Origin: Brumimicrobium salinarum
Lineage (GTDB): Bacteria > Bacteroidota > Bacteroidia > Flavobacteriales_D > Crocinitomicaceae
Length of the DNA stretch: 64,000 nt
Assembly (NCBI RefSeq): GCF_002844555.1
Contig: NZ_PJNI01000002.1
Span: forward strand, 124,001 to 188,000
Direction: 5' to 3'
The notes beneath the pieces are model-generated. The model saw only the letters and a list, made by a program, of their open reading frames with translations. It was not told the origin of the DNA and did no database searches. Every line of letters begins with the position of its first letter. Positions within the stretch are counted from its first letter, which is position 1. The translations under genes were made by a program, and so were the position numbers. This document shows positions 1 to 64,000 of this stretch, in pieces.

Positions 1-1
1 T

Positions 2-769
2 AAAAATTGTTTCGAAATAAGCCAAGAAATCTATAATAAAACTTCAGGTGCTTTTGATCCTACTGTTCATCCTTTAGTTGAGCTGTGGGGTTTTTTTAAA
101 CGAAATGAACATACGCCTTCACAAAGTGAAATTGATAGTGTGCTTAACTTTGTAGGACTAAAACCTAATCAATTGTACACGTACAAAGAAAACGTATTGG
201 AAAAACAAGATTCGCGTTTTAAGCTAGTTTTTAATGCCATTGCTAAAGGTCAATCAGTTGATGTTATAGCAGATTTACTAAATAAGAAAGGACAGACTAA
301 TTATTTTATAGAAGTGGGCGGAGAAATACGTGTTAAAGGATTGAATGACCAAAAGGCCAAGTGGATAATTGGAATTGATGTACCTAAAGAATCAAACTCA
401 GGGCAAGAGGGTGTTCAAAATAGAGCCTTAGAAAATTATATTGAAATAACAGACGTCGCCGTAGCTACTTCAGGAAACTATAGAGATTTCTATGAACTAG
501 AAGGTAAAAAGTATAGCCATACCATAAGTCCAGTTTCTGGAAAACCAGTTAAACATAGTTTGCTTAGCGCAACTGTCATAGCACCAACAACTGCAATGGC
601 GGATGCTTATGCCACTGCATTTATGGTAATGGGCGTAGATGCTTCTTTAGAATTTGTTAAAAATAACCCAGATTTAGGTGTGGATATTTATCTTTTATTT
701 GATGCCGGAAACGGTAGAATTGAGAGAGCTTATAGCAGAGGAATGCTAAATTACTTGATAGACAGATAA
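2..769 (+). CDS. apbE: FAD:protein FMN transferase, 5' truncated by window edge
   Basis: ApbE attaches FMN covalently to threonine in exported or membrane flavoproteins such as NqrB/NqrC and RnfG. The frame is open from base 2, so the true start lies outside the window. Visible family motifs are TSGAFDPTVHPLVELWGF near the edge, AIAKGQSVDVIADLL, the glycine motif FIEVGGEIRVKG, the HTISPVSGKP segment and the metal/FAD-binding stretch TTAMADAYATAF. The missing N-terminus would carry the lipoprotein signal and first part of the FAD site. In flavobacteria this gene commonly follows nqrA-F, but whether it does here cannot be seen. Identification is firm. Confidence 0.93.
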   Translation, partial: KNCFEISQEIYNKTSGAFDPTVHPLVELWGFFKRNEHTPSQSEIDSVLNFVGLKPNQLYTYKENVLEKQDSRFKLVFNAIAKGQSVDVIADLLNKKGQTNYFIEVGGEIRVKGLNDQKAKWIIGIDVPKESNSGQEGVQNRALENYIEITDVAVATSGNYRDFYELEGKKYSHTISPVSGKPVKHSLLSATVIAPTTAMADAYATAFMVMGVDASLEFVKNNPDLGVDIYLLFDAGNGRIERAYSRGMLNYLIDR

Positions 770-880
770 AGAAGAATAATCTTAAATAAATTTCATTTTT
801 CTTTATTTTTTAAAGCCAACCTGATACTTTACAGTGAATATATCTAAGCTGTCATTCATGTGAATCAACGATTAACTCCC

Positions 881-930
881 AAAATCCTTCCATATTTGAA
901 AATCGAGATTTCCAAACATGGAAGGATTTT
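881..930 (+). terminator. Stem-loop downstream of apbE, probable terminator
   Basis: A perfect 13-bp inverted repeat has arms at 881-893 (aaaatccttccat) and 918-930 (atggaaggatttt). The 24-base loop holds a smaller gaaa/tttc stem. The right arm ends in four T but there is no long U tract, so it could be a weak intrinsic terminator or an mRNA-stabilising hairpin between apbE and the next gene. Confidence 0.5.
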
Positions 931-1079
931 GTTAGGTTAAAGAAAATATTTTTTATTGTAGCTTATTAAACTGTTGGTAAAGTTCCCGATAAGCATTTTT
1001 TAAAATGTTTAACAATGATAAAAGTAAGTTTAGGTACCAAAACTTTTACTCCTATCTGTCTTTTTAGTATATTAGAGGT

Positions 1080-1319
1080 ATGAAAAATAAAGTTTTAATT
1101 CTATTTATGTTTGTCATTTCTCAAGGTTGGTTAATGGCACAAACTCCGCAACATGTTACCCAAACTGATAAAGAGCAAATTAACTTTTGGGAATCTAACA
1201 CAGCAATGATTATTGGAATAGTGGTAATCGTTTTGCTAATTATCGCCCGAACATGGTCAAAACGCATCCATAAGAAACGAGATGAAGTTGTTAATAATAA
1301 AAACGAGGACGAAAATTAA
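1080..1319 (+). CDS. Small exported or membrane protein with one C-terminal TM helix
   Basis: A 79-residue protein. Residues 1-20 look like a signal peptide ending near LMAQ. A polar stretch follows, then one strong hydrophobic helix at about 43-57 (IIGIVVIVLLIIA), then a very basic and acidic tail. No cysteines are present, so it is not NqrM, the small iron-delivery protein found near nqr/apbE genes. It lies 310 bp after apbE on the same strand but beyond the stem-loop. Function unknown. The hydrophobic architecture and start context make a real gene likely. Confidence 0.65.
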   Translation: MKNKVLILFMFVISQGWLMAQTPQHVTQTDKEQINFWESNTAMIIGIVVIVLLIIARTWSKRIHKKRDEVVNNKNEDEN

Positions 1320-2023
1320 ACCTGATTTTTAGCTACGTTGAGATGCATTGAACTGCTGAACCGAACTCGCAAGCTCAACGTATTAAATAATTCTATCTAA
1401 CAAATTGACTAAGTTACTAAAATCAGCTATTTTATATCACAAAAGTCCCGCTACTTTAGAATACAGGTAATAATTTGATTCACGAATTTTTTTGTCATCA
1501 TTTTTGTTTTGCTACGCGACAAAAATGCCGCCAAAAAGAATTATACCGATATTTATAGCCCCGAGTTGCGCTTTGCTTACACGGGGCTATAATTACTTGA
1601 CACCTTCAGCGTCAGGTGTAATTTAATCTAAAAAATTCGACTTAGTCGATGAAGTTAGCTATTTTATCCCGCTTTATTCACCAATCTTAATCTTTAAATT
1701 TATAAACCAGTAATATTCTTGTATTTGATTGTGTTTCATTCAATTTTTAAGAACCCCAAATTTGGGTACTAATAATTTTGCAAGATTTTGATTTAATTTT
1801 GACCTATTTGTCGTTACAAGCCCCGTGAAATATGCATATATTCCTTTAGGGCTTGTGCCTAAAATAGATTCAAAATTAAATGCATGAATAATGCGGGTTA
1901 TGTTACAAAAGACCCTGTTTTGGAATGCGGCTAATAAACCTCCACAAATAGTGTAGTGCGATTGATTGAATAAAGCATGAACAATAAAAAATAAATATCA
2001 TTTTTTTAATTGTTTATGCTTAG
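1320..2023. repeat. Gene-free 700-bp stretch dense in stem-loops
   Basis: No credible gene is seen. At least six inverted repeats lie in about 530 bp: 1334-1342/1374-1382 (tacgttgag), 1499-1507/1519-1527 (catttttgt), 1554-1563/1582-1591 (tatagccccg), 1600-1605/1614-1619 (acacct), the 12-bp palindrome 1755-1766 (cccaaatttggg), and 1816-1823/1849-1856 (acaagccc). A short phrase, agctattttat, also recurs in direct orientation near 1428 and 1654. The pattern resembles a graveyard of REP/MITE-type intergenic repeats between apbE-side genes and the minus-strand genes that follow. The family is not recognised. Confidence 0.55.
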
Positions 2024-2401
2024 TTAAAACAATTCGGTTGCAATAAATACAATCGAACAAATAATTAAACTTGCTACATTAAGCTGTTTTTCTGGAACTA
2101 AAGAACTGTTCTTAAGCGACCTAAAATGTATAACTCCTATAATAGAAGCTATTACAAAACAGAATGCACCAACAAAAACTCCTGTCAAGTCCATTCCTAA
2201 TCCCATCATCTCACCATTTATTTCAACTTTTCCTCTATTTGGATCAATCCAGTAGATTAAAAACATGATGACTTGAAAAAGTGCTGAATAGGAAAAAATA
2301 GAAATAAGCACTGATGCTAACACCTTAAATAACAAAATCAATTTAAAATAATACAAAATAAGCATAGCAGCAGCAAGTGAAATTACTACAAGCTGTGGCA
2401 T
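2024..2401 (-). CDS. Four-TM hypothetical membrane protein
   Basis: A 125-residue protein with hydrophobic segments at about 4-20, 24-52, 71-92 and 108-122, separated by a short polar loop around YWIDPNRGKVEING. There are no catalytic motifs or cysteine patterns of note. It reads toward the stem-loop-rich stretch and lies downstream of ribBA on the same strand, 141 bp away, so it might be co-transcribed with it or stand alone. No family is recognised. Confidence 0.6.
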   Translation of the reverse strand: MPQLVVISLAAAMLILYYFKLILLFKVLASVLISIFSYSALFQVIMFLIYWIDPNRGKVEINGEMMGLGMDLTGVFVGAFCFVIASIIGVIHFRSLKNSSLVPEKQLNVASLIICSIVFIATELF

Positions 2402-2542
2402 TGCTTTTAGTTTAAACTGGATAAAAACAAACGCAATTAAAAGCAGGGTAAAAGCTATGTATTTGACAGGATTATTGGCTTTTATTCATAAAGTAAATAT
2501 AAAACAATAAATCAGTTTATAACGCTATTTATGAAGCAACTC

Positions 2543-3763
2543 CTATTTTTTACTCTCAACTTTTATGGTATGTCCCATTCGATCTCGCTTTGTTTCCAAA
2601 TAGAACTTATTGTGTTTATTACTTTCTATTTCTAAAGGTACATTTTCAACTATTTCAAGTCCATATCCAATCAAACCAGTTCGTTTAGTTGGGTTATTGG
2701 ACATTAATCGCATTTTAGAAACATTTAAATCTCTTAAAATTTGAGCACCAATTCCGTAATCTCTCTGATCTCCTTTAAAACCTAGTTTTTCATTCGCTTG
2801 AACAGTGTCATAGCCTTCTTCTTGAAGTTTATAGGCTTTTAGTTTATTCATCATACCGATTCCTCGTCCTTCTTGATTCATATAAACAATTACTCCTTGT
2901 CCTTCTTCTTGAATCATGCGCATCGCTTCGTGCAATTGTGGTCCGCAATCACATCTGCATGAACCAAAGATATCTCCTGTTATACATGAACTGTGAACGC
3001 GTGTAAGTACTGGTTCGTCCTTTTTCCATTCACCTTTCACCAAAGCTAAATGCTCTTCGCCACTATTTTTATCTTCATAGGCAATCATTTCGAAATCTCC
3101 GAATTCTGTAGGTAATTGGATTTTAACTTTACGATCAACTAAGGTTTCTTTTTTAATTCTGTATTTTATAAGGTCTTCAATCGTGATAATTTTAACACCA
3201 AAGCGTTTTCCTATTTCAACCAATTGTGGCAATCTTGCCATTGATCCATCTTCATTCAGAATTTCAACAATAACTCCAGCAGGTTGAAAACCGGCTAGTC
3301 TTGACAAGTCAATAGCTGCTTCTGTGTGCCCGGCACGTCTTAAAACCCCACCTCTTTTAGCCCTTAAAGGGAAAATATGTCCTGGTTTACCTAGCTCTTC
3401 AGGTCGTGTTGATGGATCAATAAGAGCTTTGACTGTTTTATATCTATCGCTAGCTGAAATTCCTGTTGTACAACCATGACCAATTAAATCAACTGACACA
3501 GTAAAAGGTGTTTCATAAGCTGCTGAATTAGATTGAACCATCAGGTCAAGCCCCAATTCATCACAACGATCTTCAACTAAAGGTGCGCAAATTAAACCTC
3601 TTCCATGTGTAGCCATAAAGTTGATTATCTCAGGCGTAACATTTTCTGCTGCGGTAACAAAATCACCTTCGTTTTCTCGATCTTCATCATCGATTACTAT
3701 GACAACTTTTCCAGCTTTTATATCTTCAATAGCTTCTTCTATTGTGTTTAATTTATATTGCAT
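2543..3763 (-). CDS. ribBA: Bifunctional DHBP synthase / GTP cyclohydrolase II
   Basis: RibBA carries out the two entry reactions of riboflavin synthesis: ribulose-5-phosphate to 3,4-dihydroxy-2-butanone-4-phosphate, and GTP to the diaminopyrimidine. The N-terminal half has [18 protein letters not shown] and [12 protein letters not shown] of the RibB domain. The C-terminal half has the zinc-binding cysteines in [15 protein letters not shown] and the [10 protein letters not shown] loop of RibA. The start is placed at the ATG giving [10 protein letters not shown] (406 aa, the usual family length). A 12-codon-longer frame exists, but a TACTTTTG promoter element lies inside that extension. It follows two glycosyltransferase genes on the same strand after a 69-bp gap. 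Confidence 0.96.
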
Positions 3764-3785
3764 AAAATTGTTCTTAATTTTTATG

Positions 3786-3793
3786 CAAAAGTA
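3786..3793 (-). promoter_or_regulatory. -7 promoter element of ribBA
   Basis: On the minus strand the sequence reads TACTTTTG, matching the Bacteroidota -7 consensus TAnnTTTG. It ends 22 nt before the chosen ribBA ATG. Its position inside the longer reading frame is the main argument for the shorter RibBA start. Confidence 0.5.
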
Positions 3794-3832
3794 CGACAAT
3801 AAAGCCGGATAATAAAAGGTTCAATCAAAAAC

Positions 3833-5011
3833 TCAATTCTTTATGAGGTCAACTAAAGTTTGGGTTACTTTATTCCATTTATATTTGGCTGAGATAAATG
3901 AACGACCTTGTTCAATTAATTGCTGACTCAATTTTGGTTCTGCTAATAAGCGTTGAATTTGATGAGCAAATGTTTGTGCTTCATCAGCAATTAAAATTTC
4001 ATGATTGGGTTGTGCGTCAAGTGCGTTGTTGGCTAATGAGGTAGTGATACATGGAATGCCTAGGGCCATAGCTTCTAAAAGTTTGTTTTGTAAACCAGTA
4101 CCTAAAAACATGGGCGCGATGAATATTTTGGCACTTTGATAAGCAGTTCTAATATCTTCAACAAATCCTGTTATATGTACTTGATCAGATGCCAACTTGA
4201 GGACTTCGGATGAAGGAGAAGCTCCCGCAATTTTTAGTTTTATGTTTTTAGGAAGTAATGGTAAAACTTCCTCTACAATAAATTGGACTGCGGTAATGTT
4301 AGGCGGATAAGACATATTCCCAGTAAAAACAAGATCGAATTCTTGCTTTGATGGGGAAGGAGAGACTAAGAAAGATTCATCTACTCCGTTTGGAACAATA
4401 TGTATTTGTTCTTTTAAAGTATGAAAAATGTAGTTTTTATCTTGTTTTGATATTATTGTATGATGTTCAAAATATTCAAAAATAGAATTTTCATAATTCG
4501 TTAATCTTTTATGTTCACTTTGAAAAATAAGTTTGTATATCCAATTAGCCGTATTGGCACGGCGCTCCATTCCTTTTGAAAATGCGTCCATGTAGTCAAT
4601 TGTTTTTGGACAATCGTGATAATTTTTAACATACTCCGCCGAACGAATTAATTGACAATAAATATGATCGGGTTGAATTCTACGCAATTGCTTGTTAATC
4701 TTTTGCTGTATACTAAGGTGATAAAAATATCCTACTTGAAAAGGTTTCTTACTCAATAATTGCCTTAATAATCCTGTTATTTTTTGAAAACCATTGATGG
4801 GATACACTGTAATGGTTTTGCAATATGGTTTCAGTTGAGATTTCCATTTTTCACCTACATTTATTTCAGATGTGCTGATCAAATGTATTTCAAAGTGATG
4901 TGCAAGCTCTTTTATTTGATGATAAGCACGTAATTTATCTCCTTTTTCCAATGGAAAAGGAAAACGCGAAGTAATTACGACTAGTTTTTTATATGTCTTT
5001 GATGAATGCAT
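3833..5011 (-). CDS. GT4-type glycosyltransferase
   Basis: A 392-residue GT-B fold glycosyltransferase of family GT4. The N-terminal acceptor domain opens with VVITSRFPFPLEKGDKLRAY, typical of this subgroup. The C-terminal donor domain contains HIVPNGVD, FTGNMSYPPN and the nucleotide-sugar motif GTGLQNKLLEAMALGIPCIT, which holds the EX7E-like region. No TM helix is visible, so it probably acts at the inner face of the membrane on a lipid-linked or surface glycan. The start overlaps the end of the upstream glycosyltransferase by 23 nt, so the two are translationally coupled. Donor and acceptor cannot be read from sequence. The general fold resembles glycosyltransferases of exopolysaccharide loci. 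Confidence 0.88.
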   Translation of the reverse strand: MHSSKTYKKLVVITSRFPFPLEKGDKLRAYHQIKELAHHFEIHLISTSEINVGEKWKSQLKPYCKTITVYPINGFQKITGLLRQLLSKKPFQVGYFYHLSIQQKINKQLRRIQPDHIYCQLIRSAEYVKNYHDCPKTIDYMDAFSKGMERRANTANWIYKLIFQSEHKRLTNYENSIFEYFEHHTIISKQDKNYIFHTLKEQIHIVPNGVDESFLVSPSPSKQEFDLVFTGNMSYPPNITAVQFIVEEVLPLLPKNIKLKIAGASPSSEVLKLASDQVHITGFVEDIRTAYQSAKIFIAPMFLGTGLQNKLLEAMALGIPCITTSLANNALDAQPNHEILIADEAQTFAHQIQRLLAEPKLSQQLIEQGRSFISAKYKWNKVTQTLVDLIKN

Positions 5012-6161
5012 GAATTCTTCTCGTTAACTTTTCAAAGCTGTAATGTTGTTCAATATATTTCTTGGCATTTGTACCTAGTTTTTTCCTTAATTTTTGGTCG
5101 AGATGCAGTCGGTACATTAAAGATCTAAAAGCGATGGGATCATCGGCAATCAGTACGTGTTTTTCATGTTCAACATCCACACCTCTTGCACCTTCTGTTG
5201 TAGTTACAATAGGTTTTCCCATTGCCATATTTTCTAATAACTTTATTTTCAAACCGCTTCCTGCATGCATCGGAATTATGCATATTCCATGTTGATGAAT
5301 AAAATCAACTGCATTTTCGACTTCTCCTTGATTCTGAACTGCAGGATGATCATACTGGTGTTTTTTCAAGCCTTTTCCACCGATAAAAAATTGGGTTCCT
5401 TTTAATCCTTCAGGAATTACTTCTTTTAAAAACCAATGAATCCCTTCAATATTTGGCTTCCAATCCATAGCGCCAAGAAAATAAAAATCGTTTTGTGCAT
5501 AATTGGGCGGCGGAAAGTTAGTCTTGACAGCTGTTGGAATTACTGTTGTCATAACATCAGGTTCAAATTGCTGAAAAAATAAAGCATCTGTTTCTGTTAT
5601 CGCTATAATTCCATCCACTTTTTTTAATTCTTTTTCTTCATATTTCTTGAGTTGAATAGCCAAATGCTTGAAATACTTTTGCTTGAGGAAATTTCCTTGC
5701 GTTTCAGCCATAGAATTCCATACTTCATGTTCTAAATTGTGGGTTCTTACAATGACTTTAATGCCTTTTTTCTTGAAAATTGAAAGATAAGGAAGCAAAT
5801 AAATACTCTCGAAAACAGCAATGGTAAATTTTTCTTTATCAATTAATTGTGTAAGTGTTTTAGCTACCTTTTTATCGTAAAAGCGAGCAACATTGTAAGA
5901 TTTATTGCGCAATAAATGATAGATCGCATCAAAAATATTAGTCTTAGTTTGAATCTTTTGATGCCCAAATTTCATTCGGTCTCTCCATGTCGTTGGATAG
6001 GCTTCGGCAGAAAACGGATGTTTATATGTGGATAAAGTAAAATGATATACTTCAACGTCGTTTAATTGAAGAAGTGACCTTAAAATACTTGAAATAGCAA
6101 CACAACCACCGTCTTTCAACGGAAAAGGAGGTTTGTTTGAAAAATGAAATATTTTATCCAT
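4989..6161 (-). CDS. GT4-type glycosyltransferase
   Basis: A 390-residue GT-B glycosyltransferase with the same layout as its downstream neighbour: an N-terminal FSNKPPFPLKDGGCVAI loop, an internal IVRTHNLEHEVW segment, FLGAMDWKPNIEGIHW at the start of the donor domain, and AGSGLKIKLLENMAMGKPIV as the donor-site motif. It overlaps the preceding permease gene by 8 nt and the following glycosyltransferase by 23 nt. The three genes therefore form one tight unit and may build or deliver the same surface glycan. The sugar specificity is unknown. Confidence 0.88.
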   Translation of the reverse strand: MDKIFHFSNKPPFPLKDGGCVAISSILRSLLQLNDVEVYHFTLSTYKHPFSAEAYPTTWRDRMKFGHQKIQTKTNIFDAIYHLLRNKSYNVARFYDKKVAKTLTQLIDKEKFTIAVFESIYLLPYLSIFKKKGIKVIVRTHNLEHEVWNSMAETQGNFLKQKYFKHLAIQLKKYEEKELKKVDGIIAITETDALFFQQFEPDVMTTVIPTAVKTNFPPPNYAQNDFYFLGAMDWKPNIEGIHWFLKEVIPEGLKGTQFFIGGKGLKKHQYDHPAVQNQGEVENAVDFIHQHGICIIPMHAGSGLKIKLLENMAMGKPIVTTTEGARGVDVEHEKHVLIADDPIAFRSLMYRLHLDQKLRKKLGTNAKKYIEQHYSFEKLTRRIHAFIKDI

Positions 6162-7734
6162 TCTTCTTTCTTTTCATCCATTTTGGTATCACTACAACAC
6201 TTCTGTCATTAGCTGCACTTATCATGAGTAATGCCGCAATTGGAGTGAGCAAAATATTTGGTCCCCACATACCAAAAAAGGGCGATAAAACTTGACTTTC
6301 AGCCATTCCATCTCCAATGGTGATTAAAACAAAGTAAATCATAAAAAGTAAAGCAGCGATAACTACTGGTGCACCAAAGCCACCACGTTTTACAATTGCA
6401 CCTAAGGGAGCGCCAATAAAAAATAGGATAATGATGGAAAAAGATAAAGCAAATTTACGGTGAAATTCAATTTCATACCTGCGCATTACACGGTGCCGAT
6501 TTCCTTCTATATCTATCTGTCCTTCTAAAGATTTTATATTGTTACGCAATTGTGACTTCATGTGATTAATTGCAGGTGTTTGCAAAGAATCGGGCATATT
6601 TTTAAATGCATATATGGGTTGAATTTTAAGTTTTTGAGGGATAGAATCTTGGATTGAATTTTTAGTTGATTTTACTTCCTCTGTTGAGGAACCATTATCA
6701 ATATCAATCATATTGGTGTCATTAGAAATGCGTTTAATTTTATTTCGAACAGCAATGTAATTGTCAATATGTGACTTTTGTACTGTATCCATTTTCTGAT
6801 CATTTAAAAAATGTATGGATTGAAAATAAGCATGTTTTGCTTTGCTATTAAAAGAAAGCGACTCCATCAGTTCATTGTAGCGTATTTTTATAGAATCAGC
6901 TGTTTCATCAATCTGAAAGACATTTAGCATTTCATAATCATTCTTAAAAAGCTCATCTTTCGACCTTTGAAGTTTAAAACCTGTCATGTCCATTTTATAG
7001 GTTGCAGTTTTAAAATCAGATTTACGACTTGGGAAAATACTGTGGTTTTTGTTTGAACTATTGTCCATTTGAAAGTCAGGGCTTTGGGCTAATTCCTCAA
7101 TTACATTTCCGTCGAATAATTTAAAGAATAGAAAATCACCATTCTCCGATTGATAAAAAGTTCCAGATTTTGCAGTAATTGTTTTGATCTCTCGACTATT
7201 TCTTCTGTCATGAATAATAATGTCTTCAAAACTATTATCCTTACCATCTTTAATTTTTATACTGAATCCATCAATCTCTTGGGTATAGGAACCGGGTTTA
7301 AGAAAGGATGTCATTTTCTTTTCTTGAATATCCCAGATTATTGAATGCCATTTATAATTGGCAACCGGAATAACATAGTTAGAAAAATAAAACGTGCCTA
7401 TAGCAATGAGTACAACAACTGAAGTTAACGGTCGCAAAATTCTGTAAATGGAAAGTCCACTAGATTTCAAAGCCGTTAATTCATTCGATTCTCCTAAATT
7501 TCCCATTACAATTAGCGATGATAGTAATATCGCTAGTGGCAATGCGAGTGGTAAAAGACTGGCAGAAACATAAAATAACAATTCAATGATAATTGCCGTT
7601 TCTAATCCTTTTCCCATCAAATCATCAATGTATTTCCATAGAAATTGCATTACAAGCATAAACATGGAAATAAAAAAGGTCGCTAAAAACGGCCCTACAA
7701 ATGATTTTATGAAAAATATACTTAGCTTTTTCAT
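6154..7734 (-). CDS. LptF/LptG-family permease (YjgP/YjgQ)
   Basis: A 526-residue member of the LptF/LptG family, whose products with LptB2 extract LPS from the inner membrane toward the Lpt bridge. Three hydrophobic helices lie in the first ~130 residues, including LPLALPLAILLSSLIVMGNL, with the hallmark GESNELTALKSSGLS cytoplasmic helix. A long periplasmic domain (about 140-410) follows, then three helices at the C-terminus. The periplasmic region is longer than in proteobacterial LptF/G (about 360 aa total), which is normal for Bacteroidota. It is the first gene of a unit with two overlapping glycosyltransferases. Whether it is LptF or LptG cannot be decided. Confidence 0.9.
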   Translation of the reverse strand: MKKLSIFFIKSFVGPFLATFFISMFMLVMQFLWKYIDDLMGKGLETAIIIELLFYVSASLLPLALPLAILLSSLIVMGNLGESNELTALKSSGLSIYRILRPLTSVVVLIAIGTFYFSNYVIPVANYKWHSIIWDIQEKKMTSFLKPGSYTQEIDGFSIKIKDGKDNSFEDIIIHDRRNSREIKTITAKSGTFYQSENGDFLFFKLFDGNVIEELAQSPDFQMDNSSNKNHSIFPSRKSDFKTATYKMDMTGFKLQRSKDELFKNDYEMLNVFQIDETADSIKIRYNELMESLSFNSKAKHAYFQSIHFLNDQKMDTVQKSHIDNYIAVRNKIKRISNDTNMIDIDNGSSTEEVKSTKNSIQDSIPQKLKIQPIYAFKNMPDSLQTPAINHMKSQLRNNIKSLEGQIDIEGNRHRVMRRYEIEFHRKFALSFSIIILFFIGAPLGAIVKRGGFGAPVVIAALLFMIYFVLITIGDGMAESQVLSPFFGMWGPNILLTPIAALLMISAANDRSVVVIPKWMKRKKNG

Positions 7735-7877
7735 GATTTTCTTTCAATTGCGAATGTACTGAATTAATTTTTATACTTGTGATGTTCCTGTCGCTTTATC
7801 TAAGCATTTTGTATTTTTGATTCACTTAATCAATACTTACCCAAAATTCTTTATGCATATAAGTGAATGTAGAAGTA

Positions 7878-7906
7878 TTGAAATTCTAAAAGTTTTTCCA
7901 TATTTG
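7878..7906 (+). promoter_or_regulatory. Promoter of the 743-aa exported protein gene
   Basis: TTG at 7878-7880 and CATATTTG at 7899-7906 are separated by 18 nt. They match the -33 and -7 elements of Bacteroidota promoters with one mismatch in the -7 box. The -7 box ends just 4 nt before the ATG at 7911, so the mRNA may be leaderless. Confidence 0.45.
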
Positions 7907-7910
7907 TAAT

Positions 7911-10142
7911 ATGAAACGCTTGCCAACTCTTTTATTGCTATGCTTGTCTTTAGTCCTTACGATTACAGCACAAGAGAACTATTTTTTAACACCTCAAAAC
8001 AAAGCTTATCTATTTCATACCGTAAGGAAAAGTCCGATTCTTGAGAAGAATATCGGGCGATACATTGTTTATTCAGGAAAAGAAATCACCCTGCCCAACG
8101 GCGAAATTAATTATGATTCTACTGAACAAGTAATTATTAACCAACCCGAATTGTTAAAGATTTATGCTAATGAAATTCAACGCTCTCCAAAAGGTTTGCT
8201 TGCTGAATTAGCCAATAAAATGGCAATATGGGAATTAAATAAGGTGTTAAAATCGCACCGTAGTAATGATCTTTTAAATGATGGTTTACTTACTGATTAC
8301 GAAAAGTTTGAAACGAAACTATTGCTTTATTTACCACAAAAAGCAAAGAAAAATAAAAAAGATGGTCTCCAAGTTCACAGAAAAGTGCTTAAGCTATCTA
8401 ATCCCACACTCACATTTAAAGATAAAGTTGCAATGCTTGATGGTTTTGCTTCTTGGACAGAAAATGAAAAAAAGCAAGTCATTCTAGCCTATAATAAAGC
8501 CATAAATGAATGGGTGAAAGAGCGTACACATGAGATTTTTAAACTCCTTGGCGGAAAAGCAGAATATTTTGTAAATGTACTCACAGCAGCTGGTGACGGA
8601 TCAACAACCTCAGGTTTATTTGAGGAACGTGAAAAAGATGAACGTGGAAGATTTAACAAAGGACTCCCTAAAGCAGTTGGACTTTTTCCCTATGAACCTT
8701 ATATAGGTATAAAACCAAATAGCAAAAAAGAAAAACCAGAAGTTCTGTCGATGGGACATACCATTCATCAATTTGAAACCGTAGGACAGGGAAAAGAAAC
8801 AAACGTACATTTAGATGTTTGGGGATATAATTCTGAGAAACAAACCACCGTTGTTATTCAAAAAGGTAAAAAATATTACCCGCTTTTTGGTTCTGGAGAT
8901 ACGCGTTTTATTTCACCAGATTCTAGTTTTGGTGAAGGCATGACATATTACTCTTTAATTCATCGCATACAGAGAGATATAGCTGATTTAGAAGATAAAA
9001 TTTCAGGGAAAAGAGGATTAGATTATTGGATTGAACATTATGAAGACAAAAGAGATGATACCAAATTATCAATTGATAAAACAGAAAAAGAATTAAACGA
9101 TATCCGTTACAGCACAATTACAACCAATAGTAAAAAGTACAAAACGGACTCAAAACGTTCTAAGCGTAAAAAAAGACAAGAAAAGGTAGTTCAATTGTAT
9201 GGCAAACTAAAGTCGATTGAAAAAAAGCTAGTAGCTTTAGCTGAGGAAAAAGAACAAGTGCTTGTGAAAAAACAAGTTTTAAACAGAAAAGTACAGCAAA
9301 TGTATGACTTAATTGGACAAAAATGGGTTCCATTCACAGAGAAAAATGGTTTATATATTTATGCCGATTCTACACGTTTTGATTTGCTTACACAAGAATT
9401 TACTTTTCCAGCCAATGCAGAAAAAGAAGTATTTGAAATTAAATTATTAGCCATTCCTATATCTTATAAAAGTAGCCAATTTGACGAAGTTATGTTGCAT
9501 ATAAACATTACAGATGCTTTGCCGAATTACACTTCTCAAATTCAATTAAAAATGAATGACGTTTTTGGCGTAGATGATTATAAACTGCCTCAAAACGTAT
9601 TGTTACAACCTTCAGATTCAATAGCAGTAAAGGAATTTTTTGAAGCGCTTTTAGATAAAAAGAAAGACTTTAATATAATCGCTAGGGGAGGTGGTATCGG
9701 AAAATGGAAGAATGAGCAGGTTGTAATTGGAGATCAAAAATCAGAAATAGATCATTATCCTGGTGAGACGAATGAAATGCGTAAAGATTCAAAAAATGAT
9801 TCTATTTTTAAAAGACTTCGCTCAACGGAAGTTTACATAAAAATCGATCGTTCCACATGCTTAGAGATCAATAGTTATACGGATCCAGTGCGCAGTAACT
9901 TTAAACCAATAAGCTCCGATTTAATAAAAGTTCAACGGAATTACGAGTTAAGTGGCAATCAAATGTTAAGTGCTTATCGAGCTTACACAACACTTAAAAC
10001 CCTAAAAAACGAGTTAAATATTCTTGCAGGAAATTACTTAACACGTGAGGAAGCTGCTAAAGTTATTGATCGTTTGAATAAAGCCATTAGTAAATCGAAA
10101 GTAACTGTTGGACCTACCTCAATAAAATACAAAGCTTTTTGA
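7911..10142 (+). CDS. Large exported protein of unknown function with central coiled coil
   Basis: A 743-residue protein with a clear signal peptide (hydrophobic to about residue 20, cleavage near TITAQ). The N-terminal 330 residues are mixed alpha/beta with no recognised motif. Residues about 350-460 are strongly charged and heptad-like, with a very basic patch, SKRSKRKKRQEK, and probably form a coiled coil. A beta-rich segment follows (about 475-560) and the C-terminus is helical. No lipobox, T9SS sorting domain or beta-barrel pattern is seen, so a periplasmic location is the simplest reading. It stands alone between a divergent permease unit and a MITE. No family is recognised. Confidence 0.82.
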   Translation: MKRLPTLLLLCLSLVLTITAQENYFLTPQNKAYLFHTVRKSPILEKNIGRYIVYSGKEITLPNGEINYDSTEQVIINQPELLKIYANEIQRSPKGLLAELANKMAIWELNKVLKSHRSNDLLNDGLLTDYEKFETKLLLYLPQKAKKNKKDGLQVHRKVLKLSNPTLTFKDKVAMLDGFASWTENEKKQVILAYNKAINEWVKERTHEIFKLLGGKAEYFVNVLTAAGDGSTTSGLFEEREKDERGRFNKGLPKAVGLFPYEPYIGIKPNSKKEKPEVLSMGHTIHQFETVGQGKETNVHLDVWGYNSEKQTTVVIQKGKKYYPLFGSGDTRFISPDSSFGEGMTYYSLIHRIQRDIADLEDKISGKRGLDYWIEHYEDKRDDTKLSIDKTEKELNDIRYSTITTNSKKYKTDSKRSKRKKRQEKVVQLYGKLKSIEKKLVALAEEKEQVLVKKQVLNRKVQQMYDLIGQKWVPFTEKNGLYIYADSTRFDLLTQEFTFPANAEKEVFEIKLLAIPISYKSSQFDEVMLHINITDALPNYTSQIQLKMNDVFGVDDYKLPQNVLLQPSDSIAVKEFFEALLDKKKDFNIIARGGGIGKWKNEQVVIGDQKSEIDHYPGETNEMRKDSKNDSIFKRLRSTEVYIKIDRSTCLEINSYTDPVRSNFKPISSDLIKVQRNYELSGNQMLSAYRAYTTLKTLKNELNILAGNYLTREEAAKVIDRLNKAISKSKVTVGPTSIKYKAF

Positions 10143-10532
10143 TGAAGGATTTAATGGTTTAAAATTCAAAAATATCAACTTACGCTATTTATTTAGTAAG
10201 TTATCTTTTTTATGTTGGGAATACTGTGGACTCCATTTGAATTGATATATTTAATCGCATAAAAATATTGATTATTAATTGAAATTTCTATACTTGAGAA
10301 GGTGCGACTTAATTTCAAAATGAAATTTTTATTGATCCGAAAAAACGTTTTGATGCTCCCTTCCTTGAAAACAGATGTATACCTTTCCTCTTTCATGATT
10401 TCTAAAAACTATAACTTTATCCACATGCGTTTAGGAGTCTTAATTATAACTTTTTTAAATGGTATACTTTCATTAAAGTATTTATATTGTACCTGAACAA
10501 GCATATAGATAACCTTAAGCTAATTTTTTTCA
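10143..10532. other. Intergenic stretch without a convincing gene
   Basis: About 390 bp follow the exported-protein gene. Only short frames of 64-67 codons occur on both strands, overlapping one another around 10193-10496, with no start context, motif or neighbour support. One of them (minus, 10193-10396) reads like an eroded C-terminal fragment of a larger beta-rich protein, but this cannot be shown. The stretch ends at the left border of the MITE. Confidence 0.4.
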
Positions 10533-10867
10533 ACTGGGCTACCAAGCTAGGTCGTTAATCCTAGTTTTAAGGTTATGTTTTTTCAATAATTACAGCCGAG
10601 AACTATATCAATTAATTTTATTTAGTGTTTAACTTTATCAAAAAAAGGAAGAAGAGATTCCTCAGTTGTTAAAATCTAAAATTTTATCAACTATCGGAAT
10701 GACAGCTCATAAGGAGGTCTTTGGGATAAAATTTGCTCAAGCTTCGCTTGAGCAAATTTTATCCCGCCAAAGCCAACAAACACCTGTCATTCCGATGGAG
10801 TCCCGAGAACTCGGGGCGACGAGGAATCTTTTTTTAAATAATTACGACTTATCTTGGTAACCCAATT
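10533..10867. mobile_element. MITE family A, full-length copy (335 bp)
   Basis: The ends form a 21-bp imperfect terminal inverted repeat: the left end reads tgggctaccaagctaggtcg and the right end, reverse-complemented, tgggttaccaagataagtcg, with 3 mismatches. The inside is also palindromic. atcggaatgacag pairs with ctgtcattccgat, gagattcctc pairs with gaggaatct, and the centre is a perfect 20-bp hairpin. A second copy lies at 32570-32763 and lacks 141 bp of the middle. No transposase is encoded, so a transposase elsewhere in the genome would have to mobilise it. No clear target-site duplication is seen. Confidence 0.8.
10723..10765. repeat. Perfect 20-bp hairpin at the centre of the MITE
   Basis: The left arm at 10723-10742 (gggataaaatttgctcaagc) and right arm at 10746-10765 are exact reverse complements around a 3-base loop (ttc). 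This central cruciform is absent from the second copy. Confidence 0.85.
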
Positions 10868-10906
10868 TTTCACATTAAAAGATTAGAAAAATGATTGTTG
10901 TTATTT

Positions 10907-12331
10907 TTAATCTTTAAAAAATTGCTTATTGAAATTAACCAAGAAAAGCTTGTCAGTTGCTCGGGTTAAGGCCGTATATAACCACCTAAAGTAAGATTGG
11001 TTTAGCATTTCTTCGGTTAAAAAACCTTGATCGACAAAAACACAAGCCCATTGACCACCTTGAGATTTGTGACAGGTAACTGCATAAGCATATTTAACTT
11101 GTAAAGCATTGAAATAGGGGTCAGCCACAATTAGTTCGTAGCGTTTTTTCTTGTTGCGCTCATATTCATAATCTTTCTCAACTGAAAAGAAGAGTGATTT
11201 CATTTTCTCGCGTGGAAGGTTTGGAGCTTCTTCATCCAAAACTTCAAGTAAAAACTTAACTTCAAACGGTTCTGCATCTGGATAATCCACAAGTTGTACC
11301 AGGGCATCCACAAAATCAAATCCATGCATGGTTTCACGGTTGCGAATACGCACGACTTTAATCGTTTCTCCATTTGCAATAAATCCATATTTTGAGTTGT
11401 CCCCTAGCCAATAATAATTATTGCGCACGACCATAAGTAAATCATTGGCTACAATTTTTTCTTCAAACCAAAAAATACGGGAGCGTATCTGTTGATTAAA
11501 TAAATTCGCTCTTTTATTACTTCGGGTAATTACAAGTGTTTCAGTAATGCCGTAGTTGGTAAAAGCAGAATCTAATTCATCTTCCAAATCGTTTCCTTCT
11601 AAACGTATTAGGTCGTTTTTTCCACTTAAATCAAATGAAGGATATAGCCGTTCTGATGCTGAACGTAACTGTGTAGCATTTTTTAAAATATCAGAATCAG
11701 CAGCTTGTCTGAGAACTTTTACAAGCTGAAAGCCTTGTATTTCAAGTTGCGCATAATGGTTAGACATGTATTCGATATTCAAGGCTGGACTAAAATCTGC
11801 CCCAACAGGTGGTAACTGACCTTCATCACCAATGAAAATAAGCTTGCAGTTTTTACCATTATATGCGTAGTTGATTAAATCTTCAAGTAAATTTCTTGAA
11901 CTAATTGCACCGTCATTCCTTTGTGTATAATCACCAATCATTGAAGCTTCATCTACTAAAAACAGTGTATGTGTATGTAAGTTCGGAGCGAGTCCTAGTT
12001 GTATCGCTCCACCTGCAATCTTTTCTTTTCTATAAATTTTCTTGTGAATGGTGAAAGCAACTTTGTTCGATCGCTGCGCAAATACCTTAGCAGCTCTTCC
12101 TGTTGGTGCTAATAAAACGGATTTTCTTTTGAGTTGTGATAAAGCTTTAACAAATGCACTTAATAAACTTGTTTTTCCTGTTCCAGCATATCCTTTTAAG
12201 ATAAATAATGATTGGTCATTAGGCTGTACATAAAATCGACAAAGCGCTTCTAATAATTCATGTTGATCTCTTGAGATTTCAAACTCAAAATGTTTGAGGG
12301 TGTGCTTGTATAATTCTTTATGAAGCGGCAT
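10907..12331 (-). CDS. RecD-like superfamily 1 DNA helicase
   Basis: A 474-residue SF1B helicase with a UvrD-like C-terminal domain. Motif I is GYAGTGKT (residues 47-54), followed by LLAPTGRAAKVF (motif Ia), FLVDEASMIGD (motif II, Asp127-Glu128), FIGDEGQLPPVGA (motif III), and the C-terminal VTCHKSQGGQW and WLYTALTRATDKL (motifs V and VI). These place it with the RecD/RecD2-like ATPases of Bacteroidota annotated as AAA-family ATPase or exodeoxyribonuclease V alpha. It is shorter than RecD2 (about 720 aa) and lacks that protein's N-terminal helix-hairpin-helix region. No recB/recC is nearby, so a 5'-3' helicase acting alone in repair is the likely role. Confidence 0.9.
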   Translation of the reverse strand: MPLHKELYKHTLKHFEFEISRDQHELLEALCRFYVQPNDQSLFILKGYAGTGKTSLLSAFVKALSQLKRKSVLLAPTGRAAKVFAQRSNKVAFTIHKKIYRKEKIAGGAIQLGLAPNLHTHTLFLVDEASMIGDYTQRNDGAISSRNLLEDLINYAYNGKNCKLIFIGDEGQLPPVGADFSPALNIEYMSNHYAQLEIQGFQLVKVLRQAADSDILKNATQLRSASERLYPSFDLSGKNDLIRLEGNDLEDELDSAFTNYGITETLVITRSNKRANLFNQQIRSRIFWFEEKIVANDLLMVVRNNYYWLGDNSKYGFIANGETIKVVRIRNRETMHGFDFVDALVQLVDYPDAEPFEVKFLLEVLDEEAPNLPREKMKSLFFSVEKDYEYERNKKKRYELIVADPYFNALQVKYAYAVTCHKSQGGQWACVFVDQGFLTEEMLNQSYFRWLYTALTRATDKLFLVNFNKQFFKD

Positions 12332-12774
12332 AAGGCGAAAATAAACTAATTTTTAGATTATAAAGTTGCATCAGTCAAAAGAATCTAAACTTTAATTGTT
12401 GTTATCCAAACTTGGAGTGACTTTATGTGTTTTTGAACAGATCTGTGGATTAACATAGCATTTTTTTGATTTTTTAAAAATATGAGATACTTCAACGGGT
12501 TCAACTGAGTTGAATAAGCTAAGGTGGTGAAAATACAGGTAAGATTTAATTTAATCACCTATAGTGAAAAGTTAAGATACACATTGTCATCCTTTAATAT
12601 AAAATGAAATAAAAAATTGACTTTTGAAAAAAGGATGCGGTATTTGTCTAATAAAATGATGTTAACGCCATCTTGTTGATTAAACGGTTTAAAAAATCTA
12701 GTGTTTAATTCAAGCACATTTCAAAATTATTGTAGATTTGTAAAGATAAAAATGAATTTAATTAACATTGAATA
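12332..12774. promoter_or_regulatory. Divergent intergenic region with -7 element
   Basis: This 443-bp gap between divergent genes holds no plausible gene. TAGATTTG at 12733-12740 exactly fits the -7 consensus TAnnTTTG and ends 34 nt before the next ATG on the plus strand. An 8-bp inverted repeat, catccttt/aaaggatg (12588-12595/12630-12637), lies further upstream. No riboswitch or other known leader was recognised. Confidence 0.45.
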
Positions 12775-13671
12775 ATGAATAATCAATTTTCTGTATTTGT
12801 AAAGCGTTACTTAATAGCTGCGCTAATTGCTGTTTTTGGAATTGTAATGATTGTAATTGGATTACGGTCAGGTCAAGATCAACTGTTTATGTTTGCTGCG
12901 ATTAACATCCTAGTAGGAGGAATCTTAGCCATATTATTTAGTTCAGGTTATTTGAAAAGAAACGTCGTTATGGCAATTGGTTTTATTTTTATAGGTGTTA
13001 CCATTTATATTGGGTACAGTTCTGTTCAAGCTGTAAAAGCAACTATAGCGCATGAGAAAGCTTATGAACGTTCTACTTTGTTGTATCAATATGAGCTTAC
13101 ACAAATTCGTGATATCCAGAGAGCTTACCGTTCAAAAAATGGTGTTTATGCTTCTTCTTTCGATGAGTTAAAAGACTTCTTCGAAAATGATAAAATTCAA
13201 AAAGTAGACGCTATGGGGGTTGTTCCTTCAAGAAAATTAACCCTAGAAGAACGTGATTTATTATATGATGATAAAAGAGCTTTGGATCAAAACATGACAG
13301 AAAGAGAAGCTGCTTTGCTATCAAGTATGGAAGATGTTGAGTTAAATGAAGACCTGCAAGGTTTTAAAAGAGATACCATAATGGTTTCTTACAAAGATGA
13401 GTATTTGAGTTCTCGTTCACGCAAAAGAGCTAGAAAAGAATTAGGATTAGGCGCTTTTGATTTTGATGAGCTACGGTACATTCCTATGACGGATCCAAAG
13501 GAAGAATGGACAATTGAAACCCGTGATGAATTTGTTTATTTAAACACGGATACCATTCCTACAATCAAGGTTTACGGATTAGAGCCTTACCCACGTTTTG
13601 AAAACGGAAAACGCAAAGAGGTCGGTTTTGGAAATTTATCGTCCAATTCTGATAAAGCAACTTGGGAATAA
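12775..13671 (+). CDS. Membrane protein with three N-terminal helices and a soluble C-terminal domain
   Basis: A 298-residue protein. Three hydrophobic helices occupy about residues 10-30, 37-56 and 64-84. A soluble domain of about 200 residues follows. Its beginning, LTQIRDIQRAYRSKNGVYA, resembles the post-helix part of pseudopilin-like proteins, where a short loop and helix precede a small beta domain. The rest is charged. It opens an operon with the DUF3822 gene 12 nt downstream, then rsmD and coaD. Function unknown. The link to secretion-type pseudopilins is only a resemblance. Confidence 0.8.
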   Translation: MNNQFSVFVKRYLIAALIAVFGIVMIVIGLRSGQDQLFMFAAINILVGGILAILFSSGYLKRNVVMAIGFIFIGVTIYIGYSSVQAVKATIAHEKAYERSTLLYQYELTQIRDIQRAYRSKNGVYASSFDELKDFFENDKIQKVDAMGVVPSRKLTLEERDLLYDDKRALDQNMTEREAALLSSMEDVELNEDLQGFKRDTIMVSYKDEYLSSRSRKRARKELGLGAFDFDELRYIPMTDPKEEWTIETRDEFVYLNTDTIPTIKVYGLEPYPRFENGKRKEVGFGNLSSNSDKATWE

Positions 13672-13683
13672 TAATTAATAGTT

Positions 13684-14448
13684 GTGAATAAAACGCAATT
13701 AACTATACATATTTCAAGAACCTCAGTACATGTTGCTGAGGTTCTTCGTTCTAACCAAAACATAGTTAGAGAAAGTAGTTTGGTGCTCTATGAACAGTCA
13801 CCAAGTGAATATAAAAACAAATTGAAATCTTTTTTTGATGGACTCAATTGGGCAGATAAATATGACGAATATTCAATGGCCTGGGGTTCCCCCAAACATA
13901 CATTATTGCCTTTATCTGCTTTTAACGAAAGTTCTGCAAAAGCAGTCTACGCTTTAATGTTTGGTGAAGACGTTGATGAAAATACCATAGATTTTAATCG
14001 GCTAATGGAACTAAATTTCGTAAGCGTTTTTGAAATTCCAGATTGGGTTAAATCGTTTTTTATTATGCGTTTTCCTCAAATCGTTTTTAAACATGAACAT
14101 GCGATGACTTTAAGAGCATTGTTTCAAAAAAATACATTTAAACGCAAAATCGTTGTTAGTTTTAGCGATGATTATATCAATATTGCCGTAATTCATCAAA
14201 ATGAATTGATTTTTTCGAATTGTTTTGAGGTGCAAACAGCTGAAGATGTGCTGTATTACCTACTTTTTGTAATTGAACAAAAGCAATTAAAACAAGAGGA
14301 GGGAACCATAAGTTTTTTATATATCGATGAAACAACAAAAGAAAAGGCAGAACAAACAAAACAGTTGCTTGCTGATTTGAAAGGACATAGTAAATTAAAA
14401 GTAACGGATGTTGATCACAAACTTAAACTTCAAACATTGTGCGTATAA
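13684..14448 (+). CDS. DUF3822 family protein
   Basis: A 254-residue protein that fits DUF3822, a Bacteroidota family of unknown biochemical role with an apparent actin/RNase H-like (ASKHA) arrangement. Here the pattern QLTIHISRTSVHVAEV at the start and IVVSFSDDYINIAVIHQNELIFSN in the second half are two such beta-hairpin lobes. It starts with GTG, 12 nt after the preceding gene, and its end overlaps rsmD by 10 nt. The conserved order DUF3822-rsmD-coaD is the main evidence for a housekeeping role, perhaps around ribosome or RNA modification. No catalytic residues can be assigned. Confidence 0.75.
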   Translation: MNKTQLTIHISRTSVHVAEVLRSNQNIVRESSLVLYEQSPSEYKNKLKSFFDGLNWADKYDEYSMAWGSPKHTLLPLSAFNESSAKAVYALMFGEDVDENTIDFNRLMELNFVSVFEIPDWVKSFFIMRFPQIVFKHEHAMTLRALFQKNTFKRKIVVSFSDDYINIAVIHQNELIFSNCFEVQTAEDVLYYLLFVIEQKQLKQEEGTISFLYIDETTKEKAEQTKQLLADLKGHSKLKVTDVDHKLKLQTLCV

Positions 14449-14972
14449 TTAGTGGACTTTTAAAAAAACAACGTTTTTCACCCCCGAAAGGATTTCCATC
14501 ACGTCCAACTACTGATTTTGCTAAAGAAGGTCTTTTTAATGTACTGGAAAATGAACTTTACTTAGAGCATTTAGACATTTTAGACTTATTTGCAGGTACC
14601 GGAAATATCTCTTTCGAATTTGCATCTCGTGAAGCTGGACGAATCACTAGTGTGGATAAAAACTTTAAATGTACGCGATTTATAAAATCGTTTGCAGCAG
14701 AGCATGGAATTGGTGGTGCAATAACTGTGGTAAAGGCAGATGTTTTGAAATTTGTGAGTAAACATCAACAAACCTATGATTTAATCTTTGCAGATCCTCC
14801 GTTTCAACATCAATTACATCATGAATTAATCGATGGAATTTTTGCAAACAATCTATTGAAAAAAGAAGGGGTTTTTATTTTAGAACACGGAAAACATGAT
14901 GATTTTAGTACCCATAAAAACTTCACGAGACAAAAAAAATACGGACAGGTTGTGTTTAGCTTTTTCGAATAG
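14439..14972 (+). CDS. rsmD: 16S rRNA (guanine(966)-N2)-methyltransferase
   Basis: RsmD methylates G966 of 16S rRNA using SAM. The 177-residue protein shows the family start RIISGLLKKQRFSPPKG, RPTTDFAKEGLFNVL, SAM motif I LDLFAGTGNISFE (about 48-60), and the catalytic DPPF at 119-122. The start is GTG, overlapping the DUF3822 gene by 10 nt, which implies coupled translation. coaD follows 27 nt later, the usual rsmD-coaD pairing found across bacteria. Confidence 0.92.
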   Translation: MRIISGLLKKQRFSPPKGFPSRPTTDFAKEGLFNVLENELYLEHLDILDLFAGTGNISFEFASREAGRITSVDKNFKCTRFIKSFAAEHGIGGAITVVKADVLKFVSKHQQTYDLIFADPPFQHQLHHELIDGIFANNLLKKEGVFILEHGKHDDFSTHKNFTRQKKYGQVVFSFFE

Positions 14973-14999
14973 ATTTATTAATTTTAAAGTAAAAGAATT

Positions 15000-15461
15000 A
15001 TGATGAAGCGCATAGCAGTATTTCCAGGATCATTCGACCCGTTTACAAAAGGACATGAATGCATCATTCACAAGGCCTTAAATCTATTTGATGAAATTGT
15101 TATTGGAATAGGTGAAAACACATCTAAAAAATATCTTTTTGATGTTGAAAAAAGAAAGAATCATATCGCTTCTATCTTTAAAGATACTGAAAAGGTGAGG
15201 GTAGAGGTTTTCTCAGGTTTAACCGTTACTTTTTGTCAAGCTATAGGAGCTCAATTTATTGTACGCGGTTTAAGAGACTCAAAAGATTTTGGCTACGAGA
15301 GAAGTATTGCGCAAATGAATCAAGAAATTTCTGGCATAGAAAGTGTATTTTTCATGACTGTTCCGGAATACACGGCAATCAATTCAACTATTGTTCGAGA
15401 GATTCATAAAAGTGGTGGAGACATAGATTTGTTTGTAACGAATTCCGCTTTTCTCGTTTAA
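15000..15461 (+). CDS. coaD: Phosphopantetheine adenylyltransferase
   Basis: CoaD transfers AMP to 4'-phosphopantetheine, the penultimate step of coenzyme A synthesis. The 153-residue protein has the nucleotidyltransferase signature GSFDPFTKGH (the TxGH form of HxGH, residues 10-19), the substrate loop VRGLRDSKDFGYE, and the C-terminal INSTIVREI motif. Length is normal. Two adjacent ATG codons (15000 and 15003) are possible starts. It sits between rsmD and a periplasmic TlpA-like gene. Confidence 0.95.
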   Translation: MMKRIAVFPGSFDPFTKGHECIIHKALNLFDEIVIGIGENTSKKYLFDVEKRKNHIASIFKDTEKVRVEVFSGLTVTFCQAIGAQFIVRGLRDSKDFGYERSIAQMNQEISGIESVFFMTVPEYTAINSTIVREIHKSGGDIDLFVTNSAFLV

Positions 15462-15495
15462 TGTATACGAGATTTATCATTTTAAATTGACAATT

Positions 15496-16932
15496 ATGCG
15501 CAGTGGTTTACTTTTCACCTTCATGTTATTGAGTTTCATCCAATTGTTTGCACAACCCGTAACTACCATCTCGGGTATAGCGGAGTCTTATGTAGGTGAG
15601 GAGGTGAAAGTTTTCACTATTGATGATTATTTAAGCCGAATTACCACACAGGTTGCAAGTACTACGGTTCAAAAAGATTCTACCTTTAAAGTTAGTTTTT
15701 TTAATAAACAAACCCGAAAATTAAGAATTGAGGTTGGTAAGAATCATTTTCATATTTACACTCAACCAAAGGCTAAATATAAAGTATTTGTAAGTGAAAG
15801 CAGTCCTTATATTGATGCAAATGCAGAACGAATAGAAGTAGAATTCTTCTTTCTCGATTTGCCAAAAACAGATATTAACTACAAAATATTAATGTTTGAA
15901 GATGCACAATTGTCTTTTTTAGAAGAACATTATTACCATAAATCACTCAAATCAGTGAATTTTGTTTCAAAGCTGGATACATTTAAAAATGAAATTAGCC
16001 AAAGATACGCAACAGATACCAGCAAGTTTTTTCATGCTTACATGCGTTATTCTTTTGCATCAATTGACAATTTATCATTCTTAGGTCAAAGAAATGCGTT
16101 TGAAAAGTATGATTTTTATATAAAGCCCGAAACGGTACTTTATCAAAATGATCGATACATGGATTACATTTTACACTATTATAAATTATATGAAACACAA
16201 TTGCCTAATGAGGTGAATGAATTGTTTTATAAAGGTGTGGTGAATAGTAGTCCTACAATAATACTGAATGCTTTAGGCGGTGATATTGCCTTAAAAAACA
16301 TACGATTAAGAGAATTGATCATGATTCGTATGTTGTCGGAGGTGTTTTATACCAATATCTATCCGCAAACCAATGTGCTTACTGTTCTTGATAGTGTTGC
16401 TAATCATGCAATTTTTGATGAGCATAAAAAAATCGCTAAAAACATTAAGTTTAGATTGTTAGACCTTGTTCCAGGATCAGAAATGCCCGATTTTAATATC
16501 TCTGTAAACGGAACGAAAAAATATAATAGTGACTACCGAGGAAAACATCTTTATATTCACTTTGCAAATAGAAATGTTCAACAATCTATTGATGACCTTA
16601 AATTGATATCACTACTTAAGAAGAAATATGGCAAGCATATTCAATTTTTAACAATACTGACATCAAATCCGACTGATACGCTATTAAATGATGCGTCTAG
16701 TTTTATAAAAACACATAATGTAAGCTGGGACTTAGCTGTATTATCGAATCAAGATCCTTTGCTGGAACGCTTAAATGTGAGTAGTTATCCACATTATCTT
16801 TTATTAGATGCCGCAGGAAATGTTGTGGCTTCACCAGCTCTGCTTCCGCGACCAAATAATGAATATGAAACCATTGAAAATATCTTTGTAAGAATTGAAC
16901 GGAGGTATAGATTATTAGAACAGCGGGAGTAA
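15496..16932 (+). CDS. Exported TlpA-like protein lacking the redox cysteines
   Basis: A 478-residue protein with a signal peptide (RSGLLFTFMLLSFIQLFAQ). The N-terminal 300 residues resemble the helical/beta region that precedes thioredoxin domains in Bacteroidota DUF4369/TlpA proteins. The C-terminal ~150 residues have a thioredoxin-like pattern: PGSEMPDFNI, YRGKHLYIHFANRN, a central helix, LNVSSYPHYLLLDAAGNVV with the cis-proline. Where family members have WxxWCxxC, this protein reads IHFANRNVQQS, so the CxxC pair is missing and it cannot be an ordinary disulfide reductase. An ATG at 15496 is preferred over an upstream TTG at 15487 because it begins the signal peptide. Confidence 0.82.
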   Translation: MRSGLLFTFMLLSFIQLFAQPVTTISGIAESYVGEEVKVFTIDDYLSRITTQVASTTVQKDSTFKVSFFNKQTRKLRIEVGKNHFHIYTQPKAKYKVFVSESSPYIDANAERIEVEFFFLDLPKTDINYKILMFEDAQLSFLEEHYYHKSLKSVNFVSKLDTFKNEISQRYATDTSKFFHAYMRYSFASIDNLSFLGQRNAFEKYDFYIKPETVLYQNDRYMDYILHYYKLYETQLPNEVNELFYKGVVNSSPTIILNALGGDIALKNIRLRELIMIRMLSEVFYTNIYPQTNVLTVLDSVANHAIFDEHKKIAKNIKFRLLDLVPGSEMPDFNISVNGTKKYNSDYRGKHLYIHFANRNVQQSIDDLKLISLLKKKYGKHIQFLTILTSNPTDTLLNDASSFIKTHNVSWDLAVLSNQDPLLERLNVSSYPHYLLLDAAGNVVASPALLPRPNNEYETIENIFVRIERRYRLLEQRE

Positions 16933-16981
16933 ATCGCTAGTTTCGGTAAAAAAAACTTCTTTTCAAGTTAGAAGATATAGA

Positions 16982-17416
16982 TTACTTTTTAGGAGAATCA
17001 TCAGCAGTGTAAAGAAAAAATTGCTTTTCTTGTTCCGAAGGCAAAACACAAAATTTTGAAATTATTTTATAGCGTCTCTTAGCAATTTGGTCATAAATCC
17101 AATCACGTAAAAACAAAGGAACAATTTTACCTATAAAATATAGAATAGGATAGAGGCCTTTTAACTTTTTTGAGATTTGTAACGCTGCTTCAGATTTTTG
17201 ATAAAGTGAACCGTCTTTCAATAAATATAAGGTATTCATTTCAATGACTTCGTCGTGAATGTCCATTATTTTTTTTGCTAAATCAGATTGTAAAGCAATA
17301 AAATAGAAATCTGTTTTCTTTTGTTTTAGAATCAATTGAACTGAAGAACTACAAAATCCGCAATCTCCATCATAGAAGACGATATACTTTAATTTTATAA
17401 TATCTTTAAATTTCAT
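16982..17416 (-). CDS. DCC-family thiol-disulfide oxidoreductase-like protein (DUF393)
   Basis: A 144-residue protein of the DCC family, named for its N-terminal D-x-x-C-x-x-C motif. Here it reads YDGDCGFCSSSV, with Asp16, Cys19 and Cys22. The conserved second half includes SEAALQISKKLKGLYPI and a downstream RDWIYDQIAKRRY segment. It is a thioredoxin-fold family with predicted redox function but no firmly known substrate. It converges on the TlpA-like gene with a 49-bp gap and is a stand-alone gene diverging from elbB. Confidence 0.88.
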   Translation of the reverse strand: MKFKDIIKLKYIVFYDGDCGFCSSSVQLILKQKKTDFYFIALQSDLAKKIMDIHDEVIEMNTLYLLKDGSLYQKSEAALQISKKLKGLYPILYFIGKIVPLFLRDWIYDQIAKRRYKIISKFCVLPSEQEKQFFLYTADDSPKK

Positions 17417-17494
17417 ATAGATTATCCGTTCTTAAACAAATTTAATATTTATATTAGTTAATTGAGAACAAAAAATTGAATCAAAAACGATATT

Positions 17495-18175
17495 ATGAAA
17501 ATTGGAGTTTTATTATCAGGAAATGGAGTATATGATGGTGCTGAAATTCATGAATCTGTATTCACTTTACTAGCAATAGCAGAGGCTGGACATGAGCCTG
17601 TGTGCATTGGAGTTGATAAAGACCAACATCATGTTATTAATCATTTAAACGGTGAGCCTCAAAATGAAACACGTAATATGATGGTTGAAGCTGCTCGTAT
17701 TGCCCGAGGCGAAATTACAGAAATCAATGATATTGCTCCAGCAGATATTGATGCGTTGGTAATACCAGGTGGTTTCGGAAGTGCTAAAAACTTTACCAAT
17801 TGGGCGTTTGAGGGACCTGAAGGAACAATTTTACCTGAAGTTAAATTACTTCTGGTGAATATGATAAATGTAGGGAAACCAATCATTGCATTATGTGTTA
17901 GTCCAGTAGTTGTAGCGAAAGCTTTAGAAGATTCAAATATTAAAACATTTATGACAATTGGATCAGACCAAGCTGCTTCTGATTATGATATCAAAGGATT
18001 TGTGGATGGTTTAACTCAAACAGGGGTTGCAACTACTATGAAATTAGCCAATGAAATTAATGTTGATCGCGTAAACAAAATCGTTACGGCTCCATGTTAT
18101 ATGATGAAGTCAGATTTAATAACTTTGAGAAATAATATCGCAAACGCAATAAACGCTGGAATAGAGCTTGTTTAA
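17495..18175 (+). CDS. elbB: Isoprenoid biosynthesis glyoxalase ElbB
   Basis: A 226-residue member of the DJ-1/PfpI superfamily, ElbB branch. Motifs are GVLLSGNGVYDGAEIHE at the start, the nucleophile-elbow region VIPGGFGSAKN, and the cysteine site ALCVSPVVVAK, where family members typically have CISP. Escherichia coli ElbB has weak glyoxalase activity and was linked to isoprenoid output. The in vivo substrate remains uncertain. Length is normal. The gene is monocistronic and converges on tsaD. Confidence 0.9.
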   Translation: MKIGVLLSGNGVYDGAEIHESVFTLLAIAEAGHEPVCIGVDKDQHHVINHLNGEPQNETRNMMVEAARIARGEITEINDIAPADIDALVIPGGFGSAKNFTNWAFEGPEGTILPEVKLLLVNMINVGKPIIALCVSPVVVAKALEDSNIKTFMTIGSDQAASDYDIKGFVDGLTQTGVATTMKLANEINVDRVNKIVTAPCYMMKSDLITLRNNIANAINAGIELV

Positions 18176-18257
18176 TTGTTTGTAAACTCGTTTATTTATG
18201 ACAAGCGTATTAAAATAAAATGCATGATTGGAGTTTTACCTTAGATTTCCAACATAA

Positions 18258-19286
18258 TTAGGAGGTAAATTTTAATCGTGCATTCGGACTTATATCTTGC
18301 TGGGCAAAATTTCCTTGAAGAAATTGATATCGACCAGCTATAGCAATCATTGCAGCATTGTCAGTACAATATTCAAACTTAGGAATAAAAGTCTTCCAAT
18401 TCCTTTTTTCACCCTCTTCTTCCAAACGATTTCTCAAACCTGCGTTAGCAGAAACTCCACCAGCGATTGCAACTTGATTTATATTATGTAGTTCAACTGC
18501 TTTTATTAATTTGTCAAACAAAATATTGATAATGGTATGTTGTAAACTTGCGCAAATATCATTGAGATTGTTTTTTATAAAATCTACGTCTTTTTTTGTT
18601 TCACGCTGTAAAAACTGAAGAAAGTTTGTTTTTAAGCCACTAAAACTATAGTCAAAATCAGGCATTTTGGGTGTAGTAAATTGATACGCGTTAGGATTTC
18701 CATCTTGTGCATATTTATCAATCAAAGGCCCACCAGGATAGGGAAGTCCCATAAGCTTTGCGGATTTATCAAAAGCTTCTCCTGCGGCATCATCTTTTGT
18801 GGTTCCTATAACTTCCATGTCTAAGTAATCCTTCACTAAAACAATTTGCGTATGACCACCTGAAACCGTTAAACATATAAAAGGAAATTGAGGTTTCTCT
18901 TTTTGTTGGTCGTCTATAAAATGAGCAAGCACATGACCGTGCATGTGATTAACTTCAACCATCGGAATATCAAGTCCTAAAGCCATGGATTTAGCAAATG
19001 AGGTGCCTACAATCAAACTCCCTAACAATCCGGGTCCTCGTGTAAAAGCAATGGCATCTATATCTTTAAGCTTAATTTTAGCATTTTTTATAGCTGTATC
19101 AACGACTGGCAAAATGTTTTGTTGATGTGCACGTGAAGCTAGCTCAGGAACTACACCACCATAGGCTTCGTGTACTTTTTGACCTGCTATTTCATTGCTT
19201 AAAACGGTCTCATTTTTGAGGATAGCAGCAGAGGTGTCATCACATGATGACTCAATACCTAGAATGATTATATCTTTTTTAGCCAA
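18258..19286 (-). CDS. tsaD: tRNA N6-adenosine threonylcarbamoyltransferase
   Basis: TsaD transfers threonylcarbamoyl to A37 of ANN-decoding tRNAs, with TsaB and TsaE. The 342-residue protein shows GIESSCDDTSAAIL, the metal-binding VNHMHGHVLAH (His114 and His118), SGGHTQIVLV, DDAAGEAFDK, and the C-terminal CTDNAAMIA with the third metal ligand. The start codon is TTG at 19284-19286. No ATG or GTG lies just upstream in frame. Its start is 24 bp from the divergent tamB ATG, so the two genes share a very short promoter region. Confidence 0.95.
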   Translation of the reverse strand: MAKKDIIILGIESSCDDTSAAILKNETVLSNEIAGQKVHEAYGGVVPELASRAHQQNILPVVDTAIKNAKIKLKDIDAIAFTRGPGLLGSLIVGTSFAKSMALGLDIPMVEVNHMHGHVLAHFIDDQQKEKPQFPFICLTVSGGHTQIVLVKDYLDMEVIGTTKDDAAGEAFDKSAKLMGLPYPGGPLIDKYAQDGNPNAYQFTTPKMPDFDYSFSGLKTNFLQFLQRETKKDVDFIKNNLNDICASLQHTIINILFDKLIKAVELHNINQVAIAGGVSANAGLRNRLEEEGEKRNWKTFIPKFEYCTDNAAMIAIAGRYQFLQGNFAQQDISPNARLKFTS

Positions 19287-19293
19287 CTTTGAA

Positions 19294-19301
19294 TATCTTT
19301 G
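19294..19301 (+). promoter_or_regulatory. -7 promoter element of tamB
   Basis: TATCTTTG is an exact match to TAnnTTTG. It ends 9 nt before the ATG at 19311 and overlaps an alternative in-frame TTG at 19299, so the TTG is unlikely to be the start. It lies in the 24-bp gap between divergent tsaD and tamB. Confidence 0.5.
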
Positions 19302-19310
19302 TTTGAACGA

Positions 19311-22300
19311 ATGACAAAATTACTGAAAATACTGGGGAATATTGTTTTATTTCTAGTGGAGATTGTACTGATCTGCATTATTGTTTTCGCATTTCTTATT
19401 CGTACCTCAAACTTTCAAACCTATCTTGCTCATAAGGGAGCTGAATTTTTAACCGAAAAGCTAGATACCAAAGTGAGTATTGGTAGAGTAGATGTGGCAT
19501 TTATTGACCAAGTATACTTTGATCAACTGTATATCGAAGATCAACAACAAGACACCTTGTTTTACATTAACGAATTTAGAGTTAATTACAACTTGAGCGG
19601 TGCGATGTTACTGAATTTCAATATTGAAAAAGTTCGATTGAAAAAAGCAAAAATTGCCCTTCGCAGAAGAAAAGATGCAGAAGACTTAAACTTGCAATTT
19701 ATTATTGATGCATTTAAACCTGAAGATGCCAAAGACGAACCTTTAGACTTTGCGTTTAACATCAAAAAAGTAGAACTTATTAATTCTCATTTTATTTTTG
19801 ATGATGAAAATGCTCAATATGTTAATCATGGTGTCGATTTTAAGCACATTGACGCTAAACACATAAACCTTACTGCGTATGATGTTTTAATTTATCCAGA
19901 TAAGTATATAGCAGATATTCAGGAGTTTAATTTCCAAGAAAAGAGTGGTTTTGAATTAACCGGTTTAACAACACGTGCTTTATTTGGACCGAAAGGTTTA
20001 AGAATGGCAGAAACGGAATTGAAAACTAGACGCTCTCATTTAAAGGTAAATTCTTTCGCTTTAAAAACACGAGATTTATCTTCATTTTCACATTTTGTTG
20101 ATTCAGTGGGATTAGAAAGTGATTTTAAAACCTCTGAGGTAGCATTAAACGAAGTTGCACTTTTTGCTCCTCAATTAAAAGGGATGAATGAAGTGGTTAC
20201 GTTAGCAGGTAATTCAAAAAATGCAGTAAACGATTTATTATTAAACGATATTTCAATAGCCTTTGGTAAAGGAACTAAAATCAAGGGAGATTTTTCCTTA
20301 CCAAACTTTACACAACTTTCTCGTGCTAATATAAAACAACAATTAGACTACCTATCCGTTAATGTGTCGGATATTAAGCAGTTTAGATTACCTGATTCTG
20401 CACCGCAAAAATATATTTCCTGGCCAGAGGTGCTTGATGAACTTCGCTTTTTTGAAATTAATGATATCGCTGTTGATGGGAATGTCAACGATTTAAACTT
20501 TGATATCGAAGATCTAAATACAAACCTGGGCTCATTTCAATTCCAAGATGCGTTTAGGGTTTTGTCAGATACTAATTATCAAACTTTTACTATACTTCCA
20601 AAAAATAATAATCAAAGTCAGGTACAGGTTTCTGCTTTATCATTGTCTGCTATTGTGAAAGATAAAAATTATGGAAAACTAAATGGACTTTTTGGACTCA
20701 ATACTGCTATTATAACATCAGATAAGATTCAAATTAAAGGAGTTGAAGGAACTTTAACGAACACCGAGCTTTACGATTATTCTTATGACTATATTATTTT
20801 AGATGGGTTTGATTATACTTTGAACAATAATCTTGTCACAACTCAAAATAGCATTCAAGGTAAAATGTACGTTCGAGATGAAAACTTTGACTTATCTTTT
20901 GATGGCTTATTTAGCATGGGAAATGACTTAAAAATAAAGGCCGATATAGATTTAGAATGTGCTCGATTGGATCAGCTTAATAGTGCGTTTGAAAACATGG
21001 GTGAATTGAGTTCTTTTATAAAAATTGATGCAGCGGGGAGTGATTTTAATGACTTTAAGGGAGATTTATTCATTGATTCCTTATATTATGAGGAAGATAC
21101 TGCTTCGTTTTCAACAACTAATTTTAACGGATTTGTAGAACGACGTACTGATAAAGATAGTATTGCTATACAATCTGATTTTGTAGCAGTAGACATTAAT
21201 GGATTAATTGATTATTCAAAAGTCGGGCGTAACATTCGAGCGCAAATTGGTCAATTATTTCCTGCCATGAATGTAGGAATTGAAGAAATGGTGAGCGATG
21301 ATCATTCTAAATTTGATTATGATATTAAAATTAAACGTATAAATCCTATTTTAAATGTATTGTATCCAGTTGTTCAAGTGGCTGATCAAACATTTATTAA
21401 TGGATATTATAATGGAAATACAAATGCGTTGGGAGTAAATTTATCTTCTGATTATGTAGCGTATGATAACATTAGACTGAGTCAAATTGATGCGATGCAA
21501 GAAATTTCTAATCAGGAATTGTTGGCATTAATAGATGTTAATAAAATGTATTTAAACGACTCATTAACTGTTCAAAATATTCACTTTACGGGGCTGGCAG
21601 CCGATGGTGGATTAGATTCTCAATTATTATTTGAGGATCAATCTGAATCAAGCTCAAATGTAGAATGGTTCACTAATTTACAAGAGAAATCAGCTTTTGA
21701 AATTAAAGTTTTCCCATCTTATATTACGTTAAATGGCCATCAATGGAATTTAAAAAATCATGCAGAGCTTTCTTACATTGACGAATGTTTGATTGTAGAA
21801 GGCTTAAAGTTAGAACATGAAGATCAATACGTTTCTGCGAATGGTCATTTGTCAAGTTCTATGTACGATAAAATGTACCTAGATGTCATGGATTTAGACT
21901 TGAAGGAATTAGGCGATATCTTAGGTCCTGACAATGTGCTTTCGGGAACGATGAATGTTTCAGGATATGTTACAACACCTGTTTCAAATTTACAGTTTTT
22001 TGGGGAAGCCATTATTGATGAATTTAAAATAAATGAAACAAAAGTTGGAAACTTGAGTTTTGGAGCAGATTACACTTCAAACAACGAAAAAGTTAATCTT
22101 TTTGGTGATATTTTATACGGAAGTAAGCAAACTTTTCAATTTAAAGGAGATTATTACTTGTCAGAACGGTCTCAAGCATTAGGAAATCTAGATTTCACTA
22201 TGATTTTTAATAAAACCGATATTTCTGTTGTTAATGAGTTTTTAGATCCAGACGTAATTAGTGATTTACGTGGAAATTTGAATGGGGAGTTAAAGCTTAT

Positions 22301-23945
22301 TGGAACGTTTAAAGAACCAGTAATGACAGGTAAAGTAGATTTCAACGATGGAATGATTAACTTGGCCATTCTCGGCTCTAACATGTTTTTTGAAGGAGAA
22401 ATAGAGTCTGTAAAAGATGGTGTCTATATCAATCAAATGCCGGTGAAAGATGTGGAAGGAAATACTGGTTTTTTAACAGGATCTTTGTTCCATGACAATT
22501 TTTCCAATTTTTACTTTGAGCTTATTGCCAATTTAGAAGAACATCCTGTTAAACGTTTGGCTACAGATCCATCTAAACCCTTTCCTGTTGATCGTTTTAA
22601 AGTCATGAATACAAGTTATGATATTGAAAATCCTTATTATGGAGAAGCTTACATTACAGGGATTGCTAATATTTCAGGATATGCCGATAATCTTTCAATT
22701 ATTGTAAATGCAAAAACTAAAAGAGGGACTAAAATTGTTTTTCCAATGTACGGACCAACTACAATTACAGAAGACGGTTTTATTTCCTTTAAAAAGGATA
22801 GCAGCATGGTCGCAGAAAGTGAAAAACGTGTCGATCTAACTGGAGTGGATTTACAATTGAATTTCGATGTTACTGACGAAGCTCAGGTAAAATTAATTTT
22901 TGACGAAAAAGTAGGTGATGAAATTTCAGCCCGAGGTAAAGGTGATTTAAGTCTCACAGTTGATCAATTCAATGACTTAGCTATGGATGGAACTTATAGG
23001 GTTTCAGATGGAGTTTATAACTTTGTTTTGGGGCCTTATAAACAAAACTTTAACATTTCTCCAGGAGGTACTGTTCAATGGGCAGGAGATCCTTATGAAG
23101 CAATATTAAATATTGATGCTTATTATCGCACCATGGCTAATCTTTCGGTGGTTATGCCAGATGTTGTCAATAGTCAATCCTCTAATAATGAAGAGATATT
23201 TTCACATTTGAATATCACTGGAAACATGATGTCTCCCGAAATAGCTTTTGATTTGGAAGCACCTAAAGCCTCGGAATCAGGTAAAGCTATAATTTCACGA
23301 ATTCGAAGTGACCAAGATGAGTTGAACAAACAATTTTTCTCCATTTTAATTTCTAAATCATTTATACCTTTATCTGGTCAAGGTGGCGGATCTGGAGCAG
23401 CCGGAGGTGGAGCGTTTTTGGATTTGGCAACTACACAAATTAATAACATTTTAAATAAAATGACAGAAGGATATCAAATGAATGTAAATTTAGAAAATGA
23501 TGAATTTTCTGGCCAATTTTCAGGTGAGTTTGGTGTTTCAAAAGCATTTTTGGATGATCGATTATTAGTTTCAGGTTCTTTTGGTGTAGGAACAACGCGT
23601 GGAGAGAACGGTACTTCAGATGAACTCCCTTCTCAAAATCAATTTATTGGGGACGTTAAGGTTGAATACCTACTCAATGAACAAGGAACATTTAGAATGA
23701 ATGTTTTTAATGAATCTAATAACACAACTGTATTACAAAATGAAGCAAAAGGTCAATTTACCCAAGGTTTAGGGGTGAGTTATAAAGAAGATTTTCATAC
23801 ATTAGAGGATTTTAAACTCTTTCAGTTCTTTGCTAATATTTTTAGAAAAAGAGACGAATGGGTAGATGTACAAGAACAAAAAAATAATAAAGTTCCAATT
23901 CCTGCAGAGTATAGGGATGGAAAAGCTATAAAAAACGAAGAATGA
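19311..23945 (+). CDS. tamB: TamB/AsmA-like inner-membrane translocation and assembly protein
   Basis: A 1544-residue protein with a single N-terminal helix (about residues 7-32, ending IRTSNFQT), then AsmA-like sequence, long repeated beta-strand stretches, and the C-terminal TamB/DUF490 domain (about 1080-1460), recognisable by NDGMINLAILGSNMFFEG, PVDRFKVMNTSYDIENPY and the closing VSKAFLDDRLLVSGSFGVG. Such proteins span the periplasm as a hydrophobic groove and are linked to outer-membrane protein assembly or lipid transport. The end overlaps accC by 4 nt (ATGA). No tamA/BamA-type gene is in the window. The symbol is given by family, since Bacteroidota TamB is very divergent. Confidence 0.88.
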   Translation: MTKLLKILGNIVLFLVEIVLICIIVFAFLIRTSNFQTYLAHKGAEFLTEKLDTKVSIGRVDVAFIDQVYFDQLYIEDQQQDTLFYINEFRVNYNLSGAMLLNFNIEKVRLKKAKIALRRRKDAEDLNLQFIIDAFKPEDAKDEPLDFAFNIKKVELINSHFIFDDENAQYVNHGVDFKHIDAKHINLTAYDVLIYPDKYIADIQEFNFQEKSGFELTGLTTRALFGPKGLRMAETELKTRRSHLKVNSFALKTRDLSSFSHFVDSVGLESDFKTSEVALNEVALFAPQLKGMNEVVTLAGNSKNAVNDLLLNDISIAFGKGTKIKGDFSLPNFTQLSRANIKQQLDYLSVNVSDIKQFRLPDSAPQKYISWPEVLDELRFFEINDIAVDGNVNDLNFDIEDLNTNLGSFQFQDAFRVLSDTNYQTFTILPKNNNQSQVQVSALSLSAIVKDKNYGKLNGLFGLNTAIITSDKIQIKGVEGTLTNTELYDYSYDYIILDGFDYTLNNNLVTTQNSIQGKMYVRDENFDLSFDGLFSMGNDLKIKADIDLECARLDQLNSAFENMGELSSFIKIDAAGSDFNDFKGDLFIDSLYYEEDTASFSTTNFNGFVERRTDKDSIAIQSDFVAVDINGLIDYSKVGRNIRAQIGQLFPAMNVGIEEMVSDDHSKFDYDIKIKRINPILNVLYPVVQVADQTFINGYYNGNTNALGVNLSSDYVAYDNIRLSQIDAMQEISNQELLALIDVNKMYLNDSLTVQNIHFTGLAADGGLDSQLLFEDQSESSSNVEWFTNLQEKSAFEIKVFPSYITLNGHQWNLKNHAELSYIDECLIVEGLKLEHEDQYVSANGHLSSSMYDKMYLDVMDLDLKELGDILGPDNVLSGTMNVSGYVTTPVSNLQFFGEAIIDEFKINETKVGNLSFGADYTSNNEKVNLFGDILYGSKQTFQFKGDYYLSERSQALGNLDFTMIFNKTDISVVNEFLDPDVISDLRGNLNGELKLIGTFKEPVMTGKVDFNDGMINLAILGSNMFFEGEIESVKDGVYINQMPVKDVEGNTGFLTGSLFHDNFSNFYFELIANLEEHPVKRLATDPSKPFPVDRFKVMNTSYDIENPYYGEAYITGIANISGYADNLSIIVNAKTKRGTKIVFPMYGPTTITEDGFISFKKDSSMVAESEKRVDLTGVDLQLNFDVTDEAQVKLIFDEKVGDEISARGKGDLSLTVDQFNDLAMDGTYRVSDGVYNFVLGPYKQNFNISPGGTVQWAGDPYEAILNIDAYYRTMANLSVVMPDVVNSQSSNNEEIFSHLNITGNMMSPEIAFDLEAPKASESGKAIISRIRSDQDELNKQFFSILISKSFIPLSGQGGGSGAAGGGAFLDLATTQINNILNKMTEGYQMNVNLENDEFSGQFSGEFGVSKAFLDDRLLVSGSFGVGTTRGENGTSDELPSQNQFIGDVKVEYLLNEQGTFRMNVFNESNNTTVLQNEAKGQFTQGLGVSYKEDFHTLEDFKLFQFFANIFRKRDEWVDVQEQKNNKVPIPAEYRDGKAIKNEE

Positions 23946-25402
23946 AGAAAGTTTTAATTGCCAACCGAGGAGAAATTGCTAGACGTGTTATACGCACGCT
24001 TAAGAAAATGAATATTCAATCTGTGGCTGTTTATTCAGAGGCAGATAAAAATGCACCCTTTGTGCATGAAGCAGATGAAGCTGTTTTGATAGGACCGGCA
24101 CCATCAGCTGAAAGTTATCTAGTCCAGGATAAAATTATTGAAGTCGCACAAGCATTAAATGTAAATGGAATTCATCCTGGATATGGATTTTTGTCAGAAA
24201 ATGCTTCATTTGCAGAAAGACTTAAAAAAGAAGGGATTACCTTAATCGGTCCTTCAGCTGAAGCAATGCAGCTAATGGGGGATAAGTTAAGCGCCAAACA
24301 GGCTGTAAAAAAATACGATGTTCCTTTAGTTCCAGGAATTGATAAAGCAGTAGTTGATTTCAATGAAGCAAAAGAAATTGCTGTTCAAATCGGATTTCCT
24401 GTTCTAATTAAAGCTTCTGCAGGAGGTGGTGGAAAAGGAATGCGCTTGGTAGAACGGGAGGAAGATATGAAAGAACAAATGGAGTTGGCACAATCGGAAG
24501 CACGATCTTCATTTGGAGATGATGCTGTTTTTGTTGAGAAGTTTGTAACAAAGCCACGGCACATCGAAATTCAAATTTTCGCAGATAATCATGGAAATGT
24601 AATTCACTTGCATGAACGTGAGTGTAGCATTCAAAGAAGACATCAAAAGGTGATAGAAGAGGCGCCAAGTGCAATTTTAACACCAGCCTTGAGAAAGGAA
24701 ATGGGGGAAGCCGCCTGTAATGTCGCAAAGGCTTGTAACTACTCTGGTGCAGGAACAGTAGAGTTTCTCTTGGATGCTGATTTGAATTTTTATTTTTTAG
24801 AAATGAACACAAGATTGCAGGTTGAGCATCCTGTAACTGAGGAAATAACTGGTTTGGATTTGGTGGAAATGCAAATTAAAGTTGCTCAAAATGAAAAGTT
24901 ATCGATACAACAAAGCGACGTTCAATTAAACGGTCATGCGATGGAGGTGCGTGTTTATGCAGAAGATGCATTGAATAATTTTATGCCCGATATTGGTAGA
25001 TTAAAACGCTATCAAAAACCAGTAGCTGATTACATTAGAATTGACGATGCGTTTGAAGAAGGTATGGAAATTCCAATTTATTATGATCCCATGATTGCGA
25101 AATTGGTTACTTGGGGAGATACACGTGAGAAATCTATCGAACGAATGATTGATGCAATTGATCACTATGAAATTTCTGGGTTGCGTACAACTTTAGACTT
25201 TGGAAAATATGTGATGAAGCATCCAGCTTTTAGATCTGGAGATTTTGATACAAACTTTGTGAAACACCATTTTGCTGATCCGAAAATCATGCATACTGCT
25301 CAAGAGGAAGAAAAAAGAGCACTTGAAGCATCAATTGATCAAATTTGGAACGATGTTATTGAAAGACAAAACGCTGAAGTAAAGTCAGAAATGATGAATT
25401 AG
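23942..25402 (+). CDS. accC: Biotin carboxylase subunit of an acyl-CoA carboxylase
   Basis: A 486-residue biotin carboxylase that charges biotin on a carrier protein using bicarbonate and ATP. It has KVLIANRGEIARRVIRTL at the start, HPGYGFLSENA, the ATP-grasp glycine loop GGGGKGMR (about 161-168), ERECSIQRRHQKVIEEAPS, and the catalytic EMNTRLQVEHPVTE. It ends soon after the carboxylase C-domain and has no fused biotin-carrier domain. No accB or carboxyltransferase is nearby. A methylmalonyl-CoA mutase operon 2 kb on suggests it may serve propionyl-CoA carboxylase rather than fatty-acid synthesis. That is inference. Translation is coupled to tamB through an ATGA overlap. Confidence 0.92.
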   Translation: MKKVLIANRGEIARRVIRTLKKMNIQSVAVYSEADKNAPFVHEADEAVLIGPAPSAESYLVQDKIIEVAQALNVNGIHPGYGFLSENASFAERLKKEGITLIGPSAEAMQLMGDKLSAKQAVKKYDVPLVPGIDKAVVDFNEAKEIAVQIGFPVLIKASAGGGGKGMRLVEREEDMKEQMELAQSEARSSFGDDAVFVEKFVTKPRHIEIQIFADNHGNVIHLHERECSIQRRHQKVIEEAPSAILTPALRKEMGEAACNVAKACNYSGAGTVEFLLDADLNFYFLEMNTRLQVEHPVTEEITGLDLVEMQIKVAQNEKLSIQQSDVQLNGHAMEVRVYAEDALNNFMPDIGRLKRYQKPVADYIRIDDAFEEGMEIPIYYDPMIAKLVTWGDTREKSIERMIDAIDHYEISGLRTTLDFGKYVMKHPAFRSGDFDTNFVKHHFADPKIMHTAQEEEKRALEASIDQIWNDVIERQNAEVKSEMMN

Positions 25403-25444
25403 AATTATAACCGGCCGAAAGTTTTACCTTTAAATAAACGCAAT

Positions 25445-25482
25445 AAAAAAGAGGTTGTAGTCAAACTACAACCTCTTTTTTT
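25445..25482. terminator. Bidirectional intrinsic terminator
   Basis: A perfect 10-bp stem (gaggttgtag at 25451-25460, ctacaacctc at 25466-25475) is flanked by six A on the left and seven T on the right, so it works on both strands. It separates the convergent accC and the exported TPR-like gene. Confidence 0.9.
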
Positions 25483-25516
25483 GTTGAATTCTTTTAGAAT
25501 ATAAAATACGCTATAT

Positions 25517-26236
25517 TTAGTTAACAATTTCATCATAATACATGCTCCACGTTTCATTTTCTTCAAAGTAAGGTGCGCCAATGTTCATGATTTCTTGTGC
25601 CTTTTCAGTTTGACGGTCCTCTTTTAAGGCTAAAGCCGATTGGTATAAACCAAGCATGAAAATTTTCTTATCAGGCTTAGACCAACTAGTGATTTCAGCA
25701 TCTTTCAATAATTTATCGCCATCTTTCCATTTGTTATTAGCTGTAGATTTGTCTCCTCTACGGTACCTTAAAGCACCCTCTAAATAATACACAGGAGCAT
25801 AATCTCGTCCAAATTTATATAGTCTCATCGTCCATCCAAATGCACGTCTATATTCTTCATTTTCGGTTTCATTTTGAATGATTTCAAGCAATGACATCTT
25901 TAATTCTGAAACGAACTCAGCATATTTTTCTGCCACACTTCCGTCTTTGTCATACCTCAACATTTTCCCGATAGAGGTGAAAGCATCTTTATAAGCATTT
26001 TTGAAAGCATCGTCTCTATCAGCTCTAAATGAAATTTTGTAGAGTCCGTAAGAAAGATAGTAGTAAGGAACAGGATCTTTTTTTGTAGAGTTTTTGAGGG
26101 TATATTTTTCTGCTTTTTTGATTAGCTTCTCCCAATCACCATCCGCTTTTATTATCAAAAGGTCTTCATAAGTACCTTGCGCCAATAAACTCGTTGATAA
26201 AAATAAGGTTGTACATAATAGAAATAACGTTCTCAT
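25517..26236 (-). CDS. Exported TPR-like protein
   Basis: A 239-residue protein with a signal peptide (hydrophobic to LLAQ at about 20). The rest is helical. It has alternating tyrosine/alanine-rich helices, such as PYYYLSYGLYKI and APVYYLEGALRYRRGDKSTA, which resemble tetratricopeptide repeats. It probably acts as a periplasmic scaffold, but no partner can be named. It is preceded by an 18-bp palindrome at 26316-26333 and lies downstream of the AI-2E-type permease on the same strand. Confidence 0.75.
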   Translation of the reverse strand: MRTLFLLCTTLFLSTSLLAQGTYEDLLIIKADGDWEKLIKKAEKYTLKNSTKKDPVPYYYLSYGLYKISFRADRDDAFKNAYKDAFTSIGKMLRYDKDGSVAEKYAEFVSELKMSLLEIIQNETENEEYRRAFGWTMRLYKFGRDYAPVYYLEGALRYRRGDKSTANNKWKDGDKLLKDAEITSWSKPDKKIFMLGLYQSALALKEDRQTEKAQEIMNIGAPYFEENETWSMYYDEIVN

Positions 26237-26315
26237 TGTTTAATTTTTTTTTGATTTTATAGTTTAAATTCAATAACTATGCCTAAAACAATAATTGAAT
26301 GTAATTATTAATGCC

Positions 26316-26333
26316 TAATAATACGTATTATTA
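26316..26333. promoter_or_regulatory. Perfect 18-bp palindrome, possible operator
   Basis: taataatacgtattatta is a perfect palindrome centred at 26324/26325. It lies in the 126-bp gap upstream of the TPR-like gene. Such symmetric AT-rich sites often bind dimeric regulators, but chance occurrence in AT-rich DNA is possible. No regulator gene is adjacent. Confidence 0.35.
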
Positions 26334-26362
26334 TATAGAATGGATACGAAAAACTGAAGAAA

Positions 26363-27415
26363 TCAGCTTTTTTTATCTTCAAAAAGATATTGCCAAGGTT
26401 TCAAACGGGGTGAATGTTCGATTATTACTTTCAAAACGGCTAAAATAGGAACTGTTAAAATTAACCCTAGCAAACCTGTAACAGCACCAAAGATGACTAA
26501 ACTAATAATAATAATCAGCGGGTTGATGTTAACATTTTTTCCCATAATGTTAGGTGTAATAATGTTGCCTTCCAAGAATTGTACTACAGCAAAAATACCG
26601 ATTACACCAATGCTATACCATCCTGAATCCTTGGTTAAAAAAGCGATAATAATAGGTATGGTGGCACTCACAATTACGCCTATATAAGGAATTGGTGTTA
26701 AGAGCGCTGTGAGAATCCCCAAGAATAAAGCGTACTTTATACCTAACAATAGAAGTCCAATGTAAGTGAGCACACCAACAATAGTCATTACTAGAAGCAT
26801 TCCTTTCAAATATTGAAACATGCTGTGTTTTACATCATCTATAATTTCATCACTATCTTGATTTGGTTTCTTATTTTTTTGATACTCTGTTATAAATCGA
26901 TAAACGTTGTTACGATACATGAGCATAAAAAATATGTAAATAGGGCAGGTGATTAAAAATACTACAAAATTAGTTACTCCCTTATAACTACCTTCTAGAA
27001 TTGTGATGATTCCGCCTTTGAGCGAGGAAAGATAAGTTTGAAGTGTTTCTGCAGATAATCCTATCCAGTTACTTATCGACGAGAATGTTATATCATCAAC
27101 ATCAATGTTTAAAAAGCTTTCATTTTCATTCATTAATTTAGGAATCTCAGTTACAATAGATTGGCTTTGAACAATGAGAACTAAAATTAATCCCGACAAA
27201 ATTATAATGATTAATAACACCGTTAACAAAACAGAAAATACATTTCCAAGCCGAAGTCTTTCAAAAAACTTTACGAGGGGCAAAAGAATTAAAGAAGCAA
27301 TTCCTGAAAATACAATAGGCATTAAAATGGATCCAAAAAAATAAAAAGCCAACACAAGAAATGTAACAATAAACAAGCTTTTTGCAGTATTGTCGAGGTA
27401 AAAGTTCTTTTTCAT
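26363..27415 (-). CDS. AI-2E family transporter (PerM-like)
   Basis: A 350-residue polytopic membrane protein with about eight hydrophobic segments. The family marks are the paired N-terminal helices, the soluble insert at about 85-150, and the conserved C-terminal LGILTALLTPIPYIGVIVS and FLEGNIITPNIMGKNVNINPL. Members include TqsA (autoinducer-2 export) and Na+(Li+)/H+ antiporters, so the substrate is not determined. It starts 5 nt after the mutase large-subunit gene and is probably the last gene of the mutase operon. Confidence 0.9.
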   Translation of the reverse strand: MKKNFYLDNTAKSLFIVTFLVLAFYFFGSILMPIVFSGIASLILLPLVKFFERLRLGNVFSVLLTVLLIIIILSGLILVLIVQSQSIVTEIPKLMNENESFLNIDVDDITFSSISNWIGLSAETLQTYLSSLKGGIITILEGSYKGVTNFVVFLITCPIYIFFMLMYRNNVYRFITEYQKNKKPNQDSDEIIDDVKHSMFQYLKGMLLVMTIVGVLTYIGLLLLGIKYALFLGILTALLTPIPYIGVIVSATIPIIIAFLTKDSGWYSIGVIGIFAVVQFLEGNIITPNIMGKNVNINPLIIIISLVIFGAVTGLLGLILTVPILAVLKVIIEHSPRLKPWQYLFEDKKS

Positions 27416-27420
27416 AAAGG

Positions 27421-29553
27421 TTATTTTGCAGAATCTATAAGTAAATCTAATATTTTTATTGCTGATTTAGAAATTTTTGTTCCTGGGCCAAATACGCCAA
27501 ATACACCTGCATCATATAAAAAGTCGTAGTCTTGTTGCGGAATAACCCCACCAGCAACAACCATTATGTCACCTCTATTCATGATTTCTAGCTCTTTTAT
27601 AATTTGTGGTACCAAAGTTTTATGTCCGGCGGCAAGTGAAGAAACACCAATTACATGCACATCATTTTCAACAGCTTGTTTAGCTGCTTCTTTTGGCGTT
27701 TGAAATAAAGGGCCAACATCTACGTCAAAACCAATATCAGCAAAAGAAGTTGAAATAACTTTTGCACCACGATCGTGACCATCTTGTCCCATTTTAGCAA
27801 CCATAATTCTTGGTCGTCTCCCTTCTAATTGAGCAAATTCATCTGCCTTTGCTTTAGCTGTATTAAAATCATTATCTTCCATGGACTCACTTGAATATAC
27901 CCCACTAATTGATCGAATTGTTGCTTGATATCTTCCAAAACTTTTTTCCATCGCCTGAGAAATTTCTCCAAGACTTGCACGTTCTCTTGCGCATTTTACT
28001 GCAGCAGTTAAGAGATTGCCTTTACCAGACTTTGCAACTTTCTCTAACTCTTGAAGTGCAATCTGTACTTTTTCTTCATCTCTTTCGGCTTTCAATTGAT
28101 TTAATCTTTCAATTTGTGATTGTCGAACTTTGGTATTGTCAATTTCGAGAATGTCGATAGGTTCTTCTTTGTCTAATTGGTATTTATTTACACCTACTAA
28201 AACATCTTTTCCTGCATCTAAACGAGCTTGTTTTCTTGCAGCGGCTTCTTCAATTCGCATTTTAGGTACACCTGTCTCTATAGCTTTAGCCATACCACCT
28301 AATCCTTCAACTTCTTGAATCAACTCCCAAGCTTTATTGACTAAATCATCTGTAAGCTTCTCAACATAATAACTTCCTCCCCATGGGTCAATAAAATCAG
28401 TAATACCTGATTCTTCTTGAAGAAATATTTGTGTATTTCGAGCAATTCGCGCTGAAAAATCTGTAGGTAAAGCAATTGCCTCATCTAATGCATTGGTATG
28501 TAAAGATTGTGTACCTCCAAAAACGGCAGCCATTGCTTCTATACATGTTCTTCCAACATTATTGAATGGGTCTTGTTCGGTTAAACTCCAACCAGAGGTT
28601 TGACAATGCGTTCTAAGCGCTAATGATTTTTTGTTTTTTGGATTAAATTGCGCTACAATTTTAGCCCATAAGAGTCGGCCTGCTCTCATTTTAGCAACCT
28701 CCATAAAATGATTCATTCCAATTCCCCAAAAAAAGCTTAATCGTGGAGCGAAAGCATCAATATCTAATCCTGCTTCGATACCAGCCCGTAAATACTCCAA
28801 TCCGTCGGCTAGTGTATAAGCCAATTCTATTGAGGCTGTAGCTCCAGCTTCTTGCATGTGGTAGCCCGAAATAGAAATAGAGTTAAATTTAGGCATATTC
28901 AGCGATGTGTATTCAAAAATATCTGAAATAATTCGCATGGATGGAAGAGGAGGGTAGATATAGGTATTTCTAACCATAAACTCTTTCAGAATATCGTTTT
29001 GTATTGTACCCGATAATTGCTTTTGATCAACGCCTTGTTCTTCGGCAGCAACAATATAAAAAGCCATAATTGGAATCACCGCACCATTCATTGTCATAGA
29101 AACCGACATTTTATCTAGCGGAATTCCATCAAATAAAAGTTTCATATCGAGAATAGAGTCAATGGCCACTCCTGCTTTACCTACATCTCCTTCTACGCGC
29201 TCGTGGTCTGAATCGTAGCCACGATGAGTGGCTAAGTCAAAGGCTACGGAAAGTCCTTTTTGTCCAGCCTTTAAGTTTCTTTTATAAAAAGCATTTGATT
29301 CTTCTGCTGTTGAAAACCCTGCATATTGTCGAATGGTCCAAGGTCGAGCACTATACATAGTAGAATATGGTCCTCGTAAATATGGTGCTATACCAGACAC
29401 AAAATGTCGCTGTTTTAAAGCTGCAATGTCTTCAAACTGATAAAACGCTTTTAAATCAATCTTTTCAGCGGTTTCATGCGTTTTATTAGCTTCTATTTTA
29501 TTAGAAGCTTCAATATTTTGCGGTGATATTTGACTAAAATCAACTTTTTTCAT
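27421..29553 (-). CDS. mutB: Methylmalonyl-CoA mutase, large catalytic subunit
   Basis: The B12-dependent subunit that converts (R)-methylmalonyl-CoA to succinyl-CoA. The N-terminal TIM barrel has [50 protein letters not shown] and [16 protein letters not shown]. The C-terminal cobalamin domain has the ligand motif DGHDRG (about residues 591-596 from this start), [10 protein letters not shown] and [12 protein letters not shown]. The start used gives MKKVDFSQ, 1 nt after the small-subunit stop. An in-frame ATG four codons upstream would overlap it. Full length (710 aa). With the biotin carboxylase nearby it supports propionyl-CoA breakdown or synthesis. Confidence 0.96.
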
Positions 29554-29554
29554 A

Positions 29555-30580
29555 TTATATTTCAACTTTACACGCGTTTTCTAGTACTAAAGGAGTACCA
29601 AACCTAGTATTTGCTGGTAATTTCCAGTTTTGTTCTTCTGGTGTTTCATTCAAGAATTTATTTACACCAATCAAGGTTTGCTGCTTTTTATTTACTAAAG
29701 ATGTCCTTATATCTGCAACTCTTTGAATGTCAGATTTAAGATCGAAACTTTGTTCAAGGCTCTGAAATAAATCCCACGATTTTTCTTTTAATTCTTCGTA
29801 TAACGATTGTAAAACATAAGCTCCTCCAGCAGGATCAATCACTTTATCTAGGTACGATTCTTCCTTTAACATGAGTGCAATATTTAAACCTAATCGTTGG
29901 GTTTTATCAAACATAGGTTGTGTTGACCAAGCATCGTATGGTCGTATGGTTAATTCATCCACGCCTCCAATAATTGCTGCTGATGCTTCAGTGGTTTGGC
30001 GCAATAAATTATTATGCGGATCTTTTAATGATTTATTAATAAATCCAGTCTCTGCTTCTATATAAGGAATAGCACTACAACTATGCTTAGGATGATAGTG
30101 TGAGACTATTGTTTGCCATAAAGCTCTAAACACTTTGAATTTTGTAATTTCTATAAAATAGCTACTTCCTAAGCCAAATTGAAATTTAATTTGTGGAGCT
30201 GCATCATCAACAGAGATTCCAGATTTAATTAAATTGTATAAAACTTCATGTCCTTCATGTAAAGCAAAAGCGATTTCTTGTTTGGCATTTCCACCTGCAT
30301 GATGTACGTCAATGGCACGCACGAGTTTATTTCTCGCGTTTTTTATAAAACCGAAATTATTCTGTTCAGTGCATATTGTTGTCCCAAAGAAGGCGTCTTG
30401 CGCTGTTAATTTATTAAGCCAATCGAATTGCGCTTGTGTTTTATAGATAATTGTTGAAGTAATATGTTCAAAACCTATGTTTTTTACAATTTCATGACAC
30501 TCATTCAGGTCAAATGACGAAATATCAATCGTTAAGGCAGTAGCGCCATTCATCAATTGTTGTAATGCAAAAGCATTCAT
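29555..30580 (-). CDS. mutA: Methylmalonyl-CoA mutase small subunit, C-terminal piece (341 aa)
   Basis: This frame carries the barrel part of the non-catalytic small subunit: [48 protein letters not shown], the [20 protein letters not shown] region and [19 protein letters not shown]. It lacks a B12-binding domain, as small subunits of flavobacteria usually do. It begins where the family is already well inside the domain ([18 protein letters not shown]). The missing ~89 N-terminal residues are encoded by the frame just upstream, with a 4-nt ATGA overlap inside an A7 run. Summed length (430 aa) matches an intact subunit. It may be a split gene, a frameshift or a recoding site. Confidence 0.85.
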
Positions 30581-30846
30581 TTTTTTGGCGTATCAATTGG
30601 AACGTACACGTTGTTTTTCCAATCATTGCTTTTTGTGGATCCACCTCTACTAAAATCAGCCTGCCCTGGTGCATTGTGATGGTCTTTTAAGTCCTCCGCT
30701 AGTCCGTATGAGTGGTAATTCAACTCCTCAACAGGGTGTCGAAGGTGTAAAACATCTTCTATAGTTTTTCCTTTTAAATCAACTTTTACTTTTTCAATCC
30801 ATTCCTCTTTAGAAGTTGTTGAAAATGCATTATAGAAATCAGCCAT
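30577..30846 (-). CDS. mutA: Methylmalonyl-CoA mutase small subunit, N-terminal piece (89 aa)
   Basis: The 89 residues match the N-terminal arm of MutA: a leading FSTTSKEEWIEKVKVDLKGK (the usual pattern is F-x4-S-x2-W-x3-V-x2-DLKGK) and a SNDWKNNVYVPI strand just before the barrel. It stops with DTPKK-TGA, the stop overlapping the ATG of the next frame. A -1 shift on the A7 run would continue seamlessly into MNAFALQQ. Alone it would be a domain fragment. As part of the 430-aa total it completes the subunit. A TATTTTTG promoter element lies 23 nt upstream. Confidence 0.75.
   Translation of the reverse strand: MADFYNAFSTTSKEEWIEKVKVDLKGKTIEDVLHLRHPVEELNYHSYGLAEDLKDHHNAPGQADFSRGGSTKSNDWKNNVYVPIDTPKK
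30580..30586 (-). other. A7 slippery run at the mutA frame junction
   Basis: On the minus strand the coding sequence reads CCA AAA AAA TGA. The A AAA AAA heptamer is a canonical -1 slippery sequence, and after slippage the frame reads ATG AAT GCT. The run is the exact point where the two mutA frames meet. Sequencing or assembly error in a homopolymer is the simplest alternative. Confidence 0.7.
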
Positions 30847-30869
30847 AGCTTTAATTTGTCAATTTTTAT

Positions 30870-30877
30870 CAAAAATA
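30870..30877 (-). promoter_or_regulatory. -7 promoter element of the mutase operon
   Basis: On the minus strand the site reads TATTTTTG, an exact match to TAnnTTTG, 23 nt upstream of the mutA N-terminal start. It would drive mutA, mutB and probably the AI-2E-type permease. The gap to the divergent lipoprotein gene is only 95 bp. Confidence 0.5.
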
Positions 30878-30941
30878 GAAAATTTTTAATGTTATTCTTG
30901 CGTATAGCTCGCCAATTAATGATTAAATTTAAAAGAAAAAG

Positions 30942-32021
30942 ATGTTGGTAAAATTATATGATAAAATTTCTTCGGGATTAAACCTAAAAATCATAAAGTT
31001 AAGGACGTTCAGTTTTTTATGTTTAACTGCTTTGATGATAATAGGTTGTACGGAACAATCAACTCAAAAACAAAACCAGTTGAATGACGTAAATGAGCAG
31101 GACAGAAATGTGCAAAATAGAAATTCACAAGCGATTCAAATTGAACAAGAACTGGATACCCTCAAAAAAAATGTATCAAATGATTTATCGTTACCTGATT
31201 CGTTGATAACTTCATCTTCCCCTGAAGACTTAAGTTTGTTTTCAGGTCAAGCGGAAATAGCCATTTATAAACTAAATAAAGCGCGATATAAGGGAATACA
31301 TCCTGGGGAAGCTGTTTTGATTTTTGTAACTGAACCGTTTTTAACAGACAAACAAGTTAAAGCCGACCAGCCTGATGATAAAAAAAGTCAGAAGGTTCTT
31401 AAGCTCAATAGAATTGATCGATTCAAAACGGGAATCTATGATTATTCACAGTATACTTCTGTTTTTACACCAATAGACAATGAAAAAGCGAAATATCCTT
31501 TAAAAATAACGATGGGAAGTCAAGATTGGTGTGGACAATCATTTACACAAATAAATAAAAAGAAAGCTTATGCTTACAGGCATTTTTCATATTTCGAAAA
31601 TGAAGGAGATACTGCTTTTAGAATTCCACATGTTTACACAGGTGATAATATGATGAATTTGGCACGAATTTCACCAGACTTATTACCACAAGGAGACTTT
31701 CAAATTTTACCTGCATTCAATTACTTAAGATCGGCGCAAGTATCTGCAAAATCGTATTATGCAAATGCTTCAATTGAAGAAACGGACGAAGGTTATCTTT
31801 ATGTTTACAACATACCAGAGTTAAAGCGAACTGTTAGGTACTATATTTCTAGTAAAAATCAATATCAAATCACACAATGGGAGGAACATTATCCAACAGT
31901 TTTAAATAATGAAATGCACCAATCGGTTTACACCCTAGAAAAAGTAAAATACATCCCATATTGGAAGCATAATAATGCTGAGGATATTCATTTGCGTGAG
32001 GAGCTTCAGTTAGATTTCTAA
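30942..32021 (+). CDS. Hypothetical lipoprotein
   Basis: A 359-residue protein with a hydrophobic segment at about 22-35 ending in the lipobox LMIIGC, which places the lipidated cysteine at residue 36. The N-terminal region before the hydrophobic part is unusually long for a signal peptide (about 20 residues), so the true start may be further in, but no internal ATG is available before the lipobox. A low-complexity linker rich in Gln and Asn follows, then a ~270-residue beta-rich domain with KTGIYDYSQYTSVFTPID and MGSQDWCGQSFTQINKK. It is divergent from the mutase operon. No family is recognised by name. Confidence 0.75.
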   Translation: MLVKLYDKISSGLNLKIIKLRTFSFLCLTALMIIGCTEQSTQKQNQLNDVNEQDRNVQNRNSQAIQIEQELDTLKKNVSNDLSLPDSLITSSSPEDLSLFSGQAEIAIYKLNKARYKGIHPGEAVLIFVTEPFLTDKQVKADQPDDKKSQKVLKLNRIDRFKTGIYDYSQYTSVFTPIDNEKAKYPLKITMGSQDWCGQSFTQINKKKAYAYRHFSYFENEGDTAFRIPHVYTGDNMMNLARISPDLLPQGDFQILPAFNYLRSAQVSAKSYYANASIEETDEGYLYVYNIPELKRTVRYYISSKNQYQITQWEEHYPTVLNNEMHQSVYTLEKVKYIPYWKHNNAEDIHLREELQLDF

Positions 32022-32177
32022 CATCTGTTTAAGTAAAACATGACTGATAAGCAATGCTTTTAGTTGTCAAAATAAATTTATACGCATATAAATTAGGAAT
32101 TATTAAAATGATTTTCTATTTTAGTCAAAACTGGAGAAGATCCAGCAATATTTATATTAATTAAGAGTAAAGAAATT

Positions 32178-32399
32178 ATGGGAAGACCGCCAACAAGACC
32201 AGCGAAACTAAAAGATGGTTTTTATATTGAGGTTAGAAATGAGGGATCCAAAGCCAATGGGATTAAAATTCGTAGAGATACGAAAGAAGAGATGTTAATG
32301 GCTATAGAGGATTATGAGAGAATTAAAGACGTTACTGTTTTAGGTGAGCTCAAAAATGATAAATGGGTAAATAAAAAAGAAACTAAAAAGAAAAAGTAA
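32178..32399 (+). CDS. Small basic protein, conserved-looking
   Basis: A 73-residue protein with MGRPPTRPAKLKDGFYIEVRN at the front and a lysine-rich tail (NKKETKKKK). Predicted beta strands followed by a helix (TKEEMLMAIEDYERI) suggest a compact fold that may bind nucleic acid. It has its own terminator at 32428-32452. Small proteins of this shape occur widely in flavobacteria without a known role. No better assignment can be made. Confidence 0.7.
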   Translation: MGRPPTRPAKLKDGFYIEVRNEGSKANGIKIRRDTKEEMLMAIEDYERIKDVTVLGELKNDKWVNKKETKKKK

Positions 32400-32427
32400 C
32401 TTTTTTCCAGTTTTATTAAAGTTTAAT

Positions 32428-32452
32428 GCCTTCCTAGTTGGGAAGGCTTTTT
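32428..32452 (+). terminator. Intrinsic terminator of the 73-aa gene
   Basis: A 7-bp stem (gccttcc at 32428-32434, ggaaggc at 32441-32447) around a 6-base loop is followed by six or more T. It lies 28 nt after the stop codon. Confidence 0.85.
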
Positions 32453-32569
32453 TATTATCATAATTTAAGTAAAATATTTTTTGATATATGGATCCAGACT
32501 AATTATTGGGGATTAAGCATAAATATTTGTCAATCTGAATAAAACATATCCAAAATTTTATATTCTCCT

Positions 32570-32763
32570 ACTGGGCTACCAAGCTAGGTCGTTAATCCTA
32601 GTTTTAAGGTTGTGTTTTTTCAATAATTACAGCCAAGAACTGTATCAATTAATTTTACCCCGCCAAAGCCAACAAACACCTGTCATTTCGATGGAGTTCC
32701 GAGAACTCGGGACGACGAGGAATCTCTTTTTAAATAATTACGACTTATCTTGGTAACCCAATT
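32570..32763. mobile_element. MITE family A, internally deleted copy (194 bp)
   Basis: Both ends match the copy at 10533-10867 base for base apart from a few substitutions (ctgggctaccaagctaggtc at the left, cttatcttggtaaccca at the right). The middle 141 bp, including most of the internal hairpin arms, is missing. The deletion endpoints in the longer copy are short direct repeats (aatttta at 10614-10620 and 10755-10761), so slippage or recombination between them explains it. It lies in the 588-bp gap between the 73-aa gene and the MtfA-like gene, which otherwise holds only a terminator and a promoter. Confidence 0.82.
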
Positions 32764-32953
32764 CTTCTATATCTTATCCTGAAAGTTTTTTATAATTTAG
32801 AATAAAATATATCATTAAAGCTTTAAGCATAAAAGTGGTTAAAACCATTCCCTCCCCAACTTTTGAGATTGATCCGATATATGCCTGTCATTCACGGCTT
32901 GCTTTCAGATTTTATAAATTAAAGTATGTGTATATAAGTTTTAGACGTTGTAA

Positions 32954-32983
32954 TTTGATTCTTAAAAAACAACAGTATCTTTA
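32954..32983 (+). promoter_or_regulatory. Promoter of the MtfA-like peptidase gene
   Basis: TTTG at 32954-32957 and TATCTTTA at 32976-32983 with an 18-nt spacer fit the -33/-7 pattern, with one mismatch in the -7 box. The -7 box ends 4 nt before the ATG, suggesting a leaderless transcript. Confidence 0.5.
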
Positions 32984-32987
32984 GGCT

Positions 32988-33869
32988 ATGAAAAATAAAA
33001 TGTTTCTTCCATGGATTTTGCTATTCTTAGTTCTGTTAGGTAGTATTCCTTTAATTTTATATTATAAAGGTTTTACAAGTGCTAAAATAATAGGAATACT
33101 AGTGGTTATATCAACGAGCGTTGCTTTATGGGTTTGGCGAATCAATACCCGAAAAACATCTCCGAGAAATTCAAAGGTTCAATTAACGACTAACGATAAA
33201 CATTGGTTAACTCAACACATTCCATTTTATAAGCGGTTAAAAAAGAATGATCAAACGATCTTTACTGACAGGGTAGGAATCTTTTTGGCTGATGTAAGGA
33301 TTACAGAAGTAGGGAAGGAGCAGGCAGACAAAGAAACACAACTTTATGTAGCTTCAAGTGCAGTAATTGCTTTTTGGGGTTTACCGTATTATAATTATGG
33401 TAACCTACGTGAAGTGTTAGTTTATCCCACAAACTTTAATAAAGACAATAGTTTAAATAAGTTTGGAGTTGTGAACGGAAAAGTGCATCATGGTGGATTG
33501 ATGAATAATACAATGATTTTATCACTTCCTGCTTTAATCAAAGGATTTCAGATTGATAATGATAAAAAGAATGTAGGTATTCATGAATTTTCCCATTTAT
33601 TAGACAAATCAGATGGTAGTATTGATGGTATTCCAGTTTACTTAGGTGAGGAGGATAAGAAAATATGGGTTAAATTGATGAAAGAAGCAATGGAGAAAAT
33701 AAATGCTGATGATTCAACTATACCTAGTTATGGAGGAACATCAGAAGCTGAGTTTTTTGCAGTTCTAACAACATACTATAAAGAATGCCCTCATTTATTA
33801 AAAGTAAAACACAAACCTCTTTTTGATTTTTTAGAACGTTATTTTAATCAAAAAAATATTGAGTTGTAG
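32988..33869 (+). CDS. MtfA-like zinc metallopeptidase with N-terminal membrane helices
   Basis: A 293-residue member of the M90 (MtfA) peptidase family. The zinc motif is HEFSHLLD (His199, Glu200, His203), and the probable third ligand is the Glu in GGTSEAEFFAVLTTYY. Conserved FWGLPYYNYGNLREVLVYP precedes it. Two hydrophobic helices at about 7-26 and 32-49 anchor the catalytic domain, which Escherichia coli MtfA lacks. In E. coli MtfA responds to glucose repressor Mlc. That role cannot be carried over here. The gene is monocistronic, converging on the PyrR-like gene 14 bp away. Confidence 0.88.
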   Translation: MKNKMFLPWILLFLVLLGSIPLILYYKGFTSAKIIGILVVISTSVALWVWRINTRKTSPRNSKVQLTTNDKHWLTQHIPFYKRLKKNDQTIFTDRVGIFLADVRITEVGKEQADKETQLYVASSAVIAFWGLPYYNYGNLREVLVYPTNFNKDNSLNKFGVVNGKVHHGGLMNNTMILSLPALIKGFQIDNDKKNVGIHEFSHLLDKSDGSIDGIPVYLGEEDKKIWVKLMKEAMEKINADDSTIPSYGGTSEAEFFAVLTTYYKECPHLLKVKHKPLFDFLERYFNQKNIEL

Positions 33870-33883
33870 TTTTTTATCCACGC

Positions 33884-34378
33884 TTAAACAAGAAACGCAC
33901 GCATTTCTTGATTTAACTCTACTTCAATTCTATCTTGTAAGGTTGTAGATAGCGTTAATCCGACAAAATCGCATCTAATGGGAAAACTCCTGTGTTTTCT
34001 GTCAACTAATGCTACTGTTTTTACCTTAATAACAGGCCGTTCTAATATTTTCATTAAAGCATATTGCATAGTGCGTCCTGAATTAATTACATCATCCACA
34101 AGAATTACAGTTTTTTGATCAATTGATGATAAAGAGGTGTCTGTTACAATTTCTTCTTTTAGCGGATCTTTTTTGTTAATTTTCAGTTCAATTATCTGAA
34201 TATTTTCTACCTGAATGTCTTTGAGTCGCTTGGCTAAAATTTTAACGATTTCAAAACCATTCCCATGAATTCCGACTAAAATTAAATGTTGCGTATCTGG
34301 GTTGTTTTCAACTATTTCATAAGCTATACGATCTAGCTTTTGGTTGATTTGTCGATGATCTAATACCAGTGTGTCCAT
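33884..34378 (-). CDS. PyrR-like phosphoribosyltransferase
   Basis: A 164-residue type I phosphoribosyltransferase. The PRPP-binding motif is VILVDDVINSGRT. The segments QHLILVGIHGNGFEIVKILAKRL and VALVDRKHRSFPIRCDFVGL match PyrR. In other phyla PyrR is a UMP-responsive RNA-binding attenuator with uracil phosphoribosyltransferase activity. No pyr leader is nearby, and pyrE lies 5 kb away in another transcript, so a catalytic salvage role is as likely as regulation. It starts 1 nt after mltG's stop and is thus co-transcribed with it. Confidence 0.85.
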   Translation of the reverse strand: MDTLVLDHRQINQKLDRIAYEIVENNPDTQHLILVGIHGNGFEIVKILAKRLKDIQVENIQIIELKINKKDPLKEEIVTDTSLSSIDQKTVILVDDVINSGRTMQYALMKILERPVIKVKTVALVDRKHRSFPIRCDFVGLTLSTTLQDRIEVELNQEMRAFLV

Positions 34379-34379
34379 A

Positions 34380-35438
34380 TTATTTTCGTTTTCGTGTCTT
34401 TAACCAATTCTGGAACGCTCTTGCATTTCTGTTGTGCTGAGTTAGTGTACGTGCAAAATTATGTAAGCCGTCGCCATCGGGTTTAGCACACATATACATA
34501 TATTGGTTGTTTTCTGCATTTAGCACAGCATCTACTACACTTGCAGGTGGAATATGTATTGGACCAGGAGGCAGACCAGCATAAATATAGGTGTTATATG
34601 GACAGTCGCGGTCTCTGTGTTCAAAAGTTAAACGTTCTACACCTTTGAGTTCATCACCCCAACAAAATCTAAATGTAGGATCTGATTGTAATTTCCAACC
34701 TTTTTGTAAACGATTCAAATATAATCCTGCGATTGTTTTCCATTCTGAAGGGTATTTATCTTGTTCCTTATAAACGATTGATGCTAATGTAACGGCATCA
34801 GATTGATTTTTTAATCCTGATTTTCTTAATTTTTCCATTCGCTCTGCTGTCCAGAATTTCTTAAATTCTTTTGCCATTTTGTCAATAAACTCCACATGGT
34901 CAGTGTCCCAATAAAAGTGATAGGTATTGGGAAGGAATAATGCACTGATTTTTGCAGAATTAAACCCAAATTTGGTTAAAATAGAATCTGACAGAATATA
35001 ATTAACAAAAGCAGCGCTATCCATTTCGATTTGTTTGGATACTTTACTTGCAATATCCTTTACGTCTCGGCAGTTGTTGAAAGTTACTTTAACTTCTAAC
35101 TCTTTGTTTCCATTCCCTAAGTTATTCAAAGTGAATCCATTAATAAGGGTTTTGTATTTCGTTTTTGGTGCAATAGAGTACTTTCCTGCTCCAATCATTT
35201 TATCATTGAACTCTTTATACTTCAAAACTGATGAAAACCCGTCTAAATCATCTATAATTTTAGCGTTTACGAGAGACGATTTGAGTTCATTTAGCGTGGT
35301 ATTTGTTGGAACATAAAAAATTACAGCCTGTTCGTTTATTGTTTTTTTATTTCCACCAAAATAGGCATTAATTGTAGTACACGAATTCACAGTAAAAAGT
35401 AAAACAAAGCCTATAAGAACAAATTGAATAAAACGCAT
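34380..35438 (-). CDS. mltG: Endolytic transglycosylase MltG
   Basis: MltG (YceG) cleaves nascent peptidoglycan glycan strands at the inner membrane and so sets their length. The 352-residue protein has an N-terminal hydrophobic helix (about 3-19), ending VNSC at Cys20 which could be a lipobox, an N-terminal LysM-like part, the catalytic ASIVYKEQDKY with Glu225, and the family signature YNTYIYAGLPPGPIHIPP. The possible lipobox is unusual, as MltG proteins are typically anchored by an uncleaved helix. It is followed by the PyrR-like gene. Confidence 0.93.
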   Translation of the reverse strand: MRFIQFVLIGFVLLFTVNSCTTINAYFGGNKKTINEQAVIFYVPTNTTLNELKSSLVNAKIIDDLDGFSSVLKYKEFNDKMIGAGKYSIAPKTKYKTLINGFTLNNLGNGNKELEVKVTFNNCRDVKDIASKVSKQIEMDSAAFVNYILSDSILTKFGFNSAKISALFLPNTYHFYWDTDHVEFIDKMAKEFKKFWTAERMEKLRKSGLKNQSDAVTLASIVYKEQDKYPSEWKTIAGLYLNRLQKGWKLQSDPTFRFCWGDELKGVERLTFEHRDRDCPYNTYIYAGLPPGPIHIPPASVVDAVLNAENNQYMYMCAKPDGDGLHNFARTLTQHNRNARAFQNWLKTRKRK

Positions 35439-35440
35439 TT

Positions 35441-35956
35441 TTAAATAAATTTTTGGTAAAAATAAGCATCAATAGCGTTATTTTTAATTATGTACCAATT
35501 CTTTTTTGTTCCATTTCGAACATATTTTGCCTTTTCAAACAACTTTATGCTCTTAAAATTGTCTGCTTGTATGTCACAATAAAGCTGTTCTAGTTCCATT
35601 TTGTGTGATGCAAAGCGCTCCATTAAAAAAAGTGCCTCTTGGGCATAACCTTTATTTCTATCCGCTTGATTGGCTATTAAGATTCCTATACCTGCCTTTT
35701 TGTTTTTGAAGTCAATTTTAAATAAATCTACTGTCCCTACAGCTGTGTGGTTATCAAGTCTGCAAATAACGAAACGCAATTGTTGGTTTTGCCTGACATG
35801 ACTCGCATTTTTGACATAATGTTGTAATTGTAACAATGAAAATGGTGCTTCTGTTTCGCTATAACGCCAGTGGTTGGTGTCATTTTCCCACATTAACAAT
35901 ATGTTCACATCTGTTTCCTCAATCTGTCTGAGATAAATATTTTTTCCTTTAAGCAT
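35441..35956 (-). CDS. GNAT-family N-acetyltransferase
   Basis: A 171-residue acetyltransferase of the RimJ/RimL type (acetyltransf_3-like). The start is MLKGKNIYLRQIEETDVN, followed by MWENDTNHWRYSE, a central VGTVDLFKIDFKNKKAGIGI strand pair, and the acetyl-CoA-binding loop QADRNKGYAQEAL. The ATG at 35956 is preferred over a 17-codon longer frame because a TATCTTTG promoter element (35964-35971, minus strand) sits inside the extension. The target could be an antibiotic, a protein N-terminus or a metabolite. It ends 2 nt before mltG. Confidence 0.88.
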   Translation of the reverse strand: MLKGKNIYLRQIEETDVNILLMWENDTNHWRYSETEAPFSLLQLQHYVKNASHVRQNQQLRFVICRLDNHTAVGTVDLFKIDFKNKKAGIGILIANQADRNKGYAQEALFLMERFASHKMELEQLYCDIQADNFKSIKLFEKAKYVRNGTKKNWYIIKNNAIDAYFYQKFI

Positions 35957-35958
35957 GG

Positions 35959-36038
35959 TTTTCCAAAGATACAAATTTCCGACATTAGTTGAAGCTTTTA
36001 CGACCAAACATAACGCTCGAACTTATATCTTTGGAAAA
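35959..36038. repeat. 13-bp inverted repeat carrying opposed -7 elements
   Basis: ttttccaaagata at 35959-35971 is the exact reverse complement of tatctttggaaaa at 36026-36038, with 54 bp between. Each arm contains TATCTTTG, one reading minus toward the GNAT gene, the other reading plus into the PLP-enzyme gene antisense. It may be a symmetric promoter/operator or a chance repeat of a promoter word. Confidence 0.5.
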
Positions 36039-36063
36039 GTTTATTTTTCTAAAATGGATTGAA

Positions 36064-37917
36064 TTATTGATCTAGGGAATTAACGAATGCTTTAAAAACT
36101 GCTTTATGTCTATCCAAATCCATTTGTCCAGAAAGTGAAGCCCTGACAATATAGTCTTTGTCTCCTTCTTTTGTTGTTCCTTGAGTTGAAGTCGCTGGAA
36201 TTGTCCAGTAACATCCTTTTAATTGCCCATAGCTTACGCAGTATTTACTTTCCTCAGGAATCTCTGTGATCATCATATTGATGAGTTTTAAGTTTAACTT
36301 ACGCTTGTTTTCTTCTCTTTCTTCTGGTGTATCACCAAATGTTGGTAGGTCTAAAGAAAAAACAGAAGGCGTAAAACCATCTTTGGCAAGTTCATCTGAC
36401 ACAAAGTTAACCTTTGCAGGAGGTAATTCATTTTTTATAAATTCAACAAAAGCTTTAGTGTTTTTATAGGCTGATTCAATTCTTTGATTCATTGATGGCA
36501 TTTGTTCAGCCAAAATCTCATATTGTAAGGCTGTAGCTTCATTATCACATATTAAAAGATGTTTTTCAACCTTGTCGATAAGTCGATTTGTTTTTGTATT
36601 ACCTATGCAATATCCTGCTGTACATTTTCCTCCACTTGGAAATTTAGAACCACTCGCGTATGAAATGGTACGTACCTCAGATAAAATTTCTCCCTCTCCT
36701 AAGAAGTGGACATTTGGACAAAATGTTTGATCTAATATAAAAACAGGATCAATAGCTTGTTCGCCACTTTTTGTTGTTCTTTTAGCTGTTAAAACAGCCT
36801 TTAAATCATCTAGATTGGGCACTTCAACACGCGGGTTTGTTGGAATCTCTGCAATTATGTATGGAATAGCATCAATCTCACCAAGTGTATTTAAAACCTT
36901 ATTTATACTTTGAACCATATCATTGTCACCATCAACGGGTAAGTCTACAATTTCTACATTGTCTAAACAAGCAGCAACTCTTCTCGCTTGATCATTGGTT
37001 CCACCATAACAGTTTGGAGGAACAATAAATTTTATCTCTTTGTTTGGATGATTTTCAAGAGCATCTTCTATGAGTCCCATCATAATTGCGTATTGCATAG
37101 AGAGTCCACTAGAAGCAGCTAAAGCTTTTGTTTCAGAACCAGAAATTTGCTGAATTAAACTTTGTACTGTTTCTTTCTCCTTTTTAGTGGTGTTTTTGTC
37201 TTCTTTTTCATAGGAAGTTGAGGTTAATTCCTGAAGTGCTCTATAACTGTTTTGAGGAGTCATAGAAATTGTTTCTCTTCTTCTAACGTGTTGTATTTCA
37301 TTTATGTATTTGTTATTATCTAAACCGTTAGTAAGGATGATGCTGCCGAGTCCATTATAAATTTCAACGAAAAAGTCTATTGAAGTGTATAGATTTCTTT
37401 CAGCGCTGATATCCTCTTTGGTATCAATTAAAATAGTTGTTTCTTCAACAGATTCAACAGCTTGAATGTTTTCAATTTTTTGTGTCTTGAATTTATAACC
37501 GTAAACACGTTTTATGACCTCCTCATCAAAGCATTCTGGGAGCTTATCAAAATATAAAATTCTAGTTGCCTTGTTGTCCAATAAATTTTTTCTCAAAACA
37601 GCTAAAATAGGTGCTGTTTTTGAAGAAAAACTAATAACTGCCTCAGGATTTAGGTCGTTCATTTTGGCAATGCTCCATTCTAAGATACTGGAAAGCGGAT
37701 GTCCTAAGCGAATGTAATCATAAGCGGTTGGTAGGGCAGATAATTCATTTTGTTCAGCATTATTTTCTAAGTAAAGCTTCTCAAATCCATCTAGAAAGGC
37801 TGTTTTTGCTAAGGATTCATTGTAAATATCAAGTCTATGTGTGGTCAAATTTAGCCAATCAGTGGGTAAATTAATAATAACATTTTTGATGTAATCTTGT
37901 ATTTTGTTTGTTTTCAT
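36064..37917 (-). CDS. Large Cys/Met-metabolism PLP-dependent enzyme
   Basis: A 617-residue protein. The C-terminal ~390 residues belong to the cystathionine gamma-synthase-like fold-type I PLP enzymes: SETKALAASSGLSMQYAI, VPPNCYGGTND, FILDQTF, and the cofactor lysine in SYASGSKFPSGGKCTAGY (Lys425 from this start). The N-terminal ~220 residues form a second domain I do not recognise. The start used is MKTNKIQDYI. A frame 11 codons longer has a TACATTGC promoter-like site inside it. The substrate is not predictable. Members in Bacteroidota of this size are annotated only as PLP-dependent transferases. The gene is 107 bp upstream of the GNAT gene on the same strand. Confidence 0.83.
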   Translation of the reverse strand: MKTNKIQDYIKNVIINLPTDWLNLTTHRLDIYNESLAKTAFLDGFEKLYLENNAEQNELSALPTAYDYIRLGHPLSSILEWSIAKMNDLNPEAVISFSSKTAPILAVLRKNLLDNKATRILYFDKLPECFDEEVIKRVYGYKFKTQKIENIQAVESVEETTILIDTKEDISAERNLYTSIDFFVEIYNGLGSIILTNGLDNNKYINEIQHVRRRETISMTPQNSYRALQELTSTSYEKEDKNTTKKEKETVQSLIQQISGSETKALAASSGLSMQYAIMMGLIEDALENHPNKEIKFIVPPNCYGGTNDQARRVAACLDNVEIVDLPVDGDNDMVQSINKVLNTLGEIDAIPYIIAEIPTNPRVEVPNLDDLKAVLTAKRTTKSGEQAIDPVFILDQTFCPNVHFLGEGEILSEVRTISYASGSKFPSGGKCTAGYCIGNTKTNRLIDKVEKHLLICDNEATALQYEILAEQMPSMNQRIESAYKNTKAFVEFIKNELPPAKVNFVSDELAKDGFTPSVFSLDLPTFGDTPEEREENKRKLNLKLINMMITEIPEESKYCVSYGQLKGCYWTIPATSTQGTTKEGDKDYIVRASLSGQMDLDRHKAVFKAFVNSLDQ

Positions 37918-38236
37918 ATCTTCTTTGATTATTAGCGGCGCAATGTACAATAATTAGCAGTTTTATTGAAATTTTTTGGCGTAAGTTTTCAGTAGTCTTT
38001 TTTAAATTTAATAGGTTATTCCTTATATGAAGTCTTGAATTAATATTTGGTGGGTTATACAAGCGGAAGGGTATATAATTAAATTCAGTCTCCGGGAAAT
38101 GGATATTTTTGTTCATACGAGAGGTATTGAAATGATTGCATAGACATTAATGTTAACCACAAATAATAGATCCTAAAATTAAAATATTCTAAAAACTTGA
38201 TAGGGTGGAACAAAATTTGAATATTTGTATTCACCG
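37918..38236. other. Divergent intergenic region, 319 bp
   Basis: No gene is seen. On the minus side gcaatgta (37940-37947) reads TACATTGC, a weak -7 for the PLP enzyme. On the plus side AATATTTG at 38220-38227 resembles TAnnTTTG with one mismatch and ends 9 nt before the OmpA-like ATG. No hairpin or repeat stands out. Confidence 0.35.
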
Positions 38237-39091
38237 ATGAAGAAACTTGTATTTTTATTTTTTATATGTTCCCTATTAGGGAGGACACAAGATTTAACCG
38301 GAAATTGGTCTGGAATACTAATTCACAATGGAGCTTCATTAAAAAAAGCTGATGTTATTTATCTCAAATTAACTGCAAACAACACAAAAGTTTCAGGTCT
38401 TACACGAATAGAATTACTTGACGGAACTGATTTTGCAGTTAAATCTTTCACGGGCGATCAAAAAGAAAATCAACTGCGACTATCAGAAGAATATGGGCGA
38501 AAATCTTCAAATACGCGTCTTTCTCCAGTTTGTAAACTAAATTATGAATTAAAATATATTGATTCTACGGGGTATTTAAAAGGTACTTACGTGAGTTCGG
38601 ATTGTCGAAATTATCAAGGAGAAGTCGTTTTTTTTCGTTCAAACCATCCAGTAAATACAGATAAGAAACCAGCATCTACTCATCTTTGGAAACATAGATT
38701 TATACGAAATTATCAAAAAGGATATCCAGCACCTGAGATAATGAAAGCTGAGCAGATGAACTTTAAGTTTCAACCCATTTACTTTGATCATGATAAATCT
38801 GAAATAAAACCCGAGTTTCATGAATATTTGAATCGAATGGCACGTGTTTTAGACGGTATTCATGACTTGAGAGTTGAGATAATAGGGCACACTGATGCTG
38901 TAGGAACTGACCAGTACAACATTGGACTTTCAGAAAGAAGAGCAAAGGCTATACGTGATTATTTTAAAGCACAAGGTATTGAACCTGAAAAATTAGAAAT
39001 TGACTTTAAGGGAAAACGGCAACCGATAGAAACGAATAAAACAAGGGAAGGAAAACAAATGAATAGGCGAGTAGTGTTTAAGTTTATTTAG
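38237..39091 (+). CDS. OmpA-family exported protein
   Basis: A 284-residue protein. A signal peptide (MKKLVFLFFICSLLGRTQ) is followed by a ~140-residue beta-rich domain starting LTGNWSGILIHNGAS, and a C-terminal OmpA-like peptidoglycan-binding domain: FQPIYFDHDKSEIKPE, then IGHTDAVGTDQYNIGLSERRA and NRRVVFKF, with the diaminopimelate-binding Asp and Arg positions conserved. It probably ties the outer membrane to the cell wall. The preferred start is the ATG at 38237, not an in-frame TTG at 38225. Its end overlaps the convergent Nudix gene by 8 bp. Confidence 0.9.
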   Translation: MKKLVFLFFICSLLGRTQDLTGNWSGILIHNGASLKKADVIYLKLTANNTKVSGLTRIELLDGTDFAVKSFTGDQKENQLRLSEEYGRKSSNTRLSPVCKLNYELKYIDSTGYLKGTYVSSDCRNYQGEVVFFRSNHPVNTDKKPASTHLWKHRFIRNYQKGYPAPEIMKAEQMNFKFQPIYFDHDKSEIKPEFHEYLNRMARVLDGIHDLRVEIIGHTDAVGTDQYNIGLSERRAKAIRDYFKAQGIEPEKLEIDFKGKRQPIETNKTREGKQMNRRVVFKFI

Positions 39092-39692
39092 ATTTAAACG
39101 GTTCGATTACAGCTTTGATAGACGCAAAAGTATTATTCACCACAAGATAAAGATCTTCGTTTTTAAACCATCTTACTTCTCGAATATCTTCTTCTAATTG
39201 AGGTTTTACATTTATTTCATCCGTCTCAAGAAAATACCAATAATTTTTCTTGAAGTAGTAATTGTTATAAGCAAAGTAAACGTGAAATGTATTTGTCAGC
39301 GGTTTTATGATTTTCAACGATGTTATTCCACATTCCTCTTGAATCTCTCGAATTGCGGCTTCTTCTGGTGATTCATCTTTTTCTATTTTTCCTTTAGGAA
39401 TATCCCAATGATCATTTCTGTAGATAAATAATAAATGTTGAGTTTTCACGTTTTGCACAATACCTCCAGCGGCTTCAATTGTAATGAAGTTTTTGAAGAA
39501 TTGATTCATGGTTTGTTCAGGATCTGGTGAGTTAAAGAAGAACCGCTGTTGATTTGACTGTTTCAATTCGGAACGAAAGAGGTTAAAGTCATTGATTTTT
39601 AGTGCAGGTAGGAAACGATTTGGTAGAGAAGATGATGTAGACTTATCTTTTTGAAAGTAAATTGGAATATTATCGATAAAAACTTTATACAT
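39084..39692 (-). CDS. Nudix hydrolase
   Basis: A 202-residue protein with a perfect Nudix box at residues 101-123: Gly101, Glu107, Arg115-Glu116, Glu119-Glu120 and Gly122, placed after WDIPK. An ~70-residue N-terminal extension precedes the domain. Nudix enzymes hydrolyse nucleoside diphosphates linked to another moiety, but the substrate here is unknown. The divergent start codon of pyrE is only 8 bp away, and the 3' end overlaps the OmpA-like gene. Confidence 0.9.
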   Translation of the reverse strand: MYKVFIDNIPIYFQKDKSTSSSLPNRFLPALKINDFNLFRSELKQSNQQRFFFNSPDPEQTMNQFFKNFITIEAAGGIVQNVKTQHLLFIYRNDHWDIPKGKIEKDESPEEAAIREIQEECGITSLKIIKPLTNTFHVYFAYNNYYFKKNYWYFLETDEINVKPQLEEDIREVRWFKNEDLYLVVNNTFASIKAVIEPFKSK

Positions 39693-39695
39693 TTG
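39688..39695 (+). promoter_or_regulatory. -7 promoter element of pyrE
   Basis: TACATTTG exactly matches TAnnTTTG and ends 5 nt before the pyrE ATG. It overlaps the first codons of the divergent Nudix gene, so pyrE is probably transcribed without a leader. Confidence 0.5.
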
Positions 39696-39700
39696 CGAAT

Positions 39701-40342
39701 ATGATTACAGATATTGATAATTCAGCAAAGATAGCAGAATTTTTACTACAAATAAAAGCTGTCAAACTTCAACCAAATGACCCCTTTACATGGTCTTCAG
39801 GTTGGAAATCCCCCATATATTGTGACAACAGAAAAACGCTGTCGTATCCTAATATTAGAACTTTTATAAGACAAAGTTTTTGTAACGCAATTCTAGAAGA
39901 ATTTGGAAAGCCAGAAATTATTGCTGGAGTCGCTACTGGAGGAATTGCAATGGGAGCTTTGGTTGCACAAGAGTTAGGTTTACCTTTTATATATGTTCGT
40001 TCATCGGCCAAAGGACATGGACTTGAAAACATGATAGAAGGAGATTACACCAGTGAAGCAAATGTTGTTGTTATTGAGGATTTAATCTCAACAGGAGGTA
40101 GCAGTTTAAAAGCAGTAGAGGCATTGAGAAATGCAAAACTCAATGTAAAAGGCGTTATGGCCATATTCCATTATGGATTCGATACCGCCGATGAAGCGTT
40201 TAAAGCCGCGCGATGTCCTTTAAAAGTTTTGTCAAACTATGACATTATGATTGAGAGTGCATTAAAACAAGGAACCATAAACGAGAATGATTTAAAATCT
40301 TTAAAGGAATGGAGAACTGCACCACAATCTTGGAAAAAATAA
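39701..40342 (+). CDS. pyrE: Orotate phosphoribosyltransferase
   Basis: PyrE converts orotate and PRPP to OMP in pyrimidine synthesis. The 213-residue protein has the OPRTase substrate region FTWSSGWKSPIYCDNRKTLSYP, GVATGGIAMGALVA, the catalytic loop RSSAKGHGLENMIEGD, and the PRPP-binding VVVIEDLISTGGS (about 122-134). Length is typical. It opens an operon with the SRPBCC gene 7 nt downstream. Confidence 0.95.
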   Translation: MITDIDNSAKIAEFLLQIKAVKLQPNDPFTWSSGWKSPIYCDNRKTLSYPNIRTFIRQSFCNAILEEFGKPEIIAGVATGGIAMGALVAQELGLPFIYVRSSAKGHGLENMIEGDYTSEANVVVIEDLISTGGSSLKAVEALRNAKLNVKGVMAIFHYGFDTADEAFKAARCPLKVLSNYDIMIESALKQGTINENDLKSLKEWRTAPQSWKK

Positions 40343-40349
40343 ATAAATT

Positions 40350-40757
40350 ATGAAAATTAAAAGTGAAAAAACTGTTGTAAACGCTGATGTTAAAAGCGTA
40401 TTTAACTTTATATCAGACACAAGAAATCTTGAACAATTACTTCCAGAAAATGAAGTGAAAGATTTTCAAGGCTCGGAAAAGGATTGTTCGTTTAAGGTTC
40501 AAGGAGGAATTGTAATTTCTTTAGAACAAAAAGAATTAATTCCAACCCAAGAGATAAAAATGACGTCAGGTAGTAAATCTCCTTTCCCGTTTAAACTTTC
40601 TGTACATTTAGAAGATAAGGACGGGAAGACGGAAGGATATATTGCATTTGATGGAGAAGTAAACGCTTTTTTAAAAATGATGGTTAAAAAACCTTTGACA
40701 AATTTATTTAATCACATGACAGAAAGAATGACGACTGTTTTTGCTGATCAAAAATAA
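40350..40757 (+). CDS. SRPBCC (START-like) domain protein
   Basis: A 135-residue protein consisting of a single SRPBCC fold: N-terminal strand and helix EKTVVNADVKSVFNFISDTRNLEQLLPE, several strands, and a long C-terminal helix. These helix-grip domains bind hydrophobic ligands. No catalytic residues are apparent. It follows pyrE by 7 nt, a pairing I have seen described in Bacteroidota, though its function there is unknown. Confidence 0.8.
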   Translation: MKIKSEKTVVNADVKSVFNFISDTRNLEQLLPENEVKDFQGSEKDCSFKVQGGIVISLEQKELIPTQEIKMTSGSKSPFPFKLSVHLEDKDGKTEGYIAFDGEVNAFLKMMVKKPLTNLFNHMTERMTTVFADQK

Positions 40758-40825
40758 AAAAGTGTTTTTTTAGCCTTAAAAAGTGCTTAGTCTTCTATGT
40801 TTTTATAAAAATTAGAAGTTAAATA

Positions 40826-42727
40826 ATGAGTAAAAAATCAATTCCAACATTATTTTTAAATTTTGAAACCGTTCCCCGTTGGGTTGTAATGGTTATTGAT
40901 GTAATTATAAGTTTAGCAGCACTCGTACTAGCTTATTTTGTGCGATTTGATTTTTATACGGATTCAGAATTAATTAAACAAGAATGGGGATTTATTAAAG
41001 AGGTTCTCCCTTTTATTGTGATTCTTAAATTTGCTGTATTTTATTTTTTTAAAATTCATAAAGGCCTAATTCGACATACTTCATTAGAGGATGTAAAACG
41101 AATATTTTTTGCATTACTCACCTTTTCTTTAATTTTAGCTTTTACGAGTTTTATAAGAAAATTCTACTTTGATGAACGGTATGTTCTACCAACTTCTGTT
41201 TTAGTTGTAGAGTTTTTAGCTTCTTTACTTTTCTTGATTGGTTTCAGATTTTCAATTAAAGTATTGTATTATGAATTTCATAAGCCAAAAACAGAAGATC
41301 GAAAAAATGTAATTATTTATGGTTCGGGTGTTTCTGGATTAATTACGAAAAGAACCATAGAGAAAGATCCATCAATAGGTGTTAAAATAATAGGTTTTGT
41401 AGATGACAATAAAAAGCTGAAGGGGAGTAGGTTAGAGGGGGCTAAAATTTATCATAGCTCAAAGTTGAAGTGTTTAATCGACAAACATGAAATTAATGAA
41501 TTGATTGTTGCCATTCAAAACCCTATTAATAAGAATGTAAATCAAATTATTGAAACTTGTTTAGAGAAAAATGTTGAGATAAAAAAAGTACCTAGTTTTA
41601 AACGATGGATTGACGGTGAATTTCAACTCAACCAAATTCGAAAGATAAATATTGACGATTTACTTGGACGAGATCCAATAAGTCTTAAAGTTGAAGCAGT
41701 TAAGTCAGAGCTCAAAGATCAAATAATTCTAATCACAGGAGCTGCGGGATCTATTGGTAGTGGTATTGTTCGTCAAGTTGTAAATTATTCCCCTAAGAAA
41801 GTTATTCTTTTAGATCAGTGGGAATCAGGGTTGTATGACTTGCGTATAGATCTGATATCTAAGGAGTTGAATCAAAATGTTGAAGTTGTTATCGGTGATG
41901 TCCGAGATAAAGCCCGCATGGAAAAACTTTTTAAAACCTATACTCCTACAATTGTTTTCCATGCTGCTGCTTATAAGCATGTTCCATTAATGGAGGCCAA
42001 TCCGTCTGAATCTATAAAGACAAATGTTTTGGGTACTAAAACAATAGTAGACTTATCAGATAAATATAAGGTTGTTAAAATGGTGATGATTTCAACAGAT
42101 AAAGCTGTAAATCCTACCAATGTAATGGGAGCTTCTAAAAGAATTGCGGAAATCTATGCTCAAGCAATCAATGAAAAGTCAACCACTCAATATGTTACAA
42201 CACGGTTTGGCAACGTTTTAGGATCAAATGGATCTGTTATTCCACTTTTTAAAAGACAAATTGATGAGGGAGGGCCAGTAACGGTTACAAATGAACATGT
42301 AACTAGATATTTCATGACAATACCAGAAGCTTGTCAACTTGTTTTAGAAGCGGGAGCGATGGGTAAGGGTGGTGAAATATATGTTTTTGACATGGGAAAG
42401 CCAATAAAGATTGTTGATCTTGCTAAAAAAATGATTCGTTTGTCAGGATTGGAATTAGAGAAAGATATTGAGATTAAGATTACGGGTTTGAGACCAGGAG
42501 AAAAGCTTTATGAAGAGTTGCTTGCCGATACAGAAAATACACTTCCAACACACCACCCAAAAATCATGAAAGGTAGTGTTACCGCTTCTTCATCCACCAA
42601 ATTAAAATTGATAGAAGAGTTGATTCTTCTTTTTGATCAGCAAGATAATCAAGCTATAGTAAAACTTATGAAACAAATTGTACCAGAATTTAAAAGTAAT
42701 AATTCAGAATATTCAAAATTAGATTAG
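40826..42727 (+). CDS. CapD/FlaA1-type nucleoside-diphosphate-sugar 4,6-dehydratase
   Basis: A 633-residue integral-membrane dehydratase. Four hydrophobic helices lie in residues about 18-145, then a Rossmann-like NVIIYGSGVSG region (161-171), and a large extended-SDR domain with ITGAAGSIGSG (303-313). The catalytic triad region reads STDKAVNPTNVMGASK (423-438), so the usual Tyr of YxxxK is Met, as in long FlaA1/PglF/WbpM-type enzymes. These convert UDP-GlcNAc to a 4-keto-6-deoxy sugar, the first step toward bacillosamine or QuiNAc. It stands alone here, without aminotransferase or glycosyltransferase neighbours. The 4HBT gene starts directly after its stop. Confidence 0.93.
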   Translation: MSKKSIPTLFLNFETVPRWVVMVIDVIISLAALVLAYFVRFDFYTDSELIKQEWGFIKEVLPFIVILKFAVFYFFKIHKGLIRHTSLEDVKRIFFALLTFSLILAFTSFIRKFYFDERYVLPTSVLVVEFLASLLFLIGFRFSIKVLYYEFHKPKTEDRKNVIIYGSGVSGLITKRTIEKDPSIGVKIIGFVDDNKKLKGSRLEGAKIYHSSKLKCLIDKHEINELIVAIQNPINKNVNQIIETCLEKNVEIKKVPSFKRWIDGEFQLNQIRKINIDDLLGRDPISLKVEAVKSELKDQIILITGAAGSIGSGIVRQVVNYSPKKVILLDQWESGLYDLRIDLISKELNQNVEVVIGDVRDKARMEKLFKTYTPTIVFHAAAYKHVPLMEANPSESIKTNVLGTKTIVDLSDKYKVVKMVMISTDKAVNPTNVMGASKRIAEIYAQAINEKSTTQYVTTRFGNVLGSNGSVIPLFKRQIDEGGPVTVTNEHVTRYFMTIPEACQLVLEAGAMGKGGEIYVFDMGKPIKIVDLAKKMIRLSGLELEKDIEIKITGLRPGEKLYEELLADTENTLPTHHPKIMKGSVTASSSTKLKLIEELILLFDQQDNQAIVKLMKQIVPEFKSNNSEYSKLD

Positions 42728-43123
42728 ATGTTAAAACCAGCAGAGATTCAAGTTAGATTCGCAGATTGCGACATGATGGGACACGTTAATAACGCAGTTT
42801 ATTTAAGTTATTTCGAAATGGCAAGAATGCATTATTTCGAACAATTAGTAGGAGCTGAGTGGGATTATCAAAAACACGGAACGCTACTAGTAAAAAATGA
42901 GGTGGTTTACCTTAAGCCTGTATTGCTAAATGATACTCCAAAAATTTTTGTACATTTAGAGCGTATTGGAGAAAAGAGCTTTACTTTTGGATATACCGTT
43001 AAAGTAAATGATGAAGTAAGAACTACAGGTAGTTCGAAACTAGTTTGTTTTGATTTTAAAACGCAATCAACAGTTAAAGTATTTCCTTCATTTATAGAGG
43101 CTTTTCAAAAATTAGATCAATAA
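42728..43123 (+). CDS. Acyl-CoA thioesterase, hotdog (4HBT) fold
   Basis: A 131-residue single-domain hotdog thioesterase. The motif VRFADCDMMGHVNNAVYLSYFEMAR has the catalytic Asp and the helix-start pattern of 4-hydroxybenzoyl-CoA thioesterase and YbgC. It starts on the base following the CapD-like stop codon and precedes the MORN-type gene by 1 nt, so it belongs to the same operon. The acyl-CoA substrate is unknown. Confidence 0.9.
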   Translation: MLKPAEIQVRFADCDMMGHVNNAVYLSYFEMARMHYFEQLVGAEWDYQKHGTLLVKNEVVYLKPVLLNDTPKIFVHLERIGEKSFTFGYTVKVNDEVRTTGSSKLVCFDFKTQSTVKVFPSFIEAFQKLDQ

Positions 43124-43124
43124 T

Positions 43125-44228
43125 ATGAATAAAGTAGTTATTCTCATTTTTTTACTATGTATTCCATTTGCACACAGTCAAATATCAAAAAATAATGCTT
43201 TTGGAAATCAACGCGGACCTTGTTTTCAGAAATCGCTCGATCGACTAGGAAAAAGATATGCAAGTTGGGAGTGTGATGAGTTTGACAATATTGTTGATTG
43301 TAATGAAAAATTAGAATCTGATCCTGGAAGTAACCTCGTTCTCACACGTTCTTCAGGTACACCTTTTACAGGAGATTGTGAGTCATGTCACATGAATGGT
43401 TTGCGCCAAAGATTAGTGCATTTTGTGAACGGAAAAACAGATGGAATTGATACGACTTATTATCAGTCAGGCTGTCCACAAGTGGTGAGGAATCACATAA
43501 CTGGAGTGGAAAATGGGACATGGACATATTATAATGACACCAGTGGTTTGGTCGCTTGGAAAATAAACTACTTTAACGGAGAGAAACATGGAGAATCCAT
43601 TTTTTATCGACAAAATAAAGTAGGAACTGATTTTGTAACCGTTAAAATTAATGGGGCAGAAAGAAAGATTCACTATTCCACGTATGAAAACGACACTGTA
43701 AAAATTGAAATCTATAACAATGGTAAACTAGAAGGTATTAAGAAAGAATACTGGCCAGGTTCCAAAATAAAACGAGAAGTCAGTTATAAAGAAGGTGTTT
43801 TTGATGGCGCTTATATTGAATATGGTCCATCAGGAAATGTGATGCAAGAAAGAAATTACGACGAAGGATTAAAAGATGGTGATTGGAAATATTATTACAA
43901 TGATGGTAGTTTATTAAAAACTGAAAGTTGGAATAAAGACGTTAAAGACGGAACATTCAAAACCTTCTATATTCAAGGGCATATCCAAACTCTTGAAACC
44001 TATAAAAGAGGCATGAAGCACGGTCGATTTATGGAGCGTTTTCCGGACGATAAGATAAAAAGAGAAGCCGAGTACAAACGTGGCGAATTGATTGAAGAAC
44101 ACGTATTTGATAAATACGGTAATGAAATTAGAACTGTTGGTGAGGATCAACCGCATGAGAAAAATGAGGATGATGAAATGCCGACAACAAAAAAGCGAAA
44201 ATGGTGGCAGTTTTGGAAGAAAAAGTAA
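43125..44228 (+). CDS. Exported MORN/YwqK-like repeat protein
   Basis: A 367-residue protein. It has a signal peptide (MNKVVILIFLLCIPFAHSQ), a cysteine-rich N-terminal part (Cys33, 50, 59, 85, 88) with CESCHMNG at 85-92, then eight or so repeats of the MORN type, each a Tyr/Asn-Gly strand pair such as NGKTDGIDTTYY, NGKLEGIKKEYW and DGDWKYYYNDGS. It ends with a basic tail, KKRKWWQFWKKK. MORN-like modules are found in phosphatidylinositol-binding eukaryotic proteins and in bacterial proteins labelled YwqK-like antitoxins. A toxin partner is not present. The CxxCH could be a metal or disulfide site. Confidence 0.82.
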   Translation: MNKVVILIFLLCIPFAHSQISKNNAFGNQRGPCFQKSLDRLGKRYASWECDEFDNIVDCNEKLESDPGSNLVLTRSSGTPFTGDCESCHMNGLRQRLVHFVNGKTDGIDTTYYQSGCPQVVRNHITGVENGTWTYYNDTSGLVAWKINYFNGEKHGESIFYRQNKVGTDFVTVKINGAERKIHYSTYENDTVKIEIYNNGKLEGIKKEYWPGSKIKREVSYKEGVFDGAYIEYGPSGNVMQERNYDEGLKDGDWKYYYNDGSLLKTESWNKDVKDGTFKTFYIQGHIQTLETYKRGMKHGRFMERFPDDKIKREAEYKRGELIEEHVFDKYGNEIRTVGEDQPHEKNEDDEMPTTKKRKWWQFWKKK

Positions 44229-44252
44229 ACCATTTTTATTTGAAATAGAAAT

Positions 44253-45005
44253 ATGAATAAAGATTTAAATTTAGCCGTACTTATAGACGGTGACAACGTA
44301 CCTAGCAAATACATCAAAGAAATGATGGAAGAAATTGCCAAATATGGTACGCCAAGCATCAAAAGAATATATGGGGATTGGACGAAGCCACATTTGTCAA
44401 AATGGAAGAATATTTTACTTGAAAATGCAATTCAACCCATTCAACAATATGGTTACACGCAAGGTAAAAATGCTACAGATTCTGCTATGATTATTGACGC
44501 TATGGATATACTTTACAGCGGCGATACTGATGGTTTTTGCATTGTTTCTTCAGATTCAGATTTTACACGACTAGCAACACGATTAAGAGAATCTAGCAAA
44601 TTTGTAATCGGAATTGGTGAACAAAAAACACCTGAACCATTCATTGTAGCGTGCGATAAGTTTATTTACTTAGAAATTCTTAAAGAAGACGAAGTAGAGG
44701 ATAAAAAAGGCAAAACCAAAAAGAAAGCGAAAGAAACAGTCCAAAAACTTACACCAAAAGTAACGCGATTAATCAGACAAACGATTTACGATTGTGCAGA
44801 TGATGATGGTTGGGCTTTTCTTGGAGATGTTGGCTCTTTAATAAATAAAAAACAACCAAATTTTGACCCAAGAAATTTCGGGTTTTATAAGTTAACGCCT
44901 CTAATGAATTCAATCGGAACGGTTAAAATTGAAGAGCGTCAGGCGCCTAATAGCAGGTCTAAACACATTTTTGTAAAGAACATATCATCAAAAAATGTAG
45001 ATTAA
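44253..45005 (+). CDS. NYN-domain nuclease with C-terminal LOTUS/OST-HTH domain
   Basis: A 250-residue protein. The N-terminal NYN (PIN-like) domain has acidic residues in VLIDGDNVPSK (Asp12, Asp14), DSAMIIDAMDILYSG and VSSDSDFTRLA, which coordinate the nuclease metal, as in LabA/YacP-type RNases. Residues about 150-245 match the OST-HTH/LOTUS fold: IYDCADDDGWAFLGDVGSLINKKQPNFDPRNFGFYKLTPLMNSIG, a winged helix linked to RNA binding. The pair is a known NYN-LOTUS architecture in bacteria. It follows the MORN gene by 24 nt. The target RNA is unknown. Confidence 0.9.
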   Translation: MNKDLNLAVLIDGDNVPSKYIKEMMEEIAKYGTPSIKRIYGDWTKPHLSKWKNILLENAIQPIQQYGYTQGKNATDSAMIIDAMDILYSGDTDGFCIVSSDSDFTRLATRLRESSKFVIGIGEQKTPEPFIVACDKFIYLEILKEDEVEDKKGKTKKKAKETVQKLTPKVTRLIRQTIYDCADDDGWAFLGDVGSLINKKQPNFDPRNFGFYKLTPLMNSIGTVKIEERQAPNSRSKHIFVKNISSKNVD

Positions 45006-45654
45006 TTAAATGTTCTAAAAAAGGAACAAATCAGTCTTAACGTATTGTTTTATTGTTTAATACAAAACTTGAATACTCTTATATGCTTTCTGTTAAGAAT
45101 AGAGGTAAATTCTGAAGGTTAGTTTGATTAAAGATACTTCACAATTCTGTTCTTACTTAATAGTACTGGATATTCTTTTTATGGTTTTATGTATTGAAAA
45201 ATAAAGTCCTTTTGAGATGCTTAGTGTTTTCTAGGGTTACCCATTTAAATGGCAATAAGCAATTTCGTTTAAATCTATTTACCATTTATTGTAAAAGACT
45301 TTGATAGTAAATTGATTTGAAGAGATCCTTCCCTTAGAAAAATAAAAATTTTCCAAGGTTCAGGATGACAGTTTCATAGGGGGGCAATCAAAAATCAATT
45401 TTTTATTTTACGAAGGATCTATTTTGATTTATCCCAATTAACAATAAGAAGCCAAGGTTCTGACTATTAATATAAAATATTGGATTTGGATGAGACGTAA
45501 ATTGGCAATTACAAACTGCGATTTAAATGGGTAACCCTATCGTTTTAATTCGAATTCATAATCTTTTATAAAAGCCCTTTATCACTTGTTAATACCTTGC
45601 ATTTTTACTATATTCGCAGTGCTTAGAAAAATTAATTAAAAAAATAAAAATAAT
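45006..45654. other. Intergenic region holding MITE family B and the acn promoter
   Basis: The 649-bp gap has no gene. It contains the MITE at 45232-45539. Nearest the next gene, TTG at 45586-45588 and TATATTCG at 45609-45616 (one mismatch to TAnnTTTG, 20-nt spacing) form a candidate aconitase promoter with a 38-nt leader. The left part (45006-45231) shows only AT-rich sequence. Confidence 0.5.
45232..45539. mobile_element. MITE family B, 308 bp
   Basis: Perfect 19-bp terminal inverted repeats: left 45232-45250 tagggttacccatttaaat and right 45521-45539 its exact reverse complement. The inside has no open frame of useful length. The first bases (gggttacc) are identical to the ends of MITE family A, so related transposases may serve both. 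Only one copy is visible. No obvious target duplication is seen. Confidence 0.72.
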
Positions 45655-47922
45655 ATGGCCTTTGACATTGATATGATTAAAGCCGTTTATGAGCGATACC
45701 CCGAGCGTATTGCAGCGGCAAGAAAAATTGTAAATAAACCGTTAACCTTATCGGAGAAAATTTTATATACGCATCTTTGGGACGGAAAAGCAGAAACTGT
45801 TTACGAACGAGGTAAGTCGTATGTGAACTTTGCCCCAGATAGAGTAGCTATGCAAGATGCAACAGCACAAATGGCGTTGCTGCAATTCATGCAAGCGGGA
45901 AAAGATAAAGTAGCAGTTCCTTCAACAGCTCACGCGGATCACCTTATTCAGGCCAAATTAGGTGCCGATAAAGATTTACAGGAAAGTTTAAATAAAAATA
46001 ATGAAGTTTTTAATTTCCTAAGTTCAGTTTGTAATAAATACGGAATCGGATTTTGGAAGCCAGGTGCTGGTATTATTCACCAAGTAGTTCTTGAAAATTA
46101 TGCATTTCCTGGCGGAATGATGATTGGTACAGATTCACATACAGTAAATGCTGGTGGACTTGGAATGGTTGCGATCGGTGTCGGAGGTGCTGATGCAGTT
46201 GATGTTATGGCAGGAATGCCGTGGGAGTTAAAATTTCCAAAATTAATTGGTGTTAAATTAACGGGTTCACTTAATGGTTGGACAGCTTCTAAGGATGTTA
46301 TTCTTAAAGTGGCTGGTATCTTAACAGTTAAAGGTGGAACTGGAGCAATTGTAGAGTATTTTGGAGAAGGTGCTAAATCACTTTCGGCGACTGGTAAAGG
46401 TACTATTTGTAATATGGGGGCTGAAATTGGAGCAACAACTTCAACTTTTGGTTATGACGATTCAATGAGACGTTATCTAAAAGCTACTGATCGTGCAGAT
46501 GTTGTTGAATTAGCTGATCAAGTTGCAGAACACCTTACAGGTGACGATGAAGTTTATGCTGAACCAGAAAAGTATTTTGATCAAGTTATTGAAATTAATT
46601 TAAGCGAATTAATGCCTCACGTAAATGGACCATTTACGCCAGATTTGGCTACACCTATTGATAAATTAGGAGAAGTAGCTAAGAAGGAAGGTTGGCCACT
46701 AGATATTGAATGGGGATTAATAGGTTCTTGTACTAACTCTTCGTATGAAGACTTAACTAGAGCAGCTTCAATTGCACAACAGGCAGTAGATAAAAATCTA
46801 AAAACAAAATCAGACTTCGGTATTAATCCAGGTTCTGAACAAGTACGTTTTACTGCTGAAAGAGATGGTTTGTTAAAGGTTTTTGAAGATTTGGATGCCA
46901 CTATTTTCACTAATGCATGTGGACCATGTATAGGTCAGTGGGATAGAGCGGGAGCTGACAAACAAGAGAAAAATACAATTATTCATTCTTTCAATAGAAA
47001 CTTTTCAAAGCGTGCTGATGGAAACCCAAATACACACGCATTTGTTACCTCACCAGAGCTTGTAGCTGCAATGGCTATTGCTGGTCGTCTTGATTTCAAT
47101 CCTTTGACGGATACTTTAAAAAACGAAGATGGAGAGGATATAAAGTTGGATCCACCAACAGGAACGGAATTGCCAGAGAAAGGATTTGATGTTGAAGATA
47201 ATGGATATCAAGAACCAGCAAAAGACGGTAGTAATGTAGAAGTTAATGTAAAAGAAGATTCAGATCGTTTACAATTACTTACACCTTTTGAGCCTTGGGA
47301 TGGTGAAAATATTACAGGGATGAAGCTTTTGATAAAGGCGTTTGGTAAGTGTACAACAGACCACATTTCAATGGCTGGGCCGTGGTTACGTTACCGTGGT
47401 CATTTAGATAACATCTCAAACAACTGTTTAATTGGTGCTGTTAATGCTTTTGGAAAAGCTACTAATGAAGTTGTTAATCAATTAACTGGAGAAAAAGGTG
47501 AAGTTCCAGCTACTGCAAGAGCATATAAGGCAGCTGGAATTCCTACAATTGTTGTTGGTGATCATAATTACGGTGAAGGTTCTTCACGTGAACATGCAGC
47601 AATGGAACCTCGTCATTTAGGAGTAATGGCAGTAATAGTTAAATCTTTTGCGCGTATTCATGAAACTAACTTGAAAAAGCAAGGTATGTTAGGTTTAACA
47701 TTTGCTAACGAAAGTGATTATGATAAAATAAAAGAGGATGACACATTCAACTTTTTAGATTTAAATGAATTTGCTCCAGATAAGCAAATCACTCTTGAGG
47801 TAGTTCATAGTGATGGTGCTAAAGAAGAGCTTAAATTGAATCATACGTATAATGCACAGCAAATTGAATGGTTTAAAGCGGGTAGTGCTTTAAACCTTAT
47901 TAGAGAAAAAGCGAATGCTTAA
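45655..47922 (+). CDS. acn: Aconitate hydratase (mitochondrial-type)
   Basis: Aconitase isomerises citrate to isocitrate through a [4Fe-4S] cluster. The 755-residue protein is close to mitochondrial aconitase in length. The cluster ligands are Cys359 in [10 protein letters not shown], and Cys422 and Cys425 in [10 protein letters not shown]. Substrate residues include [10 protein letters not shown] and [13 protein letters not shown], and the C-terminal swivel domain contains [15 protein letters not shown]. The start is the first ATG after a likely promoter. The gene is monocistronic, ended by a strong terminator at 47943-47976. Confidence 0.95.
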
Positions 47923-47942
47923 TATAACTCAACATTTATTTA

Positions 47943-47976
47943 AAATGCCGTTTCAAATGAAACGGCATTTTTTTTA
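47943..47976 (+). terminator. Intrinsic terminator of acn
   Basis: A perfect 12-bp stem (aaatgccgtttc at 47943-47954, gaaacggcattt at 47959-47970) has a 4-base loop and ends in a run of T. It lies 20 bp after the aconitase stop codon. Confidence 0.95.
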
Positions 47977-48046
47977 AAAAAAATATACGATAAGCTGTGC
48001 GGTATTAAAATTTATGCTTAACTTCAGTTAACCTAAATTAAAATAT

Positions 48047-48739
48047 ATGTATCAAAATACCACCACAATCAAATCATGGGCGGAAGAAGATCGCCCAAGA
48101 GAAAAACTTCAAAGTAAAGGAAGAAATGCGCTTACCAATGCAGAGTTATTGGCAATTATTTTGGGATCGGGAACCAATAAAAAGTCAGCGGTTGAATTGG
48201 GCCAAGAGATATTAAAAACGCATGATAATAGCCTTTACGAGTTAGGTAAAATGAATCAAAGTGAATTAATGAACTTCAATGGAGTTGGACAAGCAAAAGC
48301 CATTTCAATAATTGCCGTTATGGAGTTGGGGCGTAGACGTGCAGCAGAAGAAATTCCTTTAAAACCCAAAATATCTCAAGCAAAAGATGTTTTTGACAAT
48401 GTAAAAAGAGATTTTCAAGACCTAGAACATGAAGAGTTTAGAGTTTTAGGACTTTCTAGAAGTAACAGAATAATGGGAAACAAGCTTATTTCTAAAGGTG
48501 GACGGTCGGGAACCGTAGCTGATGGAAAGTTAATATTTAAAGAACTCCTCGATATGAAAGCCTCTTCGTGTATTTTACTTCACAATCATCCTTCTGGAAA
48601 ACTTTTACCTAGTCCGCAGGATGTCGACTTAACAAAAAGATTTGTTCAATTTGGTAAACTGATTGATTTACCTGTTTTGGATCACTTAATTATCACAGAT
48701 ACTGGCTATTATAGTTTTATCGAGAATGGAAAAATGTAA
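48047..48739 (+). CDS. radC: RadC family JAMM-domain protein
   Basis: A 230-residue protein with an N-terminal helix-hairpin-helix part (MNQSELMNFNGVGQAKAISI) and a C-terminal JAMM/MPN domain with the metal motif HNHPSGKLLPSPQDVD. RadC was long called a DNA repair protein, but this is doubtful, and its function in vivo is unclear. Length matches the family. It stands alone, converging on ung 26 bp away. Confidence 0.93.
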   Translation: MYQNTTTIKSWAEEDRPREKLQSKGRNALTNAELLAIILGSGTNKKSAVELGQEILKTHDNSLYELGKMNQSELMNFNGVGQAKAISIIAVMELGRRRAAEEIPLKPKISQAKDVFDNVKRDFQDLEHEEFRVLGLSRSNRIMGNKLISKGGRSGTVADGKLIFKELLDMKASSCILLHNHPSGKLLPSPQDVDLTKRFVQFGKLIDLPVLDHLIITDTGYYSFIENGKM

Positions 48740-48765
48740 TAACTTAGGTTTCTATTGATTTCAGA

Positions 48766-49431
48766 TTACCAATTGATTGGCGCTCGATTTAATTGTTGGA
48801 GCAAATCATTCGTTTTACTAAAATGTTTATTTCCGAACCAATATCCTCTATTTGCACTTAATGGTGAAGGATGTCCACTCATTAACAAGTGATGTTTTGA
48901 TTGATCAATTAATTTTGCCTTCTTTTTTGCAAAGCCGCCCCAAAGTAGGAAAATAACATCTTTGTTTTGACGTGAAATTGTTCTAATAACTTCATCTGTA
49001 AAGGTTTCCCAACCTTTATTTTGATGTGAACCTGCTTGTCCAGAACGAACAGTAAGTGTAGCGTTAAGAAGTAAAACCCCTTGCTTACTCCAATGTAATA
49101 AGTCGCCATGAAGTGGGGGAGCTGAATTAGTGTCATTCTCTAATTCTTTAAAAATATTTCTTAGTGATGGAGGAAATGAAATTCCCTCGTTCACAGCGAA
49201 GGCTAATCCATTAGCTTGGTGAGAACCATGATAAGGGTCTTGACCAATAATAACGACCTTTACTCGATTTGGAGCTGTTAAATTTAAAGCTCGGAAAATA
49301 TTTTTACGTTCTGGATACACAATGTTTTGATCGTATTCAGTTGCGATAAAGGAAGACAAGTGTTTGAAATAAGACTTGTCAAATTCCTGAGCTAATGATT
49401 TTTGCCATTCTTGATTTAGTAAATGCTTCAT
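48766..49431 (-). CDS. ung: Uracil-DNA glycosylase
   Basis: Ung removes uracil from DNA to begin base-excision repair. The 221-residue family 1 enzyme shows the catalytic water-activating GQDPYHG (Asp65, His68), AFAV, VLLLNATLTVR and the DNA-intercalation loop HPSPLSANRGYWFGNKHFS, which has the catalytic His. Length is typical. Its start overlaps the stop of the lipid kinase gene by 4 nt. Confidence 0.96.
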   Translation of the reverse strand: MKHLLNQEWQKSLAQEFDKSYFKHLSSFIATEYDQNIVYPERKNIFRALNLTAPNRVKVVIIGQDPYHGSHQANGLAFAVNEGISFPPSLRNIFKELENDTNSAPPLHGDLLHWSKQGVLLLNATLTVRSGQAGSHQNKGWETFTDEVIRTISRQNKDVIFLLWGGFAKKKAKLIDQSKHHLLMSGHPSPLSANRGYWFGNKHFSKTNDLLQQLNRAPINW

Positions 49432-50294
49432 ACCAATACATTTAATGATTGCGGTTGAATGCGTACTTGATTGTTTTCCTGTATTTCTTCTTGAGGTTCA
49501 CCGTCCAAGTGACACATTAATGTTTTTAATTGAATGTTAACTTCTTTAAATCGTTCAATGCTAACTTTTTTAGACCAATGCAATTTTCCAATAATAGATA
49601 GCACAAACAATGGTAAAAGTGTAAATATATGAGCTGATTTTATAACAATAAGTTCAAACTTACCGTCATTCACTTTAGCGTTGGGTGCAATTGTAAATCC
49701 ATTTCCAAATTGAGAAGTATTAGCAATACAGCAAAGTAAAATGTTTTCTGTTGATTTACGTTGATTTATTTGGATATTTACCCCCTTAAAATATCTAATT
49801 TCTTTCAGAACTAATCGAACATAGCTCATTAAACCTCTATTGTGATACTGATCAAATTTTTCGGCAATTAACGCATCAAAACCAAATCCCGCAACACCAA
49901 TAAAAGGCTGATTATTTAATAAAACCGTATCTATTTTTTTAACATTGAAATCATTAATCCTTTTGATGGCATGTTTTAAATTTAAAGGTAGTTTTAAATG
50001 TCTTGCAACTCCATTTCCAGATCCTGTGGCTAAAATGGCTAAAGCTGTTTTTTTATGAATGAGCGCTTTTCCTGCTTCATGAACAGAACCATCTCCACCA
50101 ACTACACATACAACATCAATGTTTTTTTCTGCAGCTTGCGCACTAAGTTCCTCTGCATGACCTTTATGTTGGGTAAAAACAATTTCGTACTCAAAAAGTG
50201 ATTGGTTGATATACTTTGCAATCAAATCGGGTAAAATGTTTTTTTTACCCACACCCGATATCGGATTGATAATAAAAAGTATATGTTTTTTCAT
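49428..50294 (-). CDS. Diacylglycerol/lipid kinase family protein
   Basis: A 288-residue protein of the DAGK catalytic family (YegS/BmrU). The N-terminal IINPISGVGKKNILPDLI and nucleotide-binding VVGGDGSVHEAG (residues 66-75) are followed by a C-terminal beta-rich half with TVLLNNQPFIGVAGFGFDALIA. It would phosphorylate diacylglycerol, sphingolipid or an undecaprenol-type lipid. It sits between ung and the LTA-synthase-like gene, overlapping both by 4 nt, so it may process the diacylglycerol that the upstream enzyme would release. That link is inference. Confidence 0.88.
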   Translation of the reverse strand: MKKHILFIINPISGVGKKNILPDLIAKYINQSLFEYEIVFTQHKGHAEELSAQAAEKNIDVVCVVGGDGSVHEAGKALIHKKTALAILATGSGNGVARHLKLPLNLKHAIKRINDFNVKKIDTVLLNNQPFIGVAGFGFDALIAEKFDQYHNRGLMSYVRLVLKEIRYFKGVNIQINQRKSTENILLCCIANTSQFGNGFTIAPNAKVNDGKFELIVIKSAHIFTLLPLFVLSIIGKLHWSKKVSIERFKEVNIQLKTLMCHLDGEPQEEIQENNQVRIQPQSLNVLV

Positions 50295-52165
50295 GGAAGC
50301 CTCATTGTATTATGAATTAAATCGTGGTTATATCGTTGTATTATACCTTTTAACTCTTGTTCCATATCATCCTTTAATTGGGGGAAATAAGCAAGTGAAT
50401 CATGATACATCAGCGTATCAGATTTATAATTATATAGACCTGTAGCTTCGTCTTTAACAAAATTCAACATATAATCACCTTTAAAGAATAAATGTGAATT
50501 TTCAATATAATTAACTGCAAATGGTTCATTATTTGAGAAATAGGAATTTCCAAACGAATATACAGGTTTATTATATCCAATTAAGTCTAAAACTGTTGGC
50601 ATTATATCTATGTGGTTAAATAATTGATTTGCTGTCTTGGCCTGTAATTCTCCTTGAGGATCATAAAAAGCAATAGGAATTTGATACATACCAATTCTTT
50701 GCATATAACGCATAGAAGTTCCTGCTGGTGTGTGATCGGCACAAATAACAAATACAGTATTATCATACCAAGGCTCTTCTTTTGCAGCCTCAAAAAATAA
50801 CTGTAAACTCATATCAGCATAAGCTATTGATTGTGCCATGGGATGTTCACCTTTTGGTAGCACTGATCGATGTTCCTCAGGGACAAAATATGGATGATGC
50901 GAGGATAAGGTGAATAAACCTGCCATGAAAGGTTCTTTTAAATCTTTGGTAATGGATTTGGCTGTCCATGGCATAAAATATTCATCTAAAACTCCCCAGG
51001 TTGCATCTGTGTGTTTTTCGTTATTATATTCTTTTCGTCCTATATACTGATCGAAGCCTAAATGTGCTGTAAATACATCAAATTTCATTGAGCCATTGGT
51101 TGCACCATGATAGAATGCCGAGCTATACCCAACTTCTCCAAGTAACTTAGGTAAGGCCTCAATAGAATTTGTTCCATAAGGTGAAGAAATATAGGGATTG
51201 TCCAAAAGGCTTGGAATGCTTGCAAAAATTGCAGGAACAGCTTCAATAGATTTTTTTCCATTCGCAAAAGCATTTTCAAAATATAAAGATTGATCTAACA
51301 ATGAATCTAAAAAAGGAGTGTAAGGCTGTCCTGTTTTTTTTCCGATCCATTCATTTCCAAAACTTTCCATAATAATCACCATTACGTTAAGATTTTCTCG
51401 TAATTGATGTTTTTGTGAGCCCTTGTGTATTGGAGTATAAATTTTGTCGCTATTATCTGGGAAAAAATTTGCTTCTACCAATGATGCTTTTCCAATTGTT
51501 TTAATAATGCTTAAAGGAGTATTGGAAACCAATGAAGAATTTTGAGGTGAAGTGAGCTGTGAGGCAGTAAGCATATCTGCTGGTCGATAACCTAGACCGC
51601 CTCTTCCTAGTATAAATAATAGTCCAGCCATTATCACAAAGTTTGCTATATTAATAGGGTACCTCACTGACGTGCATGGTTTTACATTCGTTTTATTGTA
51701 CAGAACGTGGCTGATAAATAGAAGAATTAAAAACAAGATAATTAACCACCAAAAATCTATGATAAAGGTCGTTAGAAGTTGGTTTATGTCATTACCAGTC
51801 GAGACTAAAGTAAAGAGATCTGCGGTACTTCGTTTACTGGTAAATTTGAAATATTCAACATCTATTAAATTAAAAGCTATAATTGTAGCATTGGTAATAT
51901 GAAAGATAATTTTCAGGATTAATTGGTAAACTTTATGAGCAACAAAAGGAAAGGGGAGAAGAGATAAGGCATAAAATGGAATAAAATATATGCCAATTGT
52001 AATAATATCCATCCATATCCCAGCTATAAAGTCAGTAAACCCAACAAATTTAAAAGCTTCCGCATTGGCTATGTAAAAAATTATCCGTGTCAAGCTTAGC
52101 ATTAATAAAGTAATGGCTAAACGCTTAATTAAGACTATATTTTTCTGAAGTAATGCGGAATACAT
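50291..52165 (-). CDS. LTA synthase-family membrane phosphoglycerol transferase/sulfatase
   Basis: A 624-residue protein with five N-terminal TM helices, then an extracytoplasmic alkaline-phosphatase-fold domain: VMVIIMESFGNEWIG (metal ligand Glu), FANGKKSIEAVPAIFASIPSL (nucleophile region, here Ser where LtaS has Thr), YHGATNGSMKFDVFTAHLGFD, LFTLSSHHPYFVPEEH and CADHTPAGTSMRY. In Bacteroidota these proteins lack lipoteichoic acid but may add phosphoglycerol or phosphoethanolamine-type groups to glycans. The start at MYSALLQKNIV is preferred; a frame 16 codons longer exists. It overlaps the lipid kinase gene by 4 nt. Confidence 0.85.
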   Translation of the reverse strand: MYSALLQKNIVLIKRLAITLLMLSLTRIIFYIANAEAFKFVGFTDFIAGIWMDIITIGIYFIPFYALSLLPFPFVAHKVYQLILKIIFHITNATIIAFNLIDVEYFKFTSKRSTADLFTLVSTGNDINQLLTTFIIDFWWLIILFLILLFISHVLYNKTNVKPCTSVRYPINIANFVIMAGLLFILGRGGLGYRPADMLTASQLTSPQNSSLVSNTPLSIIKTIGKASLVEANFFPDNSDKIYTPIHKGSQKHQLRENLNVMVIIMESFGNEWIGKKTGQPYTPFLDSLLDQSLYFENAFANGKKSIEAVPAIFASIPSLLDNPYISSPYGTNSIEALPKLLGEVGYSSAFYHGATNGSMKFDVFTAHLGFDQYIGRKEYNNEKHTDATWGVLDEYFMPWTAKSITKDLKEPFMAGLFTLSSHHPYFVPEEHRSVLPKGEHPMAQSIAYADMSLQLFFEAAKEEPWYDNTVFVICADHTPAGTSMRYMQRIGMYQIPIAFYDPQGELQAKTANQLFNHIDIMPTVLDLIGYNKPVYSFGNSYFSNNEPFAVNYIENSHLFFKGDYMLNFVKDEATGLYNYKSDTLMYHDSLAYFPQLKDDMEQELKGIIQRYNHDLIHNTMRLP

Positions 52166-52261
52166 CGTTATTTTTCGTTTTTTTACCCTTGATAAGATTC
52201 CCGAAAATAACAATTTTATTAGCGTCTCTACGCTTTTTAATTAAAAAATAAAGTAAAGGTT

Positions 52262-55200
52262 TTAGAAACGCTTAATTTTTTGAAAAATTACAGATGCTCC
52301 CGCAAATAATTTTCTAAATAAATCAAAATATAGGGTGATAATCAGTAAAACAGACATCATCCAGATTACTAAAATATTAGCGTAAAACGTAGGTATGTAG
52401 ATTCCGAAAAGATTTTTTCCAGGTGCATAAAAATGGGTTTCAAAAAAGCTATCTCCTCTTGGAACTTTGTAAATAGGATCAGCTTTTTGAATAATTTGAT
52501 TGTTAACGTATATAACTTTGTCTAAATTGTTTCTATTGGTTGCTAAATCTGATAATGATTCATTGAAGTAGTTGGTTCGTAGATGTTGATATTTTTCAAC
52601 TCCAATCTGATTGATTCTTTTTGTTCGCCCTTCCATGGCCTCGTTTACTTCAGACATGTAAATATTTTTCAAAATTTTAAAGTAATCAGTCATATTCTTG
52701 CTAATCTCTTCATTCCACTCATCATTCTTTAGTGCATCCACACACCCAGAACAAGTGAAATCTAAACTTGGATCATAGAGTTTTTCTTCTTTTTGAATTT
52801 CATTAATTAATACCTTTTTGGCCTTTTCAACTTTATCTGAATTCGGTTTCTCATGATAGTTATTAATTAAAACACTTTGTTGATTCCTTAATTCTGGCAG
52901 CCAATAATCTCTCTTCCACGAAGCCTCACTCTTTTTTTGATCGATGGTATAAAAAGGAGCTTCATATTTATTCTTCTTATATTGAACTACTGCTAATCCT
53001 TCATAAGCCCAACGAGAGGCCATAATATTCCCAATCCAAGGTACACTATTTTCTTTGGATATGGTGGGATGTAACTTATCAAATTGTACAATTACACCAC
53101 TAAAAAGTAATTGAGGTATAATCATAATGGGAATTAAAATGTAAATTACTTTTGCAGAATTGAAAGTAGAAGAAATATTTAGACCTAAAATATTGGCAAA
53201 ACAAGAAGTGGAAAATAATATGAGCCAGTACTCAAGCCACATTCCTTTTATTTCGAGTATGTAATTCCCAATGAGAACAAACATTGCTGTTTGGAATGCG
53301 GAAATAATAAACATAATTGAAATTTTAGAAAAGATGTAACTCGCACGTGATAAGTTGAGGAATGATTCTCTTTTTAATATCTTTTGGTCTTTTATAATTT
53401 CTTCTGCGGCAACTGTTAAACCTAAGAATAAAGCAACAACAACTGCTATAAAAAGAAATTGAGGTAAATTCTCACTGTTTTCAAAGGTATAAGTAGAGTT
53501 AGAGTTGGTTGAACCGAAATATTTTACAAAAAATCCGAGAATTAATGCAAGAACAGGTGCCTCAATGGTGTTGAGTAAAACATATTGTTGATTGGTTAGC
53601 TTGGATAAAATATCTCTTTTAAAATAGACACTAAATTGCTTAAGTTTATTGGGTATTTTATTAAAAACATTCGGTTTTCCGATAACCCTGTCTGTTTCGT
53701 GTTCAATTCTAGCTTGAATATATCGACTATTCCATTCTTCAGGTGTAATCTTACGTTTAGCTGTTAGGTTTCCAAATTCGTCAACAACTTTAGCTTCTAT
53801 TATGTTGAAAATTTGTTCTGGATTAACATTTCCACAGGTTGGACACTCTCTTTCATCACTATTGGCGTGTTCAATTTCTGTTTTAAAATATACAATACTA
53901 TCCACAGAGTCACCATAAAATATTGGATATCCACCTTGGTCTAATATCATCAAACGATCAAACATTTTGAAAATATCAGATGAAGGTTGATGAATAACCA
54001 CAAAGATTAGCTTTCCTTTTAGGGCTAATTCTTTTAGTAAATCCATTATGTTTTCTGAATCTCTTGAACTTAACCCGGAGGTGGGTTCATCAACAAATAA
54101 AACGGAAGGTTCACGAATGAGCTCTAAAGCAATATTCAATCTTTTTCTCTGTCCACCTGAAATCGTTTTCTCCAATGGACTTCCCACTTTTAAAGATTGA
54201 ACCTCATAGAGTCCAATTGACTTTAACAAGGCGATTACTTTTTTAGTAATTTGTTGCTTGTTGAGTGTAGAAAAGCATAGCTGTGCATTGAAATAGAGAT
54301 TTTCAAAAACTGTTAGTTCTTCAATTAACAAATCATCTTGAGATATAAAACCTATAATTCCTTCAATCTCACTTTTTTCTTTGTGTATGTCTATTCCATT
54401 TATTTTTACACTTCCAGAGTAGGGGGAAAGATTTCCATTTAAAACATTAAGCAAGGTAGACTTTCCTGCTCCAGATCCTCCCATAATTCCAACTAATGCT
54501 CCGTTGTTTTCAGAGAAATTTACATCATGTAAACCAATTTTATTGTTGGGAAAACGATATTCAACATGTTCGCACTCAAATAATAAATGTTCTTGATTGC
54601 CATCATCAAGAAAACGAGTGATGATATCTGAATAGTAAATCGGATTTGATTTTTCCGTTCTAATAGACGATCCAGGATTGAAAACTTGTTGTCGTGATCG
54701 GGATATGATTTGACCATTCAAAAAGATTTGTGAGTCACCTACATATTTTAAAAAATAAAGATTTACACTGTCGACTTTTATAAATGCAATTATACCTTCT
54801 ACATCTTTTCGCTCAACTTGCTTTGCTTTATTAAGGTCGCTATTACTTTCTGGCGTTATATAAAGAATATTTGGATGGTCTTGAATATTGTTCGAATTTA
54901 AATCAATAAAATCGAACAATAGATCGTATTCCTCTTTGCTAACATTAAAAGATTCACCAACAGTGTTAACAAATTCAATCTCTTGACTTTCGACATTATC
55001 ATTCGATTGTATAAACTCAATTATACGTACAAGAACAATAATTTTTTGCTTTTGCGTTAGTTCCTGATTGATTTCAGAGCAAATGCGAAGAATTTTCACA
55101 GAGTTTACAGAAGTTCGTTTTTTAACTCCATTTTTTCTCCGCTTAATTCCGTGATGCGTATTCAAATACTCATCAAAGATCTTTAAATATTCCTCTACGA

Positions 55201-55354
55201 GACTAGCATTTAATTCTTGACCCAAAAAGTTTTTAACCACTTTTCGTCCTCGCGAACTCGTGATCACTTCAACCTCTTCTAAATCAACGACCTCATCAAC
55301 TCTTGCAATAATAGCAAAAAGCTGCATAAGCGCCCGTAGAATTTTTTCACTCAT
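52262..55354 (-). CDS. ABCG-type ABC transporter with TerB-like and FHA-like N-terminal domains
   Basis: A 1030-residue half-transporter. Residues 1-150 look like a TerB-type helical bundle (FAIIARVDEVVDLEEVEV and NDNVESQEIEFVNTV) with an insert. About 185-250 forms a beta domain with FLNGQIISRSRQQVFNPGSSI that resembles an FHA fold. The ATPase domain follows: Walker A GGSGAGKST (292-300), ISGGQRKRLN (398-407), Walker B VLFVDEPTSG (418-427) and H-loop His455. A CPTC pair (504-507) lies between ATPase and membrane parts. Five to six TM helices start at ~596, with a last one at 988-1010, and the long loop between contains CSGC (868-871). The order resembles eukaryotic ABCG, but the N-terminal addition is unusual. 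It follows two exported proteins on the same strand. Confidence 0.88.
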   Translation of the reverse strand: MSEKILRALMQLFAIIARVDEVVDLEEVEVITSSRGRKVVKNFLGQELNASLVEEYLKIFDEYLNTHHGIKRRKNGVKKRTSVNSVKILRICSEINQELTQKQKIIVLVRIIEFIQSNDNVESQEIEFVNTVGESFNVSKEEYDLLFDFIDLNSNNIQDHPNILYITPESNSDLNKAKQVERKDVEGIIAFIKVDSVNLYFLKYVGDSQIFLNGQIISRSRQQVFNPGSSIRTEKSNPIYYSDIITRFLDDGNQEHLLFECEHVEYRFPNNKIGLHDVNFSENNGALVGIMGGSGAGKSTLLNVLNGNLSPYSGSVKINGIDIHKEKSEIEGIIGFISQDDLLIEELTVFENLYFNAQLCFSTLNKQQITKKVIALLKSIGLYEVQSLKVGSPLEKTISGGQRKRLNIALELIREPSVLFVDEPTSGLSSRDSENIMDLLKELALKGKLIFVVIHQPSSDIFKMFDRLMILDQGGYPIFYGDSVDSIVYFKTEIEHANSDERECPTCGNVNPEQIFNIIEAKVVDEFGNLTAKRKITPEEWNSRYIQARIEHETDRVIGKPNVFNKIPNKLKQFSVYFKRDILSKLTNQQYVLLNTIEAPVLALILGFFVKYFGSTNSNSTYTFENSENLPQFLFIAVVVALFLGLTVAAEEIIKDQKILKRESFLNLSRASYIFSKISIMFIISAFQTAMFVLIGNYILEIKGMWLEYWLILFSTSCFANILGLNISSTFNSAKVIYILIPIMIIPQLLFSGVIVQFDKLHPTISKENSVPWIGNIMASRWAYEGLAVVQYKKNKYEAPFYTIDQKKSEASWKRDYWLPELRNQQSVLINNYHEKPNSDKVEKAKKVLINEIQKEEKLYDPSLDFTCSGCVDALKNDEWNEEISKNMTDYFKILKNIYMSEVNEAMEGRTKRINQIGVEKYQHLRTNYFNESLSDLATNRNNLDKVIYVNNQIIQKADPIYKVPRGDSFFETHFYAPGKNLFGIYIPTFYANILVIWMMSVLLIITLYFDLFRKLFAGASVIFQKIKRF

Positions 55355-55377
55355 GTCTCAAAAGTAGTAGTAAATTA

Positions 55378-55809
55378 TTATTTCAAAAACCCAATCATCA
55401 TGACTATGCAACCAGTTATCTTTTTGTTAGTATCCAATTCAGTTTGCACTTTAACAGGCACTGTAGACTCAATTTTAAAATCCCAATAGGGGTTGTTTAA
55501 ATGATCTTTGTTGGTAAATAAAATATTATCTTCCATATCGCGAATCGTAAATATTGCGTAATCATCTTTTGTCCCTGCTGAAGCAGCTATTCTGTATACT
55601 GTATTACCATAAAGCGTAGTGTTAAACTCAGCTCTCTCATTATCTAAAAATGCGGTGTAAACCTGTCCATCTGAAACAAAAGCTCTACCATCATCAGAAT
55701 TAACAATGTAGTTTTCTGTTACTCTATAGATAGAGTCACAATCTTGTGCTTGTAGGTTGAATGTCCATATAATTGACAAGAATAATCCAAAAATAATTCC
55801 CTTTTTCAT
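55378..55809 (-). CDS. Small exported protein
   Basis: A 143-residue protein with a signal peptide (KKGIIFGLFLSIIWTFNLQA). The mature part is mostly beta strands. It has one Cys near the start (DCDSIYRV) and another near the end (ITGCIVMMI), which may form a disulfide, and no motif that I recognise. It lies between the lipoprotein gene and the ABCG-type gene, 23 bp before the latter, so the three are likely co-transcribed. Confidence 0.75.
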   Translation of the reverse strand: MKKGIIFGLFLSIIWTFNLQAQDCDSIYRVTENYIVNSDDGRAFVSDGQVYTAFLDNERAEFNTTLYGNTVYRIAASAGTKDDYAIFTIRDMEDNILFTNKDHLNNPYWDFKIESTVPVKVQTELDTNKKITGCIVMMIGFLK

Positions 55810-55852
55810 TGTTCTAAACGTTTAATTTGATTTTAATGACTTATTAAATTGC

Positions 55853-56764
55853 CTATGATGCGATTTCTCCTCTAACAGCAGCAATTTTTTCAATAATTTT
55901 ATTTGCTAACTCTTCAGATATCTCAATGTTCATTTTACTTTTAATAGTAGTTAACTTCAGAGATTTATCTGTTTCTGGTTCTACATACTCATAAGAGGTT
56001 TTAATCTCCATAAACAATTCTTTCAAATCATTAAAATGAGTCAAATATTTATCATTTTCTCCATTTGCATTATATTTCTCTAATAATTCAATAATGGTTT
56101 CTAATGATTGTTTTTGTTCACCAATACGAGAAAGCAATTCATCGTTTTTACTTTCTTTATATAATTGTGTAGCAAAATACATGCTTTCAAGCCATCCACC
56201 AGTAAGAATTAAAGCAGAGGAATTCTTTTGATTATTCTCCTTTAAAAAATTATCGGCTTTTCTGAATCCATCTGTTAAAATAACCAACATACTATCTTCA
56301 TCATTGCTATTACTTTCAAATCGATTGATGAATGATTTATCAAAAGCTCCAGCAATTCCAATTTTGTTTGCTAAATCTTCAACGACGCTCAAGTAATTAA
56401 GAGACTTTGCACTTTGGTCATAAAGTGTTACATATCCTAAATCAGCACCATAAATCCCTAAATTAATTGATTGATCTGTCAGTGAACTGTGATTTTGAGC
56501 ACTATCTAGGTCGTTCAATAATGATTCGTTAAAAGGTATAGATAATGACTGAATCAATAATGCTGTTTGTATTGGTGATGGTACAGAAAACAGTTTGCCG
56601 TCGAAAGTAGTGTTGAAAGATCGATTCGGATCCAACAACGTTTTATCAACTTTTTTCTCTCCTTCCTTATTCACCTCGACCTCATTGTTCCCTTCTTTAC
56701 AACTACTTAACAGTATGAGAGAGGATAAAATTCCACTAAAAATTATAAATCTTCCTTTATTCAT
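55853..56764 (-). CDS. Hypothetical lipoprotein
   Basis: A 303-residue protein with a lipobox (LILLSSC, cysteine at about 22). After a charged linker (NNEVEVNKEGEKKVDK) the chain is mainly helical, with LSIPFNESLLNDLD, VEDLANKIGIAGAFDKSF and NKIIEKIAAVRGEIAS. No conserved catalytic residue is apparent. It opens a unit with the 143-aa exported protein and the ABCG-type transporter, and may act as its periplasmic or outer-membrane partner. That role is inferred from position only. Confidence 0.75.
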   Translation of the reverse strand: MNKGRFIIFSGILSSLILLSSCKEGNNEVEVNKEGEKKVDKTLLDPNRSFNTTFDGKLFSVPSPIQTALLIQSLSIPFNESLLNDLDSAQNHSSLTDQSINLGIYGADLGYVTLYDQSAKSLNYLSVVEDLANKIGIAGAFDKSFINRFESNSNDEDSMLVILTDGFRKADNFLKENNQKNSSALILTGGWLESMYFATQLYKESKNDELLSRIGEQKQSLETIIELLEKYNANGENDKYLTHFNDLKELFMEIKTSYEYVEPETDKSLKLTTIKSKMNIEISEELANKIIEKIAAVRGEIAS

Positions 56765-56868
56765 TATATGTAATTAATTATTGCTCAGGCTAAAATACTA
56801 AAATAAGATGGTCAAAGCTGAAAAAAATCATTTTTTCCTCATTTTTTTTTAAAACATTCAAATTGTGA

Positions 56869-56876
56869 TAGCTTTG
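56869..56876 (+). promoter_or_regulatory. -7 promoter element of hemB
   Basis: TAGCTTTG is an exact match to TAnnTTTG, 34 nt upstream of the hemB ATG. No clear -33 TTTG is found at the expected spacing, which lies in an oligo-T/A run. Confidence 0.45.
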
Positions 56877-56910
56877 TGAGCAATCAATTTTATTTGAAAT
56901 TTTAGACATT

Positions 56911-57882
56911 ATGTACAAACGTCCACGTAGAAATAGAAAATCTTCAGCTATCAGAAATATGGTTGAAGAAAACTTTATCGGTATTCAGCATCTCATATAC
57001 CCACTATTTGTAACGCAAAAAGAAAATGAAGAATCAGCTATTAAATCTATGCCTGGTATCAAAAGATGGGGGAGTCAATCGGTTTTAAAAGAAGTTGAAA
57101 GCTGTATTGCTTTAGGGATTAGTAATTTTGTTCTCTTTCCTGTTATTCCGGAAGACAAAAAGTCTAAAAAGGGTGAATATAGCTATGCCGATGATAATTT
57201 TTATTTACACGTTGCTAAGGAATTAAAAAAAGAGTTCCCTGATATCAATCTCATGAGTGATGTAGCGCTTGATCCATACAGTACTGATGGACATGATGGA
57301 ATTGTTGAAAATGGAATTATTCTTAATGATGAGACGCTTCCGGTTTTATCTAAAATGAGTTTGGCTCAAGCACAAGCAGGCTTCGATATAATTGGACCTT
57401 CTGATATGATGGATGGCCGAGTGGAAGCAATCAGACAGATCTTAGACAAAAATAATTATACCCAAACCAGTATAATGTCATACAGCGCTAAATATGCAAG
57501 TGCATTTTATGGACCTTTTAGAGACGCACTCGATTCCGCACCTAAAGCAGGAGATAAAAAAACGTATCAAATGAATCCCGCTAATAAAAAAGAAGCTTTA
57601 ATAGAGGCTGAGCTAGACATTGAAGAGGGAGCAGATTTCCTAATGGTAAAACCAGCATTGTCGTATTTGGATGTTATTCAGACTTTAAATGATAACTTTA
57701 ACTTACCCATCACAGCTTACAATGTGTCAGGGGAGTACGCTATGGTTAAATCTGCAGCTTTACAAGGTTGGTTAGATTATGAATCGACAATGCATGAAGT
57801 TCTTTTAAGTATGAGAAGGGCAGGTGCAAGTTCTATACTTACTTATTTTGCAAAAGATTATGCCCAAGTTTTAAAGAAATAA
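56911..57882 (+). CDS. hemB: Porphobilinogen synthase (delta-aminolevulinic acid dehydratase)
   Basis: HemB condenses two 5-aminolevulinates to porphobilinogen for heme and B12 precursors. The 323-residue protein has both Schiff-base lysines, Lys194 in SYSAKYASAFYGPFRDA and Lys247 in DFLMVKPALSYLD. The metal loop reads SDVALDPYSTDGHDG (117-130). The three zinc-ligand cysteines of the Zn-type enzyme are replaced by Ala119, Asp121 and Asp129, which indicates the Mg/K-type active site. Length is typical. It is divergent from the lipoprotein operon. Confidence 0.95.
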   Translation: MYKRPRRNRKSSAIRNMVEENFIGIQHLIYPLFVTQKENEESAIKSMPGIKRWGSQSVLKEVESCIALGISNFVLFPVIPEDKKSKKGEYSYADDNFYLHVAKELKKEFPDINLMSDVALDPYSTDGHDGIVENGIILNDETLPVLSKMSLAQAQAGFDIIGPSDMMDGRVEAIRQILDKNNYTQTSIMSYSAKYASAFYGPFRDALDSAPKAGDKKTYQMNPANKKEALIEAELDIEEGADFLMVKPALSYLDVIQTLNDNFNLPITAYNVSGEYAMVKSAALQGWLDYESTMHEVLLSMRRAGASSILTYFAKDYAQVLKK

Positions 57883-57962
57883 AAAGCTATTTATCAATAA
57901 CTATTTATATTTACCTAAACTTTATAGGCTGAATTTTGTATTGATTATATAAAAAAATATTC

Positions 57963-60302
57963 ATGAAACTATTAAAACCTCTTATTGTCTTACTGCCATT
58001 TTTTTGTGTTCTAAATATTAATGCCCAAAAAGTAACGATTAGTGGAAATATAACTGACAGCGCCAACGGTGAAGATCTTTTTGGCGCTGCTGTTGTTGTT
58101 GCTGATATGGAAAACACAGGAGCAAGAACGAATGTTTACGGTTTTTATTCCCTAACCATTCCAGCAGGTCAACATACACTCATCTATCGTTCTTCTGGAT
58201 ATGAGAATAAAACGTTTGAATTAAATTTATCTAAAGATACTTTGATCAACCTTGAACTTACTTTAACTAAAGAAGTACAAGAAATTGAAGAGGTAGAAAT
58301 AACTTCCAAGCGAACCAACAATAATATTACCTCTGCTCAAATGGAGGTTACCCGGTTAGACCCTCAATCCATTAAAACTATTCCTATCTTGTTTGGTGAA
58401 CAAGATGTGATGAAAACCTTACAGTTAACACCAGGAATTAAAGGTGGAGGCGAAGGAAGTGCTGGTTTTTATGTGCGTGGTGGTGGTGCAGATCAAAACC
58501 TTATTTTATTAGATGAATCTACTGTTTATAACGCCTCTCATTTATTAGGTTTCTTTTCCGTTTTTAATTCAGATGCAATTAAGGATGTTGCATTGTATAA
58601 GTCAGGTATTCCTGCTGAGTATGGAGGTAGAGCTTCCTCGGTAATGGATGTAAGAATGAGGGATGGAAATAACAAAAAGTTTGGAGCTTCTGGTGGTATA
58701 GGACTTATTTCATCTCGTTTAACCGTTGAAGGTCCAATTGTGAAAGACAAAGGTTCTTTTATTGTATCGGGAAGAAGAAGTTATGCTGATTTATTTTTAG
58801 TCTTTGCTGAAGATGAAACTTTAAATAATACGACACTTTTCTTTTATGATTTAAATGCTAAAGCTAATTATAAAATTAACGATAGAAATAGAGTTTACCT
58901 TTCTGGTTATTTCGGAAGAGATAAGTTTTCATTGGATGATCAGTTTGGATTTGATTGGGGAAATGCAACAGGAACATTACGGTGGAATCATTTGTTTAAT
59001 GATAAGCTGTTTGTGAATACCTCCCTTATTTATAGTGCATTTGATTATCGATTTAAAGTGAGTGATGGAAACAATGGTTTTGGAATATTATCACAGATTA
59101 GAGATGTTAATCTTAAACAAGATTATAACTATTACTTGAATAATAACAATAGTTTAAAGTTTGGATTTAATGCCATTCACCATACTTTTGAACCCGGAAA
59201 ACTAGAAGCAGAAGGTGATTTTGGATTTAACGAAATTGATTTAGATAATAAGTATGCAATTGAAATAGGTGCTTATGTACAAAACGAACAAAAAATTGGA
59301 GATCGTTGGGCGTTAATGTATGGTTTACGATACTCTGGATTCAATTACATGGGGGAAGGAACTGCTTATGATTTTGATGAAGCTGGTAATGTTCTGAGTA
59401 CAGAAGCTTACGAATCATGGGAGTCTATTGCTTACTACCAAGGATTTGAACCTCGTTTTTCTGCCAGTTTTATCATCAATGAAAGAAATTCAATAAAAGC
59501 AGGATACAACAGAATATTTCAATACATTCATCAGCTATCTAATACTACAACAAGCAGTCCTACTGATGTTTGGGTACCAACATCTAACAATGTAAAACCT
59601 CAGATTGGAGATCAAGTTGCGGTGGGATATTACAGAAATTTTAAAAATGATGAATATCAAGTTTCAGTTGAAACATATTATAAATGGTTACAAAATCAAA
59701 TCGATTACCGACCAAATGCAAATTTACTTTTGAATGGCGAAATTGAGAAGGAATTAGTCTATGGTAAAGGAAGATCTTTTGGGGTTGAGTTTCAGATAAA
59801 GAAAACTAAGGGAGATTTTACAGGATGGTTTAATTATACCTTATCACGTGCTTTACGAACTTTTGAAGACATAGATAATGGAGCAGAGTTTTCAGCAAGG
59901 CAAGATAGAATTCATGATTTGAATCTCGTGTTGACCTATAATATCAATAAACAATTTGTGGTGAGTACAAGTTTTGTTTATTATACTGGCGATGCTGTTA
60001 CTTTCCCTAGTTCAATTTATGAAATGGATGGTTATGAAGTGCCTTATGTAGGGAAAAGAAACGGAAACCGTTTTCCTGATTACCATCGTTTAGATCTTGG
60101 TTTAACTTATTATATGAAGGAAAGGAAACATTTTGAGCATAACATAAGTTTTTCTATTTACAACGTTTACAATAGGGAAAACGCTTTTTCTGTGAGATTT
60201 ACAGATAGCTTTGAAGGTAACACGACAGGACAAACACAAGCAGTTCAAACGGCTTTGTTTAAATTAATTCCGTCCATTACTTATAATTTTAAAATTAAAT
60301 AA
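57963..60302 (+). CDS. TonB-dependent receptor with carboxypeptidase-regulatory-like N-terminus
   Basis: A 779-residue outer-membrane receptor. Signal peptide to about 22, then a CarboxypepD_reg-like beta domain (KVTISGNITDSANGEDLFGAAV, to ~105), the plug (FGEQDVMKTLQLTPGIKGG, FYVRGGGADQNLILLDES, KSGIPAEYGGRASSVMDV; about 130-245) and a 22-strand barrel ending in an aromatic strand (LIPSITYNFKI). It is the SusC-like shape but shorter than SusC (about 1000 aa) and is paired with a DUF4249 lipoprotein rather than SusD. Substrate unknown. Confidence 0.93.
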   Translation: MKLLKPLIVLLPFFCVLNINAQKVTISGNITDSANGEDLFGAAVVVADMENTGARTNVYGFYSLTIPAGQHTLIYRSSGYENKTFELNLSKDTLINLELTLTKEVQEIEEVEITSKRTNNNITSAQMEVTRLDPQSIKTIPILFGEQDVMKTLQLTPGIKGGGEGSAGFYVRGGGADQNLILLDESTVYNASHLLGFFSVFNSDAIKDVALYKSGIPAEYGGRASSVMDVRMRDGNNKKFGASGGIGLISSRLTVEGPIVKDKGSFIVSGRRSYADLFLVFAEDETLNNTTLFFYDLNAKANYKINDRNRVYLSGYFGRDKFSLDDQFGFDWGNATGTLRWNHLFNDKLFVNTSLIYSAFDYRFKVSDGNNGFGILSQIRDVNLKQDYNYYLNNNNSLKFGFNAIHHTFEPGKLEAEGDFGFNEIDLDNKYAIEIGAYVQNEQKIGDRWALMYGLRYSGFNYMGEGTAYDFDEAGNVLSTEAYESWESIAYYQGFEPRFSASFIINERNSIKAGYNRIFQYIHQLSNTTTSSPTDVWVPTSNNVKPQIGDQVAVGYYRNFKNDEYQVSVETYYKWLQNQIDYRPNANLLLNGEIEKELVYGKGRSFGVEFQIKKTKGDFTGWFNYTLSRALRTFEDIDNGAEFSARQDRIHDLNLVLTYNINKQFVVSTSFVYYTGDAVTFPSSIYEMDGYEVPYVGKRNGNRFPDYHRLDLGLTYYMKERKHFEHNISFSIYNVYNRENAFSVRFTDSFEGNTTGQTQAVQTALFKLIPSITYNFKIK

Positions 60303-60303
60303 A

Positions 60304-61101
60304 ATGAGAAAATTAATTTTTGGGTTAATGGTTTTCCATATCATCTTTTTTACTGCTTGTCAGAAAGTTGTTGATTTACCCGTTACGGATGCTGAACCAC
60401 AGTTGGTAATTAATGCAAAATACGACGCAATAAAAGAAGAAGTGTGGGTTAAACTCTCAAAGTCTGTTGGTGTATTTTCAACTAGTGACTTTCCTGAAAT
60501 TACAGGAGCTTCAATTACTATAACGGATGTAAATGGCACAATTACTCCTTTGGTTGATCAAGGAGATGGTACTTATTTATTAGAAAATTACACTCCTATT
60601 TATGATAGCGAATATCAGCTTAAAGTCTCAGTTGAAGGAGAGGTCTATGAAGCATCTGATGAACTTCAAAACGTGGTTGCCTTAGATTCGTTAGTTCCTG
60701 AATTTCAGGAACAATCTGCTTTTTTCGAATCTGGATATGTAGTTTTTATGCACATTGCAGATCCTGCGGGATCTAATTTTTATCGTGTGATTAGAAAAAT
60801 CAATGGTGAATACCGCAATAAATCAAATGATCAGTTTCTCTTTGATGATAGTTTTACTGATGGAAATGAACAAAGAGTGCCAATTTTTTCAGAATTTTAT
60901 CAGGTTGATGACACTGTTCAGGTTGAATTAATCTCTTACAGTGAAAAATCATTTACCTATTTCGACGAATTAGGTGCTATTGCTAACGGCGCTTCATCTT
61001 CTGCTGCACCTGCTAATCCAACTTCCTATTGGTCAAATGATTGTTTGGGACATTTTTCTGCCTTCGGCTATGATACCAAAACAATTGTGATTGAAGAATA
61101 A
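60304..61101 (+). CDS. DUF4249 family lipoprotein
   Basis: A 265-residue lipoprotein with a lipobox (IIFFTAC, Cys about 19), then VVDLPVTDAEPQLVINAKYDAIKEEVWVKLSKSV, the start of a DUF4249 domain. The family consists of beta-rich outer-membrane lipoproteins encoded directly after TonB-dependent receptors in Bacteroidota. The start codon follows the receptor's stop by 1 nt, so the two are an operon and probably a receptor-lipoprotein pair working on the same substrate. Confidence 0.88.
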   Translation: MRKLIFGLMVFHIIFFTACQKVVDLPVTDAEPQLVINAKYDAIKEEVWVKLSKSVGVFSTSDFPEITGASITITDVNGTITPLVDQGDGTYLLENYTPIYDSEYQLKVSVEGEVYEASDELQNVVALDSLVPEFQEQSAFFESGYVVFMHIADPAGSNFYRVIRKINGEYRNKSNDQFLFDDSFTDGNEQRVPIFSEFYQVDDTVQVELISYSEKSFTYFDELGAIANGASSSAAPANPTSYWSNDCLGHFSAFGYDTKTIVIEE

Positions 61102-61198
61102 AAAAATAGTTTTGTTGATAACTATTAAACAATACTTAATACTATTTTAATGTTAAATGAATTACTTCACTTAATTTTGTAAAAAAAAACAAAAAGTT

Positions 61199-63520
61199 AT
61201 GAAGAAATTTTATTTAATGATGCTGTTGTTCATTTCAACAACAGTAATGGGGCAAGCTCCAATAATTACCATGATCATGGATGGTGATTGTTCCGGAGGA
61301 AACCCAAAGGTAGTTGAGTTATACGCTCAAGGAACAGTTGACTTTTCAAATTTCAGCTTAGAAAAAAGCTCTAATGGAGGTGCATGGGGAAGCACATTAG
61401 ATTTATCTCCTTTGGGAACAGTAACTAACGAATTTGTGTACATTCATGCAACTGACCCAACTTTTGCAACTGAGTTTCCAAACGTGACAACAAACATTCT
61501 CGCTTCTGGATCCCAAGCGGTTTCATTTAATGGAGATGATGCAATTCGTATTATTGCGACGATTCCAGGAACTGTAGTTGACCAATACGGAGCGGATAAT
61601 ACTGATGGTACAGGAGAACCATGGGAATACAAAGATGGATATGCAAAACGTATTGACAATACAACTCCTTCGGGAGGTTATGTAGTTGGAGATTGGGATT
61701 ATTTCAACGGAGGATTAAATGGATTAGGTTTGTGTCAAGGTGGTTCAGATTCTTTTGAAACTATTTCAAATGCAGGATCTTATTCTTTAACATCTTCACC
61801 TACTTTAAATGCATCTCAAAACCCTGTAACAGGTTTTTTACAATTTACAGGAACTCCATCTCCTGAGCAATCAGTTGATATTTCAGGAATGAATTTAACT
61901 GCTGATGCTAATGTTACAGTAAATTCAGGAGATTATGAAATTTCCCTTACTTCAGGTGGAACTTTTGGTGCATCAGTGACGATCCCACAAAGCTCAGGAG
62001 TAATTGTACCTACTCCTGTTTATATTCGTTTGAACGGAACAGTAGCAGCTAATCCATCAAATGGAGATCTTTTAGTAACTTCTGCAGGAGCGACTGATTT
62101 AACAGTGAATTTGGAAGGTGAAATTTCAGCACCTTCGCCAACCATTACGGCTTCAGAAACAAGTATTTCAGGTTTTTCTCATTTTGTGGGGACACCATCA
62201 GATGCTGATTCAGTTAATGTAGAAGGTTTCAATCTGACAGGTGATATAACAGTTACTGCGCCAACTAGCTTTGAAGTAGCGACAGCATTGGCGGGTCCTT
62301 ACAGCACTACAGTTACTTTAACAAATGTTTCAGGTACTGTTGCTTCTACTAAAGTTTATGTTCGTTTGGATGGTCCTACTTATAACTTGTCTCAATCTGG
62401 TAATTTAGTATTATCTACACCGTCAGCTACAGATGTCAATGTTGCATTGTCAGGAGAAACTTTAGATTATCTTACATCAACAATTGGTGCCGTTACAGGC
62501 GTAGATGCCAATGGTGTTGGGACATCTATCGGAGACTTTGTAGAAATTACAGGTGTTGTTCATTGTGGTAACTTTAGAAGTTCAGGTTATGAAGTAACTG
62601 TAATTGATGGTAGTGGTGATGGAATTACAATGTTCAATTTTGATAATGTAGATGGTTACACAGCAGCTGAAGGTGATGAATTAACGATCGAAGGAGAAGT
62701 TAAACAGTACAACGGGTTAATGCAGATTGAACCAGCTTCTATAACTGTGTCTTCTACTGGAAATACATTGCAAACAGCACTTGTGTCTACAGTTCTAGAC
62801 GAGTCTATTGAAAATAAATACATTAAACTAGAAAATTTAACGTTACCCAACGGAGAAACAAGTTGGCCAAGTAATGGTAATATTGATGTTTTTGATGGAA
62901 CAAATACTTATGCGGTAAGAGTCCCAAGTGCTTCTCCAATTGCAGGAACTACAACACCAATTGGACCATTCCATTTAACAGGTGTTGGGAAACAATACGA
63001 CAACAATAGTCCATACGATTCTGGATATCAGTTATTCCCATGTGGAGTTGAAGATTTGTGTAACATTGATATCACTACAACATTGGTGGATGAAACCATT
63101 ACAGCAAACCAAACAGGTGTTAATTACCAGTGGATTGACTGTGCTGATAACTCTTTCATAGTAGGTGAAACAAATGCTTCATTTACAGCAACTGAAACAG
63201 GTGATTATGCAGTGATTTTAACTGACGGACTTTGTGTTGACACATCAGCTTGCGTAAGTGTTTCAATTGTTGGATTGGGACAGGAAGATTTTTCAGGTGT
63301 TTCTGTTTATCCAAATCCAGTTAATGATCAGCTGAAGGTTACTAATCAAAACGGAAATATTGATTCAATAGAAATCGTTGCTGTAACAGGAAAAATTGTT
63401 TATAATTCAACAATTGCTTCAGATAATTACATTATAAACACTTCAAATTATAATGCAGGTGTTTATTTCGTTAATGTTCGTACAGAAAACAGTACAAAAA
63501 CATATAAGATTATCAAATAA
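61199..63520 (+). CDS. Secreted multidomain protein with T9SS C-terminal sorting domain
   Basis: A 773-residue exported protein. It has a signal peptide (to about 19), a ~170-residue lamin-tail-like domain (MIMDGDCSGGNPKVVELYA to ~195), two tandem beta repeats of ~110 residues (201-305 and 313-420, opening SPTLNASQNPVTGFLQFTG and SPTITASETSISGFSHFVG), an OB-like domain (about 428-530; DFVEITGVVHCG), a further strand-rich segment, an Ig-like part with Cys pairs (about 621-690), and the type A T9SS sorting domain (703-773, VYPNPVNDQLKV to TYKIIK). It follows DUF4249 by 97 bp. The lamin-tail/OB domain mix often sits with secreted nucleases, but no nuclease domain is present here. Confidence 0.88.
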   Translation: MKKFYLMMLLFISTTVMGQAPIITMIMDGDCSGGNPKVVELYAQGTVDFSNFSLEKSSNGGAWGSTLDLSPLGTVTNEFVYIHATDPTFATEFPNVTTNILASGSQAVSFNGDDAIRIIATIPGTVVDQYGADNTDGTGEPWEYKDGYAKRIDNTTPSGGYVVGDWDYFNGGLNGLGLCQGGSDSFETISNAGSYSLTSSPTLNASQNPVTGFLQFTGTPSPEQSVDISGMNLTADANVTVNSGDYEISLTSGGTFGASVTIPQSSGVIVPTPVYIRLNGTVAANPSNGDLLVTSAGATDLTVNLEGEISAPSPTITASETSISGFSHFVGTPSDADSVNVEGFNLTGDITVTAPTSFEVATALAGPYSTTVTLTNVSGTVASTKVYVRLDGPTYNLSQSGNLVLSTPSATDVNVALSGETLDYLTSTIGAVTGVDANGVGTSIGDFVEITGVVHCGNFRSSGYEVTVIDGSGDGITMFNFDNVDGYTAAEGDELTIEGEVKQYNGLMQIEPASITVSSTGNTLQTALVSTVLDESIENKYIKLENLTLPNGETSWPSNGNIDVFDGTNTYAVRVPSASPIAGTTTPIGPFHLTGVGKQYDNNSPYDSGYQLFPCGVEDLCNIDITTTLVDETITANQTGVNYQWIDCADNSFIVGETNASFTATETGDYAVILTDGLCVDTSACVSVSIVGLGQEDFSGVSVYPNPVNDQLKVTNQNGNIDSIEIVAVTGKIVYNSTIASDNYIINTSNYNAGVYFVNVRTENSTKTYKIIK

Positions 63521-63540
63521 TCTACATTCAAATTAATTTT

Positions 63541-63572
63541 AAAAGCCTCGACATAAAGTCGGGGCTTTTTTT
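63541..63572 (+). terminator. Intrinsic terminator after the T9SS cargo gene
   Basis: An 11-to-12-bp stem with one G-U pair (aaaagcctcgac at 63541-63552, gtcggggctttt at 63558-63569), a 5-base loop and a run of eight or so T. Confidence 0.92.
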
Positions 63573-63606
63573 TATCTATTATCTTTAATAAAACAGATAT
63601 AGTTTC

Positions 63607-63614
63607 TATTTTTG
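63607..63614 (+). promoter_or_regulatory. -7 promoter element of the MBL-fold gene
   Basis: TATTTTTG is an exact TAnnTTTG match and ends 6 nt before the ATG at 63621, so the transcript may be leaderless. Confidence 0.45.
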
Positions 63615-63620
63615 AAAAAC

Positions 63621-64000
63621 ATGAAAAATAAATTTGAAGTTAGAGTTTTAGGTTCAGGAACATCACAAGGTGTGCCTGTTATTGGATGTAATTGTGAGGT
63701 TTGTCGTTCCAATAATCAAAAAGATAAGCGTTTAAGAAGTTCAATATTATTTTCATGGAACAACCAAAATTATGTTATTGATTCAGGTCCTGACTTCAGG
63801 CAGCAAATGTTGCGCGAAGACATAACCAGTTTAAGAGCTGTAATTTATACTCATGAACATAAAGACCATGTTGCTGGAATGGATGATGTGCGTGCTTTTA
63901 ATTTCATAGAAAAAAGAGATATGGAGTTATTCTGCACAGAAGCCGTAGCGACCACGCTAAGGCGAGAGTTTCATTATGCATTTGGCGAAAACTTATATCC
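63621..64000 (+). CDS. MBL-fold metallohydrolase (PhnP-like), 3' truncated by window edge
   Basis: The first 126 codons are visible. The N-terminus, FEVRVLGSGTSQGVPVIGCNCEVC, has the conserved GSGTSxGVPxxGC signature with the structural zinc Cys cluster. YVIDSGPDFRQQM follows, and the metal motif is THEHKDHVAGMDDVR (HxHxDH). This is the branch of MBL-fold hydrolases with PhnP, a 5-phospho-alpha-D-ribosyl 1,2-cyclic phosphate phosphodiesterase. In Bacteroidota the substrate is unproven. The reading frame is still open at the window end. Confidence 0.92.
   Translation, partial: MKNKFEVRVLGSGTSQGVPVIGCNCEVCRSNNQKDKRLRSSILFSWNNQNYVIDSGPDFRQQMLREDITSLRAVIYTHEHKDHVAGMDDVRAFNFIEKRDMELFCTEAVATTLRREFHYAFGENLY

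What the first reader, a model, noticed from the sequence alone, without database searches (positions are those of the whole stretch)
10533..10867. Hairpin-forming MITE (family A) with two copies, one cleanly deleted
Seen: copies at 10533-10867 (335 bp) and 32570-32763 (194 bp) share near-identical ends with 21-bp imperfect inverted repeats. The longer copy is one large foldback with a perfect 20-bp core hairpin. The shorter copy lacks exactly 141 bp between two aatttta direct repeats, so it appears to be a deletion product. Inference: the element is mobilised in trans. The inner phrase tgtcattccgatggag...gaggaatct looks like intergenic repeats common in flavobacteria, so the family may be widespread.
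Basis: partly seen in the sequence, partly recalled or inferred. Interest (0 to 1): 0.6.

Follow-up and report, generated by a model that had tools for sequence, protein, structure and literature searches.

The report
Jumping hairpin repeat with nested palindromes
The sequence is a short, gene-less jumping element that borrows the ends of a known bacterial transposon family and carries a bundle of hairpins inside; it is a real mobile repeat with many relatives, and its copies show hairpins being flipped and lost.

Summary
Confirmed and extended. The 335-bp foldback at 10533-10867 and its shortened relative at 32570-32763 belong to a gene-less element (MITE) with 12 two-ended copies found in this genome (9 family A, 3 with another interior). 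Its ends (TGGGYTACCAAG..GTCG) match a 1,023-bp IS1595-family insertion sequence in a congener. Of 62 extracted TIR pairs, 43 carry 8-bp target duplications with at most one mismatch (shuffled mean 1.9), the length known for IS1595. No intact transposase with these ends was found in the window's genome. Copy 2 did not jump to its place by itself: it sits inside an ISL3-type repeat, of which another copy is the empty site, and the nested pair occurs at three places. Its 141-bp deletion is one of several hairpin deletions. The interior is a REPIN-like set of hairpins that also occurs without these ends; elements with the same ends in other genomes can hold unrelated interiors. Of 14 family A copies with an intact central hairpin, the 3-nt loop is ttc in 7 and gaa, its reverse complement, in 5, with paired stem changes: footprints expected from template switching. 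A known kind of element in a new variant; movement in trans is inferred, not shown.

The parts
10534..10865 (+). Copy 1, full-length IS1595-type MITE (family A), 332 bp
   Evidence: TIR pattern at both ends with 0 mismatches; limits set by the 8-bp duplication
10526..10533 (.). Left target duplication tttttcaa
   Evidence: 7 of 8 identical to the right one
10866..10873 (.). Right target duplication tttttcac
10655..10829 (+). Inner REPIN-like unit: outer stem AGATTCCTC..GAGGAATCT enclosing the inverted CGGAATGAC/GTCATTCCG stem and three hairpins
   Evidence: (I3, I4); the same architecture without these TIRs elsewhere
10665..10691 (+). Side hairpin H1; loop CTAAA here, CTAAT or CTAAG in others, ATTAG (CTAAT inverted) in three copies
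10723..10765 (+). Central perfect hairpin, 20-bp arms, loop ttc (10743-10745); loop inverted to gaa in other copies
10802..10815 (+). Small palindrome CCCGAGAACTCGGG inside the right REP-like unit
10614..10754 (+). Stretch of copy 1 missing in copy 2 (141 bp), bounded by aattttat at 10614-10621 and 10755-10762
32571..32761 (+). Copy 2, same MITE with a 141-bp internal deletion, 191 bp
32563..32570 (.). Left target duplication of copy 2, ttctccta
   Evidence: present once at the empty site in G000:C86
32762..32769 (.). Right target duplication of copy 2, ttcttcta
32490..32875 (+). Second, ISL3-type repeat (GGATC..GATCC ends) in which copy 2 is nested
   Evidence: in a congener the same end lies beside an ISL3 transposase ORF

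Best explanation
The feature is a MITE of the IS1595 insertion-sequence family. It has no gene; its ends are those of an IS1595-family IS, and the transposase of such an IS, acting in trans, most likely inserted it into AT-rich sites, making 8-bp duplications (ends and duplications shown, action in trans inferred). Inside the ends lies an unrelated passenger: a REPIN-like pair of inverted palindromic units enclosing a long central hairpin, which is also dispersed without these TIRs. Copy 2 in the window was first inserted into an ISL3-type repeat, the nested pair is now found at three places, and copy 2 afterwards lost 141 bp between short direct repeats flanking the hairpin. The hairpins appear to form during DNA replication: loops are found inverted, stem changes are paired, and the hairpin has been deleted several times, as expected from template switching and slippage (inferred from the pattern).
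For: Own-genome copies and both ends. Matching IS: G007 element of 1,023 bp with TIRs TGGGTTACCAAGCTAGGTCG / TGGGTTACCAATTTAAGTCG and duplication taaaggaa, 307-aa ORF hitting Pfam PF12762 (1.8e-17) and NCBIfam NF033547 (4.1e-41). A second IS with the same kind of ends and an exact 8-bp duplication in another genus (G022). 8-bp duplications: 43 of 62 with at most 1 mismatch (26 of 62 exact); 500 shuffles gave mean 1.91, maximum 7; the columns just outside the 8 are at chance. Paralogous empty site in G000:C86:206108-206294. Nested pair at three places: window, G000:C65, G001:C1. Deletions. Loop inversions and paired stem changes. Passenger without these TIRs.
Against: The one IS1595-type transposase found in the window's genome (C76:75666) is 40% identical to the query, has a TAA in frame, and shows other ends. 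None was found in G001 or G005 by either search, although G005 has 37 end hits and 17 two-ended pairs. So the present mobiliser is unseen; drafts may hide it. 19 of 62 TIR pairs have no clear duplication. No orthologous empty site could be aligned for copy 1: G001, G003 and G006 have no such end between the same two genes, but the spacer does not align. The tree behind the loop-flip count has 2 starred inner branches of 11 and 8 open ones.
Confidence: 0.86

Rival explanations
1. The interior, not the TIRs, is the mobile part: a REPIN-like element moved by a Y1 (RAYT) transposase, the shared ends being old flanking DNA.
For: The inner unit has inverted REP-like palindromes, occurs without these TIRs, and Y1-type matches are present in 10 of 10 genus genomes, 9 over the cut-off.
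Against: Target duplications sit at the TIR ends; elements with the same ends can hold other interiors. 30 of the 39 Y1 places were looked at with about 1.5 kb on each side: no TGTCATTCCGA (up to 1 mismatch), TGTCATTTCGA (exact) or CCCGAGAACTCGGG (up to 2) in any, only single hits of cgaggaatct (up to 1 mismatch) in 3. Four of the six own-genome places were among the 30.
Confidence: 0.06
2. The paired stems are a conserved RNA or terminator kept by selection, and mobility is incidental.
For: Strong folding, paired changes in the stems, no frame of 100 aa or more running across any of 13 own-genome copies, 4 of the 13 between convergent genes by a crude ORF call.
Against: Loop inversions are not expected from selection on pairing alone; the hairpin is lost in many copies; no Rfam match in the window at the gathering threshold. 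No expression data are at hand.
Confidence: 0.15
3. Segmental duplication instead of transposition made the pair.
For: Copy 2 shares both flanks with copies at G000:C65 and G001:C1.
Against: Those flanks are a dispersed repeat of about 190 bp with its own ends, beyond which the sequences differ; copy 1 has unrelated flanks and most extracted pairs have their own duplications.
Confidence: 0.03

Closest known systems
IS1595 family insertion sequences (ISXO2-like DDE transposase)
   Same: Terminal repeats shared with a family member found here; 8-bp AT-rich duplications, as reported for ISApl4 (PMC12561309, passages seen)
   Different: No transposase; interior unrelated to the IS; end sequence TGGGYTACCAAG, for which the listings showed me no description
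REPINs / REP palindromes (PMC3116915, PMC2817692: search listing only)
   Same: Two palindromic units in inverted orientation round a spacer, several copies per genome
   Different: Enclosed in transposon ends here; no RAYT-type gene seen beside the motif; a long perfect hairpin in the spacer
Porphyromonas gingivalis MITE with an internal minisatellite (PMC4596501: search listing only)
   Same: A MITE of a Bacteroidota species with another repeat inside
   Different: The passenger there is a minisatellite; here a multi-hairpin dispersed repeat
Template-switch footprints in RNA hairpins (PMC8794818: passages seen)
   Same: Loop inversion and compensatory stem changes
   Different: There inferred on phylogenies of RNA genes; here between copies of one mobile repeat within and between genomes

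Membership tests
IS1595-derived MITE | Ends match an IS of the family | tested here: met
   G007 IS carries the 20-mer pattern at 0 and 1 mismatches; transposase domains
IS1595-derived MITE | 8-bp target duplication | tested here: met
   43 of 62 pairs with at most 1 mismatch; shuffled mean 1.91, maximum 7
IS1595-derived MITE | No transposase gene of its own | tested here: met
   No ORF of 80 aa or more overlaps either window copy
IS1595-derived MITE | Filled and empty sites | tested here: met
   One paralogous empty site, G000:C86. For copy 1, three relatives lack the ends between the same genes but the spacer does not align
IS1595-derived MITE | Moved in trans by an IS1595 transposase | not testable with these tools
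   Needs a transposition assay
REPIN (for the interior) | Two REP-like palindromes in inverted orientation | tested here: met
REPIN (for the interior) | RAYT gene flanked by the same palindromes | tested here: not met
   30 of 39 Y1 places examined, no such palindrome beside them
REPIN (for the interior) | GTAG/CGTC-type tag at the palindrome | not tested
   The tags are named in the title of PMC3733652 (listing); not scanned here
ISL3-type MITE (host of copy 2) | End shared with an ISL3-family IS | tested here: met
   In G009 one end of the repeat (C43:19737-19805) lies just past a 311-aa ORF with PF01610 at 4.7e-57; the other end of that IS was not looked at

The most novel reading that the evidence does not exclude
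IS1595-type ends act as a general vehicle that has repeatedly picked up unrelated multi-hairpin repeats (two interiors in this genome, others in G029, G024 and G002), giving genomes without a matching RAYT a way to spread REP-like palindromes, while template switching during replication keeps the hairpins perfect and flips their loops.
Probability: 0.35. Interest if true: 0.6.

Novelty: new variant of a known kind. Interest (0 to 1): 0.42.

Why it matters
Multi-copy elements whose copies differ by loop flips, paired stem changes and hairpin deletions are natural replicates for measuring template switching at hairpins in a bacterium. The element also shows how dispersed palindromes without a visible mobiliser can travel inside a transposon's ends, and how one MITE can ride in another.

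Tried and rejected
A 6-bp target duplication was my first reading by eye. The count over 62 pairs favoured 8 bp: positions 1 and 8 agree above chance and the columns outside do not.

A link of the interior to Y1/RAYT genes was sought in 30 of 39 loci and not found.

Rfam gave no match in the window at the gathering threshold. With the lax threshold, 12 loci gave 16 matches, 11 of them animal or plant microRNA models that look like chance. Acido-Lenti-1 reached its gathering score in L072 (37.7 against 37) and fell short in L064 (33.7); both are elements of another genus with another interior. I do not build on it.

Orthologous empty site of copy 1: G001, G003 and G006 have the two genes side by side and no such end between them (up to 5 mismatches), but the spacer has no convincing BLASTN match. 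In G002, G004 and G005 the two genes are not adjacent at the same distance, so those were not used.

Literature. Searches: IS1595 with MITE (9 papers), IS1595 with repeats and flavobacteria, the inner motif as letters (245 papers, 30 listed, subjects unrelated by title), Acido-Lenti-1, MITE with flavobacteria or Bacteroidetes (20 listed), template switching (15 listed), REP with Bacteroidetes (20 listed). I saw no description of this element in those listings. Most subscription papers are not held.

The genome-contig scan with the two transposases kept 80 loci. I inspected 2 of 80: L277 has the flanks of the G022 IS, and L278 shows one end only. The other 78 were not examined.

The end-finding script is a weak negative: it also missed the known ends of L077, which lay outside its range.

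Mended notes: says that 8 of 14 motif places lie in TIR elements; recounting one search gives 7 of 14.

Full report
Observation. Copies 1 and 2 are present as described. Copy 1 holds a perfect 20-bp hairpin with a 3-nt loop and folds far better than shuffles (as DNA, z = -11.2; 0 of 100 as good). Copy 2, folded as RNA, has z = -4.9 (0 of 200). The size difference is a single 141-bp gap between two aattttat repeats of copy 1.

Copies in the genome. The window is part of a 3.41-Mb draft of 86 contigs. A search with 356 bases gave 67 matches at E up to 10. Read with flanks and with a scan for the terminal 20-mer (28 hits with up to 3 mismatches against 3 for the reversed control pattern), they resolve into 12 elements with both ends: nine of family A type (L001, L002, L003, L004, L005, L010, L011, L012, L022) and three (L019, L024, L025) with the same ends but another interior. 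Two further places (L006, L026) show one end only. Others match the interior without these ends (for example L014, L015, L016/L017, L020). Weak rows were not followed.

Relatives. With the same query, 9 of 59 genomes (own genome included) matched at E up to 0.001, with the longest matches in congeners G001, G004 and G005. The end pattern with up to 2 mismatches was sought in 150 genomes of the family, own included: 37 matched, but single hits are near background, since the reversed control gives up to 3 per genome. Ten genomes have four or more hits: G000 23, G001 6, G002 14, G004 5, G005 37, G009 4, G022 7, G024 14, G029 5, G140 5.

The matching insertion sequence. In G007 two such ends enclose a 307-aa ORF with Pfam DDE_Tnp_IS1595 (1.8e-17) and the IS1595 zinc ribbon, and NCBIfam IS1595 (4.1e-41). 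G022, of another genus, has a second such IS of about 1 kb. As a check on specificity: of the five genus places over the PF12762 cut-off (G000, G002, G006, G007, G009), only the G007 one has the end pattern beside it. G002's has TATGCTTCCCCGCAAT ends with its own 8-bp duplication. For G006 the script gave only an unconvincing pair, and for G009 and the window's genome nothing; it is a weak negative, because it also missed the known ends of L077. For the window's genome an inverted pair ttgaattcccca had been seen; that copy is 40% identical and carries a stop. In G001 and G005 no IS1595 transposase was found.

Target duplication. From fetched stretches I extracted 62 TIR pairs, dropping weak pairs and pairs with identical flanks. 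The stretches were chosen by hand from the hits, so the set is not a random sample. It includes two complete ISs, and three pairs (L004, L010, L059) go back to one nested insertion. In 43 of 62 the 8 bases on either side agree with at most one mismatch (26 exactly); 500 shuffles gave a mean of 1.9 and a maximum of 7. The columns just before and after the 8 agree no more often than shuffles (35 against 35.6; 30 against 29.6). The target looks like TWAWWTWA. ISApl4, an IS1595-family element, also makes AT-rich 8-bp repeats, and 7-9 bp is given there for IS1016 elements (PMC12561309, passages seen). 19 of 62 show no clear duplication.

Copy 2 is nested. Its flanks recur in G000 and congeners. Stretches read side by side show a repeat of about 190 bp with ends GGATC..GATCC. 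G000:C86:206108-206294 is that repeat without the MITE and has the 8-bp target once: a paralogous empty site. The repeat with the MITE in the same place occurs in the window, at G000:C65 and at G001:C1, with different sequence outside; at C65 an 8-bp repeat attttgag flanks it, while in the window 7 bases (gatatat) agree. In G009 one end of the same repeat lies beside an ISL3-family transposase ORF (PF01610, 4.7e-57). So the MITE most likely inserted once into an ISL3-type repeat and the pair was then copied. The C65 copy has a different, 41-bp gap and the G001 copy is full length, so the 141-bp deletion arose after that.

Hairpin loss. Nine short copies were compared with a full-length relative. 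L010 lost 141 bp and L218 (G005) 139 bp between the same aatttta repeats; given the nesting, these are separate events. L223 lost 101 bp (tga), L004 41 bp (aaaa), L224 100 bp (tcttt), L011 and L012 the same 124 bp with no exact repeat at the joint (one event or two is open), and L022 and L253 have two gaps each. In all nine the central hairpin or part of it is gone.

Hairpin flips. Of 25 aligned family A elements, 14 keep the central hairpin. Its loop, read in one orientation, is ttc in 7, gaa in 5, aaa in 1 and caa in 1. ttc and gaa are reverse complements; both occur in the G000/G001 group and in the G005 group. On a tree built without the hairpin columns at least 4 changes are needed for the 12 copies with ttc or gaa, though only 2 of 11 inner branches are starred and 8 are open. 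The side hairpin has CTAAT, CTAAA or CTAAG in most copies that keep it and ATTAG, the reverse complement of CTAAT, in L002, L003 and L059. Stem pairs change on both sides: pair 11 in L067, pair 17 in L001, pair 21 between the groups; one copy (L186) has a single G-T pair at 5. Loop inversions and compensatory changes are footprints that PMC8794818 (passages seen) ascribes to template switching in replication; that this happened here is inferred.

The passenger. The interior pairs AGATTCCTC with GAGGAATCT and CGGAATGAC with GTCATTCCG; in family B and in L265 of G029 the arms read TTTC/GAAA and CGAAATGAC/GTCATTTCG, paired again. That script matched both orientations of a palindrome and some rows take the wrong arm, so its 68 rows are not independent units. 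The motif TGTCATTYCGA..GAGRAATCT has 22 places in the own genome with the 4-30 gap, control 0. By position 13 lie in the TIR elements and 9 do not; with the 8-28 gap it is 7 and 7. It occurs in 17 of 59 genomes (own included), among them G003 with 11 places and no end hit. So the inner unit exists apart from the MITE. Elements with the same ends in G029, G024 and G002 hold other interiors, while one in G029 (L265) has the same kind. In the own genome no frame of 100 aa or more runs across any of 13 copies (the 12 and L006); neighbours are 4 convergent, 8 tandem, 1 divergent by a crude ORF call, which cannot exclude an interrupted gene.

Verdict. A real MITE of the IS1595 kind, with ends and a passenger that I saw described in none of the listings named in Tried and rejected, and a clear record of hairpin turnover. 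The mechanism of movement is inferred from ends and duplications.

Noticed in passing
window 32490-32875; G000:C86:206108-206294, C14, C45, C1:391202: A second dispersed repeat with GGATC..GATCC ends (ISL3-type MITE), several copies internally shortened.
   Followed up: partly
L155 (G004:C7:88000-91200); L016/L017 (G000:C8): The inner hairpin unit occurs in a tandem array with about 303-bp spacing in a congener, and as two units 433 bp apart in the own genome, without these TIRs.
   Followed up: no
L064 1143-1524 and L072 1507-1899 (G029): Elements with the same ends but an interior of AGTCCTG-type repeats; L072 reaches the Rfam gathering score for Acido-Lenti-1 RNA (L064 does not), so this RNA family may overlap mobile repeats.
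   Followed up: partly
L247 and L248 (G002:C12:372793, C23:56559): Two elements of 0.92-0.93 kb with the same ends; one ORF of 60 aa in L247 and none of 60 aa or more in L248, perhaps decayed ISs or larger MITEs.
   Followed up: no
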